Origin: Roseimaritima multifibrata
GTDB lineage: Bacteria > Planctomycetota > Planctomycetia > Pirellulales > Pirellulaceae
DNA: 64,000 bases
Reading direction: 5' to 3'
Assembly: GCF_007741495.1 (NCBI RefSeq)
Contig: NZ_CP036262.1
Span: 992,001-1,056,000 of the forward strand
Made by a program: the position numbers and the translations under genes. Below, piece after piece: positions 1 through 64,000 of the stretch; position 1 is the stretch's first letter; every line of letters begins with the position of its first letter. The notes beneath the pieces were generated by a model. It saw only the letters and a list, made by a program, of their open reading frames with translations. It was not told where the DNA came from and ran no database searches.

Positions 1-780
1 AACATCGAAGGCTGCCCCTAATACGGCGCCTTGTTCGATCAGTGCCGAAATCTGGCGATCGCTGAATTGCCGGACGTCGTCGACCAATGCTCGGCACATC
101 TGATGGCTTGCCCAGATGGGACCGCTGAAATGTTCCAGCGCCTGCCAGAAGCAGGGTTCGTTCAAATGCGTCACATCGAGGATCATCCCCAGCTGGTCCA
201 TTTTCTTTATCAGTTCGATTCCGATCGGTGGAAAAGAACCTTCCACATCATGTCCCATCGCGTATCGGCCGATCCCGTAGTGCGCTGGCCCGAGGGCGCG
301 CAGGCCGTACTCCCAGGCTTGGTCCAGGTGGTCGAGGGTGACGATCGAATCGGCACCTTCTAGGCTGAGGATGTAACCGATGGGCTCGTTACGAGCGGCT
401 GCGGCAACGGGATCTGCCCAGCGTTGGATTTGCGATTCCAGGCCGGCGAGGTCGGTGATTTGGATCATCTCACCTTGGCGTTCCATCTCGCGGTACCAGG
501 CGAGCTGCCCCTGAGACATCGCCCAAGCCTGGGATGGCGATTCCCAGTTCGCTACAAAGGAGCTTGGTTTCATGCAGCCGCCGATTTGGGTGGCCACGCA
601 CAACCCGATTCCGCCGCGCCGCATGTCGGGCAGAGAAACAGTCCCGGCGGCTTGCCCGGCCAAGCGAGGTGGCAAGGTCCGTTCGAATTCGCGGATGTCG
701 GCAACGGTCCGTCGTAAGTCCCGATTCCACTCCAAAGCGTTTAGGCTGAGGTCTAGATGTGCATCAAAGATCCATTTCAT
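1..780 (-). CDS. Membrane dipeptidase family (peptidase M19), 3' end cut by window
   Basis: I translated this frame directly; it opens at an ATG (778-780) and runs off the left edge after 260 codons. It fits the M19 zinc dipeptidase family, which hydrolyses dipeptides in an amidohydrolase-type barrel. Visible ligands match the family: H8 and D10 in FDAHLD near the N-terminus, E141 in SLEGAD as the bridging glutamate, H205 in DVTHLNE, and H226 in ASHQMCRAL, the counterpart of the usual SHSNARAL. No signal peptide is seen, so a cytoplasmic enzyme is likely. The upstream MFS gene ends one base before this start, which suggests that uptake and hydrolysis are co-transcribed. The C-terminal part is missing, so substrate cannot be judged. 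Confidence 0.85.
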   Translation of the reverse strand, partial: MKWIFDAHLDLSLNALEWNRDLRRTVADIREFERTLPPRLAGQAAGTVSLPDMRRGGIGLCVATQIGGCMKPSSFVANWESPSQAWAMSQGQLAWYREMERQGEMIQITDLAGLESQIQRWADPVAAAARNEPIGYILSLEGADSIVTLDHLDQAWEYGLRALGPAHYGIGRYAMGHDVEGSFPPIGIELIKKMDQLGMILDVTHLNEPCFWQALEHFSGPIWASHQMCRALVDDVRQFSDRQISALIEQGAVLGAAFDV

Positions 781-781
781 C

Positions 782-2164
782 TTAAGCTTCCTTTTTATCG
801 TTCTGTTGGCCTCGAATCGGTTTGGTCGCGTCGGTCCCCAGGACGGCCAGTCCTGCGACCCCGTACATCCCAGCACAAGTCAGGAAGACAAGGATCTGCC
901 CGTCGCTGAAGATCGAATCGAGGGAGTTTCCAAGGTTCAGTAGGTGGGGGACGGCAACGGCGCTGGCTGCGGCCCCTAAATTGCCCCACATATTTCCCCA
1001 GCCAAAGACGGCCGAAGTGTTGCGTCCCCCGACGTCTTGCATAAAAGCCCAGACCGTTGGGTTGCCGATGTCGGTCATCAGGGAAACCATCGCACAGCAG
1101 CCGACGATCAACCAAACCGAATCGAAACTTGAACAACCGACGTAGGCGATTCCGGCGAGGAAGCAGGTCCCGCTTAATGGTGCGACGCGTCCCCAGCGGT
1201 GTCCCAGACGGATGACCGCTTGATTGCCTAACCAGCCGCCAATCAACTGGCCCGGGATCGCGATCGCTAAAACGCCGGTGACCATTATTGAACCCAAGAA
1301 GGATTCCACGCCCTTCTCTTCTTTCAGGTAGGTGGGTAGCCAAGTGATCAGATAAACCCAGCCAAACACCAAGCAAAACTGAGCGAGTGCATTCAGCCAT
1401 AAGGAACGACTGGCCATGATGGCCCCCATCATCGGGAGGATATCACGGAGGTTCGTTTTCGGTTCCGCTTCCCCTTGGGATCCGATCTTTTCCAGTTCCG
1501 CTGGATTCACACTGGGATGTTCTCGCGGGTCGTCCCGCACAATCATCCAGTACGCGATCGCCGACGCGATTCCAATGAAACCGTACAGGTACAAAACGTA
1601 GCGCCAGCTTCCTAACTGGAGCACCAGCAAGGTTGTCAGGAATGGGGCGAGCGTCCCCCCAAGGCGACCTCCAATCGAAACGAACGAACTGGCCATCGCT
1701 CGATCACGGAAGTGAAACCAGTTTCGAATCACACCGCTACTGGTCGGGTAAGCCCCCGCCTGCACGACTCCAAATGCAAGCCGAGCCATCAGCAGACCGC
1801 TTAGGCTGGTCGCCATCCCTGAGAACGCCGTCAGCCCGGACCAAGCAAGGATATAAAAAGTCAGCATGGCTCGACCGCCAAAGCGATCGCTGATCCAGCC
1901 CGCAGGGACTTGGAAAAGGGCATAGGCAAAGAAAAAGGCTCCGAGGACTTCCCCGATTTGTTCTTTGCTTGCGTCCGGGAAATCGCCTAGAAACGAATCG
2001 CTTTTAACCATTTCCCCCAAGCAGACTCGATCCAGGTAGAGCAAGAAAGCCATCACAAAACTGACGGCAACCACCTGCATTCGGATCGCACTTGCGGGCT
2101 GCGGTGAGGAGCTGGGGGGCCCGCTATGACCGATTGCGGAATCAGGTTCGGTTGGCATGAGCAT
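782..2164 (-). CDS. MFS transporter, anion:cation symporter-like
   Basis: This 460-residue inner-membrane protein has about 12 hydrophobic segments. The cytoplasmic motif between TM2 and TM3 is clear (GWISDRFGGR, near residue 90), followed by RDRAMASSF and GGTLAPFL segments typical of the ACS family (sugar-acid and organic-anion symporters such as glucarate or galactonate carriers). The first 30 residues are hydrophilic and Pro/Ser-rich, ahead of TM1. It sits directly upstream of the M19 dipeptidase with one base between them, so the two are probably one transcript. Substrate is unknown; the dipeptidase partner hints at a peptide or amino-acid derivative, but ACS homology points to carboxylated sugars. 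Confidence 0.85.
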   Translation of the reverse strand: MLMPTEPDSAIGHSGPPSSSPQPASAIRMQVVAVSFVMAFLLYLDRVCLGEMVKSDSFLGDFPDASKEQIGEVLGAFFFAYALFQVPAGWISDRFGGRAMLTFYILAWSGLTAFSGMATSLSGLLMARLAFGVVQAGAYPTSSGVIRNWFHFRDRAMASSFVSIGGRLGGTLAPFLTTLLVLQLGSWRYVLYLYGFIGIASAIAYWMIVRDDPREHPSVNPAELEKIGSQGEAEPKTNLRDILPMMGAIMASRSLWLNALAQFCLVFGWVYLITWLPTYLKEEKGVESFLGSIMVTGVLAIAIPGQLIGGWLGNQAVIRLGHRWGRVAPLSGTCFLAGIAYVGCSSFDSVWLIVGCCAMVSLMTDIGNPTVWAFMQDVGGRNTSAVFGWGNMWGNLGAAASAVAVPHLLNLGNSLDSIFSDGQILVFLTCAGMYGVAGLAVLGTDATKPIRGQQNDKKEA

Positions 2165-2273
2165 TCAGGCAGGCAAGAGAATTAAGGAGGGCTGCCGCCA
2201 ATCCTAGCAACTATCGAGGGCCTTTGCTGGCATTTCCATTGAAGGCTCGTTTGCCATCAAAAGAAATTTTCTT

Positions 2274-3152
2274 CTACAGAATCCTGCGGAGCAGATCTGG
2301 GTTGCGAACGGCTTCGTAACTTCCCAGTGTCGTTCCCGCCGTCAAATCATCCGCCGACATTTCTTCAAGCACTCGGTCCGCCTGGTCGGCGCCGGTTTGA
2401 AGCCGATGCAACCACAGCGATTTCATCATCCCATGGGAATCGAATAGGTCGGGACGTAGGCAAAGCATTACCGCTTCGGTGACCTGGCGATTGCATGCCG
2501 GGAGGGCGGGGGCGTTGCTGCAACGCCGCATCAAGGCGTCACGCATGGTGGCAGACGTCAACCAGTTGGCGGTGTCGCGGGCTGCGCCGGCTGGCAGAAG
2601 TCGAGCATCGTTCGCATGGGCTGCGGCACGTCGCTGGTTGATGGCGTATTCGAGTGGTTCTGGAAAGTGGGCCCCCATCGATCCGAGAAGCACGTCCGTC
2701 CAGCGTTCGACTTCGGTTCGCAAGCGATTCAGCCGGACCGCTTCGTCGACGCGGCCGCCACGACCGTGGACCATCAGATTCAAGACGCGAAAGCGGACTT
2801 CGATATGGGTTAAATGAACGGAATGGGCAATCGGTTTGATTTCGGACTTCGCACACTCACGGTCCAGGCCGGATGCAAGCGCCGCGTAGACTCGTGTCAA
2901 ACATTCCGTGACCAGAACCTCTTCTAGCAAAGGGATATGGTCGTCCCACCATTGTCGCAGTTCGATCGTGTGGCCACTTTCTTCGATTCGCCGATAGCGT
3001 CCGATCGCGTGATGCCAAAGGTCAAACCGGTTGCGAGCCGCCGTCCAGTATTTCGTCATCGCTTCGGTGGGCAGCATGGAGCGATGGTAAAGCAGCCCTG
3101 GCCCGTGATGGGCGACGACAGCAGCAAGTTCGGCAGTATTAATGCAGTGCAT
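2274..3152 (-). CDS. Protein of unknown function, 292 aa
   Basis: I do not recognise a family. The predicted product is soluble, with no signal peptide and no transmembrane stretch. It is mostly helical in appearance, rich in Arg, Leu and His, and begins MHCINTAELAAVVAHHGPG. Coding is supported by the uninterrupted length, by codon third positions rich in G/C like its neighbours, and by the 110-bp gap to the MFS gene upstream of which it lies on the same strand. Several overlapping plus-strand reading frames in this stretch look like shadows. Function cannot be assigned. Confidence 0.7.
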   Translation of the reverse strand: MHCINTAELAAVVAHHGPGLLYHRSMLPTEAMTKYWTAARNRFDLWHHAIGRYRRIEESGHTIELRQWWDDHIPLLEEVLVTECLTRVYAALASGLDRECAKSEIKPIAHSVHLTHIEVRFRVLNLMVHGRGGRVDEAVRLNRLRTEVERWTDVLLGSMGAHFPEPLEYAINQRRAAAHANDARLLPAGAARDTANWLTSATMRDALMRRCSNAPALPACNRQVTEAVMLCLRPDLFDSHGMMKSLWLHRLQTGADQADRVLEEMSADDLTAGTTLGSYEAVRNPDLLRRIL

Positions 3153-3481
3153 GGTGTGTGATGCTCGTGAGCCATGAAGCGATGCGGGTTTGCGAGAATT
3201 GCGACGCTAAGTTTTCTCGCTCTTTCATTGCATCGCACTCACTGTGCCAGAGCCTTGGTCCATGATCTGTCTGAGTCTGTAAGTCATTGTTGTGAAGTGA
3301 CTTAGCGCGGCTGGGTGGGTCCGCGGCGTTTGGGAAGTGTGGCGTCAGGGCAGCGGTTCACGATGCGAAAAAACAACATGCGATACCATTCTTGGCTTTT
3401 CGAAACGGTTCGCTCTTGTTCCCGATCGTCGGCAATCAGTATGCTCGCAGGCAGGAGGGGCCCTTCGCGGCCGGTATCACT
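3153..3481. other. Intergenic region between divergent genes, with one small hairpin
   Basis: About 330 bases separate the minus-strand unknown gene from the plus-strand TPR gene. Promoters for both should lie here, but I cannot place a convincing -35/-10 pair. A hairpin with 7-bp arms (TAAGTCA at 3280-3286 and TGACTTA at 3298-3304) is visible; its role is unknown. Confidence 0.4.
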
Positions 3482-5446
3482 ATGCGCAAGGAAGCGTCGA
3501 TTCATTGCAAGCTGTTATTTCTATGGGGATGGTGCGCCATCCTGATAGCTCCGGTAGCGTTCGCGCAAAGCACGGATCTGAACGGGAGGTTGCAGCAAGG
3601 TTTGCAGCAACTGGCTGCAAAGGATTACGCGCAGGCCCACCAAACCCTGCAGCACTACATTGATTCGATCCCCAGCGACGAATCCGCCGCGCAAGCGTAT
3701 CAGCCCTATCTGTTGCAAGCGACGATGGCGAACGGAAAAGCCTTGACGCGTTTGGGGCAACACGAAGATGCCCTGAAGCAATACCTGGCAGCCATCGAAT
3801 GGGCGCCGAAGAATTTTGATCGAACCCCTCTGCAGTTGACGGCAGCCGATGCGGCATACCGTTGCCAGCAATGGGATCAGGGGGCCAGCCTTAGTCAGCA
3901 GGTCCTGGATACCGCTGAGGATGCTCGCCGACTGGCGTTGGCTAGGCGCATCCTTGTCGCTTGTGAACTTGCGAATAAGCATCGTCAGCAAGCGTGGGAA
4001 GTCTTAAGCCAAGCTACCGAATCGGAGGCGGCTGGCCTTAGCGAATTTGCCAATCGGTTAGGTGCCGCCGCACTCGGTCAGAACGAAGTTGAGCTTGCAT
4101 CCAAGGCGTATGGCTGGATCCTCCAATATCCAACCGACGAAGAATTGCAGCGCAAAGCGAATTTAGGATTCGCCTGGGCAGCCGCTCTGGGGGCAGCCCC
4201 TCCCGATGAAGCAGCCGCTTTGCTGATGGGCTTTGCCGACCAATATCCAGAAGGGGAAGATGCTTCGCGAGCGCTTCGTGCGGCCGCGACCTGTTGGAAT
4301 CAGGCGGGAGAGCCCGAGCAGGGGAATGCCTGTTTGCAGCAGATCATCGATTCCGTGAATGCCACCGATTCGGCTCCGCTCAGCCCGGTCGTGGTGGCGG
4401 CGGCAGAAACTTTGTCGGCGAATCCTCAAACCGCCGATCAAGAGGGACTTCGCTCGATCAGGAAACGATTATTCGTCACGCGGGACTCAAGTGACAATCC
4501 AATCCCCGCTTCGCTTATTGCGGCCAGCATCGTGGATGCGGCCCTGGAAAATGATGAATCGGCTTGGCAGCGATCGACGTTAGCGGCAGAACGTCATCCT
4601 GACGCGGGTGAAATCATGGCAGCGACCCTGAAACGTTTGAGCCAGCAAGGGGCGGACGCCGATGCAGAGCGTCTTGCCGCTTACCTGCTGCAGAAATTAT
4701 CAAGCACAGATCCAGATGCTAGCATCCAGGGCAAAACGATCGAAGCGGCTTGTCGCTGGGCTGCGGAATCAGGAAAGTGGAGTTTGTTGGCGTTGGCGGC
4801 AGAAGATGTCGATACGGTGGATGTGGCAGCCCGATTGCCTTCCGCTGGAATTCGATTGCTAGCGGAGGCCCTAATCCAAACACGGCGTGCTGCGGCGGCG
4901 AAGCGATGGTTCGATGCGGCGGTTACCGCAGGAGCCGATGACTTCCCGACTTTGGTTCGTCGAGCCGAACTTTCGGTCGCGATGGACGACTTGACCGACG
5001 CCGACAAGAACTTGCGGGCCGCGGTGGAAGCGGCTGGACCGGAGGACGACACGACGCTGGTCGAAGTCCTGCAAGCCGAACTGTTGATACGTCGGGCGAG
5101 GCTGGAAGAGGCACGTGTTGGTCTTGAGCGAATTGTTCGAATGGACACGGCCGCGGGCCCGGTTCGTTGTCGAGCCCAATGGTTGATCGGTGAAACCTTT
5201 TTATTGCAACAACGCTACTCCGAAGCGATTGATGCCTACCGGATCGTGGAAACCCTTGACAGCCCGCCAGGCAACTGGACGGCCGTCGCGTTGGTTCAAG
5301 CAGGGAAGTCTTTTGAAAAATTGGGGAGGCATCGAGACGCCGCAACTTGTTACAGCGGTCTCTTGCAACGCTTCGCCGACAGCGAACACGCTTTGGTTGC
5401 GAGAGATCGACTAGCGGTGATTGGGGCAGACACCCAACGTCGTTGA
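3482..5446 (+). CDS. Exported tetratricopeptide-repeat protein
   Basis: I chose the ATG at 3482 rather than the longer frame from 3392, because from 3482 the product (654 aa) begins with a standard signal peptide: MRKEA, a hydrophobic core containing LLFLWGWCAIL, and a probable cleavage after VAFA. The remainder is a chain of helical TPR-like pairs, with a clear repeat at residues about 22-50 (AAKDYAQAHQTLQHYI), another at AEWAP-type helices, and repeats near the C-terminus (YSEAIDAYRI, GRHRDAATCYSGLLQRF). Such proteins are periplasmic scaffolds. It is followed by exbB-like, exbD-like and cyclase-fold genes on the same strand, 54 bp away, so it probably belongs to that envelope system. Confidence 0.85.
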   Translation: MRKEASIHCKLLFLWGWCAILIAPVAFAQSTDLNGRLQQGLQQLAAKDYAQAHQTLQHYIDSIPSDESAAQAYQPYLLQATMANGKALTRLGQHEDALKQYLAAIEWAPKNFDRTPLQLTAADAAYRCQQWDQGASLSQQVLDTAEDARRLALARRILVACELANKHRQQAWEVLSQATESEAAGLSEFANRLGAAALGQNEVELASKAYGWILQYPTDEELQRKANLGFAWAAALGAAPPDEAAALLMGFADQYPEGEDASRALRAAATCWNQAGEPEQGNACLQQIIDSVNATDSAPLSPVVVAAAETLSANPQTADQEGLRSIRKRLFVTRDSSDNPIPASLIAASIVDAALENDESAWQRSTLAAERHPDAGEIMAATLKRLSQQGADADAERLAAYLLQKLSSTDPDASIQGKTIEAACRWAAESGKWSLLALAAEDVDTVDVAARLPSAGIRLLAEALIQTRRAAAAKRWFDAAVTAGADDFPTLVRRAELSVAMDDLTDADKNLRAAVEAAGPEDDTTLVEVLQAELLIRRARLEEARVGLERIVRMDTAAGPVRCRAQWLIGETFLLQQRYSEAIDAYRIVETLDSPPGNWTAVALVQAGKSFEKLGRHRDAATCYSGLLQRFADSEHALVARDRLAVIGADTQRR

Positions 5447-5500
5447 AACATCCTTCGCCTGTCCGATTACGATTCCAAATCAACATAATTTCGCACTAAT

Positions 5501-6448
5501 ATGTTAGCCAATCTCTGCTGCTGCACGCCGCTTGCCACGCTTTCGTTTAGATCGCGAATGTCGATCTGTTTGTTGTTGCTAGGCATTGCAGCCGCTCCGG
5601 TTCATGCCCAGTATCCCGCGCCCCCTTCCGGCCCTATTTCGATGCCCAGTCAGTCGGGGCGAATGCAAATGGGGGGAAGTGGTGTGACACAACCGGCTCC
5701 GATGATCCCGCAAACTGGCGTTCCCGCAGCCGCCGAACCGGTGGCTGGCGAAGAAGCGGTGGACGCGGAGGCTTCGGCAATGCCTGCGTTTGTGCAGCGA
5801 TTGACCGAGGGGGGGCTGTTGATGATTCCCCTGGGAATTTGTTCGCTGATCGTTTTCGCATTGTCGCTGGAACGCTTGGTGGCGCTCCGCCGTGGGCGGG
5901 TTATCCCTCGCCCGTTTGTGCGCCGATTCACAGAATGCGTTGAAGACGGCCAGTTAAGTTACGAGGAAGCCGCCCAGATTTGCGATGAATTCGACTGCCC
6001 TGTTGCAGAGGTTTTTCATGCGGCGATTAAACGTTGGGGCCGACCGGTTATCGAAATCGAACAAGCGGTTATGGATGCTGGAGATCGTGTTACCGATAGT
6101 TTGAGAAAATTCTTGCGGGTGTTTCACGCGATCAGCAATGTGGCTCCGCTGCTGGGATTGTTGGGGACCGTGCTGGGGATGATCGAAGCCTTTGACATGA
6201 TGGCATCCGAAGAATCGGTCGGGCGTCCCGAAATGTTGGCTTCGGGGATCAGTGTCGCTTTGTTGACAACCGCAGGTGGGCTGTCCGTCGCAATCCCCGC
6301 CTATCTGGCTTACATGTACTTCACCAGCAAAGCGGATCGTTACCTGGTCGAAATCGATAGCCTCTGTCAGAAAGTCATCGATTCGATCAGTGCAGAGGGC
6401 CTTGAATCGGGGTCAAGTCGCAGCCGTAAATCACGTCGAGCCGCCTAG
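5501..6448 (+). CDS. exbB: MotA/TolQ/ExbB-type proton channel protein with exported N-terminal extension
   Basis: The C-terminal two thirds match the ExbB/TolQ family, the pentameric proton-channel half of TonB-type energisers. TM1 is at about residues 104-122, followed by the basic stretch LRRGRVIPRP; TM2 is at about 213-232 (PLLGLLGTVLGMIEAF, the family signature) and TM3 at about 248-274 (SVALLTTAGGLSVAIPAY). Residues 1-36 form a signal peptide ending APVHA, then a 65-residue Pro/Gly/Gln-rich linker precedes TM1; this extension is absent from E. coli ExbB but common in planctomycete homologues. An internal ATG at 5558 could give a shorter signal peptide. The gene is followed by an exbD homologue. 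Confidence 0.92.
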   Translation: MLANLCCCTPLATLSFRSRMSICLLLLGIAAAPVHAQYPAPPSGPISMPSQSGRMQMGGSGVTQPAPMIPQTGVPAAAEPVAGEEAVDAEASAMPAFVQRLTEGGLLMIPLGICSLIVFALSLERLVALRRGRVIPRPFVRRFTECVEDGQLSYEEAAQICDEFDCPVAEVFHAAIKRWGRPVIEIEQAVMDAGDRVTDSLRKFLRVFHAISNVAPLLGLLGTVLGMIEAFDMMASEESVGRPEMLASGISVALLTTAGGLSVAIPAYLAYMYFTSKADRYLVEIDSLCQKVIDSISAEGLESGSSRSRKSRRAA

Positions 6449-6543
6449 TCTGAGCCGCGTGTTGGGTCCCTTAACGGTAAAGGTGTGGGGACCTCCTATT
6501 CGAATTTTATGTCACTTATCGTTTTGCCAAGTAAACCATTGCC

Positions 6544-6951
6544 ATGCGACGTCGATCTGCTGAAGAGGCGACTCTCAACCTGACGCCGATGATCGACGTT
6601 GTCTTTCTGTTGGTGATTTTTTTCATGGTGGGAGCGAAATTCACCGAACAAGAAAGTCAGATCCCGATCAATCTGCCCGGAGTCGGACAACTGAATCCGA
6701 TGGTGCGTGGTCCGGATCGCCGAACGGTCGATTTGACGCCAGATGGGCAGGTCACCTTAGATGGTCAGCCGGTCAGTCTTGCTCAGCTCCGTTCGGATCT
6801 CCAGGTGGCGCATGCTTCTTATCCTGATTTGCAAGTAAGTGTTCGAGCCGATGCCAGTGAATCACTCGCTCGGTTTACGGAAATCCTCCATGTCTGCCGC
6901 AGTAGTGGTGTCGAAAATTTAGGAATTGCAGTTCAACCTCAGCGACGTTGA
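6544..6951 (+). CDS. exbD: ExbD/TolR-type biopolymer transport protein
   Basis: The 135-residue product has the ExbD/TolR architecture: a short basic cytoplasmic head (MRRRSAEEA), one transmembrane helix at about residues 18-35, and a roughly 95-residue periplasmic domain. D18 in LTPMIDVVFLLVIFFM is the conserved protonatable aspartate. The periplasmic part retains the expected pattern (PINLPGV early, then LRSDLQVAHASYPDLQVSVR and VCRSSGVENLGIAV). It acts with the ExbB homologue 95 bp upstream to couple proton flow to a partner protein. It lies 14 bp before the next gene, whose product has a TonB-like anchor and is the natural partner. Confidence 0.93.
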   Translation: MRRRSAEEATLNLTPMIDVVFLLVIFFMVGAKFTEQESQIPINLPGVGQLNPMVRGPDRRTVDLTPDGQVTLDGQPVSLAQLRSDLQVAHASYPDLQVSVRADASESLARFTEILHVCRSSGVENLGIAVQPQRR

Positions 6952-6965
6952 GGCTTTAAATAAAT

Positions 6966-8681
6966 ATGTGGACCGACCCACGGGTTGTCTGGCCGATCGC
7001 CGGTGTTGCTATCATTCTGTTGATGGCAACCTGGTGGCTTATGCGCCGCGGTCGTCGCCGTCGTCCGCGGGCCGCTGCAATCTGTATCACGCTGTCCATT
7101 GTCCTGCACGGGCTGCTGTTTTGGCTGATGCCCTTGGTGACTCGGCCCGGTGGTGGAGCCCCTAAGGGGGCGGGGAATGAAGAGGTCCGTGTCGCGGACA
7201 TCACCCTCTCGGACCTGAGCGACGAACCGCTTGATGATCAATCCGGCGACGATCCGACATTGGCCATGGAGCCCCTGCCGGTTGCGCCGCCGGCACCGGT
7301 TGTCCCCGACGCGGAACCGGCCTCCCCTACCCCGCCATCTGTCGAAACCGATTTGACCGCACAGTTGGCTGAGGCTATCGACAGCCCGGAAGTCAGCTCG
7401 GATTTCGATACTGAATTCGATGCCGGCTTAGATGAAATGCTTGCTGCCTTGGAACTGGCGCAGACGGTGGCGGTTGATCAATCGCCCGCGGCAGGCGACG
7501 CACCCAATGCAGCCGCTTCGCCATCGGTTAAAGCGGATTCATCCGTTCAGGCAATCGCCGCTTCACAATCACAGGCACCCGCTTCCTCGCGGTCGACGCC
7601 GGCACAAGCGGCGTCCGCTCGCGTGGTTGCAGATCAAGAAGGAGATTTTGCCAATCGAACGGGTGAAGCCAAGCAGTCGGCTTTGAAGCAACTGGGCGGA
7701 GACGCGCAGACCGAAGCGGCTGTGGAGGCTGCCCTCCGCTGGTTGGCGTATTACCAACGTGCCGACGGATCGTGGGATGCGATCGCTAGTGGAGCCGGCC
7801 AGGAGCGTAAGGTGCTTGGAGAAACCCGTGCGGGCGCGGGGACTCGCGCTACTAACGCGATTACCGGTTTGGCCCTCCTGTCGATGTTAGGTAGCGGTAG
7901 CACGCATCGCGAAGGACCCTACGCCAACAACATTCATGCGGGGCTTAGCTATTTGATTCGCAACCAAGCCCCCAACGGGTCGCTGGCGGGACCGGCAACC
8001 CCGTTTGCACAAACCTATTGCCATGGGATGGCATCGCTGGCGCTCTGTGAAGCGGCAGCGATGACCAAAGATCCGCAAGCGATTGCAGCGGCGCGCGCCG
8101 CCGTTTCGTATACACAGCGACTGCAGCATCCAACCACAGGCGGTTGGCGTTATCGAGCAGGAGAAACGGGGGACACCAGTCAGCTTGGCTGGCAGGTCAT
8201 GATGCTTGATAGTGCACGGCAGGCGGACATACCCCTGGACCCGCGGACCCTTCCCCTGGCAAGTCATTTTTTACGCTCGGTTCGGCTCGGTTCGTATGGC
8301 GGTTTGGCATGCTACCGGACCGGTCATCCCGCTTCCAGAACGATGACCGCCGAAGCGTTGGCCATGCGATTGATGATCGGGGAACAGGTTCCAGCGTTGG
8401 AAGTTCAGGAGGCGGAACGTTATCTCTTGGAAGAGCTGCCGGGGACGGGGCAACCGAATCTGTATTACTGGTACTACGCTTCGTTGGCCTTGCACCAATT
8501 GCAAGATCCAGCGTGGGAGAAATGGAACCACCATCTCAAGCAAACGCTGCTGAAAAGCCAGCAAGCCGACGGTAGTTGGCCTACCGATTCGGTTTGGGGA
8601 GGCTACGGCGGACGCGTCTATACGACCGCGTTGGCAGCGCTTAGCCTAGAAGTCTACTATCGCCATCGCGTCGGGAAGTAG
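6966..8681 (+). CDS. Membrane-anchored squalene-cyclase-fold repeat protein with TonB-like anchor
   Basis: The 571-residue product has three parts. Two transmembrane helices (about 8-25 and 38-56) flank a very basic cytoplasmic loop (RRGRRRRPR). TM2 contains S44-IVL-H48-G, the S-x3-H spacing of the TonB transmembrane motif. Residues about 60-240 are a Pro/Ala/Ser-rich linker (PLPVAPPAPVVP). Residues about 245-571 are repeats of the terpenoid-cyclase/prenyltransferase alpha/alpha toroid with QW-like motifs (YQRADGSWD, QAPNGSL, TTGGWRY, QQADGSWPT) and the planctomycete end motif GGRVYTTALAALSLEVYYR. I see no DXDD protonating motif, so it is probably not a terpene cyclase. It follows exbD by 14 bp. 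The role of the toroid is unknown. Confidence 0.85.
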   Translation: MWTDPRVVWPIAGVAIILLMATWWLMRRGRRRRPRAAAICITLSIVLHGLLFWLMPLVTRPGGGAPKGAGNEEVRVADITLSDLSDEPLDDQSGDDPTLAMEPLPVAPPAPVVPDAEPASPTPPSVETDLTAQLAEAIDSPEVSSDFDTEFDAGLDEMLAALELAQTVAVDQSPAAGDAPNAAASPSVKADSSVQAIAASQSQAPASSRSTPAQAASARVVADQEGDFANRTGEAKQSALKQLGGDAQTEAAVEAALRWLAYYQRADGSWDAIASGAGQERKVLGETRAGAGTRATNAITGLALLSMLGSGSTHREGPYANNIHAGLSYLIRNQAPNGSLAGPATPFAQTYCHGMASLALCEAAAMTKDPQAIAAARAAVSYTQRLQHPTTGGWRYRAGETGDTSQLGWQVMMLDSARQADIPLDPRTLPLASHFLRSVRLGSYGGLACYRTGHPASRTMTAEALAMRLMIGEQVPALEVQEAERYLLEELPGTGQPNLYYWYYASLALHQLQDPAWEKWNHHLKQTLLKSQQADGSWPTDSVWGGYGGRVYTTALAALSLEVYYRHRVGK

Positions 8682-8736
8682 CTGTGCGGGGCATTGGCGT
8701 TTTAGCGGTTCAAAGATTCGGCATTGCAGCGAACGT

Positions 8737-9441
8737 TTAAGCGATCTTGAAATCGCGAACTTGCCATTCGTAGCGTTCGGAATCTTCGTCCCATTTTCGC
8801 TCCATTTCGATCGATAGTTCTCCTTCGATCGATCCGCTTGCGTCTTTGAATTTGACGACCGCCAAGATCTTGCCACGGTCGGTATAGATCTTCGACGGTT
8901 CGCTTATTTGCCAGTCAAGCAGTTGTCTGGCGTTGACCATTTGGGAGATGTCGGGCCGTTCTCGGAATTCGCTCAACGCTTCGATTCGCATCGGGTTGTT
9001 TGCGTAAAATTCCTTCAACGGCATTTTAGGATTCTGCCGGGCAGAGGGAGCATTCATCAGTTCCATCACGATTTCCCATTCGCCCTGCCGAGCCAGTTCC
9101 GCCCAGTCCGCGGCAAATTGGTCGGCTCCTTCGGCGATGCCTCGATCCATTGTCTGGGATTTTGAAATCCCCCAGGTTCCGAAAAAGAGGGCAAGCAGCA
9201 TTCCCAGCACAGCGGCTTTTTGGCCAACGGCCGGGCCAAACGGAGAGGGGCGGAAAGCGATAGCCCCGCATACGAATGCGGCCACGACCAGAGGGATAAA
9301 GTAGGTCGTCAGGATGTTGAGGATGCTTAGCAATCCAAACAGCAATGCAAAGAATCCACTGACCCTAACCGGGGCGATTTGAATCGACTCCGCACTTTCC
9401 GTGAGGTCCGAAAAAGCGGTGGTAGCTTGGTTCGATTCCAT
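8737..9441 (-). CDS. Membrane protein of unknown function, 234 aa
   Basis: The N-terminal third holds hydrophobic segments at about residues 28-62 and 74-91 (FFALLFGLLSILNILTTYFI; VLGMLLALFFGTWGIS), and the C-terminal 140 residues are soluble and rich in charged residues. The C-terminal part contains MRIEALSEFRERPDIS and a beta-rich region ending YEWQVRDFKIA. I recognise no named domain, though the layout resembles planctomycete proteins with a DUF4190-like membrane head. It converges with the cyclase-fold gene across 55 bp and has no obvious operon partner besides the small membrane protein gene upstream. Confidence 0.75.
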   Translation of the reverse strand: MESNQATTAFSDLTESAESIQIAPVRVSGFFALLFGLLSILNILTTYFIPLVVAAFVCGAIAFRPSPFGPAVGQKAAVLGMLLALFFGTWGISKSQTMDRGIAEGADQFAADWAELARQGEWEIVMELMNAPSARQNPKMPLKEFYANNPMRIEALSEFRERPDISQMVNARQLLDWQISEPSKIYTDRGKILAVVKFKDASGSIEGELSIEMERKWDEDSERYEWQVRDFKIA

Positions 9442-9524
9442 CGGCGTAAAGTATGCAAATCGGGTTTGGGACGGACTAAAACGGCCTCCCGCTTGTTACG
9501 CAGAATCGGGCCAGATGGTTCGGT

Positions 9525-9800
9525 TTATAGATTGGATCGGATGCTATTCAGCGACCAATAAACCACACCGCACGTGAATGCGATCAGGATGCAGGTGTAA
9601 ATCGTGACGACAATGGCCCAGGTCCATCTTTCCGTGCGGGAAAAATTAGGGTTCATCCAGAGGAGCGGAATCCCCAAAAAACCGGTCATCAAAAACAGCA
9701 CCGCGAGGATCGCAATTCGACTGTTTTGAGCTCGCTTTAGAATCCCTGGAGGCGGCGTCTGGACCAGCCTTGCTTCAACGATCGTTTCGGAGGACGTCAT
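9525..9800 (-). CDS. Small two-helix membrane protein, unknown function
   Basis: The product has 91 residues and two transmembrane helices, at about residues 27-48 (IAILAVLFLMTGFLGIPLLW) and 60-82 (TWAIVVTIYTCILIAFTCGV). The N-terminal 25 residues are soluble. The motif between the helices (MNPNFSRTERW) is reminiscent of small planctomycete membrane proteins, but no function is known. It ends 83 bp before the next minus-strand gene and starts 12 bp after the aldo/keto reductase stop, so it may be the last gene of that transcript. Confidence 0.65.
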   Translation of the reverse strand: MTSSETIVEARLVQTPPPGILKRAQNSRIAILAVLFLMTGFLGIPLLWMNPNFSRTERWTWAIVVTIYTCILIAFTCGVVYWSLNSIRSNL

Positions 9801-9812
9801 TGGACCGCGGGA

Positions 9813-10796
9813 TCATTCATAGATTGGACAGAATGTATTAAACGCTTCTTCGCAAAAATCGCCTGGGTCATTGAAGCGGCGGTGTTGATCCAGTCCACTG
9901 ATCTGAGACATCTCTTCGGAGCTTAGCTGAAAATCGAAGAGTGCGAAATTTTCGACCAGCCGTTCTTTGTGAGAGGTTTTCGGGATGATTGCGGTTCCAC
10001 GCTGGATGCCCCAGCGGAGAACAATCTGAGCTTCCGTTTTGCCATGTTTCCGTGCGATCTGCTGGATCACCGGTTCGGTCAACACGGTATCTGATTCCGT
10101 CGCCCGGTTCATTTCGTGATACGAAAGAGCCCCCAGCGGCGAAAAGGCGGTGTAGGCGATCTTTTGTTGCTGGCAGAAGCGGAGCAATTTTTCTTGGACC
10201 AGGTAGGGATGGGATTCAACCTGGAGTACCGAAGGAGCGATCTTGGATGAATTTAATAGATCGCGCAGCAGCGAAGTGCCGAAATTGCAAACCCCAATGT
10301 TTCGAACCAAGCCCGAAGTGACCAGTTCTTCCATCGCTGCCCACGTTTCCGCGATCGGCACCGCGTCCATTGCCATCTTTGGATCGTCGGCAGACGGATC
10401 CGGGAACCAGCCGGGTGGATAGTTCGTTTCGAAATCAACGAATTGCAACGCAATCGGGAAATGGATCAGATACAGATCGAGGTAATCGACGCGGAGGTCG
10501 TTCAGCGTCCGCTGTAGGGCTGGGCGAACATGTTCGGCGCGATGGTAAGTGTTCCAGAGTTTCGACGTGATCCAAAGGTCTTCACGAGCGACGGTCGATT
10601 GCTGCAGAACCTGTTGCAGCCCGACGCCGATCTCGGATTCATTGCCATAGTCACAGGCGCAATCGAAATGTCGATAGCCAACTTGGACCGCTTCATCAAC
10701 CAATGAGGCACAGCGGTCAGGAGCGACTTTCCACATGCCTAACCCCAGTTGAGGTAGTTTGTCGCCACTGGAAAGTGTCAGCTTATTATCCATCAA
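9813..10796 (-). CDS. Aldo/keto reductase, xylose-reductase-like
   Basis: The 327-residue length and the complete catalytic tetrad place this in the NAD(P)H-dependent aldo/keto reductases: D45 and Y50 in FDCACDYGNE, K79 in ITSKLWNTYH, and H112 in DLYLIHFPIAL. NADPH-binding elements such as IIPKTSHKERLVEN follow at the expected position. The C-terminal SSEEMSQISGLD and RFNDPGDF resemble AKR2-type aldose/xylose reductases. It is probably cytoplasmic and reduces sugar aldehydes, but the in vivo substrate is not evident. Its ATG overlaps the stop of the upstream hemerythrin-like gene by 4 bp, which indicates translational coupling. Confidence 0.92.
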   Translation of the reverse strand: MMDNKLTLSSGDKLPQLGLGMWKVAPDRCASLVDEAVQVGYRHFDCACDYGNESEIGVGLQQVLQQSTVAREDLWITSKLWNTYHRAEHVRPALQRTLNDLRVDYLDLYLIHFPIALQFVDFETNYPPGWFPDPSADDPKMAMDAVPIAETWAAMEELVTSGLVRNIGVCNFGTSLLRDLLNSSKIAPSVLQVESHPYLVQEKLLRFCQQQKIAYTAFSPLGALSYHEMNRATESDTVLTEPVIQQIARKHGKTEAQIVLRWGIQRGTAIIPKTSHKERLVENFALFDFQLSSEEMSQISGLDQHRRFNDPGDFCEEAFNTFCPIYE

Positions 10797-11269
10797 TCAC
10801 CCACTCCTAGGTCTTCTTCCAAAGCAACTAAAATCAAATTCAGCTCGGCCGATTCGTGGGCTTTTAAAGCCTTATCAAAGACTTGGAACTGAGCTGCCAA
10901 TGCTTCGCACTGGGTCAGTTGTTCCAGGTCTCGTTGGTTGGCCGAATCCGCTAAATCTCGAGCCAATACAAATAGCTCAGCATGTTGGGCTCGGAGCGCA
11001 TGCGCTTGGTTGTCAAGTCGCGGCGAGGATTCAATGGCATCTTCAAAGTAGCCGTAGGCTTCTTCTAAAGAAAAATGAAAAGCCAGTTGATCTCTTAAAG
11101 CGCCCAGGGTTTCCGTAAATTCTCGATTATGGTTGGGCATCGCTTGCGGTTGCGCGCTCCAGGCTCGAAGCCGTTCGAGCAATTCTTTCAGTTGTTGATG
11201 ATCCGCTTTGATTTCTTGTAGAAACGCGGCGTTGATCGTAACGCGACCCGCAGGCTTGTCGTCTGACAT
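10793..11269 (-). CDS. Hemerythrin HHE-domain protein
   Basis: The 158-residue helical protein has the spaced His/Glu ligands of a hemerythrin-like diiron domain: H24 in KADHQQL, H65 and E69 in FHFSLEE, H96 in LRAQHAE, and H138 with E142 in KAHESAE. Such domains bind O2, NO or iron, or sense oxygen. Helix lengths fit a four-helix bundle. The gene is translationally coupled to the aldo/keto reductase downstream (4-bp overlap), which may point to a shared stress or redox role; that link is inference. Confidence 0.85.
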   Translation of the reverse strand: MSDDKPAGRVTINAAFLQEIKADHQQLKELLERLRAWSAQPQAMPNHNREFTETLGALRDQLAFHFSLEEAYGYFEDAIESSPRLDNQAHALRAQHAELFVLARDLADSANQRDLEQLTQCEALAAQFQVFDKALKAHESAELNLILVALEEDLGVGD

Positions 11270-11395
11270 GATTTCATTCCTTAATCACTGCTATGAAAGG
11301 TCCGCGAAGGAAGCTGCGACGGGACTCTATTGTAAGCGGTGAATGAGGGTGCCGCGGCACCGCTGGCGAAGAAATCGGCTAGCAATCAGAAAGAA

Positions 11396-11671
11396 TTAAG
11401 TTTGCTCGACCGGGGGGGGCGAGAACTTGGGGGCCGACGTAGTCGTTCCAGGCCCAAAATCGTCGTCATCATCTTCTTCTTTTTCAATCGGCTTCGGACG
11501 GGACATTTCCAATTCCGCCACCCGAAACTGATTCTGGATATCGCTCATCCCACGTTTCAGTTCGCTGTAGCTTCCCCCTAGAGTTCTCGCAACTTCCGGT
11601 AGTTTTGCCCCGAACAACAGGACAGCAACCACACCGATAACCCCGAGCTCAAAAAAGCTAAGTCCAAACAC
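11396..11671 (-). CDS. tatA: Sec-independent protein translocase subunit, TatA/TatB type
   Basis: The 91-residue product has the TatA/B fold: a short periplasmic start (MFGLSFFEL), one helix at about residues 6-21, the FG hinge in LLFGAKLPEVAR, then an amphipathic helix (LGGSYSELKRGM) and a charged tail containing EKEEDDDDDFGPG. It forms the pore or docking element for folded, twin-arginine proteins. A second TatA-type gene lies 60 bp upstream on the same strand; which of the two plays the TatB role is not clear. TatC is encoded 47 kb away at 58820-59998. Confidence 0.9.
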   Translation of the reverse strand: MFGLSFFELGVIGVVAVLLFGAKLPEVARTLGGSYSELKRGMSDIQNQFRVAELEMSRPKPIEKEEDDDDDFGPGTTTSAPKFSPPPVEQT

Positions 11672-11731
11672 GAACAGGTACCTTGGAAGGGAGCAATGAA
11701 ATCAATGGTATTAACACAGACGTTGTGAAAA

Positions 11732-11947
11732 TTAGACGACGGGCTTCGATTTTGAGTCACTGTCTTGAGGAACATCGTCCGAATCGCCTTGGTCGCTCAT
11801 CCCGCTTTTGAACTCATTGATGCTCCGTCCCATGTTTCGCATCAGCGACGGCAAACGAGCTCCGCCGAATAGCAATAATGCGACAAACAAGACGATCATC
11901 ATTTCGGGTAAACCGGGCATAGCAAAAGCTAACAGTTGGGTGCTCAT
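11732..11947 (-). CDS. tatA: Sec-independent protein translocase subunit TatA type (second copy)
   Basis: The 71-residue product carries an N-terminal helix at about residues 12-28 (MMIVLFVALLLFGGARLP), the FG hinge, an amphipathic helix (PSLMRNMGRSINEFKSGM) and a short acidic tail. It begins with MSTQLLAFAMPGLPE, so the ATG at residue 10 could also be used. The gene is followed by the second TatA/B-type gene. The pair divides the TatA and TatB functions, but sequence alone does not say how. Confidence 0.9.
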   Translation of the reverse strand: MSTQLLAFAMPGLPEMMIVLFVALLLFGGARLPSLMRNMGRSINEFKSGMSDQGDSDDVPQDSDSKSKPVV

Positions 11948-12074
11948 GTAACACGCTCGCGAGTGGAGGTAAGGTGGGCCAATGTTCTATTTTATTGTAC
12001 CCAGGCTGCCTGTCAAAGGCTCGCCAGATTTCGTCAATCGCGAAGGATTGCCCGAAGTTGATAGCGAACCTTCA

Positions 12075-12386
12075 TCATAGCCAATCCTGCAACCGATCAA
12101 GGGCTACCATCAGTTGATTCCACTCTGTGACCACTTCAAATGTCTCCATGCTGCTGCAATCGTCACGATCGAACCCTTTTTCGCTTAGGCGAATCTGCGA
12201 ATCCAGGACGAACATGCCCCCCGCCTGGGCCTGGCAGGCTTTCTCAGAGGGCGAATCGCAGGAATCATCATAGGTAGGGACGATCTGCTGCATCACTTTG
12301 TGGACGGCCCAGAGGGCCGCACGGCGAGAATCGGTTGCGGAAACGACTGTGCGAACGGTTCCGGACTGAACGTAGTACTTTGCCAT
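12075..12386 (-). CDS. Small conserved-looking protein, unknown function
   Basis: I start this gene at the ATG at 12386, giving 103 aa beginning MAKYYVQSGTVRTVV; the longer frame from 12428 adds a Pro/Arg/Gln stretch that looks noncoding. The product is soluble, with no signal peptide. It contains DSRRAALWAVHKVMQQI and SEKGFDRDDC, and ends NQLMVALDRLQDWL. I recognise no domain. The spacing to tatA (127 bp) leaves room for its own terminator or promoter. Confidence 0.65.
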   Translation of the reverse strand: MAKYYVQSGTVRTVVSATDSRRAALWAVHKVMQQIVPTYDDSCDSPSEKACQAQAGGMFVLDSQIRLSEKGFDRDDCSSMETFEVVTEWNQLMVALDRLQDWL

Positions 12387-12876
12387 CTGATTTGATTTCC
12401 GTCGTTGGGGGTAAGGACTTCTGACCAAAGTTGAAAGGCCCAGGGGGACAGCCTCTCTTTCGTACTATTGGTATCGCTGGCTGTGGGACACGTCAGGTCC
12501 AAGCCCTCGGGACCCTCTTTTTTCCACGCCGTCAGTTTTTGGTTGCCCTCAAATGCTTTGTCGGTCGATTCTGCCGATCCCCCCCGAATCTGGCGGTTTG
12601 GGCACGACGGAGGTTTTCAGCTGGTTACACGTGGCGAAGTCGCCTTGCTGCGGTAGACGATCGCACCCCCCGAAGTCCGCTCAATATGCCTAAGTCCACG
12701 CCGTTCCAACCTCCCTTTCGAATCGCTGATTAGACTCGGTAAGCTCCGCGACCCAGTAGGCAGCCTGCGGCAGCCGTTGGGTGGTTGAGAAACGTCAAAA
12801 CTGTCATAATTTCCCTGTCATTGCTTTCACTATGCCTGTCTCGCCTACATCTCTCTTTCTCCCTCGGAGAGTCTTC
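12387..12876. other. Intergenic region, no feature identified
   Basis: About 490 bases lie between the divergent small gene and the LRR lipoprotein gene. Open frames here (for example 12431-12733 plus) have no start with a recognisable ribosome-binding site and no protein character. Promoters must lie here, but I cannot assign them. Confidence 0.3.
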
Positions 12877-14127
12877 ATGCTTCGCATCTTGCTGCCCAAT
12901 CTTTGTTGCCTGACCATCCTTCTTGCCTGTGGATGCGACCGCCAACGCACCGTCGACCAGGTTCCCTACCAAGAGCGGGATCAGGAAGTGCTGGAACGTG
13001 AATCGCTGGGCCCCAAACCCAATCCGTATTCCAAAATTACCGCGAAAGAAAACAAGCCGTCGGCTGCTAAGGCGACGATGAAACCGGCACCTGCAAAACC
13101 GGCCGCTGTAAAACCGCAGCCCAAGCCATCGATCGATGATGCCGATGCGGTTGCAGCGATTGAATCGGGGTCCATCCCCGTCAAAATTCGCCGTGATGGT
13201 GATGGCGCAATTATCGATGTCGATTACCGAGGCACCGAAGTGTCCGACGCCGATCTCGCTCCGCTGACCAAGCTGCCCCGCTTGCGAGCGCTCCGTTTGG
13301 GCGGAACAAAAGTGACGAACGAAGGCCTGAAAACAATCGGTCAGATCAAATCGCTTGAAGACCTAGACCTGCGTGATTGCCCCGTCGGAGACGACGGGCT
13401 TGCCGAGTTGACCGGACTAAGCAAACTGAAAGCCCTTCGCTTGTCGGGAAAATCGGGTGACTGTGATGTCAGTGATTATGGAATGGAACACGTCGCCAAG
13501 CTTACCAATCTAAAGGTCCTGGCAGTCGATTTTTTGTGGGTTAGCGAAGAAGGGCTTGCTGAACTGGCGCCCCTTACGCAGTTGCAGGAACTTTATCTTG
13601 CCGAAACGACCATCGGCGACGAAGCGATCGGTCTTCTGGCACAGTTTCCAAATTTGAAAAAGCTACGGATCTCGCGGACCCTGATCGGCGCAGACGGGAT
13701 GGCCGATATCCCCAAGCTAAGCAAGTTAGTCGAACTGGACTTGAGCGAATGCTCGCAGCTGAGTGAAGATGCGATGGTTCCACTTGGTGAGTTAAAGGAA
13801 ATGCAGAAACTGAATCTCTGGCGTCTGAATATCTCCGATGCCGGGATCGATCCTTTGAAGTCGCTTGAGAAACTGACTTGGTTGAATCTTGATAACACCC
13901 GTCTAACGGACGCTGGGCTGAAGAACCTAAGCGAGATGGACCAGTTGACCTTCCTGCATCTTGGTTCGACGTTGATTACAAACGATGGACTAAAAGAACT
14001 GGAAGGCATGCAAGGCCTGAAAGATTTGATCGTGACCCGTACGGCGGTGACTCAAGAAGGTGTTGACGAACTGCAGCCGAAGATTCCGAATGCCAAAATT
14101 CAGTTGCTCTATCTGGGTGACGAATAG
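12877..14127 (+). CDS. Leucine-rich-repeat lipoprotein
   Basis: I start at the ATG at 12877, not the 33-codon longer frame: from there the product begins with a lipoprotein signal whose lipobox is L15-L16-A17-C18, and CGGAGAG lies just upstream as a possible ribosome-binding site. The mature protein (about 400 aa) has a Lys/Pro/Ala-rich linker at about residues 25-105 and then roughly ten leucine-rich repeats with the LxxLxxLxLxxTxI/VxDxGL pattern (LRALRLGGTKVTNEGL, LTWLNLDNTRLTDAGL). This is the GALA-like LRR type frequent in planctomycetes. It is probably anchored in the envelope facing the periplasm; ligand unknown. Confidence 0.88.
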   Translation: MLRILLPNLCCLTILLACGCDRQRTVDQVPYQERDQEVLERESLGPKPNPYSKITAKENKPSAAKATMKPAPAKPAAVKPQPKPSIDDADAVAAIESGSIPVKIRRDGDGAIIDVDYRGTEVSDADLAPLTKLPRLRALRLGGTKVTNEGLKTIGQIKSLEDLDLRDCPVGDDGLAELTGLSKLKALRLSGKSGDCDVSDYGMEHVAKLTNLKVLAVDFLWVSEEGLAELAPLTQLQELYLAETTIGDEAIGLLAQFPNLKKLRISRTLIGADGMADIPKLSKLVELDLSECSQLSEDAMVPLGELKEMQKLNLWRLNISDAGIDPLKSLEKLTWLNLDNTRLTDAGLKNLSEMDQLTFLHLGSTLITNDGLKELEGMQGLKDLIVTRTAVTQEGVDELQPKIPNAKIQLLYLGDE

Positions 14128-14208
14128 TGGCTTGCTAAGTGCGGAGAAATCCTTTGCGCCTTATCGATAGCTAAATAGCACGTCCGACATGCTGGAAAGG
14201 TTAGTTCC

Positions 14209-15402
14209 ATGAAGAACCCTCTTTGGACCTGTTCGGCGTGCTCTTTGGCGTGTGAAGACCTGCAGATGGGGCTCACCGAAAATCAGTTGACTCTCCAGCC
14301 TGCCTGCGGGCTGGCGGAGCGACAATTGCAGCAGCGAATCTCCAGCAGCGGTGCGGTTGCCTATCTGAATGGGCAGCCCGTTGATCCTGTGCAGGCGATC
14401 GACGCGCTGGCGACGATTTGGGACAGCGCACGCGATCCGGTCCTCCGTGGAAGGTTTTGCGATTTGCAAACCGCCCGATCTGCGGTTGCTTTCGCTGCAG
14501 CAAGCAACGCCGTCATCGACCTGCCTTCCTCCGCGACACTGCGTTCTCTATTCGCTGCGGTCTGCCGTGATGGGGCGACGATGGCGACGCTTGGGGACGT
14601 CCGGCAGCATGCGGACCGAGTTGTTTTGATCGGTGATTGTCTGACGGAAATGCCACGCTTGGCGGAACGTTTCTTCCCCGGTGTCCCCCCGCTTTTGCTG
14701 TTGGAACGCGATGCCGATTTTTCCGTGTCGGCGGATTCAATGTCGCCAGGAGCCGTGGTTCAGCGGCTGGATTCCAGTTGGAGTTCCTGGCTGCGTGCTC
14801 AGCAGTCTGATCCGAGTGGTATGGATCACGCGGTCGCTGGCTATCTGCAAGACGGCAAATACACCGCCTTGATCCTTGCTGCAAATGCGTTGGATCAGGA
14901 CGAATTGGCGGCGACTTGGTTGCTGAAATGGATTGAGCAATTGTCCGAATCGATGCGAGCCGTATTGGTCGCTCCCGATCAATCGACTGCAGCAAAACAA
15001 GTCTTGCTTTGGCGAGCAGGATTTAGCGGTCCCGTTCGGTTTCGCGATCAAATTCCAGAACCACTGGAAAAGGTCCCCTGCGGTGACGTTCAGTTGATCC
15101 TCCAACCGTCGTTGCCGTTGGTCGCTCCGAAACAGCTGGAACAACAGATTCGCACGCGTCGACAGGCGGGACAGCAAACCATTTTATTAGGCGACCAAGC
15201 GACTCCTGTGTATCTGTCTGCGGCTGCAGATCTCTTTTTGGCACTGGACTGGCCGGGGCAGGAATGCGGGGGGACTACGGTCCGCGGCGATGGTTCGGTA
15301 ACCTTGCCGCTGCCGCCGCTGAACGTTTTTCGAAACGAGTTGCCGGAACCCTTTAACGCTGAGCAACTGTTCGCTGAAGTCCTTCTTTCACTGAATGTCT
15401 AA
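14209..15402 (+). CDS. fhcB: Formylmethanofuran dehydrogenase subunit B-like (FwdB/FhcB)
   Basis: The 397-residue product resembles the B subunit of formylmethanofuran dehydrogenase and of the bacterial formyltransferase/hydrolase complex (Fhc). The N-terminal CSACSLACEDL matches the family's CxxCxxxCDD cluster motif. The rest is a two-lobed molybdopterin-oxidoreductase-like body, with segments such as ERFFPGVPPLLLLERDADF and GQECGGTTVRGDGSV that match weakly. In Methylobacterium and planctomycetes this protein works in tetrahydromethanopterin-linked C1 metabolism. No fhcA, C or D is adjacent. The next gene is a PTPS homologue, which in several bacteria is linked to this pathway, supporting the call. 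Confidence 0.75.
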   Translation: MKNPLWTCSACSLACEDLQMGLTENQLTLQPACGLAERQLQQRISSSGAVAYLNGQPVDPVQAIDALATIWDSARDPVLRGRFCDLQTARSAVAFAAASNAVIDLPSSATLRSLFAAVCRDGATMATLGDVRQHADRVVLIGDCLTEMPRLAERFFPGVPPLLLLERDADFSVSADSMSPGAVVQRLDSSWSSWLRAQQSDPSGMDHAVAGYLQDGKYTALILAANALDQDELAATWLLKWIEQLSESMRAVLVAPDQSTAAKQVLLWRAGFSGPVRFRDQIPEPLEKVPCGDVQLILQPSLPLVAPKQLEQQIRTRRQAGQQTILLGDQATPVYLSAAADLFLALDWPGQECGGTTVRGDGSVTLPLPPLNVFRNELPEPFNAEQLFAEVLLSLNV

Positions 15403-15420
15403 ACCTACGATTTGGTCTCT

Positions 15421-15918
15421 ATGCAATCCTCTACTGCGACGTTTCGAGTTGACGTTACCAAAGAACAATTCGTTTTTTCGGCTGCTCATTTTATTACCTT
15501 TGCAGGCGATATTTGCGAGCGGATTCATGGGCACAACTACGGTGTACGTGTTGCCGTCGAAGGTCCACTGGATGAAAACCGCTACGTTGTCGACTTCATT
15601 GCCCTGCGCGATGCGGTGTTAGCGGAAACCAGTCAGTGGGACCATCACATTCTGCTTCCAACCAAACATAAAGAGATTTTGGTTTCTTCGGACGATAAAG
15701 AAACGACGGCTCGTTTCCGTGATCGCCGTTGGGTCTTTCCGAATGAGGATTGCATTCTATTGCCTGTCATTAACACGACGGCGGAGGAACTTGCCCGCGT
15801 TCTAGCCGAACAGGTTCGTGAGCGGACTGGCGATGCGTTTGGGAATGCCTTGTCTTGGATCGAAGTTGCTGTCGACGAAAACCACGGACAGTGGGGCGTC
15901 TGTCGTCTGCCCTGGTAA
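15421..15918 (+). CDS. 6-pyruvoyl tetrahydropterin synthase/QueD-family protein
   Basis: The ATG at 15421 gives 165 aa; a TTG at 15412 is possible but less likely. The zinc site and active site are intact: H23 in FSAAHF, H36 and H38 in IHGHNYG, and C32 as the catalytic cysteine four residues before H36, the usual C-x3-HGH spacing. A later DHHILLP matches the catalytic His region. The family converts dihydroneopterin triphosphate in folate, pterin or queuosine synthesis. Here it starts 18 bp after the FwdB/FhcB-like gene, so a role in tetrahydromethanopterin-type cofactor synthesis is a reasonable inference; QueD is the alternative. Confidence 0.88.
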   Translation: MQSSTATFRVDVTKEQFVFSAAHFITFAGDICERIHGHNYGVRVAVEGPLDENRYVVDFIALRDAVLAETSQWDHHILLPTKHKEILVSSDDKETTARFRDRRWVFPNEDCILLPVINTTAEELARVLAEQVRERTGDAFGNALSWIEVAVDENHGQWGVCRLPW

Positions 15919-15934
15919 GCGTGAACCGATTGCG

Positions 15935-16126
15935 ACAAGTAGGCCGGACCAAAGAGCAACATCGATACCGTTCCGGCAAACTACAAGTAGGCCGGACCAA
16001 AGAGCGACAGCGATACCGTTCCGGCAAACTACAAGTAGGCCGGACCAAAAAGCGACAGCGATACCGTTCCGGCAAACTACAAGTAGGCCGGACCAAAGAG
16101 CGACAGCGATACCGTTCCGGCAAACG
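15935..16126. repeat. 48-bp tandem repeat, four copies
   Basis: Four direct copies of a 48-bp unit start at 15935, 15983, 16031 and 16079. Each begins ACAAGTAGGCCGGACCAAA and ends TACCGTTCCGGCAAAC. Copies differ at a few positions (the first has CAACAT for CGACAG; the third has AAAAAG for AAAGAG). GCCGGA and TCCGGC within the unit form a palindrome, so each copy can fold into a hairpin. Overlapping frames here are repeat artefacts. The block starts 17 bp after the PTPS stop. Confidence 0.93.
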
Positions 16127-16389
16127 CGTCCTGCCTTATCACGGGTCCGATCTCCGTCGCTATCGCACCTCGATCCGGCTAACGCGACTCATCGCTCCGC
16201 CTCTCGGGACGTGCGATTTATAAGAGGTGACTTTTTAAGGCATGTCGGATAACCGTTACATTCGGTTTTGTTTGCCAGCTTTCCGGGCGAACCGACTGGA
16301 TGGGGTGAGTGGTTTTATGGATTCATCGTCCGATGCCGATGGAAAGGAGTGCGGGCACCACCTCCCTAAACTCCATTCAGTCCACAGCG

Positions 16390-17418
16390 ATGGTCGATTT
16401 GATGACAGAAACCGCAGTACTTGGCGAAGACGGCTTGCGTAAGGCAGCCATTCTGATGATGTCATTGCCCAATGACGTTGCTGCGAAGGTTCTGGCCAAA
16501 TTGCCTCCACGTCAAATCGAAGCAATCAGCATTCGCATTGCGCAGATGGAATCGGTGGGCGGTACCGAGCAAGAAGTGGTGATGGCCGAATTCCTCACCA
16601 GTGAAGCAAGTGCGGTCTTTGCCAGTGAAGGAGGGCTTGAGCGAGCGAAGGAATTGATCAAGAGCGCGCTAGGGAAAGATGGCGCGGACGTGTTGGGTAA
16701 TCTGCAGCAAACCATCGACGCCATGCCGTTTGGCTTTTTGAAAAAGGTCGATCCGCAAACCCTGCTGCAGTTCATTCATGAAGAGCATCCGCAGACGATC
16801 GCGTTGTTGATGAGCCACACCGCGGGGGCCTATGGGGCCGAACTGCTGGCCGGTCTGGGGCCCGAAAAACAGTTGGAAGTGATTCGCCGAATCGCGGCGA
16901 TGGGGCGTACCAGTCCCGAAGCGGTCGATGAATTGGAACGCGGGCTGGAGCAGCGTTTGAGCACCATGGTCAGCCAGAAACATGCCAAGGTTGGCGGCGC
17001 GGAAAGTGTTGCGGAAATCCTTAACGTTTCTGAACGGTCGATCGAACGTACGATCATGGAATCGCTTAATCGTGAAGATCCCGAATTGTCAGACGGGATT
17101 CGGCGGTTGATGTTCGTGTTTGAAGATATCGCCAAACTGACCGACCGCGATATTCAGTCGCTCCTTAAGAACGTGGAAACCGCGCAGTGGGCGATGGCTC
17201 TTAAGGGAGCCAGTGAACCGTTGCAGGAAAAGGTCATGCGAAACATGAGTTCGCGAGCCGCAGACAATTTGAAAGAAGAGATCGACTTTCTCGGCAGCGT
17301 GCGCGTTTCCGAAGTGGAAGGGGTGCAGCAAAAGATCGTCGACATCGTCCGCCATCTGGAAGATTCCGGCGAACTTTCCAGGCCAAGCGGAGACGAAGAG
17401 GAAGAATACGTGACCTAG
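16390..17418 (+). CDS. fliG: Flagellar motor switch protein FliG
   Basis: The product matches FliG, the rotor protein linking the MS ring to the stator. N-terminal LRKAAILMMSLPNDVAAKVLAKL and ISIRIAQME, the middle FIHEEHPQTIALLMSH (the EHPQ motif), and the C-terminal LMFVFEDIAKLTDRDIQSLLKN (the torque-generating helix) are all present. I use the ATG at 16390 (342 aa) because family length is about 330-345; alternatives are a GTG at 16309, ATG at 16333 or ATG at 16402, none with a strong ribosome-binding site. No other flagellar gene is in the window. Its 3' end overlaps the convergent U32 gene by 4 bp. Confidence 0.93.
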   Translation: MVDLMTETAVLGEDGLRKAAILMMSLPNDVAAKVLAKLPPRQIEAISIRIAQMESVGGTEQEVVMAEFLTSEASAVFASEGGLERAKELIKSALGKDGADVLGNLQQTIDAMPFGFLKKVDPQTLLQFIHEEHPQTIALLMSHTAGAYGAELLAGLGPEKQLEVIRRIAAMGRTSPEAVDELERGLEQRLSTMVSQKHAKVGGAESVAEILNVSERSIERTIMESLNREDPELSDGIRRLMFVFEDIAKLTDRDIQSLLKNVETAQWAMALKGASEPLQEKVMRNMSSRAADNLKEEIDFLGSVRVSEVEGVQQKIVDIVRHLEDSGELSRPSGDEEEEYVT

Positions 17419-19985
17419 ATGATCGCCAGTGGGTCACGTTTCGATTCCATTGTCCCGCGAGTCACTCCGACGCGGTTTAGTGCTTTTAGTTCTTTCCACA
17501 CGCTTGCACCATCTTTGTGACCGGCCAACAGTTCTTGGTAGGTTTGCAGGATGGATGCGGTATCCGCAGCGTTTTCTTCAAGCAGTTCAACACGGAAGTG
17601 TTGAATCCCTCGTTTCTTAAAATCGCTGACCGCTTCTGCGGCACTTTGCGGGACTGCGTTGTAAAGCGTGTTGCGGCAGGCGATGTCGGCTTGCAGTGGA
17701 TGTTCAACTCCGGTGCGATCTCGTAGCGAAACCACGTGGGTGTCGCAAGGACGACCGCAATTGGTTTTGTTGGTCCCTTCGGAAAGAACCGAGCAGAATA
17801 CGCAGTGCTCCATATGGAACATCGGCATATGTTGATGCACGACGATTTCTAGCCATTCTGCTGGAACGGCATCGATCAACGCCATCAGTTGTTCGCGGTT
17901 TAAGTCGTAGGAAGGAGTGATCCGCTGAGCGCCCAGTGAATGCATCCATCGCGCCGACAAATCGTTGGCAACGTTTAAAGAAAAATCGACGATCGCGGGC
18001 CAGCCTTGCTCGCGGCAGAATGCTAGTGCAGCCAAATTGCGGCACAACATTCCCGCCGGTGGCGTGCGGCGGAGGACGTTAAATAATCCCAGTTCACCTG
18101 GCTTCTGGATTCGCAGCGAGGCGATCATGACTTCGGCTTGATGCTCCGACGCCAGTCGAATTGCCTCGCCGTACAACCGAATATCCTGGAAGTCGGCGTA
18201 GAGGTGTTTGATTCCGAACTCGGCGGCCGCAGAGATTTGTTCTAGGCTGCGGCAAAGGACCGTCAGGCGTTCGGTGGTTGGAGCTTGCTGTGCGGCATCG
18301 GTGCGAACTTCACCCGCTGGTGCCATTCGTAACGTTTTTAGTGCGTCGGTGCGAACTTCGCGATGCTCCGGCGTAACCGACTGCTTCTGTAGGTTCTCGA
18401 CAACCGATCGGCGCAGTTTGTTGATCATGCTGACAGGGACCATGGGGCTCCCTTCGATTCGGCATGAGAGTTGACGAAGTTCATAGGACGAACCGCCCAG
18501 TCGCCCGATTTTCTCTCGGATCATTTCATCGGTCGCCGGTAGATTGCGAGCTACCTGCAATGGCTCGGTACCTGAATCGCTGGCGGTGTTGCCCGAAGCG
18601 GTGGTGGCGGTCACCTGCAAAGGTTGCCCGGCGATGGCGGTCACTTGCATATCAAGTGGTTGGCAACGCTGTGGGTCTTTACCACCGTAGGACCGTCGTA
18701 GCCGACGGTTTAAGTCGGGGTCATCCGATTTCCAGACAAGCTGACCGACATGAAGTTCGTCAAAGTCGATGTCGCCGCGTCCGAAAACCACTTCGATTTC
18801 AGTATCTTTGGCCGTCGTTCGGTCGACCGAATTGCCGTCGAGATACAAACCAAAAACCCGGCCGCCTTGTTGGGTGCCCTCTTCACGTCCCCCGGCAAAG
18901 CCCAGGCCATCGCCTCGAGCCAGTGTCCGCTGGAGTTCCAGGATCACGGAATGAGGTTTGACTTCGGTGATGCTACCAAGCAGGATCCCGCGTTTTGCAG
19001 AATCTTTGCCGGGGACAAGTTCCTTGTGATCACAGCCGTTCAACCAGCCCTGCGAAAACCCTCTCGAGAAGGAAAGTTGCATGTCATCAACCGCTTTGGC
19101 GGGCAGGTTGACGACTCCGTCGGCCATCGCTTGATCGATCGCGTTTCGGTAGTGAGCGGTGATATTGGCGACGTATTCAGGGGTCTTCAGCCGGCCTTCA
19201 ATTTTTAAGGAGCAGATCCCGGCTTCGATCAGTTCCGGAATCAGCGCATAACCAGCTAGGTCTTGGGGGCTGAGGAGGTAACGGACGTCGCCCAGGTCCT
19301 GGTCTTCGCCATCGCAGATCAGTTCGTATGGCAGGCGACAGGCCTGGGCACATTGCCCGCGGTTGGCGCTGCGGCCCCCCAGCGATTCGCTGGTCAGGCA
19401 TTGTCCGGAATAAGCAACGCAGAGTGCCCCGTGGATGAAGGCTTCTAGCGGCATATCCGTTTGACTGTGGATTTTTGCGATTTCCTTGACCGAGGTTTCG
19501 CGAGGAATCACGACACGTGAAATGCCTAGTTCCGCCGCGACGGCAATCGTTTCGGCACTGGTCAGCGTCATTTGGGTTGAGGCGTGAAGTGGCAGCTGGG
19601 GGCAAATCTGCCTAGCCAGCCGAGCGACGCCAAAATCCTGCACCAGGATCGCGTCGACGCCCACCTGAGCAATCCTCGCTAGGATCCGTTCCAGGTCTGC
19701 CAGTTCGTTGGCAAAAGCGAGCGTGTTGACCGTTACGTAACCCAAGACACCACGATGATGGAGGGTCGACATAATCGAGTCCAAATCGTCGAGGTGAAAA
19801 TTGCTAGCTCTCGCCCGGGCATTGAAGCCGCAGTCCAGCCCAAAATAAACGGCATCCGCCCCATTTTCGATGGCTGCTGATAAACACTCCCACTGGCCAG
19901 CCGGGGCTAGCAATTCGGGGGCTCGCCGCGGTGTGGGCTGAGAAGCTAGCGGCGAAAGTGAATCGGATGGGGCCGGAAGAGGCAT
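17415..19985 (-). CDS. U32 peptidase-family protein (collagenase-like; RlhA/TrhP-type RNA hydroxylation)
   Basis: The 856-residue product has the U32 signature in ALCVAYSGQCLTSESL and GGRSANRGQCAQACR at about residues 195-225, plus a second Cys-rich region (CVFCSVLSEGTNKTNCGRPC) in the C-terminal half. Family members such as RlhA and TrhP hydroxylate rRNA or tRNA rather than acting as peptidases; the length and the DUF3656-like middle fit RlhA. It starts with a Pro/Ser-rich stretch of about 20 residues that precedes the conserved APELLAPAGQWECL. It is isolated from neighbours on the same strand and converges with fliG. Confidence 0.88.
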   Translation of the reverse strand: MPLPAPSDSLSPLASQPTPRRAPELLAPAGQWECLSAAIENGADAVYFGLDCGFNARARASNFHLDDLDSIMSTLHHRGVLGYVTVNTLAFANELADLERILARIAQVGVDAILVQDFGVARLARQICPQLPLHASTQMTLTSAETIAVAAELGISRVVIPRETSVKEIAKIHSQTDMPLEAFIHGALCVAYSGQCLTSESLGGRSANRGQCAQACRLPYELICDGEDQDLGDVRYLLSPQDLAGYALIPELIEAGICSLKIEGRLKTPEYVANITAHYRNAIDQAMADGVVNLPAKAVDDMQLSFSRGFSQGWLNGCDHKELVPGKDSAKRGILLGSITEVKPHSVILELQRTLARGDGLGFAGGREEGTQQGGRVFGLYLDGNSVDRTTAKDTEIEVVFGRGDIDFDELHVGQLVWKSDDPDLNRRLRRSYGGKDPQRCQPLDMQVTAIAGQPLQVTATTASGNTASDSGTEPLQVARNLPATDEMIREKIGRLGGSSYELRQLSCRIEGSPMVPVSMINKLRRSVVENLQKQSVTPEHREVRTDALKTLRMAPAGEVRTDAAQQAPTTERLTVLCRSLEQISAAAEFGIKHLYADFQDIRLYGEAIRLASEHQAEVMIASLRIQKPGELGLFNVLRRTPPAGMLCRNLAALAFCREQGWPAIVDFSLNVANDLSARWMHSLGAQRITPSYDLNREQLMALIDAVPAEWLEIVVHQHMPMFHMEHCVFCSVLSEGTNKTNCGRPCDTHVVSLRDRTGVEHPLQADIACRNTLYNAVPQSAAEAVSDFKKRGIQHFRVELLEENAADTASILQTYQELLAGHKDGASVWKELKALNRVGVTRGTMESKRDPLAII

Positions 19986-20135
19986 TTAATAGCTGTTTTC
20001 AAGAGAAATGGACCTCCCGTCCAGCTTTGGAAACGTGTCGCCTATCCTTGGAGCAACAACGTGGAGGCCGCAAGAAATTATCTATGGGCCTGCTAAAACC
20101 TATCCGCAACAGGGGAATTGCGGAAGTGGCAAAAC

Positions 20136-20969
20136 CTAGGCTTCTAAGCTTCGCAGGCTCGCTTTGGCATCGGCGATGGAAACGGTCTGACGCTTGCGGT
20201 TCAGGAAGAAATGGACATCTTCGTACCCGGCGTCCGACAGTTTTTGCAGGGCAATTTCATACCCGTCGGCAACGCGTTCTGGCTGATGGGCGTCCGCTCC
20301 GAGAGTGACGGGGATGCCTCGCTGGCACATTTCCTTCAGCATTCCCGGAAACGGATTCATTTCCGAGATCTTTTTGTTGACCCCCGACGTGTTCAGTTCC
20401 ATCGCGATCCCGGTCGCGGCAATTCGGTCTAAGGCCTCGCGGATGTCATCCAGAACGGCCTCCGGTTGCCATCCATCAGCGGTGAAGTTCTTGATTAGGT
20501 CTGGATGTGCCAGTGAATCAAAAAGCTTGGTTTCGGCAGCCTTCGCCAACAGGCGGAAATAAAGCCGCTGCATTTCCTGAGGATTGCTGTTCCAGTATCG
20601 AGCCCGGTATTCGGGGATTTGCGGATGCACGGATCCCAGCACAAAGTGGAACTCCGCTGAATCGAGTTGCTTTTCCAGGTAGGCTTCGTATCCCTCGAAA
20701 TAGTCCGCTTCCAGTCCCAGGCGAACGTCGACGCGGCCTTCCCATTCTTCGCGAGTCTGGGCGACCAGGTCGACGTATTCTTCGAACTGGTCCTCCCGCA
20801 TTCGGACCGCGTGGGAGAACCCACTTGGCATCGGGTTGTGGCACGTGACCAGTAGCCCGCGCAGGCCCCTCGCCTCGGCGACCGCCGCATACTCTGTCGG
20901 CTGGCCGTCAGCGTGCATGCATAAAGGTGTGTGCGAATGGGATTCAAACAGCAAAGGTGCAACAGTCAT
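20136..20969 (-). CDS. PHP-domain phosphatase, histidinol-phosphatase (HisK) family
   Basis: The ATG at 20969 (277 aa) is preferred over a TTG at 20978. The N-terminus has the PHP metal motif HSHTPLCMHADG, close to the HisK pattern of H-x-H followed by C-x-HA. Further metal ligands are expected in VTCHNPMP, RLGLEADYFEG, LGSVHP and LGADAHQPERVADG, and the C-terminal tail fits the HisK family. It would remove phosphate from histidinol phosphate in histidine synthesis. It begins 12 bp after the stop of the last antiporter gene, so it shares that transcript; a link between the two functions is not obvious. Confidence 0.85.
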   Translation of the reverse strand: MTVAPLLFESHSHTPLCMHADGQPTEYAAVAEARGLRGLLVTCHNPMPSGFSHAVRMREDQFEEYVDLVAQTREEWEGRVDVRLGLEADYFEGYEAYLEKQLDSAEFHFVLGSVHPQIPEYRARYWNSNPQEMQRLYFRLLAKAAETKLFDSLAHPDLIKNFTADGWQPEAVLDDIREALDRIAATGIAMELNTSGVNKKISEMNPFPGMLKEMCQRGIPVTLGADAHQPERVADGYEIALQKLSDAGYEDVHFFLNRKRQTVSIADAKASLRSLEA

Positions 20970-20981
20970 GAAGAACAAACA

Positions 20982-22691
20982 TCACATGTAGTAAAGAACC
21001 AAACAGAGCGCGAGCAAAATGGTTGCCCAGATGGTCATCGTTCCCGTCGGCCACGCACGTCCAAAGATTCCTCGAGGGCTGAACAATCGCTCAACCCCTC
21101 TGAGAAACCAGTTGAGCGTATCCATTGCGGTTCGGCGTAGGGTGCCATCAATCATCACAATCGCGGTCCCGCCCCACTGAATCAGTTGCGGGAAGGCACG
21201 GCGATAGATCCAGTCCGTATCCAAGTTCACTGAGCGAATCTCAGGTGGATAAAGATGGGTTTTCATCAAAAATACGAACGCCAGGGCGGCGAACAATAGT
21301 AATTGTAGTTGAGTGACGACATGCGTCACGGTGTACGGATGGTAATCCACATCGTGCGGAAGCCACTTGTACAGTAGTGGGTAAGCGACCCCTAATCCGA
21401 CGCAGAAGAAGGCGGCGATCCCCATTGCAAAACGCATATGAAGCGGCGCTTCTTTGGGGCGTTTTCCGGAATCGTGACCAAAGAATGCAAAAAACGGAAT
21501 CTTGATTCCCGAGTGTTCCATCACCCCTGCAGAGGCAACCAGCAGGATCAGCCAGACCCACAGCAGGTGTTCTTCCCCGGCAGCAGAGATAATCATCGAT
21601 TTGCTGATGAACCCACTGAGCAGTGGGAACCCCGAAATCGCTCCGGCTCCGATCAGGCAGAACCCCGCGGTCCAGGGCATCGATTTATGTAATCCACCCA
21701 GTTCCGTTGCTTTGGCGGTTCCGGTCCGGTACATCACCGCTCCGACTGACATAAACAATAGGGCTTTGTAGATGATATGGCAAAACGCGTGTGCAACCGT
21801 ACCGTTGATCGCCAGTTCGGTTCCGATCCCGACACCGACAACCATGAACCCAAGTTGGTTGTTAAGGCTGTAAGCCAGGACCCGGCGAAGGTCGTTTTCA
21901 ATCACAGCGTAGATGATTGGGAAGAGGGTCATGACGCACCCGATCCAGATCAATATCTCTGTCTGTGGAAATCCACGCGCCAGCGAATAGACCGCCAGTT
22001 TGGTCGTGAACGCACTTAAGAAAACGGTTCCGGTGACGGTCGCTTCGGGATAGGAATCCTGCAGCCAGTTATGCAGCAGCGGAAAGGCACACTTGACCCC
22101 AAATGCCAACAGGATCAGCATCGCGCCAAGGCTCATCGTGCCACCGGCGGGCGTGAACCGCGTGAATTCAATCGAACCTGTCGTGACATACTGCACGACG
22201 ACACCCGAAAGAAGTAACACCCCGGAACCAACCTGAATAATCAGGTATCGCATCCCGGTTCGGTAGGATCGTTCGGTGCCGCTTGCCCAGATCAAAAAGA
22301 CCGACGAGATCGCGGTCAATTCCCAGTACACAAACAGCGTGATCAAATCGCCTGCACAACACGCCCCGATGGCGGCTCCGGCGTAGACCAAGCCGGCGAT
22401 GTGCTGACGGATGTCGCGAACATGCAGCGCATACAAAGCCGACAGGATCGCGGCAAGGTGAAAGATCACTCCGAAGATTCGGCTGAGCGAATCGATGCGG
22501 ACGACGTTGAGGGAGGCCCCTAGGAATTCGAATTCGCCATATTGGCCCGACGGAGTCCAGAGGAACAGCGCCAGGCTGACCGATGACAAAACCAAGACGC
22601 CAATGGCTTGAGCTTTGCGACTTAAAAAGGGCAAAAACCATGCCCCCAGGATCATCAGCAAGCCCGGTGGAAGGATGGTGTTACCGATCAT
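20982..22691 (-). CDS. MnhD/NuoM-type proton-translocating subunit, third homologue
   Basis: I use the ATG at 22691 (569 aa), because the upstream 21 residues lie inside the previous gene and look non-native. The product has about 14-15 hydrophobic helices. Family markers are present: glutamate in LFVYWELTAISSVFL, lysine in FGVKCAFPLLHNWLQDSYPEA (split by a conserved PLLHNW), and ENDLRRVLAYSLNNQLGFM. The last 120 residues extend beyond MnhD with an extra helix and a soluble HYL-type end. It overlaps the 95-residue gene upstream by 11 bp and probably forms one proton channel of the antiporter complex. Confidence 0.88.
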   Translation of the reverse strand: MIGNTILPPGLLMILGAWFLPFLSRKAQAIGVLVLSSVSLALFLWTPSGQYGEFEFLGASLNVVRIDSLSRIFGVIFHLAAILSALYALHVRDIRQHIAGLVYAGAAIGACCAGDLITLFVYWELTAISSVFLIWASGTERSYRTGMRYLIIQVGSGVLLLSGVVVQYVTTGSIEFTRFTPAGGTMSLGAMLILLAFGVKCAFPLLHNWLQDSYPEATVTGTVFLSAFTTKLAVYSLARGFPQTEILIWIGCVMTLFPIIYAVIENDLRRVLAYSLNNQLGFMVVGVGIGTELAINGTVAHAFCHIIYKALLFMSVGAVMYRTGTAKATELGGLHKSMPWTAGFCLIGAGAISGFPLLSGFISKSMIISAAGEEHLLWVWLILLVASAGVMEHSGIKIPFFAFFGHDSGKRPKEAPLHMRFAMGIAAFFCVGLGVAYPLLYKWLPHDVDYHPYTVTHVVTQLQLLLFAALAFVFLMKTHLYPPEIRSVNLDTDWIYRRAFPQLIQWGGTAIVMIDGTLRRTAMDTLNWFLRGVERLFSPRGIFGRAWPTGTMTIWATILLALCLVLYYM

Positions 22692-22968
22692 AGTAGTCCT
22701 CGTCGCGTTGGACGAACCATCGCAGGATCTTCCCCAGGTAAACGACCACCACAAACGTCACAAAACCAAACCAAGATTGAAAAGCAAACGTTGATTCGAT
22801 GGCAAAGTGGGCATGTGGATTGGTGTAAAACAAATCGGCCAGCGTCACGATCGCACACGCGATTAGCAAGCCGATAATTAACTTGTTAATGTTCTCGGGC
22901 CGTTCAAACCAACTAGGACTATCCCCCTCAGGAGTTTGGTCGGTTGGCGAATTGGATGAGTGATTCAT
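22681..22968 (-). CDS. Small two-helix membrane protein of the antiporter cluster
   Basis: The 95-residue product has a soluble acidic head and two helices, at about residues 30-47 (LIIGLLIACAIVTLADLF) and 62-80 (FAFQSWFGFVTFVVVVYLG), then an R-rich, acidic end (FVQRDEDYYDR). I know no family name. It is placed between two NuoL/M-type subunits, 12 bp after one and overlapping the next by 11 bp, which points to a structural accessory subunit of the same complex. Confidence 0.75.
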   Translation of the reverse strand: MNHSSNSPTDQTPEGDSPSWFERPENINKLIIGLLIACAIVTLADLFYTNPHAHFAIESTFAFQSWFGFVTFVVVVYLGKILRWFVQRDEDYYDR

Positions 22969-22980
22969 GGGCTGTTATTC

Positions 22981-24498
22981 CTACGGTGTCAACGTGATCG
23001 GCAGGAGGACGTCGTAGATCGCCTGAGCCACAAAGAACAGCACAACACTACCGATGGCGGTAATGCAAAGCGGTACCACGCACATCAGCGGAGCCTCGTG
23101 AATGCCTGTGCTAGAAGTATCGTCGGAATGGTCGGATGGGCTCTTAAGTGGAGCCTGGAAGGCGCGGATGGGAATCGGAATCAAGTAGGCGATGTTCAGT
23201 AGCGAACTGATCATCAAAGCAGCCGTTAGCCAGTACAGGTGATTCTCAACCGTCCCGACCGCGAGGAACCATTTGCTCCAGGCTCCGCCCCCCGGCGGCA
23301 GACCGATGATGCTAACCGAAGCGATCAGGAACGCGGCAAACGTGAAGGGCATCTGGCGTCCCAGCCCACGCATCTCGCTGATGTTCTTTTTATGAGCCCC
23401 GACATAGATCGCACCGGCACAAAAGAAAAGGGTGATCTTGCCGACCGCGTGCATCGCGATATGCATCCCGCCGCCAATAATGCTGTCGGGTGTGGCGAGT
23501 GCGGCGCCGAGCGTGATGTAGGCCAGTTGGCTGATCGTTGAATAGGCCAGACGAGCTTTTAGGTTGTCTTTGGTCATCGCCACCAAAGAGCTCAGCAAGA
23601 TCGAAGCCCCCGCAGCGTAGGCCAGCCAGATGCTGATTTCGGTTTCTTGCAGTAAGTCGATTCCAAAGATATAGACCGTTACCTTCAGGATGGAAAAGAC
23701 TCCAACCTTGACCACGGCAACCGCGTGCAGGAGGGCGCTGACCGGGGTTGGGGCAACCATCGCCGCGGGAAGCCAGCGATGCATTGGCATCAAAGCGGCT
23801 TTGCCGATCCCAAATGCAAATAGCCCGAGCAAAATTCCCAGTTGTTGGTTACTGATCCGTCGATCCGAATAGGCTTCGGTGAGGATTCCTCCCAGCTGGA
23901 AATCAAGCGTGCCCGCCAATTGCCAGGTCCAAGCGATCGCCAACATGAACAGGGCGATCGACGTCGACAGAAGGATTCCCAGGTAGACTCGGCCCCCGTC
24001 GCGAGCTTCTTTATCGCCGTTGTGCGTTACCAGTGGGTAAGTTGAAATCGTCATGATTTCGTAGGCAACAAACAGCGTGAACAGGTTGGCCGAAAAGGCC
24101 GCCGAGAGGGCTGCGAAAATCGCCACTGCGAAACAACTGAAAAAACGTGTCTGGTGCTTTTCGTGATGCCCACGCATGTAGCCGATCGCGTAGACCGTCG
24201 TCAGGATCCACAGCCCCGAAGCAACGATGGCAAACAGCATCCCCAGCGGTTCGACGCGGAAGGCAATTTCGAAGCCGGGGATCATTTCGCCGATGATCCA
24301 TTCCGGCCTGCCGCCGGCGAAGACGTCACCGGCCAATTGGCAGACGGTGGCAAATACTAATCCGGAAACGACCAGGCTGCAGGTTTCGCGAAGGTTGGGC
24401 CAGCGGCCACAGATAATGACCAACAGCAGGCCGACCAAGGGCAAGCCCATCGCTAGCGGGATCAGCTGCGTACTTGTTAATGATTCCAGTCCAGGCAT
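22981..24498 (-). CDS. NuoL/MnhA-N-like proton-translocating subunit
   Basis: The ATG at 24498 gives 505 aa; the longer frame overlaps the gene upstream. The product has about 14 helices and NuoL-type motifs: glutamate in LFVAYEIMTISTYPLV, lysine in FGIGKAALMPMHRWLPAAM, and the MnhA/NuoL signature APTPVSALLHAVAVVKVGVF. Residues TKDNLKARLAYSTISQLAY match the same family. It is a better match to the N-terminal part of MnhA than the two MnhD-like neighbours. It follows the mnhD gene by one base and should form one proton-pumping module of the antiporter. Confidence 0.88.
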   Translation of the reverse strand: MPGLESLTSTQLIPLAMGLPLVGLLLVIICGRWPNLRETCSLVVSGLVFATVCQLAGDVFAGGRPEWIIGEMIPGFEIAFRVEPLGMLFAIVASGLWILTTVYAIGYMRGHHEKHQTRFFSCFAVAIFAALSAAFSANLFTLFVAYEIMTISTYPLVTHNGDKEARDGGRVYLGILLSTSIALFMLAIAWTWQLAGTLDFQLGGILTEAYSDRRISNQQLGILLGLFAFGIGKAALMPMHRWLPAAMVAPTPVSALLHAVAVVKVGVFSILKVTVYIFGIDLLQETEISIWLAYAAGASILLSSLVAMTKDNLKARLAYSTISQLAYITLGAALATPDSIIGGGMHIAMHAVGKITLFFCAGAIYVGAHKKNISEMRGLGRQMPFTFAAFLIASVSIIGLPPGGGAWSKWFLAVGTVENHLYWLTAALMISSLLNIAYLIPIPIRAFQAPLKSPSDHSDDTSSTGIHEAPLMCVVPLCITAIGSVVLFFVAQAIYDVLLPITLTP

Positions 24499-24499
24499 C

Positions 24500-25981
24500 T
24501 TACAGTCCCCCTCCAAGCAAGGCGGCGGCGGCTCTTTCGGCCAGGCCTGCGGAATAGAGCGTCCAGACACCAAACACGAGCGTCGCTGCGGTCAGCAAAT
24601 AGGTGGGCAGTAGCATGGTCAGTGGAGCCTCACGAGCTTGCAGTGCCTTTTCAGAGGGCTCGGAAAAATAAAGGGTTTCGACCACACGCCAGACATAGAT
24701 GACTGCCAATAGCGAACTTAATAACATCAAAACCGCCACCGGCCAGCGACCTGTTTGGATCACCGCCGTCAGGATCATCCACTTGCTAACGAACCCGGCT
24801 GTGACGGGGACTCCGATCAAAGCCAGCCCACTGATGACCCAGGCAAAGGAGGTCCATGGCATCGTCTTGCTCGCGCCCCGCCAGTCCGAAAGGTGAACCG
24901 ATCCCAGGCGAAGTGCGAAACAACCGACCACCAGGAAGAGACTGCACTTGATCAACGCATGGTTGAACATGTGGACGATTCCCCCAGCCAAACCGGCTTG
25001 GTTGGCAAGGCTGATCCCCAGCAGCATGTACCCAATCTGAGCAACGCTGGAATAGGCGAGCAGCAGTTTGATGTTCTCCTGGTAAATCGCGGTTATCGAA
25101 GCGGCAAAGATTCCGGTTAACGCGAACACGATCAACGCCGTGTCCAGCGATAGATGCCCCAAGGCAAATTCGGGGGTAAAGATCCCGTAGACGACGCGAA
25201 TAAAGGCGTAGACGGCAATCTTGGTCGACGTGGCAGCGATGAACGCGGAAACGACCGACGGAGCGTACGTATAAGCGCTGGGCAGCCAGGTATGGAGTGG
25301 AAAGACGGCCATCTTGATGCATAGCCCGACCGTTAGGAACGCGAACGCCACCAAGACGGTTCGTGGCCCATGATCGATCGGCAGTCTGGCTGCCATGTCG
25401 GCCATGTTTAAAGTCCCGGTCATGTGATAGACCAGACCGATACCAATCAAGATGAAGGTCGCCCCGACCGAGCCCAAGATCAGGTATCGAAATGCCGCCA
25501 AAGGGGCTCGCCGTGAGCGTCCGAGGCTGATCAATGCATACGAGGATAACGACGATATTTCCAAAAAGACAAAGACATTAAAAAGGTCACCCGTGATGCA
25601 CATCCCCAGCAATCCGCTCAAGCAAAGCAGGTAGCAAGCGTAGAACATCGTCCGCTTAGAGGGTGGGATTTCATCGTCGATACTTCGTGGAGCGTAAGCC
25701 ATCACGACCGCTCCGATCCCCGAGATAAACAAGAGAACAAAGCTGCTCAGTTCATCGACGACGTATTCGATTCCGTATGGGACTTGCCAGTTTCCCATGT
25801 TGTAATGAATCGGGCCATGTTGCAGGACCATCGCGGTCAATGCGATGGATATCGCAAAAGTGCAGCAGGCGACAACCAACGCCAGCAGGTAGGCGATGCG
25901 GCGACCGCCTAGCAGAACACACAGCGGTGCGGCCAGCAGCGGTAGAACGATTTGTAGGGCAGGTAACTGGCTTTCGATCAC
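24500..25981 (-). CDS. mnhD: Cation/proton antiporter subunit MnhD
   Basis: The 493-residue protein fits MnhD/MrpD, an antiporter-like subunit with about 14 helices. Signature positions are the glutamate in FVFLEISSLSSYALI, the lysine in GLCIKMAVFPLHTWLPSAY and the loop YQENIKLLLAYSSVAQIGYM. The start codon overlaps the stop of the upstream mnhC by 4 bp (ATGA). It is probably the most canonical MnhD in this cluster, which carries three homologues. Confidence 0.93.
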   Translation of the reverse strand: MIESQLPALQIVLPLLAAPLCVLLGGRRIAYLLALVVACCTFAISIALTAMVLQHGPIHYNMGNWQVPYGIEYVVDELSSFVLLFISGIGAVVMAYAPRSIDDEIPPSKRTMFYACYLLCLSGLLGMCITGDLFNVFVFLEISSLSSYALISLGRSRRAPLAAFRYLILGSVGATFILIGIGLVYHMTGTLNMADMAARLPIDHGPRTVLVAFAFLTVGLCIKMAVFPLHTWLPSAYTYAPSVVSAFIAATSTKIAVYAFIRVVYGIFTPEFALGHLSLDTALIVFALTGIFAASITAIYQENIKLLLAYSSVAQIGYMLLGISLANQAGLAGGIVHMFNHALIKCSLFLVVGCFALRLGSVHLSDWRGASKTMPWTSFAWVISGLALIGVPVTAGFVSKWMILTAVIQTGRWPVAVLMLLSSLLAVIYVWRVVETLYFSEPSEKALQAREAPLTMLLPTYLLTAATLVFGVWTLYSAGLAERAAAALLGGGL

Positions 25982-26481
25982 GACTGATTATCCAATGCCA
26001 GTATTTCGTCTTCGTCAATGGTCCCGAACTCTTCGCGAATTCGCACCACAAGGGCGAGCGCCACTGCGGTCGTTGCGATACCGACGACAATCGCCGTCAG
26101 CATCAACACACTTGGAAGCGGATTCGAATAGATCACGCCATCTACAGCGCCTGCGGCATTGGCCGCATGCTCCGCGATTGGGGCGGCCGCGGTCGCTACC
26201 GTATCGGCGGTTTCTGCAATCGCATGACCGGCTTCAGCGGAGTGGTGCGTGTCATGGGCTGCGGAGTGGCTCTCTGCGATCGCTCGAGGAATGATGGGGG
26301 CGGTCCCGTCCTTCACTTTTCCCATGGTGATGTACAGCAGAAACACCGACGTTTGAAACAGGTTCAAACCGATGACGGTCTTGATCAGGTTTTCTCTCGC
26401 GATGACCACGTAAAACCCGGTCATCATCAGAAAGATCACGATCCAGTAGTTATACAGGCCAAGAATTGTATCCCAGTTCAT
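25978..26481 (-). CDS. mnhC: Cation/proton antiporter subunit MnhC with a His/Ala-rich loop
   Basis: The MnhC/NuoK-type protein normally has about 110-115 residues and three helices; here it is 167. Helices lie at about residues 12-28, 34-53 and 122-147, with the family pattern in IGLNLFQTSVFLLYI. The extra length is mainly a segment at about 66-112, rich in Ala with six histidines (72, 76, 79, 80, 86, 105), placed between helices 2 and 3. That insertion could bind metal or be flexible; no close match is known to me. Its start overlaps the mnhB stop by 4 bp. Confidence 0.9.
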   Translation of the reverse strand: MNWDTILGLYNYWIVIFLMMTGFYVVIARENLIKTVIGLNLFQTSVFLLYITMGKVKDGTAPIIPRAIAESHSAAHDTHHSAEAGHAIAETADTVATAAAPIAEHAANAAGAVDGVIYSNPLPSVLMLTAIVVGIATTAVALALVVRIREEFGTIDEDEILALDNQS

Positions 26482-26921
26482 ACCGACCTCCGCCTTCCTG
26501 CGAACGCATAGAAAATCATCGTCATGACGGACGTGACGGTGATCCCGACGCCCATTTCGACTAACAGGATTCCCAAGTGCTGGCCACTCGGCAAAATTCC
26601 ATGCCCAACCGAATGTTCAAGCGTGCTGTAATCTAAGAATTGCCCACCAAGGTACATCGTTAGAACCCCCGTTCCGCCATAGATCAGAACACCAAGTGCG
26701 GTCAGCCGTTCCATCAACGCCGGTGGCGCAACGCGCTGAATCGCCTCCAGTCCGAAGACCAGTCCATAAAGGATCAGGCCAGAGGCGAAAATCACGCCCG
26801 CCTGGAAACCTCCGCCGGGACCAAAGTCCCCGTGGAACTGGACATACAGCCCGAATAGCAGGATGTATGGGATCAATAATTTCGTGACGATGCGGACGAT
26901 GGGAAACGTGGTTTGGATCAT
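26478..26921 (-). CDS. mnhB: Cation/proton antiporter subunit MnhB
   Basis: The 147-residue product has four hydrophobic helices and the MnhB signature HGDFGPGGGFQAGVIFASGL, the counterpart of the usual GHNxPGGGFxxGL. A second helix pair lies at LGILLVEMGVGITVTSVMT. It is coupled to both neighbours by 4-bp start/stop overlaps. MnhB lines the membrane part of the Mrp complex. Confidence 0.93.
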   Translation of the reverse strand: MIQTTFPIVRIVTKLLIPYILLFGLYVQFHGDFGPGGGFQAGVIFASGLILYGLVFGLEAIQRVAPPALMERLTALGVLIYGGTGVLTMYLGGQFLDYSTLEHSVGHGILPSGQHLGILLVEMGVGITVTSVMTMIFYAFAGRRRSV

Positions 26922-27511
26922 GCCGAAGCTCCCTCGGTATTTTGTTCCGATTCCGGTGAATCCGATTCCGGTGACCCTGGGCGGCTGGATCGTGGTTTCT
27001 CACGTCGCAGAATCAACAACACGGCGGTTCCTGCAGTGAAGATCACCGCGGTTTCACCCAGCGTGTCGTAACCGCGGTAGCTCGCAAGTAAGGCGGTCAC
27101 CACATTCGGCAGCCCATGCATGTCGGGCTGAGATTTCTGAACAAACGATTCTTTCGGGTAGATCTGTACCGGCGCGTTGGGGTCTCCGAAATGATGCATG
27201 TCCAAAGTCCCGTAGATCAGAATCCCGCCGGTAGCCACGACTGCTAACAGCGGCACGATCCGTACGCCTGAGCGACCCTGCTTGAAGCCGGTCAGGGCTA
27301 GCGTGCTTAGCATCAGGACGGTTGAAATTCCCGCGCCAACGGCCGCCTCGGTAAAGGCGACGTCGGGGGCATCCAGATTCAGCATCCAACTGGCTGACAG
27401 AAAACTGTAGATGCCCGTAAACATGACCGCCGCCCAAAGGTCGCGGATACGTGCGATCGTAACCGCAGTGGCGGCTAGTAACGCCAGGATGATGATGTCG
27501 ATTGCGATCAT
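26918..27511 (-). CDS. MbhD/MbhE-like subunit (DUF4040), equals C-terminal part of MnhA
   Basis: The 197-residue product has two recognisable halves. The first (about residues 1-80) ends in DAPDVAFTEAAVGAGISTVL, the MbhD signature; the second (from about 130) has NVVTALLASYRGYDTLGETA, the MbhE/DUF4040 signature. In classical Mrp antiporters these lie at the C-terminus of MnhA; here they form a separate gene, so the MnhA function is split between this and the NuoL-like gene at 22981-24498. The charged tail (SSRPGSPESDSPESEQ) is unusual. It has 4-bp overlaps with both neighbours. Confidence 0.88.
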   Translation of the reverse strand: MIAIDIIILALLAATAVTIARIRDLWAAVMFTGIYSFLSASWMLNLDAPDVAFTEAAVGAGISTVLMLSTLALTGFKQGRSGVRIVPLLAVVATGGILIYGTLDMHHFGDPNAPVQIYPKESFVQKSQPDMHGLPNVVTALLASYRGYDTLGETAVIFTAGTAVLLILRREKPRSSRPGSPESDSPESEQNTEGASA

Positions 27512-27861
27512 GATTTGTCGCCCTTCTTCTGAAGGATGCTCGCATCTAATTCAGGCTTTAAGCCGTGAGCCAACGCTGAACGAGCCAGCGCGTGGCAGGA
27601 GGTCGGACTGGTGATCCAAACGAAAAACAGAATGGTTATCAACTTCACCGTCACCAGCGAGAACCCCGCGTAAAACATCAGCCCGGTTAAAATCAAACCG
27701 GCTCCCAAGGTGTCGGTAATCCCGCCACCATGCATCCGAGAGAAAAATTCGGGTAAACGGAGAATCCCGATGCCTCCGATCAGGGAGAAGAATGCCCCGC
27801 TAACGAGGAAGAGCCAGCACAGGATGTTGCCAGTCATTTGCATGATTTCAGGGAATGTCAT
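27508..27861 (-). CDS. mnhG: Cation/proton antiporter subunit MnhG
   Basis: The 117-residue product has three helices and the MnhG motif GGIGILRLPEFFSRMHGGG, matching the usual GLLRFPDxxxRLHA. A short C-terminal cytoplasmic tail ends in a Lys-rich stretch. It is coupled to its neighbours by 4-bp overlaps and belongs to the membrane core of the antiporter. Confidence 0.92.
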   Translation of the reverse strand: MTFPEIMQMTGNILCWLFLVSGAFFSLIGGIGILRLPEFFSRMHGGGITDTLGAGLILTGLMFYAGFSLVTVKLITILFFVWITSPTSCHALARSALAHGLKPELDASILQKKGDKS

Positions 27862-28142
27862 TCGAGGTTTTCCCCGCCGAAATCACCAAATTCGGTGAAA
27901 CGTAAGAGGGCCACCATCCCAATGAAATTCATCAAACTGTAAAGCAAGGCAAGGTCTAAGAAATCATCGCGGCCCGACATGAAATCTAAAACGCAGATCA
28001 AGAGCACGGTCTTGGTGCCAAACATGTTCAGCGCCAATACCCGGTCGAATACCGTCGGCCCAAGCATCGCTCGAATCAGGGCCAAGGTCATCGTGACCAA
28101 GATCGCAATCGAAGTTGCCAGAAATAGATGGGTCATGGTCAT
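27858..28142 (-). CDS. mnhF: Cation/proton antiporter subunit MnhF
   Basis: The 94-residue product fits MnhF: three helices with the conserved RAMLGPTVFDRVLALNMFGT near residue 25 and a short end (FTEFGDFGGENLE). Its start overlaps the mnhE stop by 4 bp. Confidence 0.9.
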   Translation of the reverse strand: MTMTHLFLATSIAILVTMTLALIRAMLGPTVFDRVLALNMFGTKTVLLICVLDFMSGRDDFLDLALLYSLMNFIGMVALLRFTEFGDFGGENLE

Positions 28143-28624
28143 GATTGGGGAGGCTCCAAGTCGCAGATTCGATCGGACATCTCACCGGCGATGTCTTCTT
28201 CTGCATCTGCAAGCGATAGGGCGTGAACCGTGATCTGTGAACCGTGCAAGTTAATCGCCACGGTCCCCGGAGTTAGCGTGATGGAGTTCGCTAGGATCAC
28301 TCGCCCGAGTTCTGTCTTTTGGGGGGCGTCGACTTCGACGACGCAGCGCTGAATGGGCATCTTGCGTGCTAGCAAAATTCGGGTGACGTCCAGGTTGGCA
28401 ACGACAATTTCTTTGATCAACCAAGGGGCGTACCGTGTGAACGGGCGAATCCCTAGTTGCACCGGAGCTCCTTCGTCGTCGACGATCTTCATCCGTCGTG
28501 CAATGTAGACGCAGAATATGCAAGAAACTGCACCCACCCCCAGCAGGAAGGGGTGATTGAAGTAGCCCGACCAGAGCAGCCAGTTCGCAGCAAGTGCGGC
28601 GCTAAGGGTGAGGGTGTATTTCAC
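28139..28624 (-). CDS. mnhE: Cation/proton antiporter subunit MnhE, first gene of the cluster
   Basis: The 161-residue product has two N-terminal helices, then the MnhE signature around residue 95-130 (LGRVILANSITLTPGTVAIN), which matches the family's ANSITLTPGT motif. It is the first gene of a minus-strand run of mnhE-F-G-MbhDE-B-C-D-NuoL-like-small-D-like followed by the PHP gene, with mostly 4-bp overlaps. No clear promoter is seen upstream, but a 1-kb spacer is available. Confidence 0.92.
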   Translation of the reverse strand: MKYTLTLSAALAANWLLWSGYFNHPFLLGVGAVSCIFCVYIARRMKIVDDEGAPVQLGIRPFTRYAPWLIKEIVVANLDVTRILLARKMPIQRCVVEVDAPQKTELGRVILANSITLTPGTVAINLHGSQITVHALSLADAEEDIAGEMSDRICDLEPPQS

Positions 28625-29012
28625 AAGACGTTGCGATCGATTGAAGTCATAAAACGGCCACGCATGTGCTGGGTTAAAAGGTAAATGGAGGTGTCAAATG
28701 GATAGGAGACCAGGGCTTAATCAAAGCGATTAGCACTTACCGGACCAATCGTTTTTTATCCTGTACGGCTCCCTGCAATAACCCTCAATTTCGTTCTTAA
28801 CGGCGCACTAGCGTTATTCGGAAATATATAACGATCCGAACAAATTGCTAGAAGTCCACCATGGACAATCCTTTCTATCGGTCGATGTGACGAGTCAAAA
28901 GACCGTAAATAGAAGATTCCCTAAAGCAAAGGCTATTTGGTTGCTTCGGTTTTCCGTAGTCAAAGACCTCTGGTTAGAAGTTCTGGTTGTGAACGTTCAG
29001 TTCTTTGGATCG

Positions 29013-29068
29013 AGACACGGAGGCACGGAGGCACGGAGACACGGAGACACGGAGACACGGAGACACGG
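29013..29068. repeat. 8-bp tandem microsatellite, seven units
   Basis: Seven consecutive units of AGACACGG or AGGCACGG run without interruption from 29013 to 29068. Units 2 and 3 are the G variant and the others the A variant. No coding or RNA function is evident. Confidence 0.95.
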
Positions 29069-29347
29069 CCGCTGGAGAATCATCGCACGGTGGATGGCTG
29101 GGTAGGTTGCGACGTGATGCTGGCGTGAGGGAGGGAAATTGCAAAAAGTTAAATTGCAAAATGGCTGTCCCTGCTGGGGATTTTGCAGTCTCTTACGCGG
29201 TTCGTGGAATTTTGTGCTGCGCAACGCGATCAGGAGAAGCCTTTTCGTCAGTCCAATGGAAGACTGGGGGACATAGGGGAGAAAAGTTGCTGTGGGGAAT
29301 GTGCTCGGGTGTAAGTGCGTGTCCGATCGTCTTTGGTTCAGTAGGCT

Positions 29348-29390
29348 AGGCTGCTAGCCTGTTAGGACCGGGGCGACAGGCTGGCAGCCT
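29348..29390. repeat. Inverted repeat with 15-bp arms
   Basis: The arms AGGCTGCTAGCCTGT (29348-29362) and ACAGGCTGGCAGCCT (29376-29390) pair with one mismatch around a 13-base loop. No U-run follows, so it is not a standard terminator. It resembles the palindromic intergenic repeats found elsewhere in this window. Confidence 0.75.
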
Positions 29391-29678
29391 ATTCCACTCA
29401 TTAGCGTCTCTACTGTCACCGCCTCCACCGGCGGGCGGCACTCGGTATGCCTTTTCGCGAAACCGGGAGGTTTGCGACGGACTTTGGGATTGTTGGGGCG
29501 TTCGATTTTCCTTCGGTCGTCCTTCCAATTATCCTTGGAGGGGCTCCGCTAACGATTTTTGGGGGAGCTGCCCTTTTTCTTTGCCATGAAATGGAATGAT
29601 GGGGCGTTTCAGGGGACGTCCTGATGGCTTAAAACAGTCCCATTCATTGCTTTTTATCCCTCTTCGCTTGCCGACGCC

Positions 29679-31022
29679 ATGCCTCCCAAAGACCCCCAAG
29701 AAGAGCCACAACTTTGGCAATCGGTGCCACCCATCGAGTTTTCGGTTGTTGTTGGAACGCGTGAACAGCAACAGGGCTTGGAAATTCTTGCTCGTCAGGC
29801 TCCTGGTTACCCCGTTGCCGCTGGGCAGATCGCTCATGCTCTAAAAGTCCGTGCAACCCACATCATGATGGACTTTACCCAGCAAGCGACCGCGATGCGT
29901 TATCAGATCGATGGTCAGTGGGAAAACCTTCCGCCGCTGCCTCGCGATGCGGGGGATGCGATGCTGTACACCCTGAAACAGGTGAGCGGTCTGAATCCAG
30001 CCGATCGTCGAAGTGCCCAATTGGGCAAGTGTGCGACGAAGGTTAAGAAAGCGAAATTTACGATCACCGTGCAAAGCCAGGGTACGAAGACGGGCGAACG
30101 CGTCTTGGTCCGGATCGAACCCGATAAAGCTCCGTTTGCAGGTCTGACCGATCTTGGGATGCGAGACAAGATGCGGGAAATTACCAAAGCGGCTCTCGAT
30201 GCCGATGGTGCTTTGGTCCTGATCAGTGCTCCTAAGGGTACCGGTTTAACGACCACCTGGCAGGTCAGTATGGAGGCGGCTGACCGGCTGACTCGCGATT
30301 TCCAGTCGGTCGAGAACGAGGACCGGAAAGAGCCTGAAACGATCAACATCAGTGCGAACTATTACGGTCCCAAAACGGGGAAAACCGCGGGCGAATTAGT
30401 GCGCAGCATGATCCTGAAAGAACCGGATGTCTTTGTGCTGCCCGAGATTCCCGATGACGAAGTATTGGCGTCGATTCTGGATCAGGTTGCAAACAACGAG
30501 AAGGCTGCCTATACCCGTTTGGTTGCCCAGGATGCGGTAGAGGCGGCGGTCAAATTGGTCGCAAAACATCGCAGTTGTGCAAAGGCGATTGCGTCCACGC
30601 TTAAGGCAGTGACAAGTCAGCGTCTGGTTCGCCGGTTGTGTGAAAACTGTCGCCAGCCGTTCGAACCTTCGCCGCAATTGCTAAAGCAGTTGGGGATTCC
30701 GCAAGGCCGCGTCGGAGTGTTGTACCGCGCCTACGTGCCGCCTCCGATCGAACAGCAGGTTGATGAAAAAGGGAATCCGGCGCCGGTTCCTGTCTGCCAT
30801 GTTTGTAACGGCCGGAGTTACTTGGGGCGTGCCGGCGTTTTTGAATTGCTTCAGCCAGGGCCGCAGTTCCGTGCCGCCCTGTTGAAGACTCAAGACGTCA
30901 ATAAGCTCCGTCAAGTTGCCAAGGCCGAAGGGCATCGAGGCCTACAGACCGAAGCGGTCCTGACGGTAGCTCGAGGCATCACCAGCCTGGAAGAGGTCAA
31001 GCGAGTTTTCGCGGGCGGTTAG
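29679..31022 (+). CDS. GspE/PulE-type secretion ATPase homologue with degenerate P-loop
   Basis: The 447-residue product has the order of a GspE/PilB ATPase: an N2-like domain (about 50-170), a P-loop core and a CxxC zinc-finger pair near the end (CENC and CHVC, then GRAGVFELL). Nucleotide-binding motifs are altered. The P-loop reads APKGTGLTTT at residues 184-193, where the lysine is L190; the Walker B box reads EPDVFVLPEIPDDE at 248-261, with P255 and P258 replacing Gly and Arg. The protein may no longer hydrolyse ATP and may regulate or scaffold a type II or IV pilus system. No pilin or secretin genes are adjacent. Confidence 0.85.
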   Translation: MPPKDPQEEPQLWQSVPPIEFSVVVGTREQQQGLEILARQAPGYPVAAGQIAHALKVRATHIMMDFTQQATAMRYQIDGQWENLPPLPRDAGDAMLYTLKQVSGLNPADRRSAQLGKCATKVKKAKFTITVQSQGTKTGERVLVRIEPDKAPFAGLTDLGMRDKMREITKAALDADGALVLISAPKGTGLTTTWQVSMEAADRLTRDFQSVENEDRKEPETINISANYYGPKTGKTAGELVRSMILKEPDVFVLPEIPDDEVLASILDQVANNEKAAYTRLVAQDAVEAAVKLVAKHRSCAKAIASTLKAVTSQRLVRRLCENCRQPFEPSPQLLKQLGIPQGRVGVLYRAYVPPPIEQQVDEKGNPAPVPVCHVCNGRSYLGRAGVFELLQPGPQFRAALLKTQDVNKLRQVAKAEGHRGLQTEAVLTVARGITSLEEVKRVFAGG

Positions 31023-31024
31023 GC

Positions 31025-33049
31025 CTATTCGTTGACCAGTAAATTGACAATCCGGCAAGCCGTTCCCTTGCTTGCTTCGTTGTGGTCAGCATCGATTTGG
31101 ATTCGCAGGACGTGTTCCCCTTCGGGGAGTTCGGATTCAAGGACATGCACCCACGGGATGTGCAGGCCTCCGCTCCATTTGGTGAACAGGTCTAAGTGTT
31201 TGGTTTCGCCGCCGTCGACTTGGTAGGAAATTTTGCCGGCGTCTGGCCCGGCGGCGACGAAGATTCCAACGCCACGTCCGCTGAATTTCAGCGCAAACGA
31301 ATCGCCAGCCGATGTGCCCACCAGCATTGGAACGTCATGAAAACGTTTGCGGACACCGCCGCCAATATCGTTGGCGCGTGGGTCACATTTGGGATCGATC
31401 CGAAAACCTTGCAGGTCGGTTGCCGATTCCAAGGGAACCATGGTTCCTCGGTCATAGCTGAAAGGATCGATCGGCTGGGGCATGTTGTGGTCGACTGCGG
31501 TCGCGGTATCGCGGAGCGGCGGTTCCCAAGCGGTGCTTAGCAAGCGACGGATGGTGGAAGCGTAAAGACGGTGCCCGTAATCCGAAGGGTGCAGGTCACG
31601 AAAGTCTTCTTTCCAGGTGAACTGGTTGGCATCGATCCGCTCGGTAACTTCTTTTGCCAATTGGATCGTGGGCACGTCATAGTGTTTCGCCACCCGTTGG
31701 TGTTGTTCAATGACCTTTGGAGTTTGCCCGTTGCGGTAATCGGTCATGTGATACGGGTCCACAAATTGCATCACGACGATATCCATCTTGGGATTGGCTC
31801 TGCGAGCGTGCCTTAGGATTCCTTCCATGCCGCGAACGATTTCGGTTGGCTGGCGGAAATTGTGTTTGTCATTGACGGCGGCTTCTTCAAAAAAGAGATC
31901 GATGTCACCCGCTGCCAGGACGTCTCGCATCAGGCGAAAGGATCCGGGAGTCGATCCGGTGGACGAGATTCCCGCATCGATGAATTCGAATTCGGTTTCG
32001 GGGAATCGAGATCGCAGGTAGGCTTGCGTCCGCTCTCGCCAGCCTTTCATCTCGGTGATCGAACCACCCATAAAAGCGACGCGACCCTTTTTATTGCGTT
32101 CGAATTGAATGCGTGAATTATCAAGGCTCCCGCGCAGTTCGAAGTAATCGTTCGTGTTAGGCAGCACGGTCGCGTGGGCTTCAATGAAGTCGGCGACTCG
32201 GACCGGGTCGGGATGGGTGAAGTGATGTCCCTGAGATTTTTCGGTCCCTTCGGCAACTTCGATAATGTCCATCTGGCCGCCTAGTTTTCGATATCGATCG
32301 GCGAGGATGAACGTGTTTTCCTCGGGAGGGACGACGCGATCGGTCAGCGATACGATATGAAGGATCGGGATCTTGGCCGCGGCGATCGTTTCCAGGCGGT
32401 CGATGGGGTTGCCTTGGTAGGCCAATGCCTCGGCTTCGCTGAATCCGTATTCTGCCAAACAGGTTTTCCACGTCGAGGCACTTCCGACTCCCTTTCCTTT
32501 GCCTCCTGGCCAGCTTTTCATGTCGCAGACCGGGGTGTCGCAGTAGATGCAGGCGACACGATCGGGCCATTGAGCGGCGAAGGCATAAACAAATAAACCG
32601 CCGCGGCTGACCCCTTCTAAAGCGACTTGCTTGGCCAGTCCTTGGGAGACCATCGCTTGATAAAACGCATCCCAGGTCTTCATGGCTCGAGGGCTGCCAA
32701 GTTGGTTGGCCGTATCGATATGAGCCACATGGAAACCTCGGTCCAACAGAATCTTGTCCGCTTCAGCGTGGAAGCCAGGAAATCGAGCTCGCCAGACCCA
32801 AGGGGCACCGGGGGCGACTGTTTCGGGGGCGACCACGTACGCTTTGTGTTGATCGACCTGGAAATCGAAGCGTTTAAATCCTTCCCACTTCGATTCGGTT
32901 CCTTTCCAGTCGAATCGCTTGGCAGTCGTTTCCGAATCTGGAGCGACAACGGGCTCAGCCGCCTGAATGGTTGCGAAACCGCCCAAAATGCCCAGGACAA
33001 GCAATGTTAGGGCAAAAAGCCGGCAGCGGGATTGAAACAAAACAGTCAT
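31025..33049 (-). CDS. Exported two-domain hydrolase: alpha/beta-hydrolase plus SGNH esterase
   Basis: The 674-residue product has a signal peptide at residues 1-30 (LFALTLLVLGILGGFATIQAAE). The first domain (about 40-290) is an alpha/beta hydrolase with the nucleophile elbow GVSRGG and a late HxxH-type His in GHHFTHP. The second (about 300-520) is an SGNH hydrolase with MGGSITEMKGW and, later, DLHPSDYGH, the expected Asp-x-x-His region. A C-terminal beta-rich domain follows. Such proteins remove acyl groups from sulfated or acetylated polysaccharides. It converges with the GspE-like gene (stop codons 3 bp apart). Confidence 0.85.
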   Translation of the reverse strand: MTVLFQSRCRLFALTLLVLGILGGFATIQAAEPVVAPDSETTAKRFDWKGTESKWEGFKRFDFQVDQHKAYVVAPETVAPGAPWVWRARFPGFHAEADKILLDRGFHVAHIDTANQLGSPRAMKTWDAFYQAMVSQGLAKQVALEGVSRGGLFVYAFAAQWPDRVACIYCDTPVCDMKSWPGGKGKGVGSASTWKTCLAEYGFSEAEALAYQGNPIDRLETIAAAKIPILHIVSLTDRVVPPEENTFILADRYRKLGGQMDIIEVAEGTEKSQGHHFTHPDPVRVADFIEAHATVLPNTNDYFELRGSLDNSRIQFERNKKGRVAFMGGSITEMKGWRERTQAYLRSRFPETEFEFIDAGISSTGSTPGSFRLMRDVLAAGDIDLFFEEAAVNDKHNFRQPTEIVRGMEGILRHARRANPKMDIVVMQFVDPYHMTDYRNGQTPKVIEQHQRVAKHYDVPTIQLAKEVTERIDANQFTWKEDFRDLHPSDYGHRLYASTIRRLLSTAWEPPLRDTATAVDHNMPQPIDPFSYDRGTMVPLESATDLQGFRIDPKCDPRANDIGGGVRKRFHDVPMLVGTSAGDSFALKFSGRGVGIFVAAGPDAGKISYQVDGGETKHLDLFTKWSGGLHIPWVHVLESELPEGEHVLRIQIDADHNEASKGTACRIVNLLVNE

Positions 33050-33259
33050 GGTGGGGCCTCGATGCGGCTTGTTCTTAGGAAGGGGGGATCGAATAGTTCG
33101 GATTCCAGAGGGTCATTGTGGCAGCGAATAGGCGCGGTTCAAGCACGAATTGGGGCGAAATTGATAGATCAAGCTCTGATCGCTGAATCCTCTATAGAAG
33201 TGAACTAAACTAATACAGCCTGTCCGCTTTTCGCTCCTCCTTCTTTTGGCCCGACCAGG

Positions 33260-36151
33260 ATGACTCGTCGCTTCCACTGCTTAATCCTCGCTGGCTGGAT
33301 GTTTTGTCTGCTACTGGGTGGTGCGCCCTCGCAAAACGTGATGGCTCAGCCTCCCGCAGCGGATCCGTTTGCGCCGGTTGATCCCTTTGCGCCTGCTGGG
33401 GATAACCCCGGTATGGACCCCAACAATCCGTTCGGAGGCCCGGTCGAAGGGAATCTGTTCGATCCGGCAGCGGCGCCGGCAGCCGCCGCAGGGCAAGCGC
33501 TTGGCGAAATTCTGCAGCCGACGGACCCGTTTATCGAAGAACTGCGACGTTACGCGGCAGGATCGAATGCGAAGTTAGCGTTAGCGATTCGGCAGGCTGC
33601 CCGGATTGGTAACTGGAAAGAGGTGGAAGATTTCTTGCAGATCTTGGCCGGACGGAAACCAAGTCAGGCGGTCCTTTCGTCGATGGCAAACACGATTGAT
33701 GGGCCGTTGTTGGCGAGGATGCGTCTGCAGCCCAAATTGTCGCCTGAGTCGATCAAGATGATCGATCAGATGCGTTCCGCGGCTCAAGCGAGTGCAAGCG
33801 ATAACAAAATCCTTCGGCAGGCAATCCTTGCTCTGAAGTCTCCCAGTGTCGACCTGCAGTTGAAGGGATACCGTGCGTTGTTTACGGGAGGCGATAACGC
33901 GATTGCGGAATTGGTGACCGCCGCGGTGCAGCCCAGTCCAGTCGTCCCGCGTGAAAAACTGGTTCCGGTGTTGCGTGAAATGGGGCCTTCTGCGGAACAC
34001 GCCATTCGGCAATTTGTGCTGTACGGAGCTCCCGAACTGCGAGCAGGAGCCCTGGAGACCCTGGTTCTTTGGGATCGTAAGGCCGCACTTGGCGATTTAG
34101 TGACCGCGTTACATGCGGCCGACGCAACGGATAAAGAGCGATCGATTGCGGCATCGACGCTGGCTCAAGATTACAAACCGCTGCCGTCGGGAAAAGAAGC
34201 GGAACAGTTCCTAACCGGAAAATTGAACGACGCGGTTCGTTTGGCAAAACGAACCGCTCGTGACGAAAAAATGAAGACCATCTGGGTGATTGGCGAGGAT
34301 GGCAAAACGATCACGCCTCAGTTGGCTACGGCTCGGCTTGCTGCGGTTCAGCAGGCAGCCGTTGCCGCCGCAAGGTTGCGTCCGTTGTCAGGCCTTAGTC
34401 TGGAGGCTCAGCGAGCCGCTTTGATCACGGACATTGACTATGCCGTTCAGCAAGACCTGCTTTTTGGGACCGACCCGAAGGACTTTGACTCGTTGCGAGA
34501 ATCTTATTCCGCGGACGCGTTTTCATTGCCTCAGTTACAGAGCCTGCTTTCGGACAGTATGGATCAGCGCCGCGATGCCGCTACGGTCGGGATCCTTCGG
34601 TTGCTGCCGGCGGACCCTCAGTTGGTCCGTTCGATGTCTCAGGACCAAACGCCACTGGTCGATGCGGCTTCTCATCCCGATCCCCGCGTCCGGTATGAAG
34701 CCTCGTTGTTGATTGGGCGAACGAAGATGGATGAGCCGTATCGGGGGAGCAGTGTTGTGCTTCGTCGCTGGCTTGAGATGGCGGCTTTGAAGAATCGGCC
34801 GACGGCGCTGGTTGTGCAGCCCCGCCCCGCTGCGGCGATGCGGCTGGAGGCGATGTTGATTCAGCAGGGTTACAACGTTGAAATTGTGCCAAGCGTTCAG
34901 GAAGCGGCACTCCGAGTCGCCCGAGGGGGGGACATCCAAGTGATTGTTGCGACGACCGACCTTCCCGACCTGCCGCCGATCGAACTGGTTGACCGCATTC
35001 GCCGCATTTCACTTGGGGCGAACATCCCCATCCTCTTTTACGGCGACGATCGCGCCGGGACCAGTAACAACAGCCTTTCGGCTCCGGTTCGGCGGATCGT
35101 TCCGCCACGGCGCACGCTGGATCAAGATCGCTATGACGTGCTGCTGGAATCGCTTCAGTTGTTAAACGACGATTTAGAATTTGTATTGTTTCAGCCACCG
35201 ATCGACGTACCGGTGAACCGTCCGGATCCGCAGTTGGAACAGCGCGAAAATTACGCGGCTGCATTGGAAAAAGTTCGTGCGGCAGTGCTGAAATCGAAGT
35301 TAGATCGCAACCTCAGTTTCTTTGGATTGGCACTTGGAATCGATGCCCATCCGATTGCGTTGACCCTGCAACCTGAAACCGAAGGTGGGATCGCTCAGGC
35401 TGAAATTTTGCGAACATCGCTGGAAGACCTTGGTTTCGAATTTGAAAGTGTCAGCGATTTGGCGGCGCTTCAGACCCGTTTGGAGGATCGCCGACCGGTC
35501 CATATGGTTTTTCTGTCCGCCAGTTCGGCGCCGGAGTACGCGCGTGATTTGGTCAACCAGATTCGCGAGACAAAGGAAGGTGCCAAGGTCCCGATTTTCT
35601 TCTACGGAGGGAGTGACGATGGACTGGAAACCGCTCGTTTTGAATCCCAGCTCCGAAGGCGGCATGCGATATCGACGCCAGAATCTTTTACGTCCGTGAT
35701 GGATGCGGTTAATGCAGCGGCTGCACTGCCGCCGCTGGATTCTGACGAACGGAAAGCTTACGAGATTGGTTCGATGTCGATTTTGTCTGCGGTCGCTCAA
35801 GATCCGAAGCAAGAATTCTACGACCTGCGAACAAACGAAATCGACAAGGTGCTAGGGGCCCCCTCTTCCGGATCCAACGAATCACACCTCGCGGTTTTGG
35901 CCGGTTTAGGGACCGCGGAATCGCAGGATGCCCTTGCTGAACTGGCGGCAAATGAGTCGGTTGCACAGCCGGTTCGGATGCGGGCCGCCGAGCGATTTGC
36001 CGAATCAGTTCAGCGTTTTGGTACAAGACTCAGCCGAGATCATGTGGCGTTGCAGTATCAACGCTACAATCGCACAAATAACGAAGACATTCGTGCTTCA
36101 ATCGGGATTGTGTTGGATGCCATGGAAAAACGGGTCTCCAGCACGAATTGA
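33260..36151 (+). CDS. Exported HEAT-like protein with two receiver-like domains
   Basis: The 963-residue product begins with a signal peptide (hydrophobic core near LILAGWMFCLLLGG, cut near VMAQ). A Pro-rich linker follows, then helical HEAT-like repeats (about residues 90-500) and two domains with response-regulator topology, at about 513-640 (ALVVQPRPAAAMRLEAML then GDIQVIVATTDLPDLPPIEL) and 690-825 (PIALTLQPETE then VHMVFLSASSAPEYARDL). The phosphoacceptor Asp position is Thr in the first and Ser in the second, so phosphotransfer is unlikely. A further helical region ends the protein. Function is unknown. Confidence 0.8.
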   Translation: MTRRFHCLILAGWMFCLLLGGAPSQNVMAQPPAADPFAPVDPFAPAGDNPGMDPNNPFGGPVEGNLFDPAAAPAAAAGQALGEILQPTDPFIEELRRYAAGSNAKLALAIRQAARIGNWKEVEDFLQILAGRKPSQAVLSSMANTIDGPLLARMRLQPKLSPESIKMIDQMRSAAQASASDNKILRQAILALKSPSVDLQLKGYRALFTGGDNAIAELVTAAVQPSPVVPREKLVPVLREMGPSAEHAIRQFVLYGAPELRAGALETLVLWDRKAALGDLVTALHAADATDKERSIAASTLAQDYKPLPSGKEAEQFLTGKLNDAVRLAKRTARDEKMKTIWVIGEDGKTITPQLATARLAAVQQAAVAAARLRPLSGLSLEAQRAALITDIDYAVQQDLLFGTDPKDFDSLRESYSADAFSLPQLQSLLSDSMDQRRDAATVGILRLLPADPQLVRSMSQDQTPLVDAASHPDPRVRYEASLLIGRTKMDEPYRGSSVVLRRWLEMAALKNRPTALVVQPRPAAAMRLEAMLIQQGYNVEIVPSVQEAALRVARGGDIQVIVATTDLPDLPPIELVDRIRRISLGANIPILFYGDDRAGTSNNSLSAPVRRIVPPRRTLDQDRYDVLLESLQLLNDDLEFVLFQPPIDVPVNRPDPQLEQRENYAAALEKVRAAVLKSKLDRNLSFFGLALGIDAHPIALTLQPETEGGIAQAEILRTSLEDLGFEFESVSDLAALQTRLEDRRPVHMVFLSASSAPEYARDLVNQIRETKEGAKVPIFFYGGSDDGLETARFESQLRRRHAISTPESFTSVMDAVNAAAALPPLDSDERKAYEIGSMSILSAVAQDPKQEFYDLRTNEIDKVLGAPSSGSNESHLAVLAGLGTAESQDALAELAANESVAQPVRMRAAERFAESVQRFGTRLSRDHVALQYQRYNRTNNEDIRASIGIVLDAMEKRVSSTN

Positions 36152-36187
36152 TTTGCTTCGACCAACCTGCTGACCAACGCTGATATT

Positions 36188-37456
36188 TTGAAAACGGATC
36201 GTGAAACACTCAGGCGGTTGGGCCCCTCGGCACTTGCCGACCTTCAGCTGTGCAAATTGAATCGGTTACTGGCAGACGTCTTGCCGCATTCCGAATTTTA
36301 TCAAGCCAAGTACGGCAGGCAGGACTGGCAACTGGAGTCGCTGGACGAGCTGAAATCGATTCCCTTTCTGAAAAAAGGGGAATTGGTCAATCCGCAACCC
36401 GGCCATCCCGCTCGGTTTCATTGTCTTCCTCGGCGGCAATACGTCCGTTTCCATCAAACCAGTGGCACGACCGGGCGGCCAATGCCGGTCTGGGATACGG
36501 CGGCTGACTGGGAGTGGTGGATACGAACATGGCAGTATGTTCTGGATGCTGCCGAGGTGACGCCCGATGACACCGTTGCGATGGCCTTTTCGTTTGGCCC
36601 GTTCATCGGATTCTGGTCGGCAAACGATGCCCTGATCCGTAGACAAGCCTTGGTCGTTCCCGCCGGTGGGATGAGCACGCGGGCTCGATTGCAGTTAATC
36701 ATCCACAGCCAAGCGACTCTGCTGTGTTGTACGCCGACTTACGCGCTGCACTTGGCCGAAGTCGCTCGCGAGGACAACTTGGACCTCCGTTCAAGTTCGG
36801 TAACGCGAATCATCGTCGCTGGGGAACCGGGGGGATCGATTCCCGAAGTTCGTCAGCAGATCGAATTGGTCTGGGATGCGCGAGTGATCGATCACAGTGG
36901 GGCCAGTGAGCTGGGCCCGTGGGGCGTCGGAGCGACGGACGGGAGCGGGCTGTTCGTGATTGAATCGGAATTCATTGCCGAATCGTTGGTTCCCGGTACC
37001 GACCAACCGGCCGCCGATGGAGAACTGGGGGAATTGATTTTGACTGGATTGGGGCGAGTCGGTGGTCCTGCAATCCGGTTTCGCACCGGGGATTTGGTGC
37101 GAGCGACTCGTCAGCACGATCACGATTGTCGTTTTCTGTTCCTTCCTGGAGGCGTTTTGGGGCGAGCCGACGACATGTTGGTGATTCGTGGGGTTAATGT
37201 TTTCCCCAGTGGAGTCGAATCGGTGGTTCGCTCGATCGACGGGCTGGGGGAATTTCGGATGATCGCCACACGGGTTGCCGCGATGGACCAGTTGGAAGTT
37301 GAAGTGGAGGGGGATACTGCAGCGGCGACGGAATTGGGTAAAGTACTTCAAGTGCGTCTAGGGTTGCGGATCCCGGTTCGCTCCGTCCCCCACCAGTCGT
37401 TGCCTCGTAGTGAAGCAAAATCGCGACGACTTGATGACCGCCGCTTCCTTCCTTAA
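36188..37456 (+). CDS. Phenylacetate-CoA ligase (PaaK)-like AMP-forming enzyme
   Basis: The TTG at 36188 gives 422 aa and starts with KTDRETLRRLG, close to PaaK N-termini. The adenylate motif FHQTSGTTGRPMPVW is intact, as are IIVAGEPGG, DHSGASELGPWG and RFRTGDLVRA. The C-terminal domain has GRADDMLVIRGVNVFPSGVE, typical of PaaK-family ligases. It would activate an aryl or acyl acid with ATP and CoA. No phenylacetate pathway gene is nearby, so the substrate is open. A DUF971 gene follows 20 bp downstream. Confidence 0.88.
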   Translation: MKTDRETLRRLGPSALADLQLCKLNRLLADVLPHSEFYQAKYGRQDWQLESLDELKSIPFLKKGELVNPQPGHPARFHCLPRRQYVRFHQTSGTTGRPMPVWDTAADWEWWIRTWQYVLDAAEVTPDDTVAMAFSFGPFIGFWSANDALIRRQALVVPAGGMSTRARLQLIIHSQATLLCCTPTYALHLAEVAREDNLDLRSSSVTRIIVAGEPGGSIPEVRQQIELVWDARVIDHSGASELGPWGVGATDGSGLFVIESEFIAESLVPGTDQPAADGELGELILTGLGRVGGPAIRFRTGDLVRATRQHDHDCRFLFLPGGVLGRADDMLVIRGVNVFPSGVESVVRSIDGLGEFRMIATRVAAMDQLEVEVEGDTAAATELGKVLQVRLGLRIPVRSVPHQSLPRSEAKSRRLDDRRFLP

Positions 37457-37476
37457 ACCGATTTTCGACCGCCCTT

Positions 37477-37809
37477 ATGAGTAATTCTGGTATCGTCCAT
37501 CCGACTTCGATTGAACGTCTTGGCAGTGATCAAATCGCGATCCTGTGGAGTGACGGGTCACGCACCGAGCCGACCATACAGCAACTTCGCAGAGCCTGTC
37601 CCTGTGCAACGTGTCGAGAGAAGAAGAAGGCTGCCGATAAGCCACCAGAGCCGTCGAAACCGATTGGTTTGCCCGTGCTAAAAGCGGAAGAGGCTCAGTC
37701 GCTGCAGATCACCGCGATGCGTCCCGCTGGGCAGTACGCCTACAACATTCAGTTCAGCGACGGCCACCACAGCGGGCTGTTCCCATTCGAATTGTTGCGT
37801 TCGATATAG
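37477..37809 (+). CDS. DUF971-domain protein
   Basis: The 110-residue product matches the small DUF971 family: CPCATCREKKKAA, then RPAGQYAYNIQFSDGHHSG and a C-terminal LFPFELLRSI. Homologues occur beside Mrp/NBP35-type proteins and hydroxylases, and their role is unknown, perhaps metal or Fe-S handling. It is the second gene after the PaaK-like ligase (20-bp gap). Confidence 0.88.
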   Translation: MSNSGIVHPTSIERLGSDQIAILWSDGSRTEPTIQQLRRACPCATCREKKKAADKPPEPSKPIGLPVLKAEEAQSLQITAMRPAGQYAYNIQFSDGHHSGLFPFELLRSI

Positions 37810-37839
37810 AGAAGCGGTGAGAGCCTGAATCCAAATTCT

Positions 37840-38140
37840 TAGCGGCAGGGCGCGAGCCCTCCGGCCCGTGGATAGGATCGGCTTCTCGCAGATTTGCTGG
37901 TCTCATGGTCCACTAGCCCGGAGGGCGACAGATACTTGCCGGTGGTGTAAACCACCGGGCCAGTCAGCAGTACAGGAAAGCCCGGAGGGCGACAGATGAC
38001 ACACCGTAAAGTGGCGTCGGCAGAGATTCTGTCGCCCTCCGGGCTAGCCAAGGCCTTAAAGACAGACCGGCGGCTGACGCCGCCGGCAAGTATCTGTCGC
38101 CCTCCGGGCTAGCCAAGTATTGCACACATCGAAGTGCCAA
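37840..38140. repeat. Repeat-rich spacer with inverted GGAGGGCGACAG motifs
   Basis: The stretch holds copies of the motif AGCCCGGAGGGCGACAGAT (for example at 37916 and 37979) and the reverse complement ATCTGTCGCCCTCCGGGCT (38092 and, with a mismatch, 38028). One CGGCAGGGCGCGAGCCCTCC copy at 37841 links it to the 75-bp array that follows. It lies between the DUF971 gene and metH and encodes no supported protein. Confidence 0.75.
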
Positions 38141-38190
38141 GCATTGAAATGCACTGGAGGATCAAGGCCTTTCTTTCTTAGCGGCAGGGC

Positions 38191-38490
38191 GCGAGCCCTC
38201 CGGCCCGAGCGTAGGGATGCGAAACAGGCCGGACGGCTCGCGCCGTTCCGCTAAGAGTGGGCGCCGCGAGCCCTCCGGCCCGAGTGTAGGGATGCGCAAC
38301 AGGCCGGACGGCTCGCGCCGTTCCGCTAAGAAGGGACGCCGCGAGCCCTCCGGCCCGAGTGTAGGGATGCGCAACTGGCCGGACGGCTCGCGCCGTTCCG
38401 CTAAGAAGGGGCGCCGCGAGCCCTCCGGCCCGAGAGTAGGATCGCGCACCATGCCGGACGGCTTGCGACGTTCCGCTAAGAAGGGGGGGG
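38191..38490. repeat. 75-bp tandem repeat, four copies
   Basis: GCGAGCCCTCCGGCCCGAG recurs at 38191, 38266, 38341 and 38416, with a period of exactly 75 bp. The units also contain GCCGGACGGCTCGCGCCGTT and CGCTAAGA. The last copy is more diverged and ends in a run of G (38484 on). Long frames on both strands here translate as imperfect repeats and are not genes. Confidence 0.93.
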
Positions 38491-38547
38491 GGGCGTATAT
38501 TCAGCGCCCTTCGGCCTGTCGACAGGATCGCTTAATGGGGAGACCGA

Positions 38548-41500
38548 TCAGTCGGGGTCGTAGGCTAGGTTGGGAGCTAGCCAGCGTTCCATATCCCTTA
38601 ATTTCCAGCCTTTGCGTTTCGCGTAGTCTTGGACTTGGTCCCTGGTGATTCGATCAACGGTGAAGTATTTCGCTTGCGGGTGGGCGAAATACAGTCCGCT
38701 GACGCTGGCACCTGGCGTCATCGCATACGATTCGGTTAATTGAACGTGTGCTTGGTTTTCGGCGTCCAGTAATTCGAACAGCGTGCTCTTCTCGGTGTGG
38801 TCGGGGCATGCTGGGTAACCGGCTGCCGGTCGAATGCCACGGTACGATTCGGCGATCAAATCGTCTTTGCTGAAGTTCTCCTCTTTTCCAAAAGCCCATT
38901 CGTTGCGGGCTTTCTCGTGCAACAGTTCCGCAAAGGCTTCGGCCAGGCGATCGGCGACGGCTTGCACCATGATCGCCGTGTAATCGTCTTGTTTGGCTCG
39001 ATACGTTTCTGCCAGTTCGTCGGCTCCCAGTCCCGCAGTGACCGCAAACGCACCGAGGTAATCCTTGCGTCCCGAATCAACCGGAGCAATGTAATCGGCA
39101 AGCGATCGATAATCGTCTTGCCCTTTGCGTTCCCATTGTTGGCGAAGGAAATGGAATCGAGTTCGCTCTTCAGTCCGTTGATCATCGGTGTACAGGATGA
39201 CCGAATCGCCGTCGCTGGCGACCGGGAAGAATCCGTAAACCCCACAAGCACGCAAGCTGTTGTTGGCGATCATTTGGTCTAGCAAGCGGTTTCCGTCGTC
39301 GTACAGTTCGCGAGCCTGTGCGCCGTATTTGTCGCTTTCGAATATCTTGGGGTATTTGCCTTTCAGCTCCCAAGTCATGAAGAATGGCGACCAATCGATG
39401 TACTTGCGAAGTTCCTCAAGTGGGTAATCGGTCAGCGTCTTCGTTCCTAAGAATTCTGGCGTGTCGATCCGTACCGATTCCCAGTCCGTTTCAAACTTTT
39501 TCGCAAGCGCTTCTTCGTATGGAATGAGGGTCTGGCGCCGGTCACGGAAACTTGCAACCAGTTGTTCTTGCTGCTTGTTGTTTTCCTTGATGAAAGCATC
39601 TCGGTTGTCTTTGTTAAGCAGTTTTTCGACGACTCCGACACCTCGGCTGGCATCCAAAACATGGACGACCGGGAAATCGTAGCGTGGAGCGATCCGGACG
39701 GCCGTATGCTTGGCGCTGGTGGTTGCTCCGCCGATCAACAGGGGTGTCGACATTCCCAAGCGTTTCATCTCGCTGGCGACGTGAGCCATTTCATCCAAGC
39801 TGGGCGTGATCAAGCCGGACAGCCCGACCAAGTCGACCTCTTGTTTCTTCGCTTCTTCGAGGATGCGTTCCGCCGAAACCATGACGCCGAGGTCAATGAC
39901 TTCGTAGTTGTTGCACTGGAGAACAACGCCGACGATGTTTTTGCCGATGTCGTGGACATCCCCTTTCACCGTTGCGATCAAGAACTTGCCACGATGGGAG
40001 TGCATCGCGGTCCCGTTTAATCGCTTTTCTTCTTCCATGAACGGTTCTAAGTAGGCGACAGCCTTTTTCATCACACGAGCGGATTTCACCACCTGTGGTA
40101 GGAACATCTTGCCTTCGCCAAACAGGTCTCCGACAACCTGCATGCCGGCCATCAGGGGGCCTTCGATGACATCCAAGCAGCGCGGTAATTGTTGCCGGGC
40201 TTCTTCGGCGTCTTCGACGACAAACTTGTCGACCCCTTTTAGGAGCGCATGTTTCAGTCGTTCGGAAACGTCGCGTTCCCGCCAGCTAAGGTCTTCGGCT
40301 GATTTTTTCTTGCCGCTTCCTTTGACCGTTTCTGCAAAATCGAGCATGCGATCGGTTGCGTCTTCGCGCCGGTTCAGCAGCACATCTTCGACATGTTCCA
40401 GCAGGTCTTTGGGGATTTCTTCATAGACCTCTAACTGACCCGCGTTGACGATCCCCATGTCCAGTCCCGCCTTGACGGCGTGGTAAAGGAACGCGCTGTG
40501 CATGGCTTCGCGGACAGGATCGTTGCCGCGGAAGCTGAAGCTGATATTGCTAACGCCACCACTGGTTTTTACGCCGGGGCAGACTTTTTTGATTTCGCGA
40601 ACGGCTTCGATGAAATCGATCGCGTAGTTGTTGTGTTCTGACATCCCGGTAGCGACCGTCAGGATGTTCGGGTCAAAAATGATGTCCTCTGGCGGGAACT
40701 GGACTTCATTGACAAGCAGGTCGTAGGCTCGCTTGCAGATGGCCACTTTGTGATCTTTTTCAGCCGCTTGACCTTGTTCGTCAAAAGCCATCACGACGGT
40801 AGCGGCCCCGTACTGGCGGATCAGTCGAGCTCGTTCGAGGAACTTTTCCTCTCCGTCTTTTAGGGAGATCGAATTAACGATTGCCTTTCCTTGGACGTTT
40901 TGTAGACCGGCTTCGATGACTTCCCATTTGCTGCTGTCGATCATGAGTGGGACGGCCGCAACCACTTCGTCACCGGCGATCAGGCGCAGGAACCGAGTCA
41001 TTGCTTCGACGCCGTCCAGCAGTCCATCGTCGAAGTTCAGGTCGATGACGGCCGCTCCGTTGAGGACCTGTTCTCGAGCCACTTCGACCGCTTCGTCGTA
41101 CTTGTCGCCTCGGATCAATCGTGCGAACGCCCGGCTGCCGGTGACGTTGGTCCGTTCCCCGATCATCGTGAAGGGGACTTCGGGACGCATGGCGAAGGGC
41201 AGCTGGCCGGACAATCGCGTGTAGACCGGTTGGTCGGCATCTTGGCGAGGGCGGATGTTTTTAACCGCGGCATCAATTTCTCGAATGTGATCGGGAGTCG
41301 TACCACAGCAGCCACCGACGATGTTCAGCCATTGATTGGAGGCAAAATCGGCAATCATTTCGCCCATCGCTTTTGGCCCCAGGTCGTAGGCGCCCATTTC
41401 GTTGGGGAGCCCCGCATTGGGGTGGCAGCTGACCGGAACGGGCGAGACCTTTGCTAGCTCTTCAAGGTGAGGACGCATGATGTCGGGGCCGAGGGCGCAG

Positions 41501-42249
41501 TTCATGCCGATCGACAGTAGCGGGAAGTGGCGGATCGCGGTCACGAACGCTTCGACGCTCTGTCCGCTGACGAACGTTCGGCCGCCACGGTCGAAGGTGC
41601 CACTGGCCATTACCGGAATCCGGCGGCCTCCTCCGTCGTAGTACTGCTGAATCGCAAACAGAAGGGCTTTCAGGTTAAGGGTGTCGATCGCCGTTTCTGG
41701 CAATAGGATATCGACGCCAGCGCCCGCGAGGGCCACGATTTGGCGGTGATAGCTATCGGCCATCTCGTGAAAGGTGACGTCGCGGTGGGCGGCGTCGTCG
41801 ACGTTCGTGCTGATCGCGGTTTGGCGGCTGGTGGGGCCGATCGACCCTGCCACAAAGCGAGGTCGGCTGGGATTTTTTTCGGTGAATTCGTCCGCGGCTT
41901 TTTTGGCACAGGTCACCGCGGCGATGTTGATCTCTTCCACTAATTCGAGTGGAAGGTCAAATTCGATCATCCCGACTGGCGAGGCTCCGAACGAATTGGT
42001 TTCCACGATATCGGCACCCGCGGCGAAATAGGCCCGGTGAATATCGGTGATCTTGTCGGGGTGGGTGAGGCACAGAATGTCGGAAAAACGGTTCAAATCC
42101 TTGTGATGTTCCGCAAATCGTTCGCCGCGAACCGCTTTCTCATCCAGGTTTAGACGCTGGATCATGGTCCCCATCGCGCCATCAAGGATAAGAATGCGTT
42201 CACGTACCAATTCAGGAAGGATCGATTCGGAGTTGCTCGCCTGCAACAT
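38548..42249 (-). CDS. metH: Cobalamin-dependent methionine synthase MetH
   Basis: I use the ATG at 42249 (1,233 aa), since the 36 preceding residues are not MetH-like and this start is followed by [21 protein letters not shown]. Modules are in the usual order: homocysteine domain with the zinc Cys pair in [11 protein letters not shown]; pterin-binding domain; cobalamin domain with [12 protein letters not shown], where the His coordinates the cobalt; and the C-terminal SAM-binding reactivation domain (YSMTPG-like [12 protein letters not shown], near 1,190). It transfers a methyl group from methyltetrahydrofolate to homocysteine. No cobalamin riboswitch signature is seen upstream. Confidence 0.96.
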
Positions 42250-42413
42250 TTTTCTTATACCAAAATCTAAAGGAGAGCCCGCGGTACGCTGCCGCATCAC
42301 TGCGGGGTACGTGGGTTCGAACGGAAATCGCGAGGAGGGGAAACCAGGAAGGACCATTGTCAGCGGTTCTTGGTTCCTCTCTTTTTAGCCTTTTTGTGGC
42401 GTTTTATCGAGCG

Positions 42414-42515
42414 GTGGCTAAAAGCCATACTTGGTAGTCGATCCATCTTGCCGAATCGGCAAAGTTTCGCTATTCCGCAAAAAGGTAAAGATCGTCAAAG
42501 TTAGTGACGATAACC
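42414..42515 (+). promoter_or_regulatory. Hairpin-rich region between metH and the 42640 gene
   Basis: Between the divergent genes are three stem-loops: TGGCT-AAA-AGCCA at about 42414-42426; TTGCCGA-A-TCGGCAA at 42448-42462; and ATCGTCA-AAGTTAG-TGACGAT at 42491-42511, flanked by GGT and ACC (42484-42486, 42513-42515). The motif CAAAGTT appears in the second and third. This may be an operator, or a structured leader for the plus-strand gene 125 bp downstream. No known riboswitch family is matched. Confidence 0.4.
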
Positions 42516-42639
42516 TAAAGACAAGCCGTTGCCGCGCCACGCAGAAGCTGGGGGTGGGCCGAACGCTAGGAATGGATCCTGCGGCGGCGCCATAAGACCT
42601 CCTAAAATCGGGAACTATTCGTCAAGGACGACTGAATCT

Positions 42640-44142
42640 ATGACACATCCAGGAAATCCAGCCAAATCAGGGCACCCTGGTTTTCAATCGAGCAACCTTT
42701 CGCACGATTCCGTCGGCAGCGATGACCCTCCAGTGCTGTTTCGTCTGCCTGCTTTAAATCAGGCGGCTTCCGCTGCTCCGGCCAGTCCAAAGTCTAGATT
42801 GACAGAGGATACCGGTTCGCCGGCGAATAGTTTTCCTCCTCCGCCTCCGGTTGCCGCTGCGGGTAGCAATTCGTTTCCGCCACCACCGGTTCAGCCTGCA
42901 GTCCCCAACCAAGCTTCGCCTGCGCCGACCGCCAATACTGCGGAACGCGAGTCGCGGAACGCCCATACGCCCGATACGAATCAGCCTGCCGGTCGCTCCT
43001 GGACCGAAAACATGGGAACTCGGTTGGCTGTCATCGCATTGGTCTTGGCTGCTGCGGGAGTCATGTTGTTGATCTCACGCAATGGTGAAGACAAATCCTT
43101 GCAGATCGCTGAAGACGAAACGGATCAATTGCTTGCCGATTTGGGGATCCCTGCGAATGGCGATGCCGGCAATGATGCCGCTCCTGAATTTTCCACGACA
43201 GAAACACCAGACCCCGCAATCGATTTCGATTTCACACCGACCAAGCCCCCTGCGACCGCGCCGCCTGCAGAGCGTGGCGACGTCGATTTGGCTGCCTCGC
43301 CTGCTCAGCGTGCACCTGCTGAACTGCCGGCTTGGGACATCGACACCGCGGCCACCGAAACATCCGGTCCGCTTGGTTCCGGCGATCCAGCGGCACGGAC
43401 CGCGGATGCTCGTGCCGATGATTCTCGTGCCGATTTCGCTACCGATTCAGCCCCTTCCGCGATCAGCGAACCAGCGACGATCAATGAACCTTCCGGTGAC
43501 GAAGGGTTTGAACTGACGGCACCTCGTTCGCCTTATGACTCTCAGACACGCAGCTCGATGCGAGCTCCGGAAACCAATCGATTCGCGACCGCTCCTGAAT
43601 TCCAGCCGTCCGCTGCAACCCAGCCGGCGGCTCCCTCGAACGTTGCACCGCAACCTCAGGATCGGGTTGCGTCGCTTCCTCAGGCGAACGTTGCTCAGCG
43701 CGTCTCCAGCGATACGTTGGGACAGCCTTCCAGCCGTTCGGCTCCGCAGCCAAGCCAGACCGAAACTCCATACGCTGTTTCCGACTGGTCGCAGTATCTG
43801 CCTGCCGAATCAAATCCAGCGGCCGCAGCAAATGTAGCTCAGCAGCCAGGTTCGCCGCAGCAACAGCCGGTAGTGGCTCAGCAACAACCTGGTTACCCAC
43901 AACAACAGCCCGGTTTTTCACAGCAGCAACCTGGATACCCGCAGCAGCCGGGCGGTTACGGCCAACAGGCAGCAGGCGGTTACGGCGAAGTTCCCCACGT
44001 CGCTCAAGCACCTCAGGGCTACGGTCCGGCTCCCGCAGCGGGGGCCACTCAGCCCGGGCAGTATCCATCCAGCCCGTACGGCGGTGCTGGAGGAATGATC
44101 GAAAGTTCGGACGTTCCGGTCAGCCCTTACGACAACCGCTGA
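42640..44142 (+). CDS. Membrane protein with long Pro/Gln-rich arms
   Basis: The ATG at 42640 gives 500 aa; the TTG frame from 42529 adds a run with no support. One transmembrane helix lies at about residues 129-147 (LAVIALVLAAAGVMLLI). The 125 residues before it are Pro/Ser/Ala-rich with PPPPPVAAA stretches; the 350 after are disordered and end in repeats (YPQQQPG, FSQQQPG) resembling prion-like, Gln/Pro/Gly-rich chains. It is the first of three plus-strand genes with a CpsD-like and an ExeA-like protein. It may be a co-polymerase or a tether, but that is speculative. Confidence 0.7.
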   Translation: MTHPGNPAKSGHPGFQSSNLSHDSVGSDDPPVLFRLPALNQAASAAPASPKSRLTEDTGSPANSFPPPPPVAAAGSNSFPPPPVQPAVPNQASPAPTANTAERESRNAHTPDTNQPAGRSWTENMGTRLAVIALVLAAAGVMLLISRNGEDKSLQIAEDETDQLLADLGIPANGDAGNDAAPEFSTTETPDPAIDFDFTPTKPPATAPPAERGDVDLAASPAQRAPAELPAWDIDTAATETSGPLGSGDPAARTADARADDSRADFATDSAPSAISEPATINEPSGDEGFELTAPRSPYDSQTRSSMRAPETNRFATAPEFQPSAATQPAAPSNVAPQPQDRVASLPQANVAQRVSSDTLGQPSSRSAPQPSQTETPYAVSDWSQYLPAESNPAAAANVAQQPGSPQQQPVVAQQQPGYPQQQPGFSQQQPGYPQQPGGYGQQAAGGYGEVPHVAQAPQGYGPAPAAGATQPGQYPSSPYGGAGGMIESSDVPVSPYDNR

Positions 44143-44210
44143 TCCACTGTCACACCAGTCAACACCAACCTTTTTACCGTTGTCCTTTTCGCGCGGACAG
44201 GATCTTTCCC

Positions 44211-45839
44211 ATGAGCAAAATCGACCAAGCATTCGTCAAGGCGTTCGCCAAAGAGCGACCTCGTACGGCGCCTCCAACTCCCGAGTCGATTGCTGCCGAA
44301 ATGGTTGCAATGGGGATGTCTTCTTTTTGGGTAGACCCGTCCAACAACGATTTGCTCCGCAAAGATGAGCCTCAGTCGATTGGTCAAACCTCGACAGGCC
44401 GGCGCCGCGGTTCACGTTCCGTCAAATCAGCACCTCCGGTTTCGCCTCCTGCACAGGCGGCGTCCCCGTCAGCGTCTGACGAACCGTCAAAAGCGGCTCC
44501 GGACGCGTCGGTTTCTAAGCGAATCCGTCCTGACCAGGCGACTGCTTCGACCGAATCCCACAGTATTGAACTGCTTCGGTTTGATCGGGCTCAGATGGAA
44601 ATTTCGCCTGAAAAACTTCTGCGTGCGAGACTGGATGCCAGCTCGTTCCCGGCATTCACCGTCGCTCACGATTCCCTTGAAGATATCGTCCCTGAACGGA
44701 TTTCCGCTGCGGACGCCACGCTTCCAGTTGACACAACCGAAGAAGCCACAACGCATGTTGACGATGCACGCTTTGTGCCGACGACATGGGGGGACCACGC
44801 GCCAGCCCCGGCGACGCCTCAAATCGATCATCCTGAAGTCGCCTCGTCGGCCTCTGCCCCAGCACCCGCAGCGCCCGAAACAGTATCGGCTCCGTTGCCT
44901 GCTGCAGGCCCACTCCGTTTTGACTCGCCACATCCTTCGCGTCCGGCGACTGAAGTAAACTCGAACGCTTATCAAACGGCTGTCGAAGAAGTCGCCGAAA
45001 TCCAATTTGCACCAGCAAGCGAAGAAGCGGATGTAACGCGGCGTGAGATGCCTGCGGTTGAAAAAGCCGTTCCGGTTCAAGAGGCTGTTTCGCCGAACGC
45101 TTTCGCACAGCAAGCAATGGAACAGGCATCTCCCGTTCAATCGCTCCCGTTTCAGGAAGCACCGCTGCCGGTTGAGCAATCATCTGCGTCGGCTCCGAAA
45201 ACCAGCGGCGCGTTCGAAGCTGCCTGGGAAGTCGACGGCTTTGATGCCCCTTCGATCGTCCGGGAATTGATGGTCGCCGGGGATATGGTTAACAATGCCG
45301 GGCAGCCACTGGCGCAAGCTGCAGCCGAGGGGATGCAAGCCGTTTTGGTTTCCAGTCCTCGCCGCGGTGACGGCCGTTCGACACTTGCTATGGCGTTGGC
45401 ACTGTCGGCCGCCGCAACCGGTTGTCGTGTGGCCCTGGTCGATGGAGACTGGGAAAAGCCTTCGCTTGCGGACGATTTTCAGCTGGAACTTGAATTTGGC
45501 TGGCCCGAAGCGATCCGTGGTGGTGTGCCTCTAAGCGAGACCGCCGTTCATGGTGTTGAAGATGGCGTGACGCTCTTTCCGATCGTTCCCGCCGAAAATG
45601 CACCGCAGCCATCGGCGGATGCTCTTCGTCAAACCGTCGATAGCTTGCGACCTCACTTTGATCTGATTTTGGTGGATGGGCCGACCGCCGATACACCGCT
45701 TCAGTACAGCGGTTTCCAGTCGGCGATTGTGATCCACAACCGACAGTCGTATGACTCGGTTGGTTTGAATCACTGCATCCAGCAGCTTCGTTATGCCGGA
45801 ATCGCTCATGTCGGAGTCGCCGAAAACTTTTCGGCGTAA
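44211..45839 (+). CDS. CpsD/Wzc-like P-loop protein with long disordered N-terminus
   Basis: The 542-residue product has a disordered Ala/Pro-rich stretch (about residues 45-340) and a C-terminal MinD/CpsD-type domain (about 350-542). The P-loop reads SSPRRGDGRST at 381-391, where the lysine is R389. The Walker A' element (VALVDGDWEKPSL) and Walker B (LILVDGPTAD) are intact. No C-terminal tyrosine cluster is present, so tyrosine autophosphorylation as in BY-kinases is unlikely. It lies 68 bp after the Pro/Gln-rich membrane protein gene and 74 bp before the ExeA-like gene. A role in polysaccharide or secretion control is inferred from family only. Confidence 0.8.
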   Translation: MSKIDQAFVKAFAKERPRTAPPTPESIAAEMVAMGMSSFWVDPSNNDLLRKDEPQSIGQTSTGRRRGSRSVKSAPPVSPPAQAASPSASDEPSKAAPDASVSKRIRPDQATASTESHSIELLRFDRAQMEISPEKLLRARLDASSFPAFTVAHDSLEDIVPERISAADATLPVDTTEEATTHVDDARFVPTTWGDHAPAPATPQIDHPEVASSASAPAPAAPETVSAPLPAAGPLRFDSPHPSRPATEVNSNAYQTAVEEVAEIQFAPASEEADVTRREMPAVEKAVPVQEAVSPNAFAQQAMEQASPVQSLPFQEAPLPVEQSSASAPKTSGAFEAAWEVDGFDAPSIVRELMVAGDMVNNAGQPLAQAAAEGMQAVLVSSPRRGDGRSTLAMALALSAAATGCRVALVDGDWEKPSLADDFQLELEFGWPEAIRGGVPLSETAVHGVEDGVTLFPIVPAENAPQPSADALRQTVDSLRPHFDLILVDGPTADTPLQYSGFQSAIVIHNRQSYDSVGLNHCIQQLRYAGIAHVGVAENFSA

Positions 45840-45913
45840 CGATCTCCCTCAACCATTGCCGCGATCTTTCTTCCCCCCAAGAAAATAGACCTAATCGTCT
45901 GGAGCCGAAAACG

Positions 45914-46741
45914 ATGTACGAAAGCTACTGGAATCTTAACGAACGACCGTTTGAAAACTGGAGCGATCCGCGTTTTTATTACCCTTCGGAAATCCATCAA
46001 ACGGCACTGTTGAAGGTCCGGTACGCGGTCGAAAATCGGCGTGCGGCTGTGGCGATTTGTGGGGACAGCGGAATCGGTAAATCGTTGATCGTCGATGCGT
46101 TGGCCGCTCAGTTGCCCGATCCTTTTGCACCGGTTGCAAAACTGGCTTTCCCGCAGTTGGCGGGTTCGGAATTGTTGGGTTATGTGACGGACGAACTTAC
46201 CGGAACGACCGGCCCTAATGATGAAACCTCGCGGACTTCGCTGCGTCGCTTGGATGATTTTTTTGCTGACAATGTCGATGCGGGACGGCATGCGGTTTTG
46301 ATCGTTGACGAAGCGCATTTGTTAACCGCTCCAGAACAGCTAGAAACCCTTCGGTTGCTGCTGAATCTGCAACGTGAACAGGCACAGGCCGAAGCGGCTT
46401 GGACCCTGGTCCTTGTTGGGCACGCGACGCTTCTGAGTGTGATCGAACGCAATCGCGCTTTGGACGAACGGATGAGCGTCAAGTGCATGCTTAGCCGTAT
46501 GAATAGCGAACAGACTGCCGCTTACATTCAGCATCGCCTGCAGGCGGCCGGTTGCGAAAACCATCCGATCTTTTCGGCTGAGGCGATCGAAACGCTGTAT
46601 GTCCGAAGCGGCGGAATCCCACGTCGGATCAATCGGCTTGCCGATTTGGCATTGATGGTTGGGTATGCTGAAGAACTGGAGCAAATTGACGCAGCCCACA
46701 TCGATGGCGTTCATCAAGAATTGGTGACGATCGCCGCCTAA
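45914..46741 (+). CDS. ExeA/GspA-type AAA ATPase
   Basis: The 275-residue product begins MYESYWNLNERPFENWSD, very close to the ExeA/GspA N-terminus. Walker A is ICGDSGIGKSLI and Walker B is AVLIVDEAHLL, both intact, and a later RSGGIPRRINRLADLAL marks the sensor 2 arginines. ExeA helps assemble secretins across peptidoglycan; stand-alone homologues often sit beside polysaccharide export genes. It closes a three-gene block starting at 42640. No peptidoglycan-binding domain follows, so it is a shortened form. Confidence 0.9.
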   Translation: MYESYWNLNERPFENWSDPRFYYPSEIHQTALLKVRYAVENRRAAVAICGDSGIGKSLIVDALAAQLPDPFAPVAKLAFPQLAGSELLGYVTDELTGTTGPNDETSRTSLRRLDDFFADNVDAGRHAVLIVDEAHLLTAPEQLETLRLLLNLQREQAQAEAAWTLVLVGHATLLSVIERNRALDERMSVKCMLSRMNSEQTAAYIQHRLQAAGCENHPIFSAEAIETLYVRSGGIPRRINRLADLALMVGYAEELEQIDAAHIDGVHQELVTIAA

Positions 46742-46759
46742 CGCAGCTTGTTCAGCAGC

Positions 46760-46792
46760 CAGCAGGCGGCTAACCCGGTTAGCGGTCTGCTG
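46760..46792 (+). terminator. Probable terminator hairpin after the ExeA-like gene
   Basis: The stem CAGCAGGCGGCTAAC (46760-46774) pairs with GTTAGCGGTCTGCTG (46778-46792) with one mismatch, one G-U pair and a 3-base loop. It begins 19 bp after the stop and is followed by a short CGTTTT. The U-run is weak, so the call is moderate. Confidence 0.55.
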
Positions 46793-46875
46793 CGAACACG
46801 TTTTGCATGATTTCTACCTAGGTACCAGACTTTGGCTTGCGGCCTGTCGCATTAATCGGCAGCGAAGAAAAATTG

Positions 46876-46921
46876 TCCTCTTTCGCTCCGTGACAGGTGC
46901 TTTGAGGAAGCGTTCTTTCGC
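46876..46921 (+). repeat. Dispersed intergenic repeat, copy 1
   Basis: TCCTCTTTCGCTCCGTGACA followed by GGTGCTTTGAGGAAGCGTTC and TTTCGC resembles, in the same order, the reverse complement of the sequence at 53449-53493. It lies between the ExeA-like gene and icd in a 430-bp spacer with no other supported feature. Confidence 0.75.
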
Positions 46922-47119
46922 ATAGCGAAAGGGGGCACTCACCAGCCCGTCATCACGTGTCGGGTTGGGTTTGCAGGCTTCCATCTTATTCGCATCCGCT
47001 GAAATAGTGCCCCTCTTCGGCTCCTCGGCAGCGGGATTCAGGACGCATGCGATCGCGTTGTTCGGTTGAAAATGTCCGAGACGGCGCGGGAAAATCGCGG
47101 CACGATGGTTCCTCTTTGA

Positions 47120-49393
<2,274 letters not shown>

Positions 49394-49617
49394 CCATTCT
49401 GGGCGCTCTTTCGGGACCCATTTTGGGCTCCTGATCGTCTTATTCGTTCGCCTCCGGTTCTTGATTGGGCCCCGAGGCGAGCTTGCGGTCCCTTACCGGA
49501 CGCAGAGGGCTTGCCAGATTGTCGCTTGTTACGGCATAATGCCCCGCTTATTCAATTAAAAATCCGGTCAGTCACGCGGTGGCTGAATCAATATTTACGT
49601 AACGGCAGAGTTTTACG

Positions 49618-49782
49618 ATGGCAAAAAGCAAGAAAAAGGTTGAAACGGTCTTTCTCATTTGTGAAGAAACCGGCGATTACAACTACACCCTACGGCGTAA
49701 GCCTGGTGGTGAAAAACTGCGTTTGAAGAAGTATTGCCCTCGTGTTCGCAAGCACACTTGGCACGTCGAAAAGAAAAAATAA
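49618..49782 (+). CDS. rpmG: Large ribosomal subunit protein bL33
   Basis: I translated this 54-residue frame directly: it starts [19 protein letters not shown] and ends [13 protein letters not shown]. The middle carries [19 protein letters not shown], the bL33 pattern. Of the usual zinc-binding Cys pairs only single Cys residues remain (C15 and C40), so this is a zinc-free form. It ends 30 bp before recJ. No other ribosomal gene is adjacent. Confidence 0.93.
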
Positions 49783-49812
49783 CCCGCCTGACTCTCACCG
49801 CAGGATGCGAGC

Positions 49813-51576
49813 ATGCGCAAAGAATGGCGAGTTTTGCCGCTGGACCAGGGCCGCGTCGAACAACTCGCTCGGCTTGCTCGTATTCCCGATGTGGTGGCGC
49901 AGTTGCTTGTCAGCCGCGGTGTCTATGATCTCACCGCGGCAAAGCAGTTCTTGGACGCAAAACTATCGGATCTTCGTGATCCGCTAGATCTTCCGGGTGT
50001 CCCGTTGGCCGTTGAAGTGATCGCCAAGGCGATCCGCAGCAAAGCCCCCATTGTGATCTACGGGGACTATGACGCCGATGGTATGACCTCCGCAGCCATT
50101 CTGTTTCGCGGTCTGAAACTGATGGGATCGGACGTCAGTTACTACGTTCCCAACCGACTGGAAGAGGGCTACGGCTTAAGTTCCGCCGCCCTTGAGAAAC
50201 TGGCCCAGCGAGGCAAGAAGTTGGTCATCTCGGTCGACTGCGGCGTCGGCAGCGTTGACGAAGCCAAACTGTGCAAGACGCTTGGGATGCAGTTGGTCAT
50301 TACCGATCACCATCGCATCGATGGAGAATTGCCCGATGCCGCTGCGATTGTGCATCCGCGTTTGCCTGGCACGTCCTATCCGTTTGGTGAATTGTGCGGT
50401 GCAGGGGTCGCGTTCAAGCTTGCTTGGGCGCTCTGCCAGGAAATCTGTGAATCGAAGCGGGTGACTAACCAGTTGCGGCAGTACCTTTTGGAAGCCCTTG
50501 CTCTGGCGGCGATTGGCACCGTTGCCGATGTCGTTCCCCTTGTCGATGAAAATCGGATCTTGGTAAAGCATGGTCTGAAATCGTTGCGAGCTCATCCGGG
50601 GCCGGGCGTGGCTCAGTTGATGCGGATTACCAAAATCGATCAGCGCAGCGATCTGCAGAGCGAGGATATTGCGTTCTCGATCGCTCCTCGATTAAACGCG
50701 GCAGGACGGCTTGGGCAAGCTCAGTTGGGGGTCGAATTGTTGACCATCCAAGAGGAAACCCGAGCGATCCAGTTAGCCGAGTATCTGGACCAGTTGAACG
50801 CGAACCGAGTCAGTCTGGAACGGAGCGTCTATCTGGCGGCTCAGAAGCAGGCAACCGATGATTACGATCCGGAAGCCGATTCCGCACTTGTGCTTGCGGG
50901 TTCGGGATGGCACCTGGGTGTCATCGGAGTCGTTGCAGGACGACTTGCCGAAAAGTACGGACGCCCCGTGTTGATTCTCTCTCTTGATCCGGTGAATGGA
51001 CGTCCGGCAACGGGATCGGGACGTGCCGGTGGCCCGCACATCGACCTTCACGAAGCCCTTGGGGAATGTGAGCATCGCTTGCAGAAGTTCGGAGGTCACC
51101 GAGCGGCCGCTGGGCTTACGCTTGAGGACGCGCAGGTCGACGATTTTCGATCGGATTTTTGCGAAGCTGTCGCGAAACAGGTCGCAGAGAGTGATCACGT
51201 GGCCGAAGTTAAAATCGATGCCGAAGCGGGCATCGGGCAGCTCTCTTATCAGAGTGTTCGGCAGATCGAACAGTTGGCGCCGTTCGGTCAGGGGAATCCC
51301 CGGCCGGTCTTGTACGCACGCGGGGTTCAGTTGGCCGAGCCTTCCAGACGGATGGGCGGCGGAGACCGACACCTGACGTTACGGGTCACGCAGGACGGCG
51401 TCAGTATCCGCGGCGTCGCTTTCGGACAAGGCGATTGGTGCGAGGAGCTGAATGCCCATGAGGGACCGTTCGACATTGCCTACCGTCCTGTCATTAATGA
51501 ATTTCGAGGCCAACGCAACGTCGAAATTCAGTTAGTCGATTGGCGTCCCACGCATGCTGCCGTCGTCGGAAGCTAA
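49813..51576 (+). CDS. recJ: Single-stranded-DNA exonuclease RecJ
   Basis: The 587-residue product has the DHH phosphoesterase motifs: VIYGDYDADGMTSAAILF (motif I), LVISVDCGVGS (II), VITDHHRIDGELP (III) and, later, the DHHA1 region with GRAGGPHIDLHEAL and GGHRAAAGLTL. RecJ degrades single-stranded DNA 5' to 3' in recombination and mismatch repair. It begins 30 bp after rpmG, so the two may share a transcript. Confidence 0.95.
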   Translation: MRKEWRVLPLDQGRVEQLARLARIPDVVAQLLVSRGVYDLTAAKQFLDAKLSDLRDPLDLPGVPLAVEVIAKAIRSKAPIVIYGDYDADGMTSAAILFRGLKLMGSDVSYYVPNRLEEGYGLSSAALEKLAQRGKKLVISVDCGVGSVDEAKLCKTLGMQLVITDHHRIDGELPDAAAIVHPRLPGTSYPFGELCGAGVAFKLAWALCQEICESKRVTNQLRQYLLEALALAAIGTVADVVPLVDENRILVKHGLKSLRAHPGPGVAQLMRITKIDQRSDLQSEDIAFSIAPRLNAAGRLGQAQLGVELLTIQEETRAIQLAEYLDQLNANRVSLERSVYLAAQKQATDDYDPEADSALVLAGSGWHLGVIGVVAGRLAEKYGRPVLILSLDPVNGRPATGSGRAGGPHIDLHEALGECEHRLQKFGGHRAAAGLTLEDAQVDDFRSDFCEAVAKQVAESDHVAEVKIDAEAGIGQLSYQSVRQIEQLAPFGQGNPRPVLYARGVQLAEPSRRMGGGDRHLTLRVTQDGVSIRGVAFGQGDWCEELNAHEGPFDIAYRPVINEFRGQRNVEIQLVDWRPTHAAVVGS

Positions 51577-51583
51577 CAGAGCC

Positions 51584-51601
51584 ATTCTCAGGTCTGAGAA
51601 T
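51584..51601. repeat. 18-bp palindrome after recJ
   Basis: ATTCTCAG-GT-CTGAGAAT is a perfect stem of 8 bp with a 2-base loop, 7 bp after the recJ stop. It could act as a short stem-loop that ends transcription or binds a protein; no U-run follows. Confidence 0.6.
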
Positions 51602-51629
51602 GTCGCCTTTCGCTCCGTGAAAGAACGCT
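51602..51629 (+). repeat. Dispersed intergenic repeat, copy 2 (short)
   Basis: GTCGCCTTTCGCTCCGTGAA followed by AGAACGC matches the beginning and end of the family seen at 46876 and 53449 but lacks its middle portion (GGTGCTTTAAGGGG). It lies directly after the 18-bp palindrome at 51584-51601, between recJ and rtcB. Confidence 0.65.
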
Positions 51630-51808
51630 CTCTTCAATCTTCTTCATGTCCCGAAAAGCGTGGCGACGGATCGATTTGTCCGCAGGACTTTGGTGAACCT
51701 TGTACCGATAGAATGGCTCTTTTGTTGCCATGTGGACGCTGGATGTTGCGTCCTTTGTTTGGGCCATTTGTCCGAACGGCCTAAACTGTCAGATAGCGGA
51801 GTTCCCTT

Positions 51809-53293
51809 TTGTCGAATCAAATGATCCCTACCGGCGAAGCGACGGCAATCTTGCCTGCTGGTAATCATCATTCCCCCGTGAAGGTTTTTGGGAATGAGAA
51901 GATCCGTGCGACCTTTGACGACCTTTGTTTGCAGCAAGCGATTAATTCACGCTGTGCGCCTGGAGTGACCGAGGTCGTTTTGAATCCGGACGCTCATTGT
52001 GGATATGGTGCTCCGATCGGATGCGTGCTGGCTTCGCCAACGCACATTTACCCGGGGCCTGTTGGCTTTGACATCAAGTGCTCGATGAGCCTTTTGCAGA
52101 CCGACGTTCCGGCCGATGCGATGATAGATAAGACCATTCGCCGCGAATTGATTCATGCGGTTTGCCGGCGGATTCCTACGGGGATGGGGAAAGGGGCTCG
52201 CGATGTGCCGAAGTCACGCCGCGTGGAGGAAAAGACCGGCGTTGCCGCGATGACCGATGGAGCCTCGTCTGATGTCTTGGCGGCGCTTGGCGTTCCGGTT
52301 GCTTGGGCGGACCGCTGTGAAGATGCCTTCCATCGCGGGCACGACGGTTCCGCCGATGCGCTTCGGCAGCGTCTGTACTACTTGCGGCAGGGGAAAACCT
52401 TTTCCCGATTTCGTTCGACGGTTCAGCAGTTGGGCTCTTACGGAGGTGGTAACCATTTCGGCGAATGTGAAGTGGTTGATGTTGTGGATGACAACGAATC
52501 TCGGCAGATTGCCAACGTTTTTGGATTGCGGGATCAGCATGTTGCGTTCCTGTCCCATTGTGGGTCTCGCGGGATCGGGCATCGACTGGCAAGCGGGCAA
52601 TTTAAGCAACTGGAGCACAAGTTTGATCAATGGAAGATTCCCTACCCAGGGAATGATAAGCAACTTGTTTACGCACCCATCGGATCAAGCGAAGCCAACG
52701 ACTATATCGACGACATGTCGCTGGGGGCAAATTTTGCCACCGTCAATCATCTGTTGATTAATGCATTGGTGCTGGAGGCGTTCCAGGAGATCATTCCGGG
52801 AACCACTGGTAACCTGGTCTATTTCATCAGTCACAACATTGCCCGTCAGGAGATCGTCGATAACCGTGAAACATGGGTTCATCGCAAAGGGGCGACACGC
52901 GCATTCCCGGCTGGTCATCATGCCCTTAAGCGAACTCCGTTTGAGCATACCGGTCATCCGATTCTGTTGCCGGGAAATCCGCAAGCGGGCTCGAGTGTGA
53001 TGGTTGGGTTGCCTGGTGCGAAAGAGAGTTGTTACAGCGTGAACCATGGTGCAGGACGAGCCTTGGGGCGACGTCGAGCGATTCGTGAACTGGATCAGAA
53101 GCAGATTGACGCATCGTTTGATTCCGCCGACATCCTTTCGAACTGCCGTCGTTATCCACGCGACGAAGCTCCCGCGGCTTACAAAGATTTTGAAGAGGTG
53201 CTTCGCAGTGTCAAACAAGCGGGGCTTGCGAAAGAGGTCGCTCGGTTGAGAGCACGGTTTGTGATTAAAGACTCTTCGGATGCGGATGACTAA
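51809..53293 (+). CDS. rtcB: RtcB-type RNA ligase
   Basis: The 494-residue product (TTG start at 51809, preceded by GGAG; an ATG at 51821 is the alternative) has RtcB landmarks: VGFDIKCSMSLL (metal Cys), GGGNHFGECEVVDV, FLSHCGSRGIGHRL and NHGAGRALGRRRA, where the His becomes guanylylated. RtcB joins 3'-phosphate and 5'-OH RNA ends using GTP and Mn2+. No archease or RtcA gene is adjacent. It may serve tRNA or rRNA repair. It sits between recJ and a SprT-like gene on the opposite strand. Confidence 0.94.
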   Translation: MSNQMIPTGEATAILPAGNHHSPVKVFGNEKIRATFDDLCLQQAINSRCAPGVTEVVLNPDAHCGYGAPIGCVLASPTHIYPGPVGFDIKCSMSLLQTDVPADAMIDKTIRRELIHAVCRRIPTGMGKGARDVPKSRRVEEKTGVAAMTDGASSDVLAALGVPVAWADRCEDAFHRGHDGSADALRQRLYYLRQGKTFSRFRSTVQQLGSYGGGNHFGECEVVDVVDDNESRQIANVFGLRDQHVAFLSHCGSRGIGHRLASGQFKQLEHKFDQWKIPYPGNDKQLVYAPIGSSEANDYIDDMSLGANFATVNHLLINALVLEAFQEIIPGTTGNLVYFISHNIARQEIVDNRETWVHRKGATRAFPAGHHALKRTPFEHTGHPILLPGNPQAGSSVMVGLPGAKESCYSVNHGAGRALGRRRAIRELDQKQIDASFDSADILSNCRRYPRDEAPAAYKDFEEVLRSVKQAGLAKEVARLRARFVIKDSSDADD

Positions 53294-53448
53294 ACAAGGA
53301 AGCTTTCGCGAGCGTTGCTGCGTGTTTGCAATCGTGGGAATACCGCATGCCCATCGTCTGGCGACGGTGGTTACGGCAGTCACGTAGCATACGCTTGCCA
53401 GAGCTTGGGCAGGCCGACAGCAAGGGGCGAATAAATTTCACATCTCCC

Positions 53449-53493
53449 GCGAAAGAACGCCCCCTTAAAGCACCTTTCAAGGAGCGAAAGGCG
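53449..53493 (-). repeat. Dispersed intergenic repeat, copy 3
   Basis: Read on the minus strand, GTCGCCTTTCGCTCCTTGAA followed by AGGTGCTTTAAGGGGGCGTT and CTTTC aligns end to end with the copy at 46876. It lies between the convergent rtcB and SprT-like genes. Confidence 0.75.
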
Positions 53494-53546
53494 ACGCTCG
53501 TTCGTCGCTTTCAATCGAATCGACAGCCCACGTAGTTGGCAAATTG

Positions 53547-54329
53547 TTATGCGCTCCGTTTTCTAAGGTGTTCAAGCGGGACGTAATATTTGCGGTAGCG
53601 TTTTCCATCGTCAAAAAGGGCTCCGGCTTGGTCGGGGACGAGGACAGTTGCCCGTCTGGTGATCCGGTTCACCACCCCCTGCAGCGGCTGCCCTTCGAAT
53701 TGAAAATTAACTTTTGATCCGACTCCAATTTTAAATTTTCTTGCGGCGCGTTCGCGTTGCGTGATCAGATCGTGTTGATGTTGAGTGTGTCCGAAGGCTC
53801 GATTGGCGATTCTTTGGAACAGTGATTTCGAGCAGGAGCTGTCGTCCCAAACCAGCATTTCAACCAAGTGAACCAGTTCATGCTCAAGGACTCGTTGCAT
53901 CGCTTGCAGGCGGTCGCGGCAGACGATTCCAGTCACTTCAACGGGGCGATCGATATCGCTGAAGGTTTGGAAAAGCAAAGCGGAAGAGAGGATGATTTCG
54001 AATTTTCTTCGATCCCCTCGTTTGTAGTTGTGCGGATAAAGAGTGACTGTTTTTCCAGCGTTTTTCGTCATTCGGGACGACCAGCCAAACTTCAGGCCTT
54101 CATCGGCGGCCAGTTTTAGCAATCGACCTTCGAAGAAAAGTTCGTCATACATTTTGGCCATTTGACGCAGGTCGTCATTGGCAACCCTGGTGAAATTCGG
54201 GCGGTCCATCGCTCTGCTAATGCGCAGGCTGTCGGAATAAATTTGGTGCTGACGAGCGACCGTATCTTTGTTTTTCGCGGGCAGGCTTAGGACCATCTCT
54301 CCTAACTTGCTCCGTTCTTTTTCATTCAT
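53547..54329 (-). CDS. SprT-like zinc metalloprotease-domain protein
   Basis: The 260-residue product contains LEHELVHLVEML (HExxH with H and E, near residue 150), with a third His in FGHTQHQHDL and the SprT-like order of secondary structures before it (MYDELFFEGRLL, then KNAGKTVTLYP). The C-terminal 70 residues, rich in basic residues, form a small beta-rich domain with VVNRITRRATVLV. SprT proteins are linked to DNA-protein crosslink repair. It is the only gene on this strand for 4 kb. Confidence 0.82.
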   Translation of the reverse strand: MNEKERSKLGEMVLSLPAKNKDTVARQHQIYSDSLRISRAMDRPNFTRVANDDLRQMAKMYDELFFEGRLLKLAADEGLKFGWSSRMTKNAGKTVTLYPHNYKRGDRRKFEIILSSALLFQTFSDIDRPVEVTGIVCRDRLQAMQRVLEHELVHLVEMLVWDDSSCSKSLFQRIANRAFGHTQHQHDLITQRERAARKFKIGVGSKVNFQFEGQPLQGVVNRITRRATVLVPDQAGALFDDGKRYRKYYVPLEHLRKRSA

Positions 54330-54525
54330 ACCCGATCTCCTTAATTTCCTGCGGGCTCACCCGATTCTCGTCCAAATATTCAATCTAGGAAGTTTGTTCC
54401 ATTCCTGGAGGGTTGCGTTATCATAGTGGAATCCAAACGCCAAGGTGATCTGGGGAGTTTTTGTACCGCATCTGGAATGGCACCTCCCTGACGCCACCGA
54501 AAGAACTCCCACCCCCCACACAGGC

Positions 54526-55872
54526 ATGGCCCACACTGACGAAAAATCATCCCATCCTTCTCCTCAACGCTCCGCTGCCCCACGGCGTGAGTTCTTGAAA
54601 GGGGCTGCTGCCCTGGGTGGAGCCGCCGCAGCGCTTAGCGTGACAGCTCCCAAACTCCACGCCGCTGGATCGGATGTCATCCGAATCGCATTGATCGGTT
54701 GTGGTGGACGTGGCCGTGGTGCCGCATTGAACGCGATGGCTGCCGACCCGAAAGTACGGTTGGTCGCATTGGCCGATTTGTTTGATCAATCGATTACCGA
54801 TTGCCGCAAGCAATTGACGAAGCAAAAACCTGACCAGGTCGAGCTATCGGACGAAACATGTTTCGTCGGTTTTGATGCGTATAAAAAAGCGATCGAGCTG
54901 GCCGATGTGGTGCTGCTCGCTTCACCGCCTCACTATCGTCCCGACCATTTGGAAGCTGCCGTTGCCGCCGACAAACATATCTTCTGCGAAAAACCGATTG
55001 CGACCGATGCCACGGGCGTTCGTCGCGTGCTTGCGATCTGTGAAGAAGCGGACAAGAAGAATTTAAATATTGTCAGTGGTTTGTGCTGGCGTTACGACCA
55101 AGGTGTCCGGGAAACGATGGGGCAGATCTTTGATGGCAAGATCGGCCGCGTGATCGGTTCCCAAGCGAACTACCTTACCGGGCCCGTCTGGATTCGTCCT
55201 CGCAAAGACGGCGAATCGGAAATGGCATACCAATGCCGTAACTGGTATTACTTCAACTGGCTTAGCGGTGACCATATCACCGAGCAGTTCATCCACAGTT
55301 TGGACAAGGCGCTTTGGCTTCGTCACGACGAGCCGCCTGTAAAGGCTTACGGAATGGGCGGTCGCGGACTACGAAGTGATTTGACCCAAGGGGATATCTT
55401 CGATCACTTTGCGGTTGTCTACGAATGGGCCGATGGTTCCACCACAAACGCTTTCACGCGACAGGTTCGTGGGGCGTACAATCAAGTTGAAGACTTTGTC
55501 TACGGCAGTGATGGAAAAGCCTCCGTCCTCGCCAATAAAATCGAAGGCAAGAATTCTTGGAAGTTCGATGGCAAGGATAAAGTCAACATGTACCAGCAAG
55601 AGCACAACGAGCTGTTCGAAGCGGTCCAGGGCAAGCGTCCTCGAATCAATAACGGGACCTACATGTGCCGCAGCACGTTGCTGGCGATCCTCGGTCGTGA
55701 GGTCTGTTACTCGGGCAAAGAGATCACTTGGGATGAAGCGATTAACAGCCCCCAAGACCTGCGTCCTCAGAAGTACTCTTTCGATGCTGAGGCCCCAGCG
55801 GTTAAAGTACCGAAACCGGGAGTCTACAAATTTCCGATTGCAAAACCGGGTGACAAATCCGGTTCGGTCTAA
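54526..55872 (+). CDS. Tat-exported Gfo/Idh/MocA-family oxidoreductase
   Basis: I start at the ATG at 54526 (448 aa). The N-terminus carries a twin-arginine signal (PRREFLKGAAALGGAAAALS), preceded by a hydrophilic n-region. The mature domain has a GGRGRG dinucleotide loop (IRIALIGCGGRGRGAALNAM) and CEKPIATDATG, the EKP motif, then the C-terminal beta-sheet domain with RQVRGAYNQVEDFVYG. It should bind NAD(P) and act on a sugar or inositol in the periplasm. It is a likely client of the Tat system encoded in this window. A PDZ-protein gene follows 22 bp downstream. Confidence 0.93.
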   Translation: MAHTDEKSSHPSPQRSAAPRREFLKGAAALGGAAAALSVTAPKLHAAGSDVIRIALIGCGGRGRGAALNAMAADPKVRLVALADLFDQSITDCRKQLTKQKPDQVELSDETCFVGFDAYKKAIELADVVLLASPPHYRPDHLEAAVAADKHIFCEKPIATDATGVRRVLAICEEADKKNLNIVSGLCWRYDQGVRETMGQIFDGKIGRVIGSQANYLTGPVWIRPRKDGESEMAYQCRNWYYFNWLSGDHITEQFIHSLDKALWLRHDEPPVKAYGMGGRGLRSDLTQGDIFDHFAVVYEWADGSTTNAFTRQVRGAYNQVEDFVYGSDGKASVLANKIEGKNSWKFDGKDKVNMYQQEHNELFEAVQGKRPRINNGTYMCRSTLLAILGREVCYSGKEITWDEAINSPQDLRPQKYSFDAEAPAVKVPKPGVYKFPIAKPGDKSGSV

Positions 55873-55894
55873 AACCCTTTAGGGCTAAGCACGG

Positions 55895-57076
55895 ATGGCA
55901 AATTACTGGTCTCGACGATTTTCGGCTTTTGTGATCACCGCTGCATCCCTTGGGATCAGCGGATCGGTTGCGGTTGCACAAACCGAACCGACCGATTCGT
56001 CGGCAGTCAACGCTACGTCGACAGTCGATTCAGCACCCGTTGAGGATGCTGAACAGATAACGAAATTCGTCGAGCAACTTGGAAGCAACCAGTATGTGCA
56101 AAGGGAAATTGCCTCTCTTGAATTAGCTAAACGCGGGACGGACGTGATTCCGTTCCTGTTGGACCAAGTCGAAAGTGGGGATCTGGAGCGAACCGAACGA
56201 ACGGTGCAGTTGCTGCAGCGGATCGCGTTGCGGGAAGAACCAACCGACCCACCGCTCGGGTCTCAGGCGTTGCAGTTATTGGCCGAGCAGGGAGGCGGGG
56301 CGATTTCCAGTCGTTCACAAGCGACGTTGCGAGTGGTTGCTGAGAATCGTACCGAACGCGCGCGTGAAGCGCTTCTTCAGGCAGGCATCACGGTAGGCTT
56401 CAGTGACGTTGTCCTAGAAGCGTCGCGAGTCAGCGAAGAAATTGTTTCGATCTCCGATGAGTGGAACGGCGACCCGCACACGCTTGTCTGGCTGAAATGG
56501 ATTCCCAATGTCCATTACGTCTTGCTTGACGGACCGAAGATTGATCAGTCGGTCATCAAGGCGGTCATCGATATCCCGGACTTGCAAAATATCGTGATTT
56601 CGAATGCGGACTTCGATGCCAAGGAACTGTTGCCGTTGGCGGAACTGCCGCGAATCGACCTGTTCGAAATTCGTTACACGCCGCTCGATGATGATGCGAT
56701 CGCTTTATTGGAAAGTTTCGCGATCCGGCAAAAATTGATTCTTAACGGGACCCTTATTACTCCCGAAGCCGTTGCGGAAATGAAAACGAAGCTGCCGAAT
56801 TTGCAGGTCGTTTATAAGCGAGGCGGTTTTTTGGGGGTCAACTGCGACCCGCTGAACCATCGTTGTCTGGTAACGGTTGTTGTGGCCGGTGGGGCGGCCG
56901 AGATCGGTGGCGTGCGGGCTGGCGATATTATCGTGAAGGTCAACGAAAAAGAGATCACAAGGTTCGCGGACCTGCTGGCCGCGATCTCCGTCTTTGCCCC
57001 GGGGGAAGAGGTTAAGATCGAAGTCGATCGGCATGGGCGGAGCGAAACCCTGACCGTGACATTGGGCCGCCTGTAA
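55895..57076 (+). CDS. Exported protein with C-terminal PDZ domain
   Basis: The 393-residue product has a probable signal peptide (about residues 1-29, ending SVAVAQ) and then about 270 residues that are helical and partly LRR-like (IPDLQNIVISNADFDAKELL, ELPRIDLFEIRYTPLDDDAI), and a PDZ domain at about 300-393 with the carboxylate loop FLGVNC and AEIGGVRAGDIIVKVNEKEI. It may tether partners in the periplasm. mutY starts one base after its stop, so both are probably one transcript. Confidence 0.85.
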   Translation: MANYWSRRFSAFVITAASLGISGSVAVAQTEPTDSSAVNATSTVDSAPVEDAEQITKFVEQLGSNQYVQREIASLELAKRGTDVIPFLLDQVESGDLERTERTVQLLQRIALREEPTDPPLGSQALQLLAEQGGGAISSRSQATLRVVAENRTERAREALLQAGITVGFSDVVLEASRVSEEIVSISDEWNGDPHTLVWLKWIPNVHYVLLDGPKIDQSVIKAVIDIPDLQNIVISNADFDAKELLPLAELPRIDLFEIRYTPLDDDAIALLESFAIRQKLILNGTLITPEAVAEMKTKLPNLQVVYKRGGFLGVNCDPLNHRCLVTVVVAGGAAEIGGVRAGDIIVKVNEKEITRFADLLAAISVFAPGEEVKIEVDRHGRSETLTVTLGRL

Positions 57077-57077
57077 G

Positions 57078-58220
57078 ATGGCCAAGAAGGCGAAGAGGGC
57101 TCTCTCGGAGGTGATTTCGGCAGCCCCGCATGACGATCGTTGGCTTTCCGATCCATGGCGTACCCGAATCCGCCGCCGACTGCTGCAATGGTTTAAAAAG
57201 AATGCGCGTTCGCTCCCCTGGCGTGATCGGGCAAGCGACCCGTATTCGGTCTGGCTAAGCGAAGTGATGCTGCAGCAAACGCAGGTCAGTACCGTCATCC
57301 CCTACTTCAAGCGGTTCCTAGAAAAATTCCCCACGGTCACCGATTTGGCCGCAGCCGAAGAGGCGACCGTGCTGCAGTTGTGGGAGGGGCTGGGGTACTA
57401 TCGCCGGGCTAGGCAGCTTCACGCCGCCGCCAAGCAGATCGTGGAATCCCACGACGGGAAATTCCCTACGCAGTACGACGATGTCCTCGCGTTACCTGGT
57501 ATCGGACGCTATACCGCGGGTGCAATCTTGTCGATTTCGACAGGGCAGCGATTGCCAATTGTCGAAGCCAACACGCAACGCCTGTACAGTCGCTTAATCG
57601 CTTCCACGAATCATCCGACCGATAAGGCCGCCAATGCCCTGCTGTGGGAATTTGCCGAACGCATTCTCCCGCGTCGCGACAGTGGCCAGTTCAATCAAGC
57701 GGCGATGGAACTGGGGGCACTTGTTTGCACTCCACAGCAACCCGACTGTCCGAATTGTCCGCTCCAGCCCTGTTGTGCAGCCCATGAAAAGGGACTGGAG
57801 ACAATCATCCCGGGGAAGGTGAAGCGGATTCAGTACGAAGCACGCGATGAGTATGCGTTGCTGGTTAGGCATCCCGACCGTCATGCCTATTTTGTTTACC
57901 AGGTTCCCGCGGGGCAAAGATGGGCAGGCCTGTGGGATTTCCCGCGTTTTGGTCCGCCGCACGCAAGCTCTTTAGACGGAGCCATTCGCCAGGCCAGGCA
58001 GGACTTTGGGCTGGAAATCAAAGCAGGCGATTTAGCGACCACGATTCGCCATGGTGTCACCAAATACCGGATCACGCTGTACGCCCATCATGTGCATTGG
58101 CAAAGCCCGGAACCGAGTTCGCTGGAGGAAAACCAGCAGTGGCAAACCCCCGAGCAACTGCAGTCGCTGCCGCTAAACACCACCGGCCGCAAACTAGCTA
58201 ATTTGCTGGCTGCCGAATAA
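57078..58220 (+). CDS. mutY: A/G-specific adenine glycosylase MutY
   Basis: The 380-residue product has the MutY order: helix-hairpin-helix (ALPGIGRYTAGAIL), the adenine-pocket Glu in LSEVMLQQTQVSTVIPYF, a [4Fe-4S] cluster motif C-x6-C-x2-C-x5-C in the segment CTPQQPDCPNCPLQPCC, and a C-terminal NUDIX-like domain that recognises 8-oxoG. At the position of the catalytic aspartate (usual LDGNVKR) the sequence reads VEANTQR, with E163 instead. The start codon is one base after the upstream stop. The enzyme removes A opposite 8-oxoG. Confidence 0.9.
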   Translation: MAKKAKRALSEVISAAPHDDRWLSDPWRTRIRRRLLQWFKKNARSLPWRDRASDPYSVWLSEVMLQQTQVSTVIPYFKRFLEKFPTVTDLAAAEEATVLQLWEGLGYYRRARQLHAAAKQIVESHDGKFPTQYDDVLALPGIGRYTAGAILSISTGQRLPIVEANTQRLYSRLIASTNHPTDKAANALLWEFAERILPRRDSGQFNQAAMELGALVCTPQQPDCPNCPLQPCCAAHEKGLETIIPGKVKRIQYEARDEYALLVRHPDRHAYFVYQVPAGQRWAGLWDFPRFGPPHASSLDGAIRQARQDFGLEIKAGDLATTIRHGVTKYRITLYAHHVHWQSPEPSSLEENQQWQTPEQLQSLPLNTTGRKLANLLAAE

Positions 58221-58261
58221 GCAGGGGGAAGCGGCTATCTCCGTAGCTCTGTCTTTTAAGT

Positions 58262-58284
58262 AGCTCCGTCTTTCCAAGACGGAG
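58262..58284. repeat. Small hairpin after mutY
   Basis: CTCCGTCTT-TCC-AAGACGGAG (58264-58284) makes a 9-bp perfect stem with a 3-base loop; the flanking GTAGCTC copy repeats the half-site GTAGCTCTGTCTTTT just before it. It may act as a weak terminator for mutY. Confidence 0.6.
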
Positions 58285-58420
58285 AGATCCGCGATCGATT
58301 CTTGAATGTATCCAAACAGGTTGGTTGCTGCGGTCAATCGTCCTGAGTTCCGTGCTCTTGCTGATGCCTCAAGCATACGGCTATTCCAGCACCTTTTTAG
58401 CTCCAAGTATCGAGAGTTCC

Positions 58421-58600
58421 GTTTCCGGGCTTGCCCCGGCGGACTCGCAATTGGCAGCTACCTTATTGCGCGATCGAAATGCTGTTCTCCGCCAGCCCCA
58501 AATCGCCTAGGCGATTTGGGGCTGGCGGAGAAGGATGAAATCGCAAAGAGGCATGGGGGTAGCTGCCAGTTGTTGCCCCGGACCGGGACAAGCCCGGCGG
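58421..58600. repeat. Nested inverted repeat (about 180 bp) with a 48-bp perfect palindrome
   Basis: The centre is a 48-bp perfect palindrome, 58485-58532, with arms TTCTCCGCCAGCCCCAAATC plus GCCT and their exact reverse complement, and no spacer. Around it an outer inverted repeat pairs CAATTGGCAGCTACC (58449-58463) with GGTAGCTGCCAGTTG (58558-58572), and further out CCGGGCTTGCCCCGG (58425-58439) with CCGGGACAAGCCCGG (58583-58597), each with one mismatch. The region lies between mutY and tatC and encodes no supported protein. Confidence 0.9.
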
Positions 58601-58819
58601 AAGCAAAGTAGCCAACTCCGAAAAACGCAGCTTCAAAATGCGTAAACGAGGGATCGCGGCCTGCTCTTTCGGTCCCTCGCTTGCGCAGCGGGTTAGGATA
58701 TCCGCTGTCTGCGGCCTCGCTCGCAACGTATTTGTCACGCGTCCCCGAGAGACGCGGCTAGGTTGTTGCACCTACCAGCCGTCGCTTCCGGGCGAAGCGA
58801 CGTCTGTGGGTTCGGCCCG

Positions 58820-59998
58820 TTACCTCGGGTCAAGTGCTGCGCTTCCTAATCCTCTTCCGCGGGGAATGTATTTGCACATCAAAATTCCCAGGAAGTATAA
58901 GAAGATCAGGGGGATGGCCAGGGCAACCATGCTGGTGACGTCGGCAGGGGTTAGGATCATCGAGGCAACACAGATGATCAAGATCGCGATTCGCCAGCTG
59001 CTGACGTAAGACTGGACGGTGAACATTCCCAGCCGTTCGAGGAACAGCATCACCAGTGGCAATTGGAATGCGACGCCAAAGCCCAACGGCAGCAGCAATA
59101 CGAAGTTCATGTAATAGCTCAATCGAGGCTGAATATCGACATTCATCCCCGCATTAAAGGTGAGCAAGAAATTGAGGACGTAGTACAGAACGACAAAGAA
59201 GGCGAGGCAGACGCCGGAGGCGAATAGGACGACGCTGAAGGGTAGGTAGATGTAGACGTATTGACGTTCGTGGGCATAGAGGCCGGCGGCGACAAATCCC
59301 CACAGGTTGTAAAAGATCATTGGGCTGGCAATGACCGCTCCGATCATTAACCCCGCCTTGATCCAGATCATGAATCCTTCTTCGGTCTTGTGCGAATTCA
59401 AGCCGGCGGAAGAGGGACGCAGCGTTACCTGTCGCTGCAATGAGCTGGGGTCGAAATGGTCGCCGGTCAAAGCGACCAAATCCTCCTGCTCGGCTTTGAT
59501 GAAGTCGGGGATATCCGATTCGGGTTCCCCGGCAGCCAGTTCCTGCGCTACCGATTCCTCTTTCACAGGGACCTTGCCGGTCGCGTCGTCTGCTTTCGCT
59601 AGTTTTTCGGCCTTCGCTGCCTCTTTAGCTGTCGCCTTTTCAGCAGCCGCATCGGCCGCTTCCGCAGCTTTTTCCTCGGCGGGGGGAACCAGGAAAACGG
59701 TTTCGATCTGAAACGAGTTTTCGATTAAGAAGGCCTTGAGGGGGCTTAACGCTTTGTCATTGGGGTCCAGGTTGCGACGCGCGATTTCACGATCCGCCTG
59801 GAACGTGAGGATCGCTTCTCGTAGCGGTTGTTGGACGTAACTGACTAAACCTGTTGCGAAATAGAGTCCAATCGCTAGACCGATCGCTAGCCAAATGACG
59901 GCTCCTCGCAGGGCGCGGCGCAGTTCCTCCAAATGCTCGCCGAATGTCATCGACGATTCTTCGAAAAGACTATCTTTTGGGCGGGATGGCAATTCCAC
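58820..59998 (-). CDS. tatC: Sec-independent protein translocase TatC with extended first periplasmic loop
   Basis: The product (392 aa from a GTG at 59998; TTG at 59992 or ATG at 59950 are alternatives) has TatC landmarks: MTFGEHLEELRRALRG, then TM1; later KAGLMIGAVIASPMIFYNLW, FVAAGLYAHERQY and GVAFQLPLVMLFLERLGM. The upstream PKDSLFEESS fits planctomycete TatC N-termini. Between TM1 and TM2 there are about 155 residues, against about 50 in ordinary TatC, including an Ala/Lys/Glu-rich segment at about 106-139. TatC is the receptor for twin-arginine signals and the client at 54526 is close by. Confidence 0.92.
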   Translation of the reverse strand: MELPSRPKDSLFEESSMTFGEHLEELRRALRGAVIWLAIGLAIGLYFATGLVSYVQQPLREAILTFQADREIARRNLDPNDKALSPLKAFLIENSFQIETVFLVPPAEEKAAEAADAAAEKATAKEAAKAEKLAKADDATGKVPVKEESVAQELAAGEPESDIPDFIKAEQEDLVALTGDHFDPSSLQRQVTLRPSSAGLNSHKTEEGFMIWIKAGLMIGAVIASPMIFYNLWGFVAAGLYAHERQYVYIYLPFSVVLFASGVCLAFFVVLYYVLNFLLTFNAGMNVDIQPRLSYYMNFVLLLPLGFGVAFQLPLVMLFLERLGMFTVQSYVSSWRIAILIICVASMILTPADVTSMVALAIPLIFLYFLGILMCKYIPRGRGLGSAALDPR

Positions 59999-60186
59999 GG
60001 TGCAGTGTTCGTTTTTCTTGAGGCGGGGGCCGATCCGATCGAGCAGGACTCGACACCTAGACAAAGGTGGCAACAATAACGGATCGGCGTTGGGAGCTAG
60101 ATTGATTGCCCTTCAGTTTAACTGCCACTCAGTGGTTTGGCGAAAGGGGCAGTTCGCTTTTTCTTGGAGGCATTAAAAGGATTATA

Positions 60187-61179
60187 ATGATCAAACTGGA
60201 ACCGCTGAAAATGAACCCCATCATGCGTGACTACCTGTGGGGGGGACGCAAGCTGTCTGAGCGGCTGGGGAAAACGATCGAAGAGGGCCAGACCGCTGCG
60301 GAAAGCTGGGAAATTGTCGATCGGGACGATGCCCAGAGCGTGGTTGCTGACGGACCCTGGAAAGGGCAGACGCTGCGGCAGTTGATCGCCGAGCAGAAAC
60401 GCGAAATGCTTGGTGATTGCGACTCCAATAGCCATTTTCCGCTGTTATTAAAATATTTGGATTGCCAGCGAGTCCTTTCGGTGCAGGTCCACCCTACGGA
60501 CGAGTATGGGCTGAAAATGCCCCAGCCTGACCTGGGGAAGACCGAAGCGTGGTATATCGTTGATGCCGAACCGGATAGCGTGATTTACGCCGGTCTAAAA
60601 GAGGGAGTCGACCGGTTGATGCTGGCCGAAGCGATTCAGGACCAGCAGACCGAGAAAGTTCTTCACGAAATTCGCCCCAATGCAGGCGACTGTATCTTTA
60701 TTCCCGCCGGGACGGTCCATGCGCTCGGCGCAGGACTGTTGGTGGCTGAAATTCAGCAAGCCAGCGACACCACTTTTCGCCTGTACGACTGGAACCGCGT
60801 CGGTGCCGATGGAAAGCCTCGCCCGTTGCATATCGAACAAGCTCTGGCGGTGACGAATTACGATTCGGGACCGGTTTACCCTGTTAGCCCCAAAGACGTT
60901 GCCGATGGTTGGCAGCAGTTGGTCGATTGCGACAAGTTTCAGCTGTTAAAGGCAAGCGAATGCGGTTCGTATCCGATTCCCTCGGCAGACCGTTTTGTCA
61001 TCCTCAGCGTCCCCTGCGGAAAAGCGCTCCTCCGCTGGGCCGGAGGGACTCGATCCCTTGAAGTAGGGGATTCAGTACTGGTTCCTGCGGCTGTCACCGA
61101 CGTGGAAGTCGTCATCGAAGAGCCCCATTCAACGGTCTTGAGGATGCACGGGCCTGCCGATACCCCTTGCCTGGCTTAG
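60187..61179 (+). CDS. manA: Mannose-6-phosphate isomerase, class I
   Basis: The ATG at 60187, preceded by AAAAGGA, gives 330 aa. Zinc ligands and active-site motifs are visible: LSVQVHPTDEYGLK (His), LGKTEAWYIVD (Glu), and PAGTVHALGAG (His). The enzyme converts mannose-6-phosphate to fructose-6-phosphate and supplies mannose for polysaccharides. It is shorter than E. coli ManA (about 390) and resembles the short bacterial form. It runs on the plus strand, divergent from tatC, separated by about 190 bp. Confidence 0.92.
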   Translation: MIKLEPLKMNPIMRDYLWGGRKLSERLGKTIEEGQTAAESWEIVDRDDAQSVVADGPWKGQTLRQLIAEQKREMLGDCDSNSHFPLLLKYLDCQRVLSVQVHPTDEYGLKMPQPDLGKTEAWYIVDAEPDSVIYAGLKEGVDRLMLAEAIQDQQTEKVLHEIRPNAGDCIFIPAGTVHALGAGLLVAEIQQASDTTFRLYDWNRVGADGKPRPLHIEQALAVTNYDSGPVYPVSPKDVADGWQQLVDCDKFQLLKASECGSYPIPSADRFVILSVPCGKALLRWAGGTRSLEVGDSVLVPAAVTDVEVVIEEPHSTVLRMHGPADTPCLA

Positions 61180-61414
61180 ACAATCGGTCTTTTCTCGCGG
61201 GTTTGCTAGCAAATCTTGCTGGATTGGTTCGGATTGCTGCAGAGGGGGATTCTTGGAGGTCGATAGGAGGTGTGTGAGTCGGCCTGAGGCGGTCAGGGAT
61301 CGGACGATTTTGGTTCCTTTGCCTGCCGAATAGGTATTGGCTTCACCGCGATGATTTCGCTACGCTCGACGCGCCAAGGGCTGCGTCCCTTCCTCTACAA
61401 CCAATAAAAATCCC

Positions 61415-61669
61415 ATGCGAACCATAGCTCTTCTCATTTGCTGTGCGACTTTGACGTCTTTGGGATGTCGTCAGCGTCCGCTTTTGGCTCCTCCGGGGCC
61501 GACCAGTTATCAGCAAGGGCAAGCGGTCATCCATGATCCTTACCCCCAAAATGACATTGGTGTGGAAGAGCAGGCCAGTCGCCCTCGGGATTACCAAAAG
61601 CCTCTAGCGGAGCCGGTTCGCGATCGGCTGTACCGCGACGCGTCGCCATGGTGGCAGTTCGGAGGTTAA
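61415..61669 (+). CDS. Small lipoprotein, unknown function
   Basis: The 84-residue product has a lipoprotein-type signal (MRTIALLICCATLTSLGC; candidate lipid-modified C18, preceded by S-L-G, which is not the most canonical lipobox). The mature part is Pro/Arg-rich and ends SPWWQFGG. It resembles short planctomycete secreted proteins; no function is known. Confidence 0.7.
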   Translation: MRTIALLICCATLTSLGCRQRPLLAPPGPTSYQQGQAVIHDPYPQNDIGVEEQASRPRDYQKPLAEPVRDRLYRDASPWWQFGG

Positions 61670-61971
61670 ACCGGGCAGGTTTTAGCTTCCCTCTTTCAAG
61701 CGAAACGACGCTGGTCCAATCTCTTTATCGGCGTTGCGTGTTCGGTTTTAAAGCATTCGCTAGATAGGCTTTAAGCGGATTGGTTAAACGGTTGGTGAAT
61801 GATTCGGGCTAGCCGCCTGATGGAGATTTACTGGAACCTTGGCCGCTGGCGGTTTGATGCTCTCAAACAAAAAAAGAGTACGGCAAAAAACCCCAAAGCC
61901 AAAACGGAGGATGTGTGTTAATCTAGGAGGCCTTCTCTTTCGCTTCCCATTCATTGATCTGCACACACCTG
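61670..61971. other. Intergenic region, no feature identified
   Basis: About 300 bases precede the pseudouridine-synthase gene. An A-rich stretch (AAACAAAAAAAGAG near 61864) is present, and AGGAGG lies at 61925-61930, 42 bp before the chosen start, too far to be its ribosome-binding site. No protein or RNA is evident. Confidence 0.3.
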
Positions 61972-63303
61972 ATGGCCGCTCCAAAATCCAACCGCAATCA
62001 CGATCATGGTGACAGCAAGTCTTCCAAGGCATCGGAAGGTGAGCAACGACTGCAGCGCATTTTAGCGGCCGCCGGTTTTGGTAGCCGTCGCAAGTGCGAG
62101 GAATATATCACGGAAGGTCGAGTGGAGGTCGATGGCGAGATCGTCATGCGATTGGGAGCGACCGCCGACCCACTGCACAGCAAAATCTACGTCGACGGCA
62201 ATAAATTGCATTTGCCGAAAGCGGTTTATTTTATCTTGCACAAGCCAACCGGCGTCGTTTCGACCAATCGTGACCCTCAGGGCCGGCCTCGCGTTATCGA
62301 TCTGATTCCCCCCGGAACTCGCGTTTTTCCGGTTGGTCGTTTAGACCGTAATAGCGAAGGATTGATGCTGATGACCAACGATGGTGCGTTGGCCGACCAG
62401 CTAACCCACCCTCGGTATGGCGTGATGAAGGTCTATCATGTGACCGTCGCTGGCGAGGTGACTCCCGAAGCGATGAAGAAGATGCGGGAGGGGATTTTCA
62501 TCGCGGAAGGTCGAGTGCAGGTCGATGGGGCCAAAATCCGCAAAGCGGGGGCTCGTTCGACCGATATGGAAATCAGCCTGCGAGAAGGCAAGAATCGCGA
62601 AATCCGCCGCATCTTGGCTCGCCTAGGCCATAAAGTCCAGAAACTACGCCGCGTAGCGATCGGTCCGCTCCGATTGGGTGAATTGCCTAAAGGGGCTCAT
62701 CGCCAGCTGACGCATATCGAAGTCAAAAAATTAAAAGCCGAAGCGGCAGCAGGGGCAAAGCGGGCAACCGACGGCGTCGATCTGCGGCAGCCGCAGGAGC
62801 CTGAACGTCCAGAGCGTGGCGAAGCTCCGATTCGAATCGCACCCTCCGCGAAAGCATCGCAGCCTGCCAAGGAATTTCGGCCCGCGAAAAAATCTCGATC
62901 GGGCAAAGATTCTCGGCCTGCGAAGGCATCGCGTCCCAGCAAATCAGGTCAATCGGCCAGCAAGCTGGGTGCAAAAAAGGGGACCAAGCGTCCTTCGCCA
63001 AATCGATCCGCTGGTGGTCCATCCAAGCGTCCCGTCGTATCGCGAGGCAAAAAAGTCGCTTCGCGATCGAAATCCAATTCGTTTGAATTCGATTTCAATT
63101 CCGCCGGAGCTCGTGGTGGTGCTTTGATTGGGATTGAAAGCGAATCGCAAGAAAAGCCAGATCGTGCAAAGAAAAAGAAGCCGGCGAAACGTGGGGCTCG
63201 TGGGGCGGCTGGCCGTTCGGGAACCTCAAGGTCAAAACCAAAGTCCAATACCCGATCGGCGGGAAAGCCGAATCGTGGTTCCGATAGGAAGAAAGGGAAG
63301 TAG
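61972..63303 (+). CDS. rluB: RluB/RsuA-family pseudouridine synthase with basic tail
   Basis: The ATG at 61972 gives 443 aa. An S4 RNA-binding domain (EQRLQRILAAAGFGSRRKCE) is followed by the catalytic core with GRLDRNSEGLMLMTNDG, where the Asp is the nucleophile, and NREIRRILARLGHKVQKLRR. Family members of 240-290 aa end soon after; here a tail of about 180 residues rich in Lys, Arg, Ser and Pro (PAKEFRPAKKSRSGKDS) extends the protein, perhaps an RNA-binding tail. The product modifies 23S rRNA uridine. pyrK begins 4 bp after the stop. Confidence 0.92.
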   Translation: MAAPKSNRNHDHGDSKSSKASEGEQRLQRILAAAGFGSRRKCEEYITEGRVEVDGEIVMRLGATADPLHSKIYVDGNKLHLPKAVYFILHKPTGVVSTNRDPQGRPRVIDLIPPGTRVFPVGRLDRNSEGLMLMTNDGALADQLTHPRYGVMKVYHVTVAGEVTPEAMKKMREGIFIAEGRVQVDGAKIRKAGARSTDMEISLREGKNREIRRILARLGHKVQKLRRVAIGPLRLGELPKGAHRQLTHIEVKKLKAEAAAGAKRATDGVDLRQPQEPERPERGEAPIRIAPSAKASQPAKEFRPAKKSRSGKDSRPAKASRPSKSGQSASKLGAKKGTKRPSPNRSAGGPSKRPVVSRGKKVASRSKSNSFEFDFNSAGARGGALIGIESESQEKPDRAKKKKPAKRGARGAAGRSGTSRSKPKSNTRSAGKPNRGSDRKKGK

Positions 63304-63307
63304 CACG

Positions 63308-64000
63308 GTGGCTGAATCGCTTCATGCGGCCTATTACGCCGATCAGATGCAACAGGTGGACGCCCAGGTGGTTACGAATCAGCCACTGGCCAAGGAGACC
63401 TACCTCGTTCGAATTGCCGCTCCAGAAATTGCGGCTCGTGTTCGTCCGGGACAGTTTGTGATGATCCGCATGTCGGGATTGAATGATCCCTTGATCGGAC
63501 GTGCGCTGGCCGTTTATGACGTCGGGTGTGACGACCAAGGAACCCCGGCAACTTTTGATCTGGTCTATCTGAAAAAGGGCAAACTAACGACCTGCTTGTC
63601 TCAAGCGGCAGCGGGGGATTCGGTCACGGTTTGGGGACCGCTGGGCAATGGTTTTGCTCCGGTACCCTGTGAGCATCTGGTAATGGTCGCCGGTGGAATC
63701 GGGCAAACCCCGTTTGTGGTTCTGGCGAAAGAAGCGTTAGGTTTGCAGACCTTTGGCCAGCGGACGGGCGGCTGGGCAAAAAGTGTCACCCTAATCTACG
63801 GAGCTCGCAGTGCCGATCGTTTGGCAGGCGTCGACGATTTTCGGAAACTGGGCGTCGATGTTCGACTGTGTACCGACGACGGGTCGACGGGCGAAAAAGC
63901 GTTGGTTCCGGCCGTCCTTGACCGTTGCTTAACCGAGCTGAAAACGTCCCTTGCTGCCGATTCGATTCGCGTCGTTTGCTGTGGCCCTGAAATCATGATG
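63308..64000 (+). CDS. pyrK: Dihydroorotate dehydrogenase electron-transfer subunit PyrK, 3' end cut
   Basis: I translated this frame directly from the GTG at 63308; it remains open to the window end (231 codons). FAD-binding RPGQFVMIRM and PLIGRALAVYDV, the NAD-binding AGGIGQTPF, and CCGPEIMM near the end match PyrK, which passes electrons from PyrD to NAD. The [2Fe-2S] cysteine segment should follow beyond the edge. It begins 4 bp after the pseudouridine synthase stop, so they may share a transcript; the window does not show pyrD. Confidence 0.88.
   Translation, partial: MAESLHAAYYADQMQQVDAQVVTNQPLAKETYLVRIAAPEIAARVRPGQFVMIRMSGLNDPLIGRALAVYDVGCDDQGTPATFDLVYLKKGKLTTCLSQAAAGDSVTVWGPLGNGFAPVPCEHLVMVAGGIGQTPFVVLAKEALGLQTFGQRTGGWAKSVTLIYGARSADRLAGVDDFRKLGVDVRLCTDDGSTGEKALVPAVLDRCLTELKTSLAADSIRVVCCGPEIMM

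Follow-up and report, generated by a model that had tools for sequence, protein, structure and literature searches.

To our knowledge, no tips of the ExbBD and TolQR motors other than TonB and TolA were recognized for a long time. The available part of PMC12905483 describes the anchor of both as a single helix with the shared motif Ser-3X-His-6X-Leu-3X-Ser (SHLS), whose Ser and His touch TM1 of ExbB or TolQ, and calls the wrap-and-pull model largely speculative. A strand that binds ExbD, the D-box, has been described with the E. coli TonB peptide 43-54 (PMC10907165, accessible part). In 2025, force transducers headed by a vWA domain, of unknown function, were proposed; many of them carry SHLS anchors, and in the PVC group they often lie behind a TPR-tolQ-tolR-tolR gene set, as stated in the available portion of PMC12204202.

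We analyzed a window of 64,000 nucleotides from the genome of Roseimaritima multifibrata (NZ_CP036262.1, positions 992,001 to 1,056,000). Four genes on its plus strand, at positions 3482-8681, encode in this order a TPR protein, an ExbB/TolQ-like protein, an ExbD/TolR-like protein and a protein consisting of an anchor, a linker and a toroid, with intergenic gaps of 54, 95 and 14 bp. This order had been claimed by a first-pass annotation of the same DNA, and the open reading frames and Pfam matches agree with it. Judging from sequence and structural modeling, we consider it very likely that this operon specifies a force transducer that runs on proton flow, resembles TonB and TolA and ends in a new, toroid head, which makes it a sibling of the vWA transducers.

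The ExbB/TolQ-like motor subunit (5501-6448, + strand, 315 aa) matches PF01618 (MotA_ExbB) at 8.6e-28, and the ExbD/TolR-like subunit (6544-6951, + strand, 135 aa) matches PF02472 (ExbD) at 4.7e-27. Among the NCBIfam models, TolQ (5.5e-25) was matched better than exbB (5.6e-13) and TolR (6.5e-13) better than ExbD (1.5e-8), all below the equivalog cut-offs. The earlier naming as ExbB and ExbD was thus correct as to family, while by these scores the two proteins lie nearer to TolQ and TolR. The membrane aspartate D18 of the ExbD-like protein was kept in 77/77 sequences, and the ExbB-like protein retained T223 (74/75), T257 (75/75), P266 in TM3 (75/75) and S115 in TM1 (73/75, the remaining two being gaps). 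From these conserved motor residues we infer that the two proteins form a motor. A Trp anywhere in TM1 of ExbB occurred in only 5/75 sequences, and the TM1 Trp named in the available part of PMC12905483 is thus rare here.

The TPR protein (3482-5446, + strand, ATG start, 654 aa) matches TPR_8 of Pfam at 2.2e-8, and its nearest NCBIfam model is tol_pal_ybgF/CpoB, with a score below the cut-off of that model. Since its N-terminus is signal-like by eye, the protein is probably periplasmic. The best scores of these three proteins, obtained with the TolQ, TolR and YbgF models and all below cut-off, would suit a special case of the same motor mechanism, in which the operon stands in for Tol-Pal and holds or constricts the outer membrane. 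In line with such a role, no TolB_N domain over the cut-off was found in this genome, and a profile of 11 rows gave matches at E<=1e-60, paralogues included, in 120/120 genomes and 40/40 genera of the same family (95% completeness asked for, at most seven candidates scored per genome), a housekeeping-like distribution of the toroid family. However, the genome encodes a protein (L157) with an OmpA domain and a lipobox-like sequence, and a TolB that lacks the N domain of Pfam could escape detection; we consider such a stand-in unlikely.

In the force transducer that we propose, the fourth protein (6966-8681, + strand, 571 aa) would connect the motor with the toroid. AlphaFold2 predicts helix 1 at residues 5-28 (6978-7049, + strand) and helix 2 at residues 33-59 (7062-7142, + strand); the latter, also indicated by hydropathy, follows a basic loop, resembles the anchor of TonB and contains the motif S44-x3-H48 (7095-7109, + strand; S44 at 7095-7097, H48-G49 at 7107-7112). 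Two N-terminal helices, the second with S44-x3-H48-G, had been described before and are indeed present in both sequence and model. When the window protein was aligned with 75 relatives, H48 was invariant (76/76), as the sole residue among the first 225, and position 44 was Ser in 66/76 and Ala in 10/76. Five called ORFs without an anchor were left out of this alignment, of which L076, L101, L127 and L133 begin at a contig edge and L093 is short, its ExbD lying 669 bp upstream and thereby outside our limit of 600 bp. A chance match to S-x3-H is ruled out by the position-specific conservation. The replacement of S44 by Ala was seen to covary with P15S and V20L in ExbD, inseparably from clade effects.

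The remainder of the SHLS motif (His-6X-Leu-3X-Ser) is not kept, as the window protein has M55 and T59 and its orthologues mostly have Ala at +7; the motorless paralogues L002 and L004 possess both Leu+7 and Ser+11. Anchor-only profiles retrieved neither TonB nor TolA from the PDB at E<=10, and phmmer with the single protein gave only a chance-level PDB match (0.28). The profile of the full protein did match TolA (0.0024) and TonB (0.068), but these matches may reflect linker composition, because an unrelated cilia protein outscored both (0.0012). As the anchor profiles find neither protein, the likeness to TonB and TolA rests on motif and spacing, with no significant similarity, and homology of the anchor went undetected by profile. 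The TonB-like spacing of S44 and H48 put forward in the first-pass annotation therefore stands, while the contact with ExbD that it assumed does not: the Ser and His of TonB and TolA contact TM1 of ExbB/TolQ (PMC12905483, available part), and whether S44 and H48 face ExbD D18 is consequently the wrong test.

Helix 2 is followed by a linker that is predicted to be disordered (residues 61-228; 7146-7649, + strand) and contains 20 Pro, 33 Ala and 31 acidic residues among its 168 positions; AlphaFold2 assigned a pLDDT of <50 to most of residues 60-224. The median length of the linker is 234 residues, with 15.6% Pro. An alternating hydrophobic strand pattern approximately 25 residues after the His was found in 59/76 sequences, with a start at exactly H+25 in 38; in E. 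coli TonB, counted from its His20, I45, V47 and M49 occupy H+25/27/29. The pattern was also seen in 192 of 11713 control windows elsewhere in the linkers, and 200 shuffles yielded a mean of 11 and a maximum of 18 of 76. The candidate D-box strand of the window protein (V74-L81, VRVADITL; 7185-7208, + strand) is irregular and counts among the 17/76 without a strict match; the same is true of the near relatives L068 and L069, in which V-x-V-x-V occurs about seven residues further on. The strand is missing in 7 of the 10 sequences with Ala at position 44.

The head of the protein is an alpha/alpha toroid (residues 231-570; 7656-8675, + strand) according to the AlphaFold2 model and its fold neighbors, with pLDDT values of 91-99 in the blocks from 231 to 560 except for 281-290 (71). 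A Pro-containing linker leading to a toroid without DXDD, as anticipated in the first-pass annotation, was thus recovered, the linker being disordered and the toroid confidently modeled. The protein falls just under the cut-off of SQHop_cyclase_C in Pfam (6.1e-6; 25.9 of 26.1 bits) and far under that of squalene_cyclas in NCBIfam (4.9e-10). Pfam gave no match to TonB_C up to E 1, and AlphaFold2 modeled the C-terminal 340 residues as a helical toroid and not as a TonB/TolA C-terminal domain; the head accordingly rules out a canonical TonB. A vWA domain was likewise absent, both by Pfam and in the AlphaFold2 model.

Most of the listed fold neighbors are enzymes (squalene-hopene cyclases, AprG, sugar epimerases and GH76), as would be expected if the protein were a membrane-tethered enzyme whose toroid catalyzes terpenoid or sugar chemistry and is merely positioned by its linkage to the motor. 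Seven toroid residues are invariant in the 76 sequences (H353, E362, R395, D403, E463, Y503 and Y504), and among 24 toroid-helix residues with >=97% identity, 22 fall into one alternating helix set (112 residues) and 2 into the other (72), a bias that is compatible with conservation of the residues around the central cavity and would also suit an enzyme. On the other hand, the DXDD motif is absent from the window toroid; a D-x-D-D string occurs in 2/76 sequences, inside a Q-x-x-D-G loop, and D-x-G-D in 61/76 at the by-eye placement of DXDD. Position 402, which from this alignment by eye we take to be the equivalent of the middle Asp, is Gly in 76/76. Moreover, an enzyme would need neither the S/H anchor nor the strand, and we regard this reading as very unlikely. 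The missing motif rules out a class II terpene cyclase as the catalytic identity, with the fold retained, and speaks against class II cyclization and in favor of binding or of some other chemistry. In a force transducer, such conservation of the cavity points to a head that binds a ligand or peptide and does not act by strand addition as in TonB and TolA.

A scan of named genomes with the alignment behind the 11-row profile yielded at least 544 relatives, of which the best 80 were kept, all of them planctomycetes by title; a single-protein scan of genome contigs had found no relative, whereas the alignment-based scan did. Among these best 80, ExbD lay within 600 bp upstream in 75 of the 76 loci with room, and ExbB and ExbD both lay upstream in 73 of 76, counts that describe the linked clade and not the whole toroid family, since the alignment rows had been picked as ExbD-linked even though no motor sequence entered the search. 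A TPR homologue cluster on the same strand and upstream was present in 57/81 sequences (single-linkage clustering; 80 loci and the window), and direct phmmer gave a TPR match in 31/65 loci with room. Beyond the four genes, neighbors recur weakly at most; a TatA-like gene lies downstream in 17/81 sequences, which probably reflects synteny and not function. On a quick tree of 75 chosen rows, in which the share of linked rows was itself chosen by including every fourth ExbD-linked named locus, ExbD-linked toroids clustered together (3 label changes compared to a shuffled mean of 24.8; 0/500 as low), and the clade of the window held 28 rows at 95. The conservation of gene order and anchor is not a product of chance.

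Across the phylum, the toroid protein found matches at E<=1e-20, including toroids without an anchor, in 95/118 sampled genomes. The genome studied here has 12 toroid places: two with adjoining motor genes, four that are anchored and motorless, as judged by genome coordinates with no motor gene near, and six without such an anchor. The two with motor genes are the window locus and L013, where the order TPR-ExbB-ExbD-toroid is repeated with an A-x3-H anchor. ExbD linkage was observed in 12/40 phylum toroid regions among the matches listed, these regions being the upper part of the matches, leaning to closer relatives and in several cases reaching contig ends. Since 8 of these 12 linked regions have no adjoining ExbB, ExbB may be shared. 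The adjoining of ExbD and toroid genes even where ExbB is not adjacent would also be in keeping with an assembly or scaffold role, in which the toroid protein is a stator, plug or assembly factor on the motor and no force crosses the periplasm; the toroid protein is without a known partner, and its additional helix 1 is foreign to TonB and TolA (single helix, PMC12905483, available part). However, the S/H pair at TonB spacing, the strand that most relatives have where the D-box would lie and the long linker are parts of a transducer, and the motorless paralogues retain S-x3-H. We therefore consider a scaffold quite unlikely.

The retention of the anchor extends beyond the linked clade. A His in a hydrophobic anchor was found in 36/55 toroid proteins from this genome and the phylum loci, with Ser at position -4 in 34 and Ala in 2, a count that leaves out L050 (A-x3-H) and L057 (S-x3-H), both seen by eye; L012 fell under the toroid HMM threshold. 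Both Ala cases are among the 12 proteins linked to ExbD, and the other 24 of the 36 all have Ser. Loss of S-x3-H in homologues, named in the first-pass annotation as an argument against coupling, was not observed: the linked clade keeps H48 throughout and Ser at position 44 in 66/76, and 24/24 motorless anchors retain S-x3-H. Its second counterargument, a toroid occurring mainly without exbB/exbD, holds for the whole family (2/12 linked in this genome and 12/40 phylum regions among the matches listed) and fails for the window's own clade; because that clade is nearly always linked (75/76) and motorless paralogues keep the motif, the many motorless toroid genes do not refute coupling. The same fusion and gene order, for which the first-pass annotation proposed a search, recur in other planctomycete genomes at the loci described above. 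An anchor-only search of the genome gave back the four motorless toroids from which the profile had been built. It also matched, weakly, two S-x3-H vWA proteins (E 0.0056 and 0.0099), of which L153 exceeds the Pfam cut-off for the vWA domain and L152 stays below it. These sequence matches fit one anchor code on several heads, and the motorless paralogues of the toroid probably dock with motors whose genes lie at other loci.

What we read from alignments and the AlphaFold2 model is the order of the genes, the motif, the linker, the toroid fold and, for most relatives, the place of the strand, each with its conservation; docking, force and its direction are steps that we infer. Helix 2 would dock on the motor via S44/H48, and the periplasmic domain of ExbD would capture the short strand after it. 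As in Ton and Tol, the motor would engage anchor and strand and pull the linker, whose Pro-containing chain would transmit force to the squalene-cyclase-fold toroid; the latter would grip a partner that is periplasmic or sits at the outer membrane, and the TPR protein would be an accessory. The toroid may be a sensor or a cargo-binding ring, as the first-pass annotation suggested. One candidate role considered for the operon is macromolecule uptake dependent on the proton motive force (pmf). In Gemmata obscuriglobus, dextran uptake stopped upon collapse of the proton gradient (0/816 CCCP-treated cells versus 23% of 1,065), and the available part of PMC5394234 names no motor for it; the operon offers concrete candidate genes for this question. 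More broadly, a third, modular class of pmf transducers may have evolved in planctomycetes, in which a terpene-cyclase-fold ring directly grips envelope cargo and drives envelope processes peculiar to the phylum, for instance CCCP-sensitive macromolecule uptake, while several interchangeable heads (toroid, vWA, TonB_C) share a motor pool via one anchor code. We regard this extension as doubtful. A toroid class, if true, would widen what ExbBD/TolQR motors can pull.

We found no description of a toroid-headed force transducer in the open-licence PMC literature; squalene, terpenoid and toroid do not occur in the main text of PMC12204202, nor do TolQ, TonB, biopolymer, prenyltransferase or Tol-Pal in that of the essential-gene paper PMC10632474. 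The alpha/alpha toroid is common to the window protein and the squalene-hopene or class II terpene cyclases, but the former lacks DXDD and has a single toroid that is membrane-anchored and motor-linked. With TonB-ExbBD it shares adjoining motor genes, the S-x3-H anchor helix, the strand at H+25/27/29 in many relatives and a Pro-containing linker, whereas it has two N-terminal helices instead of one, a toroid instead of TonB_C and an additional TPR gene. Ordinary Ton work is probably covered elsewhere in this genome, because L060 is a canonical TonB and three plugs of TonB-dependent receptors are present as well. TolA-TolQR is resembled in the motor scores, which are closer to TolQR, and in the TPR gene nearest to the YbgF/CpoB model, but the operon has no TolA C-terminal domain and no TolB or Pal gene. 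We class the window protein as neither a TonB nor a TolA and, going by its motifs, not as a class II terpene cyclase either. With the vWA transducers, as described in the available text of PMC12204202, it has in common the order TPR-motor-transducer, an SHLS-type anchor, a disordered linker and a non-TonB head, and it differs from them in that the head is a toroid and that there is one ExbD and not a pair. Taken together, planctomycetes appear to possess a conserved gene set in which a ring takes the place of the classic TonB/TolA tip on a proton-driven motor.

A second operon of the TPR-ExbB-ExbD-toroid type is found in the same genome as the window (locus L013, G000:C1:6445000-6456000), with its toroid gene on the minus strand at 2744-5419 of the locus. 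The encoded transducer comprises 891 amino acids, has a much longer linker and carries A-x3-H in its anchor helix, alanine taking the place of Ser44. Adjoining this operon, a 479-amino-acid MotA/ExbB-like protein is followed by a 650-amino-acid protein with an N-terminal helix (L019, 2170-5558, plus strand), which constitute a further, unusual motor-like pair.

Other arrangements of the toroid and of the anchor were also observed. An anchored toroid (L003, 1456-3438, minus strand) has an additional multi-helix membrane domain at its N-terminus, which by eye resembles a stand-alone protein (L018, 8427-8954). Three toroid genes form a tandem array at another locus (L056, G033:C39, 6355-13274), two of them with an S-x3-H anchor and the third with none. 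Anchors of the P-x-W-x-x-S-x3-H style are likewise present in two vWA-matching proteins of the window's genome (L152, 715-2430, and L153, 592-1653, both minus strand), near which no ExbB or ExbD match was found.

The ExbB-like proteins have long N-terminal extensions, with a median of 82 residues ahead of TM1 as counted from uncurated ORF starts, and that of the window protein (window 5501-5800) opens with a signal-like segment. At eight loci (L021, L023, L024, L025, L026, L029, L034, and L049), adjacent ExbD and toroid genes have no recognised ExbB alongside, and the ExbB partner is therefore presumably encoded elsewhere.

The 10 relatives with alanine at position 44, among the 76 aligned anchors, all have serine at ExbD position 15, as do 12 of the 67 other ExbD-like sequences. 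Coupling may be different in this clade, in which seven of the 10 (L089, L120, L126, L141, L143, L145, and L147) lack the regular strand, the TonB-like D-box pattern that follows the anchor helix.
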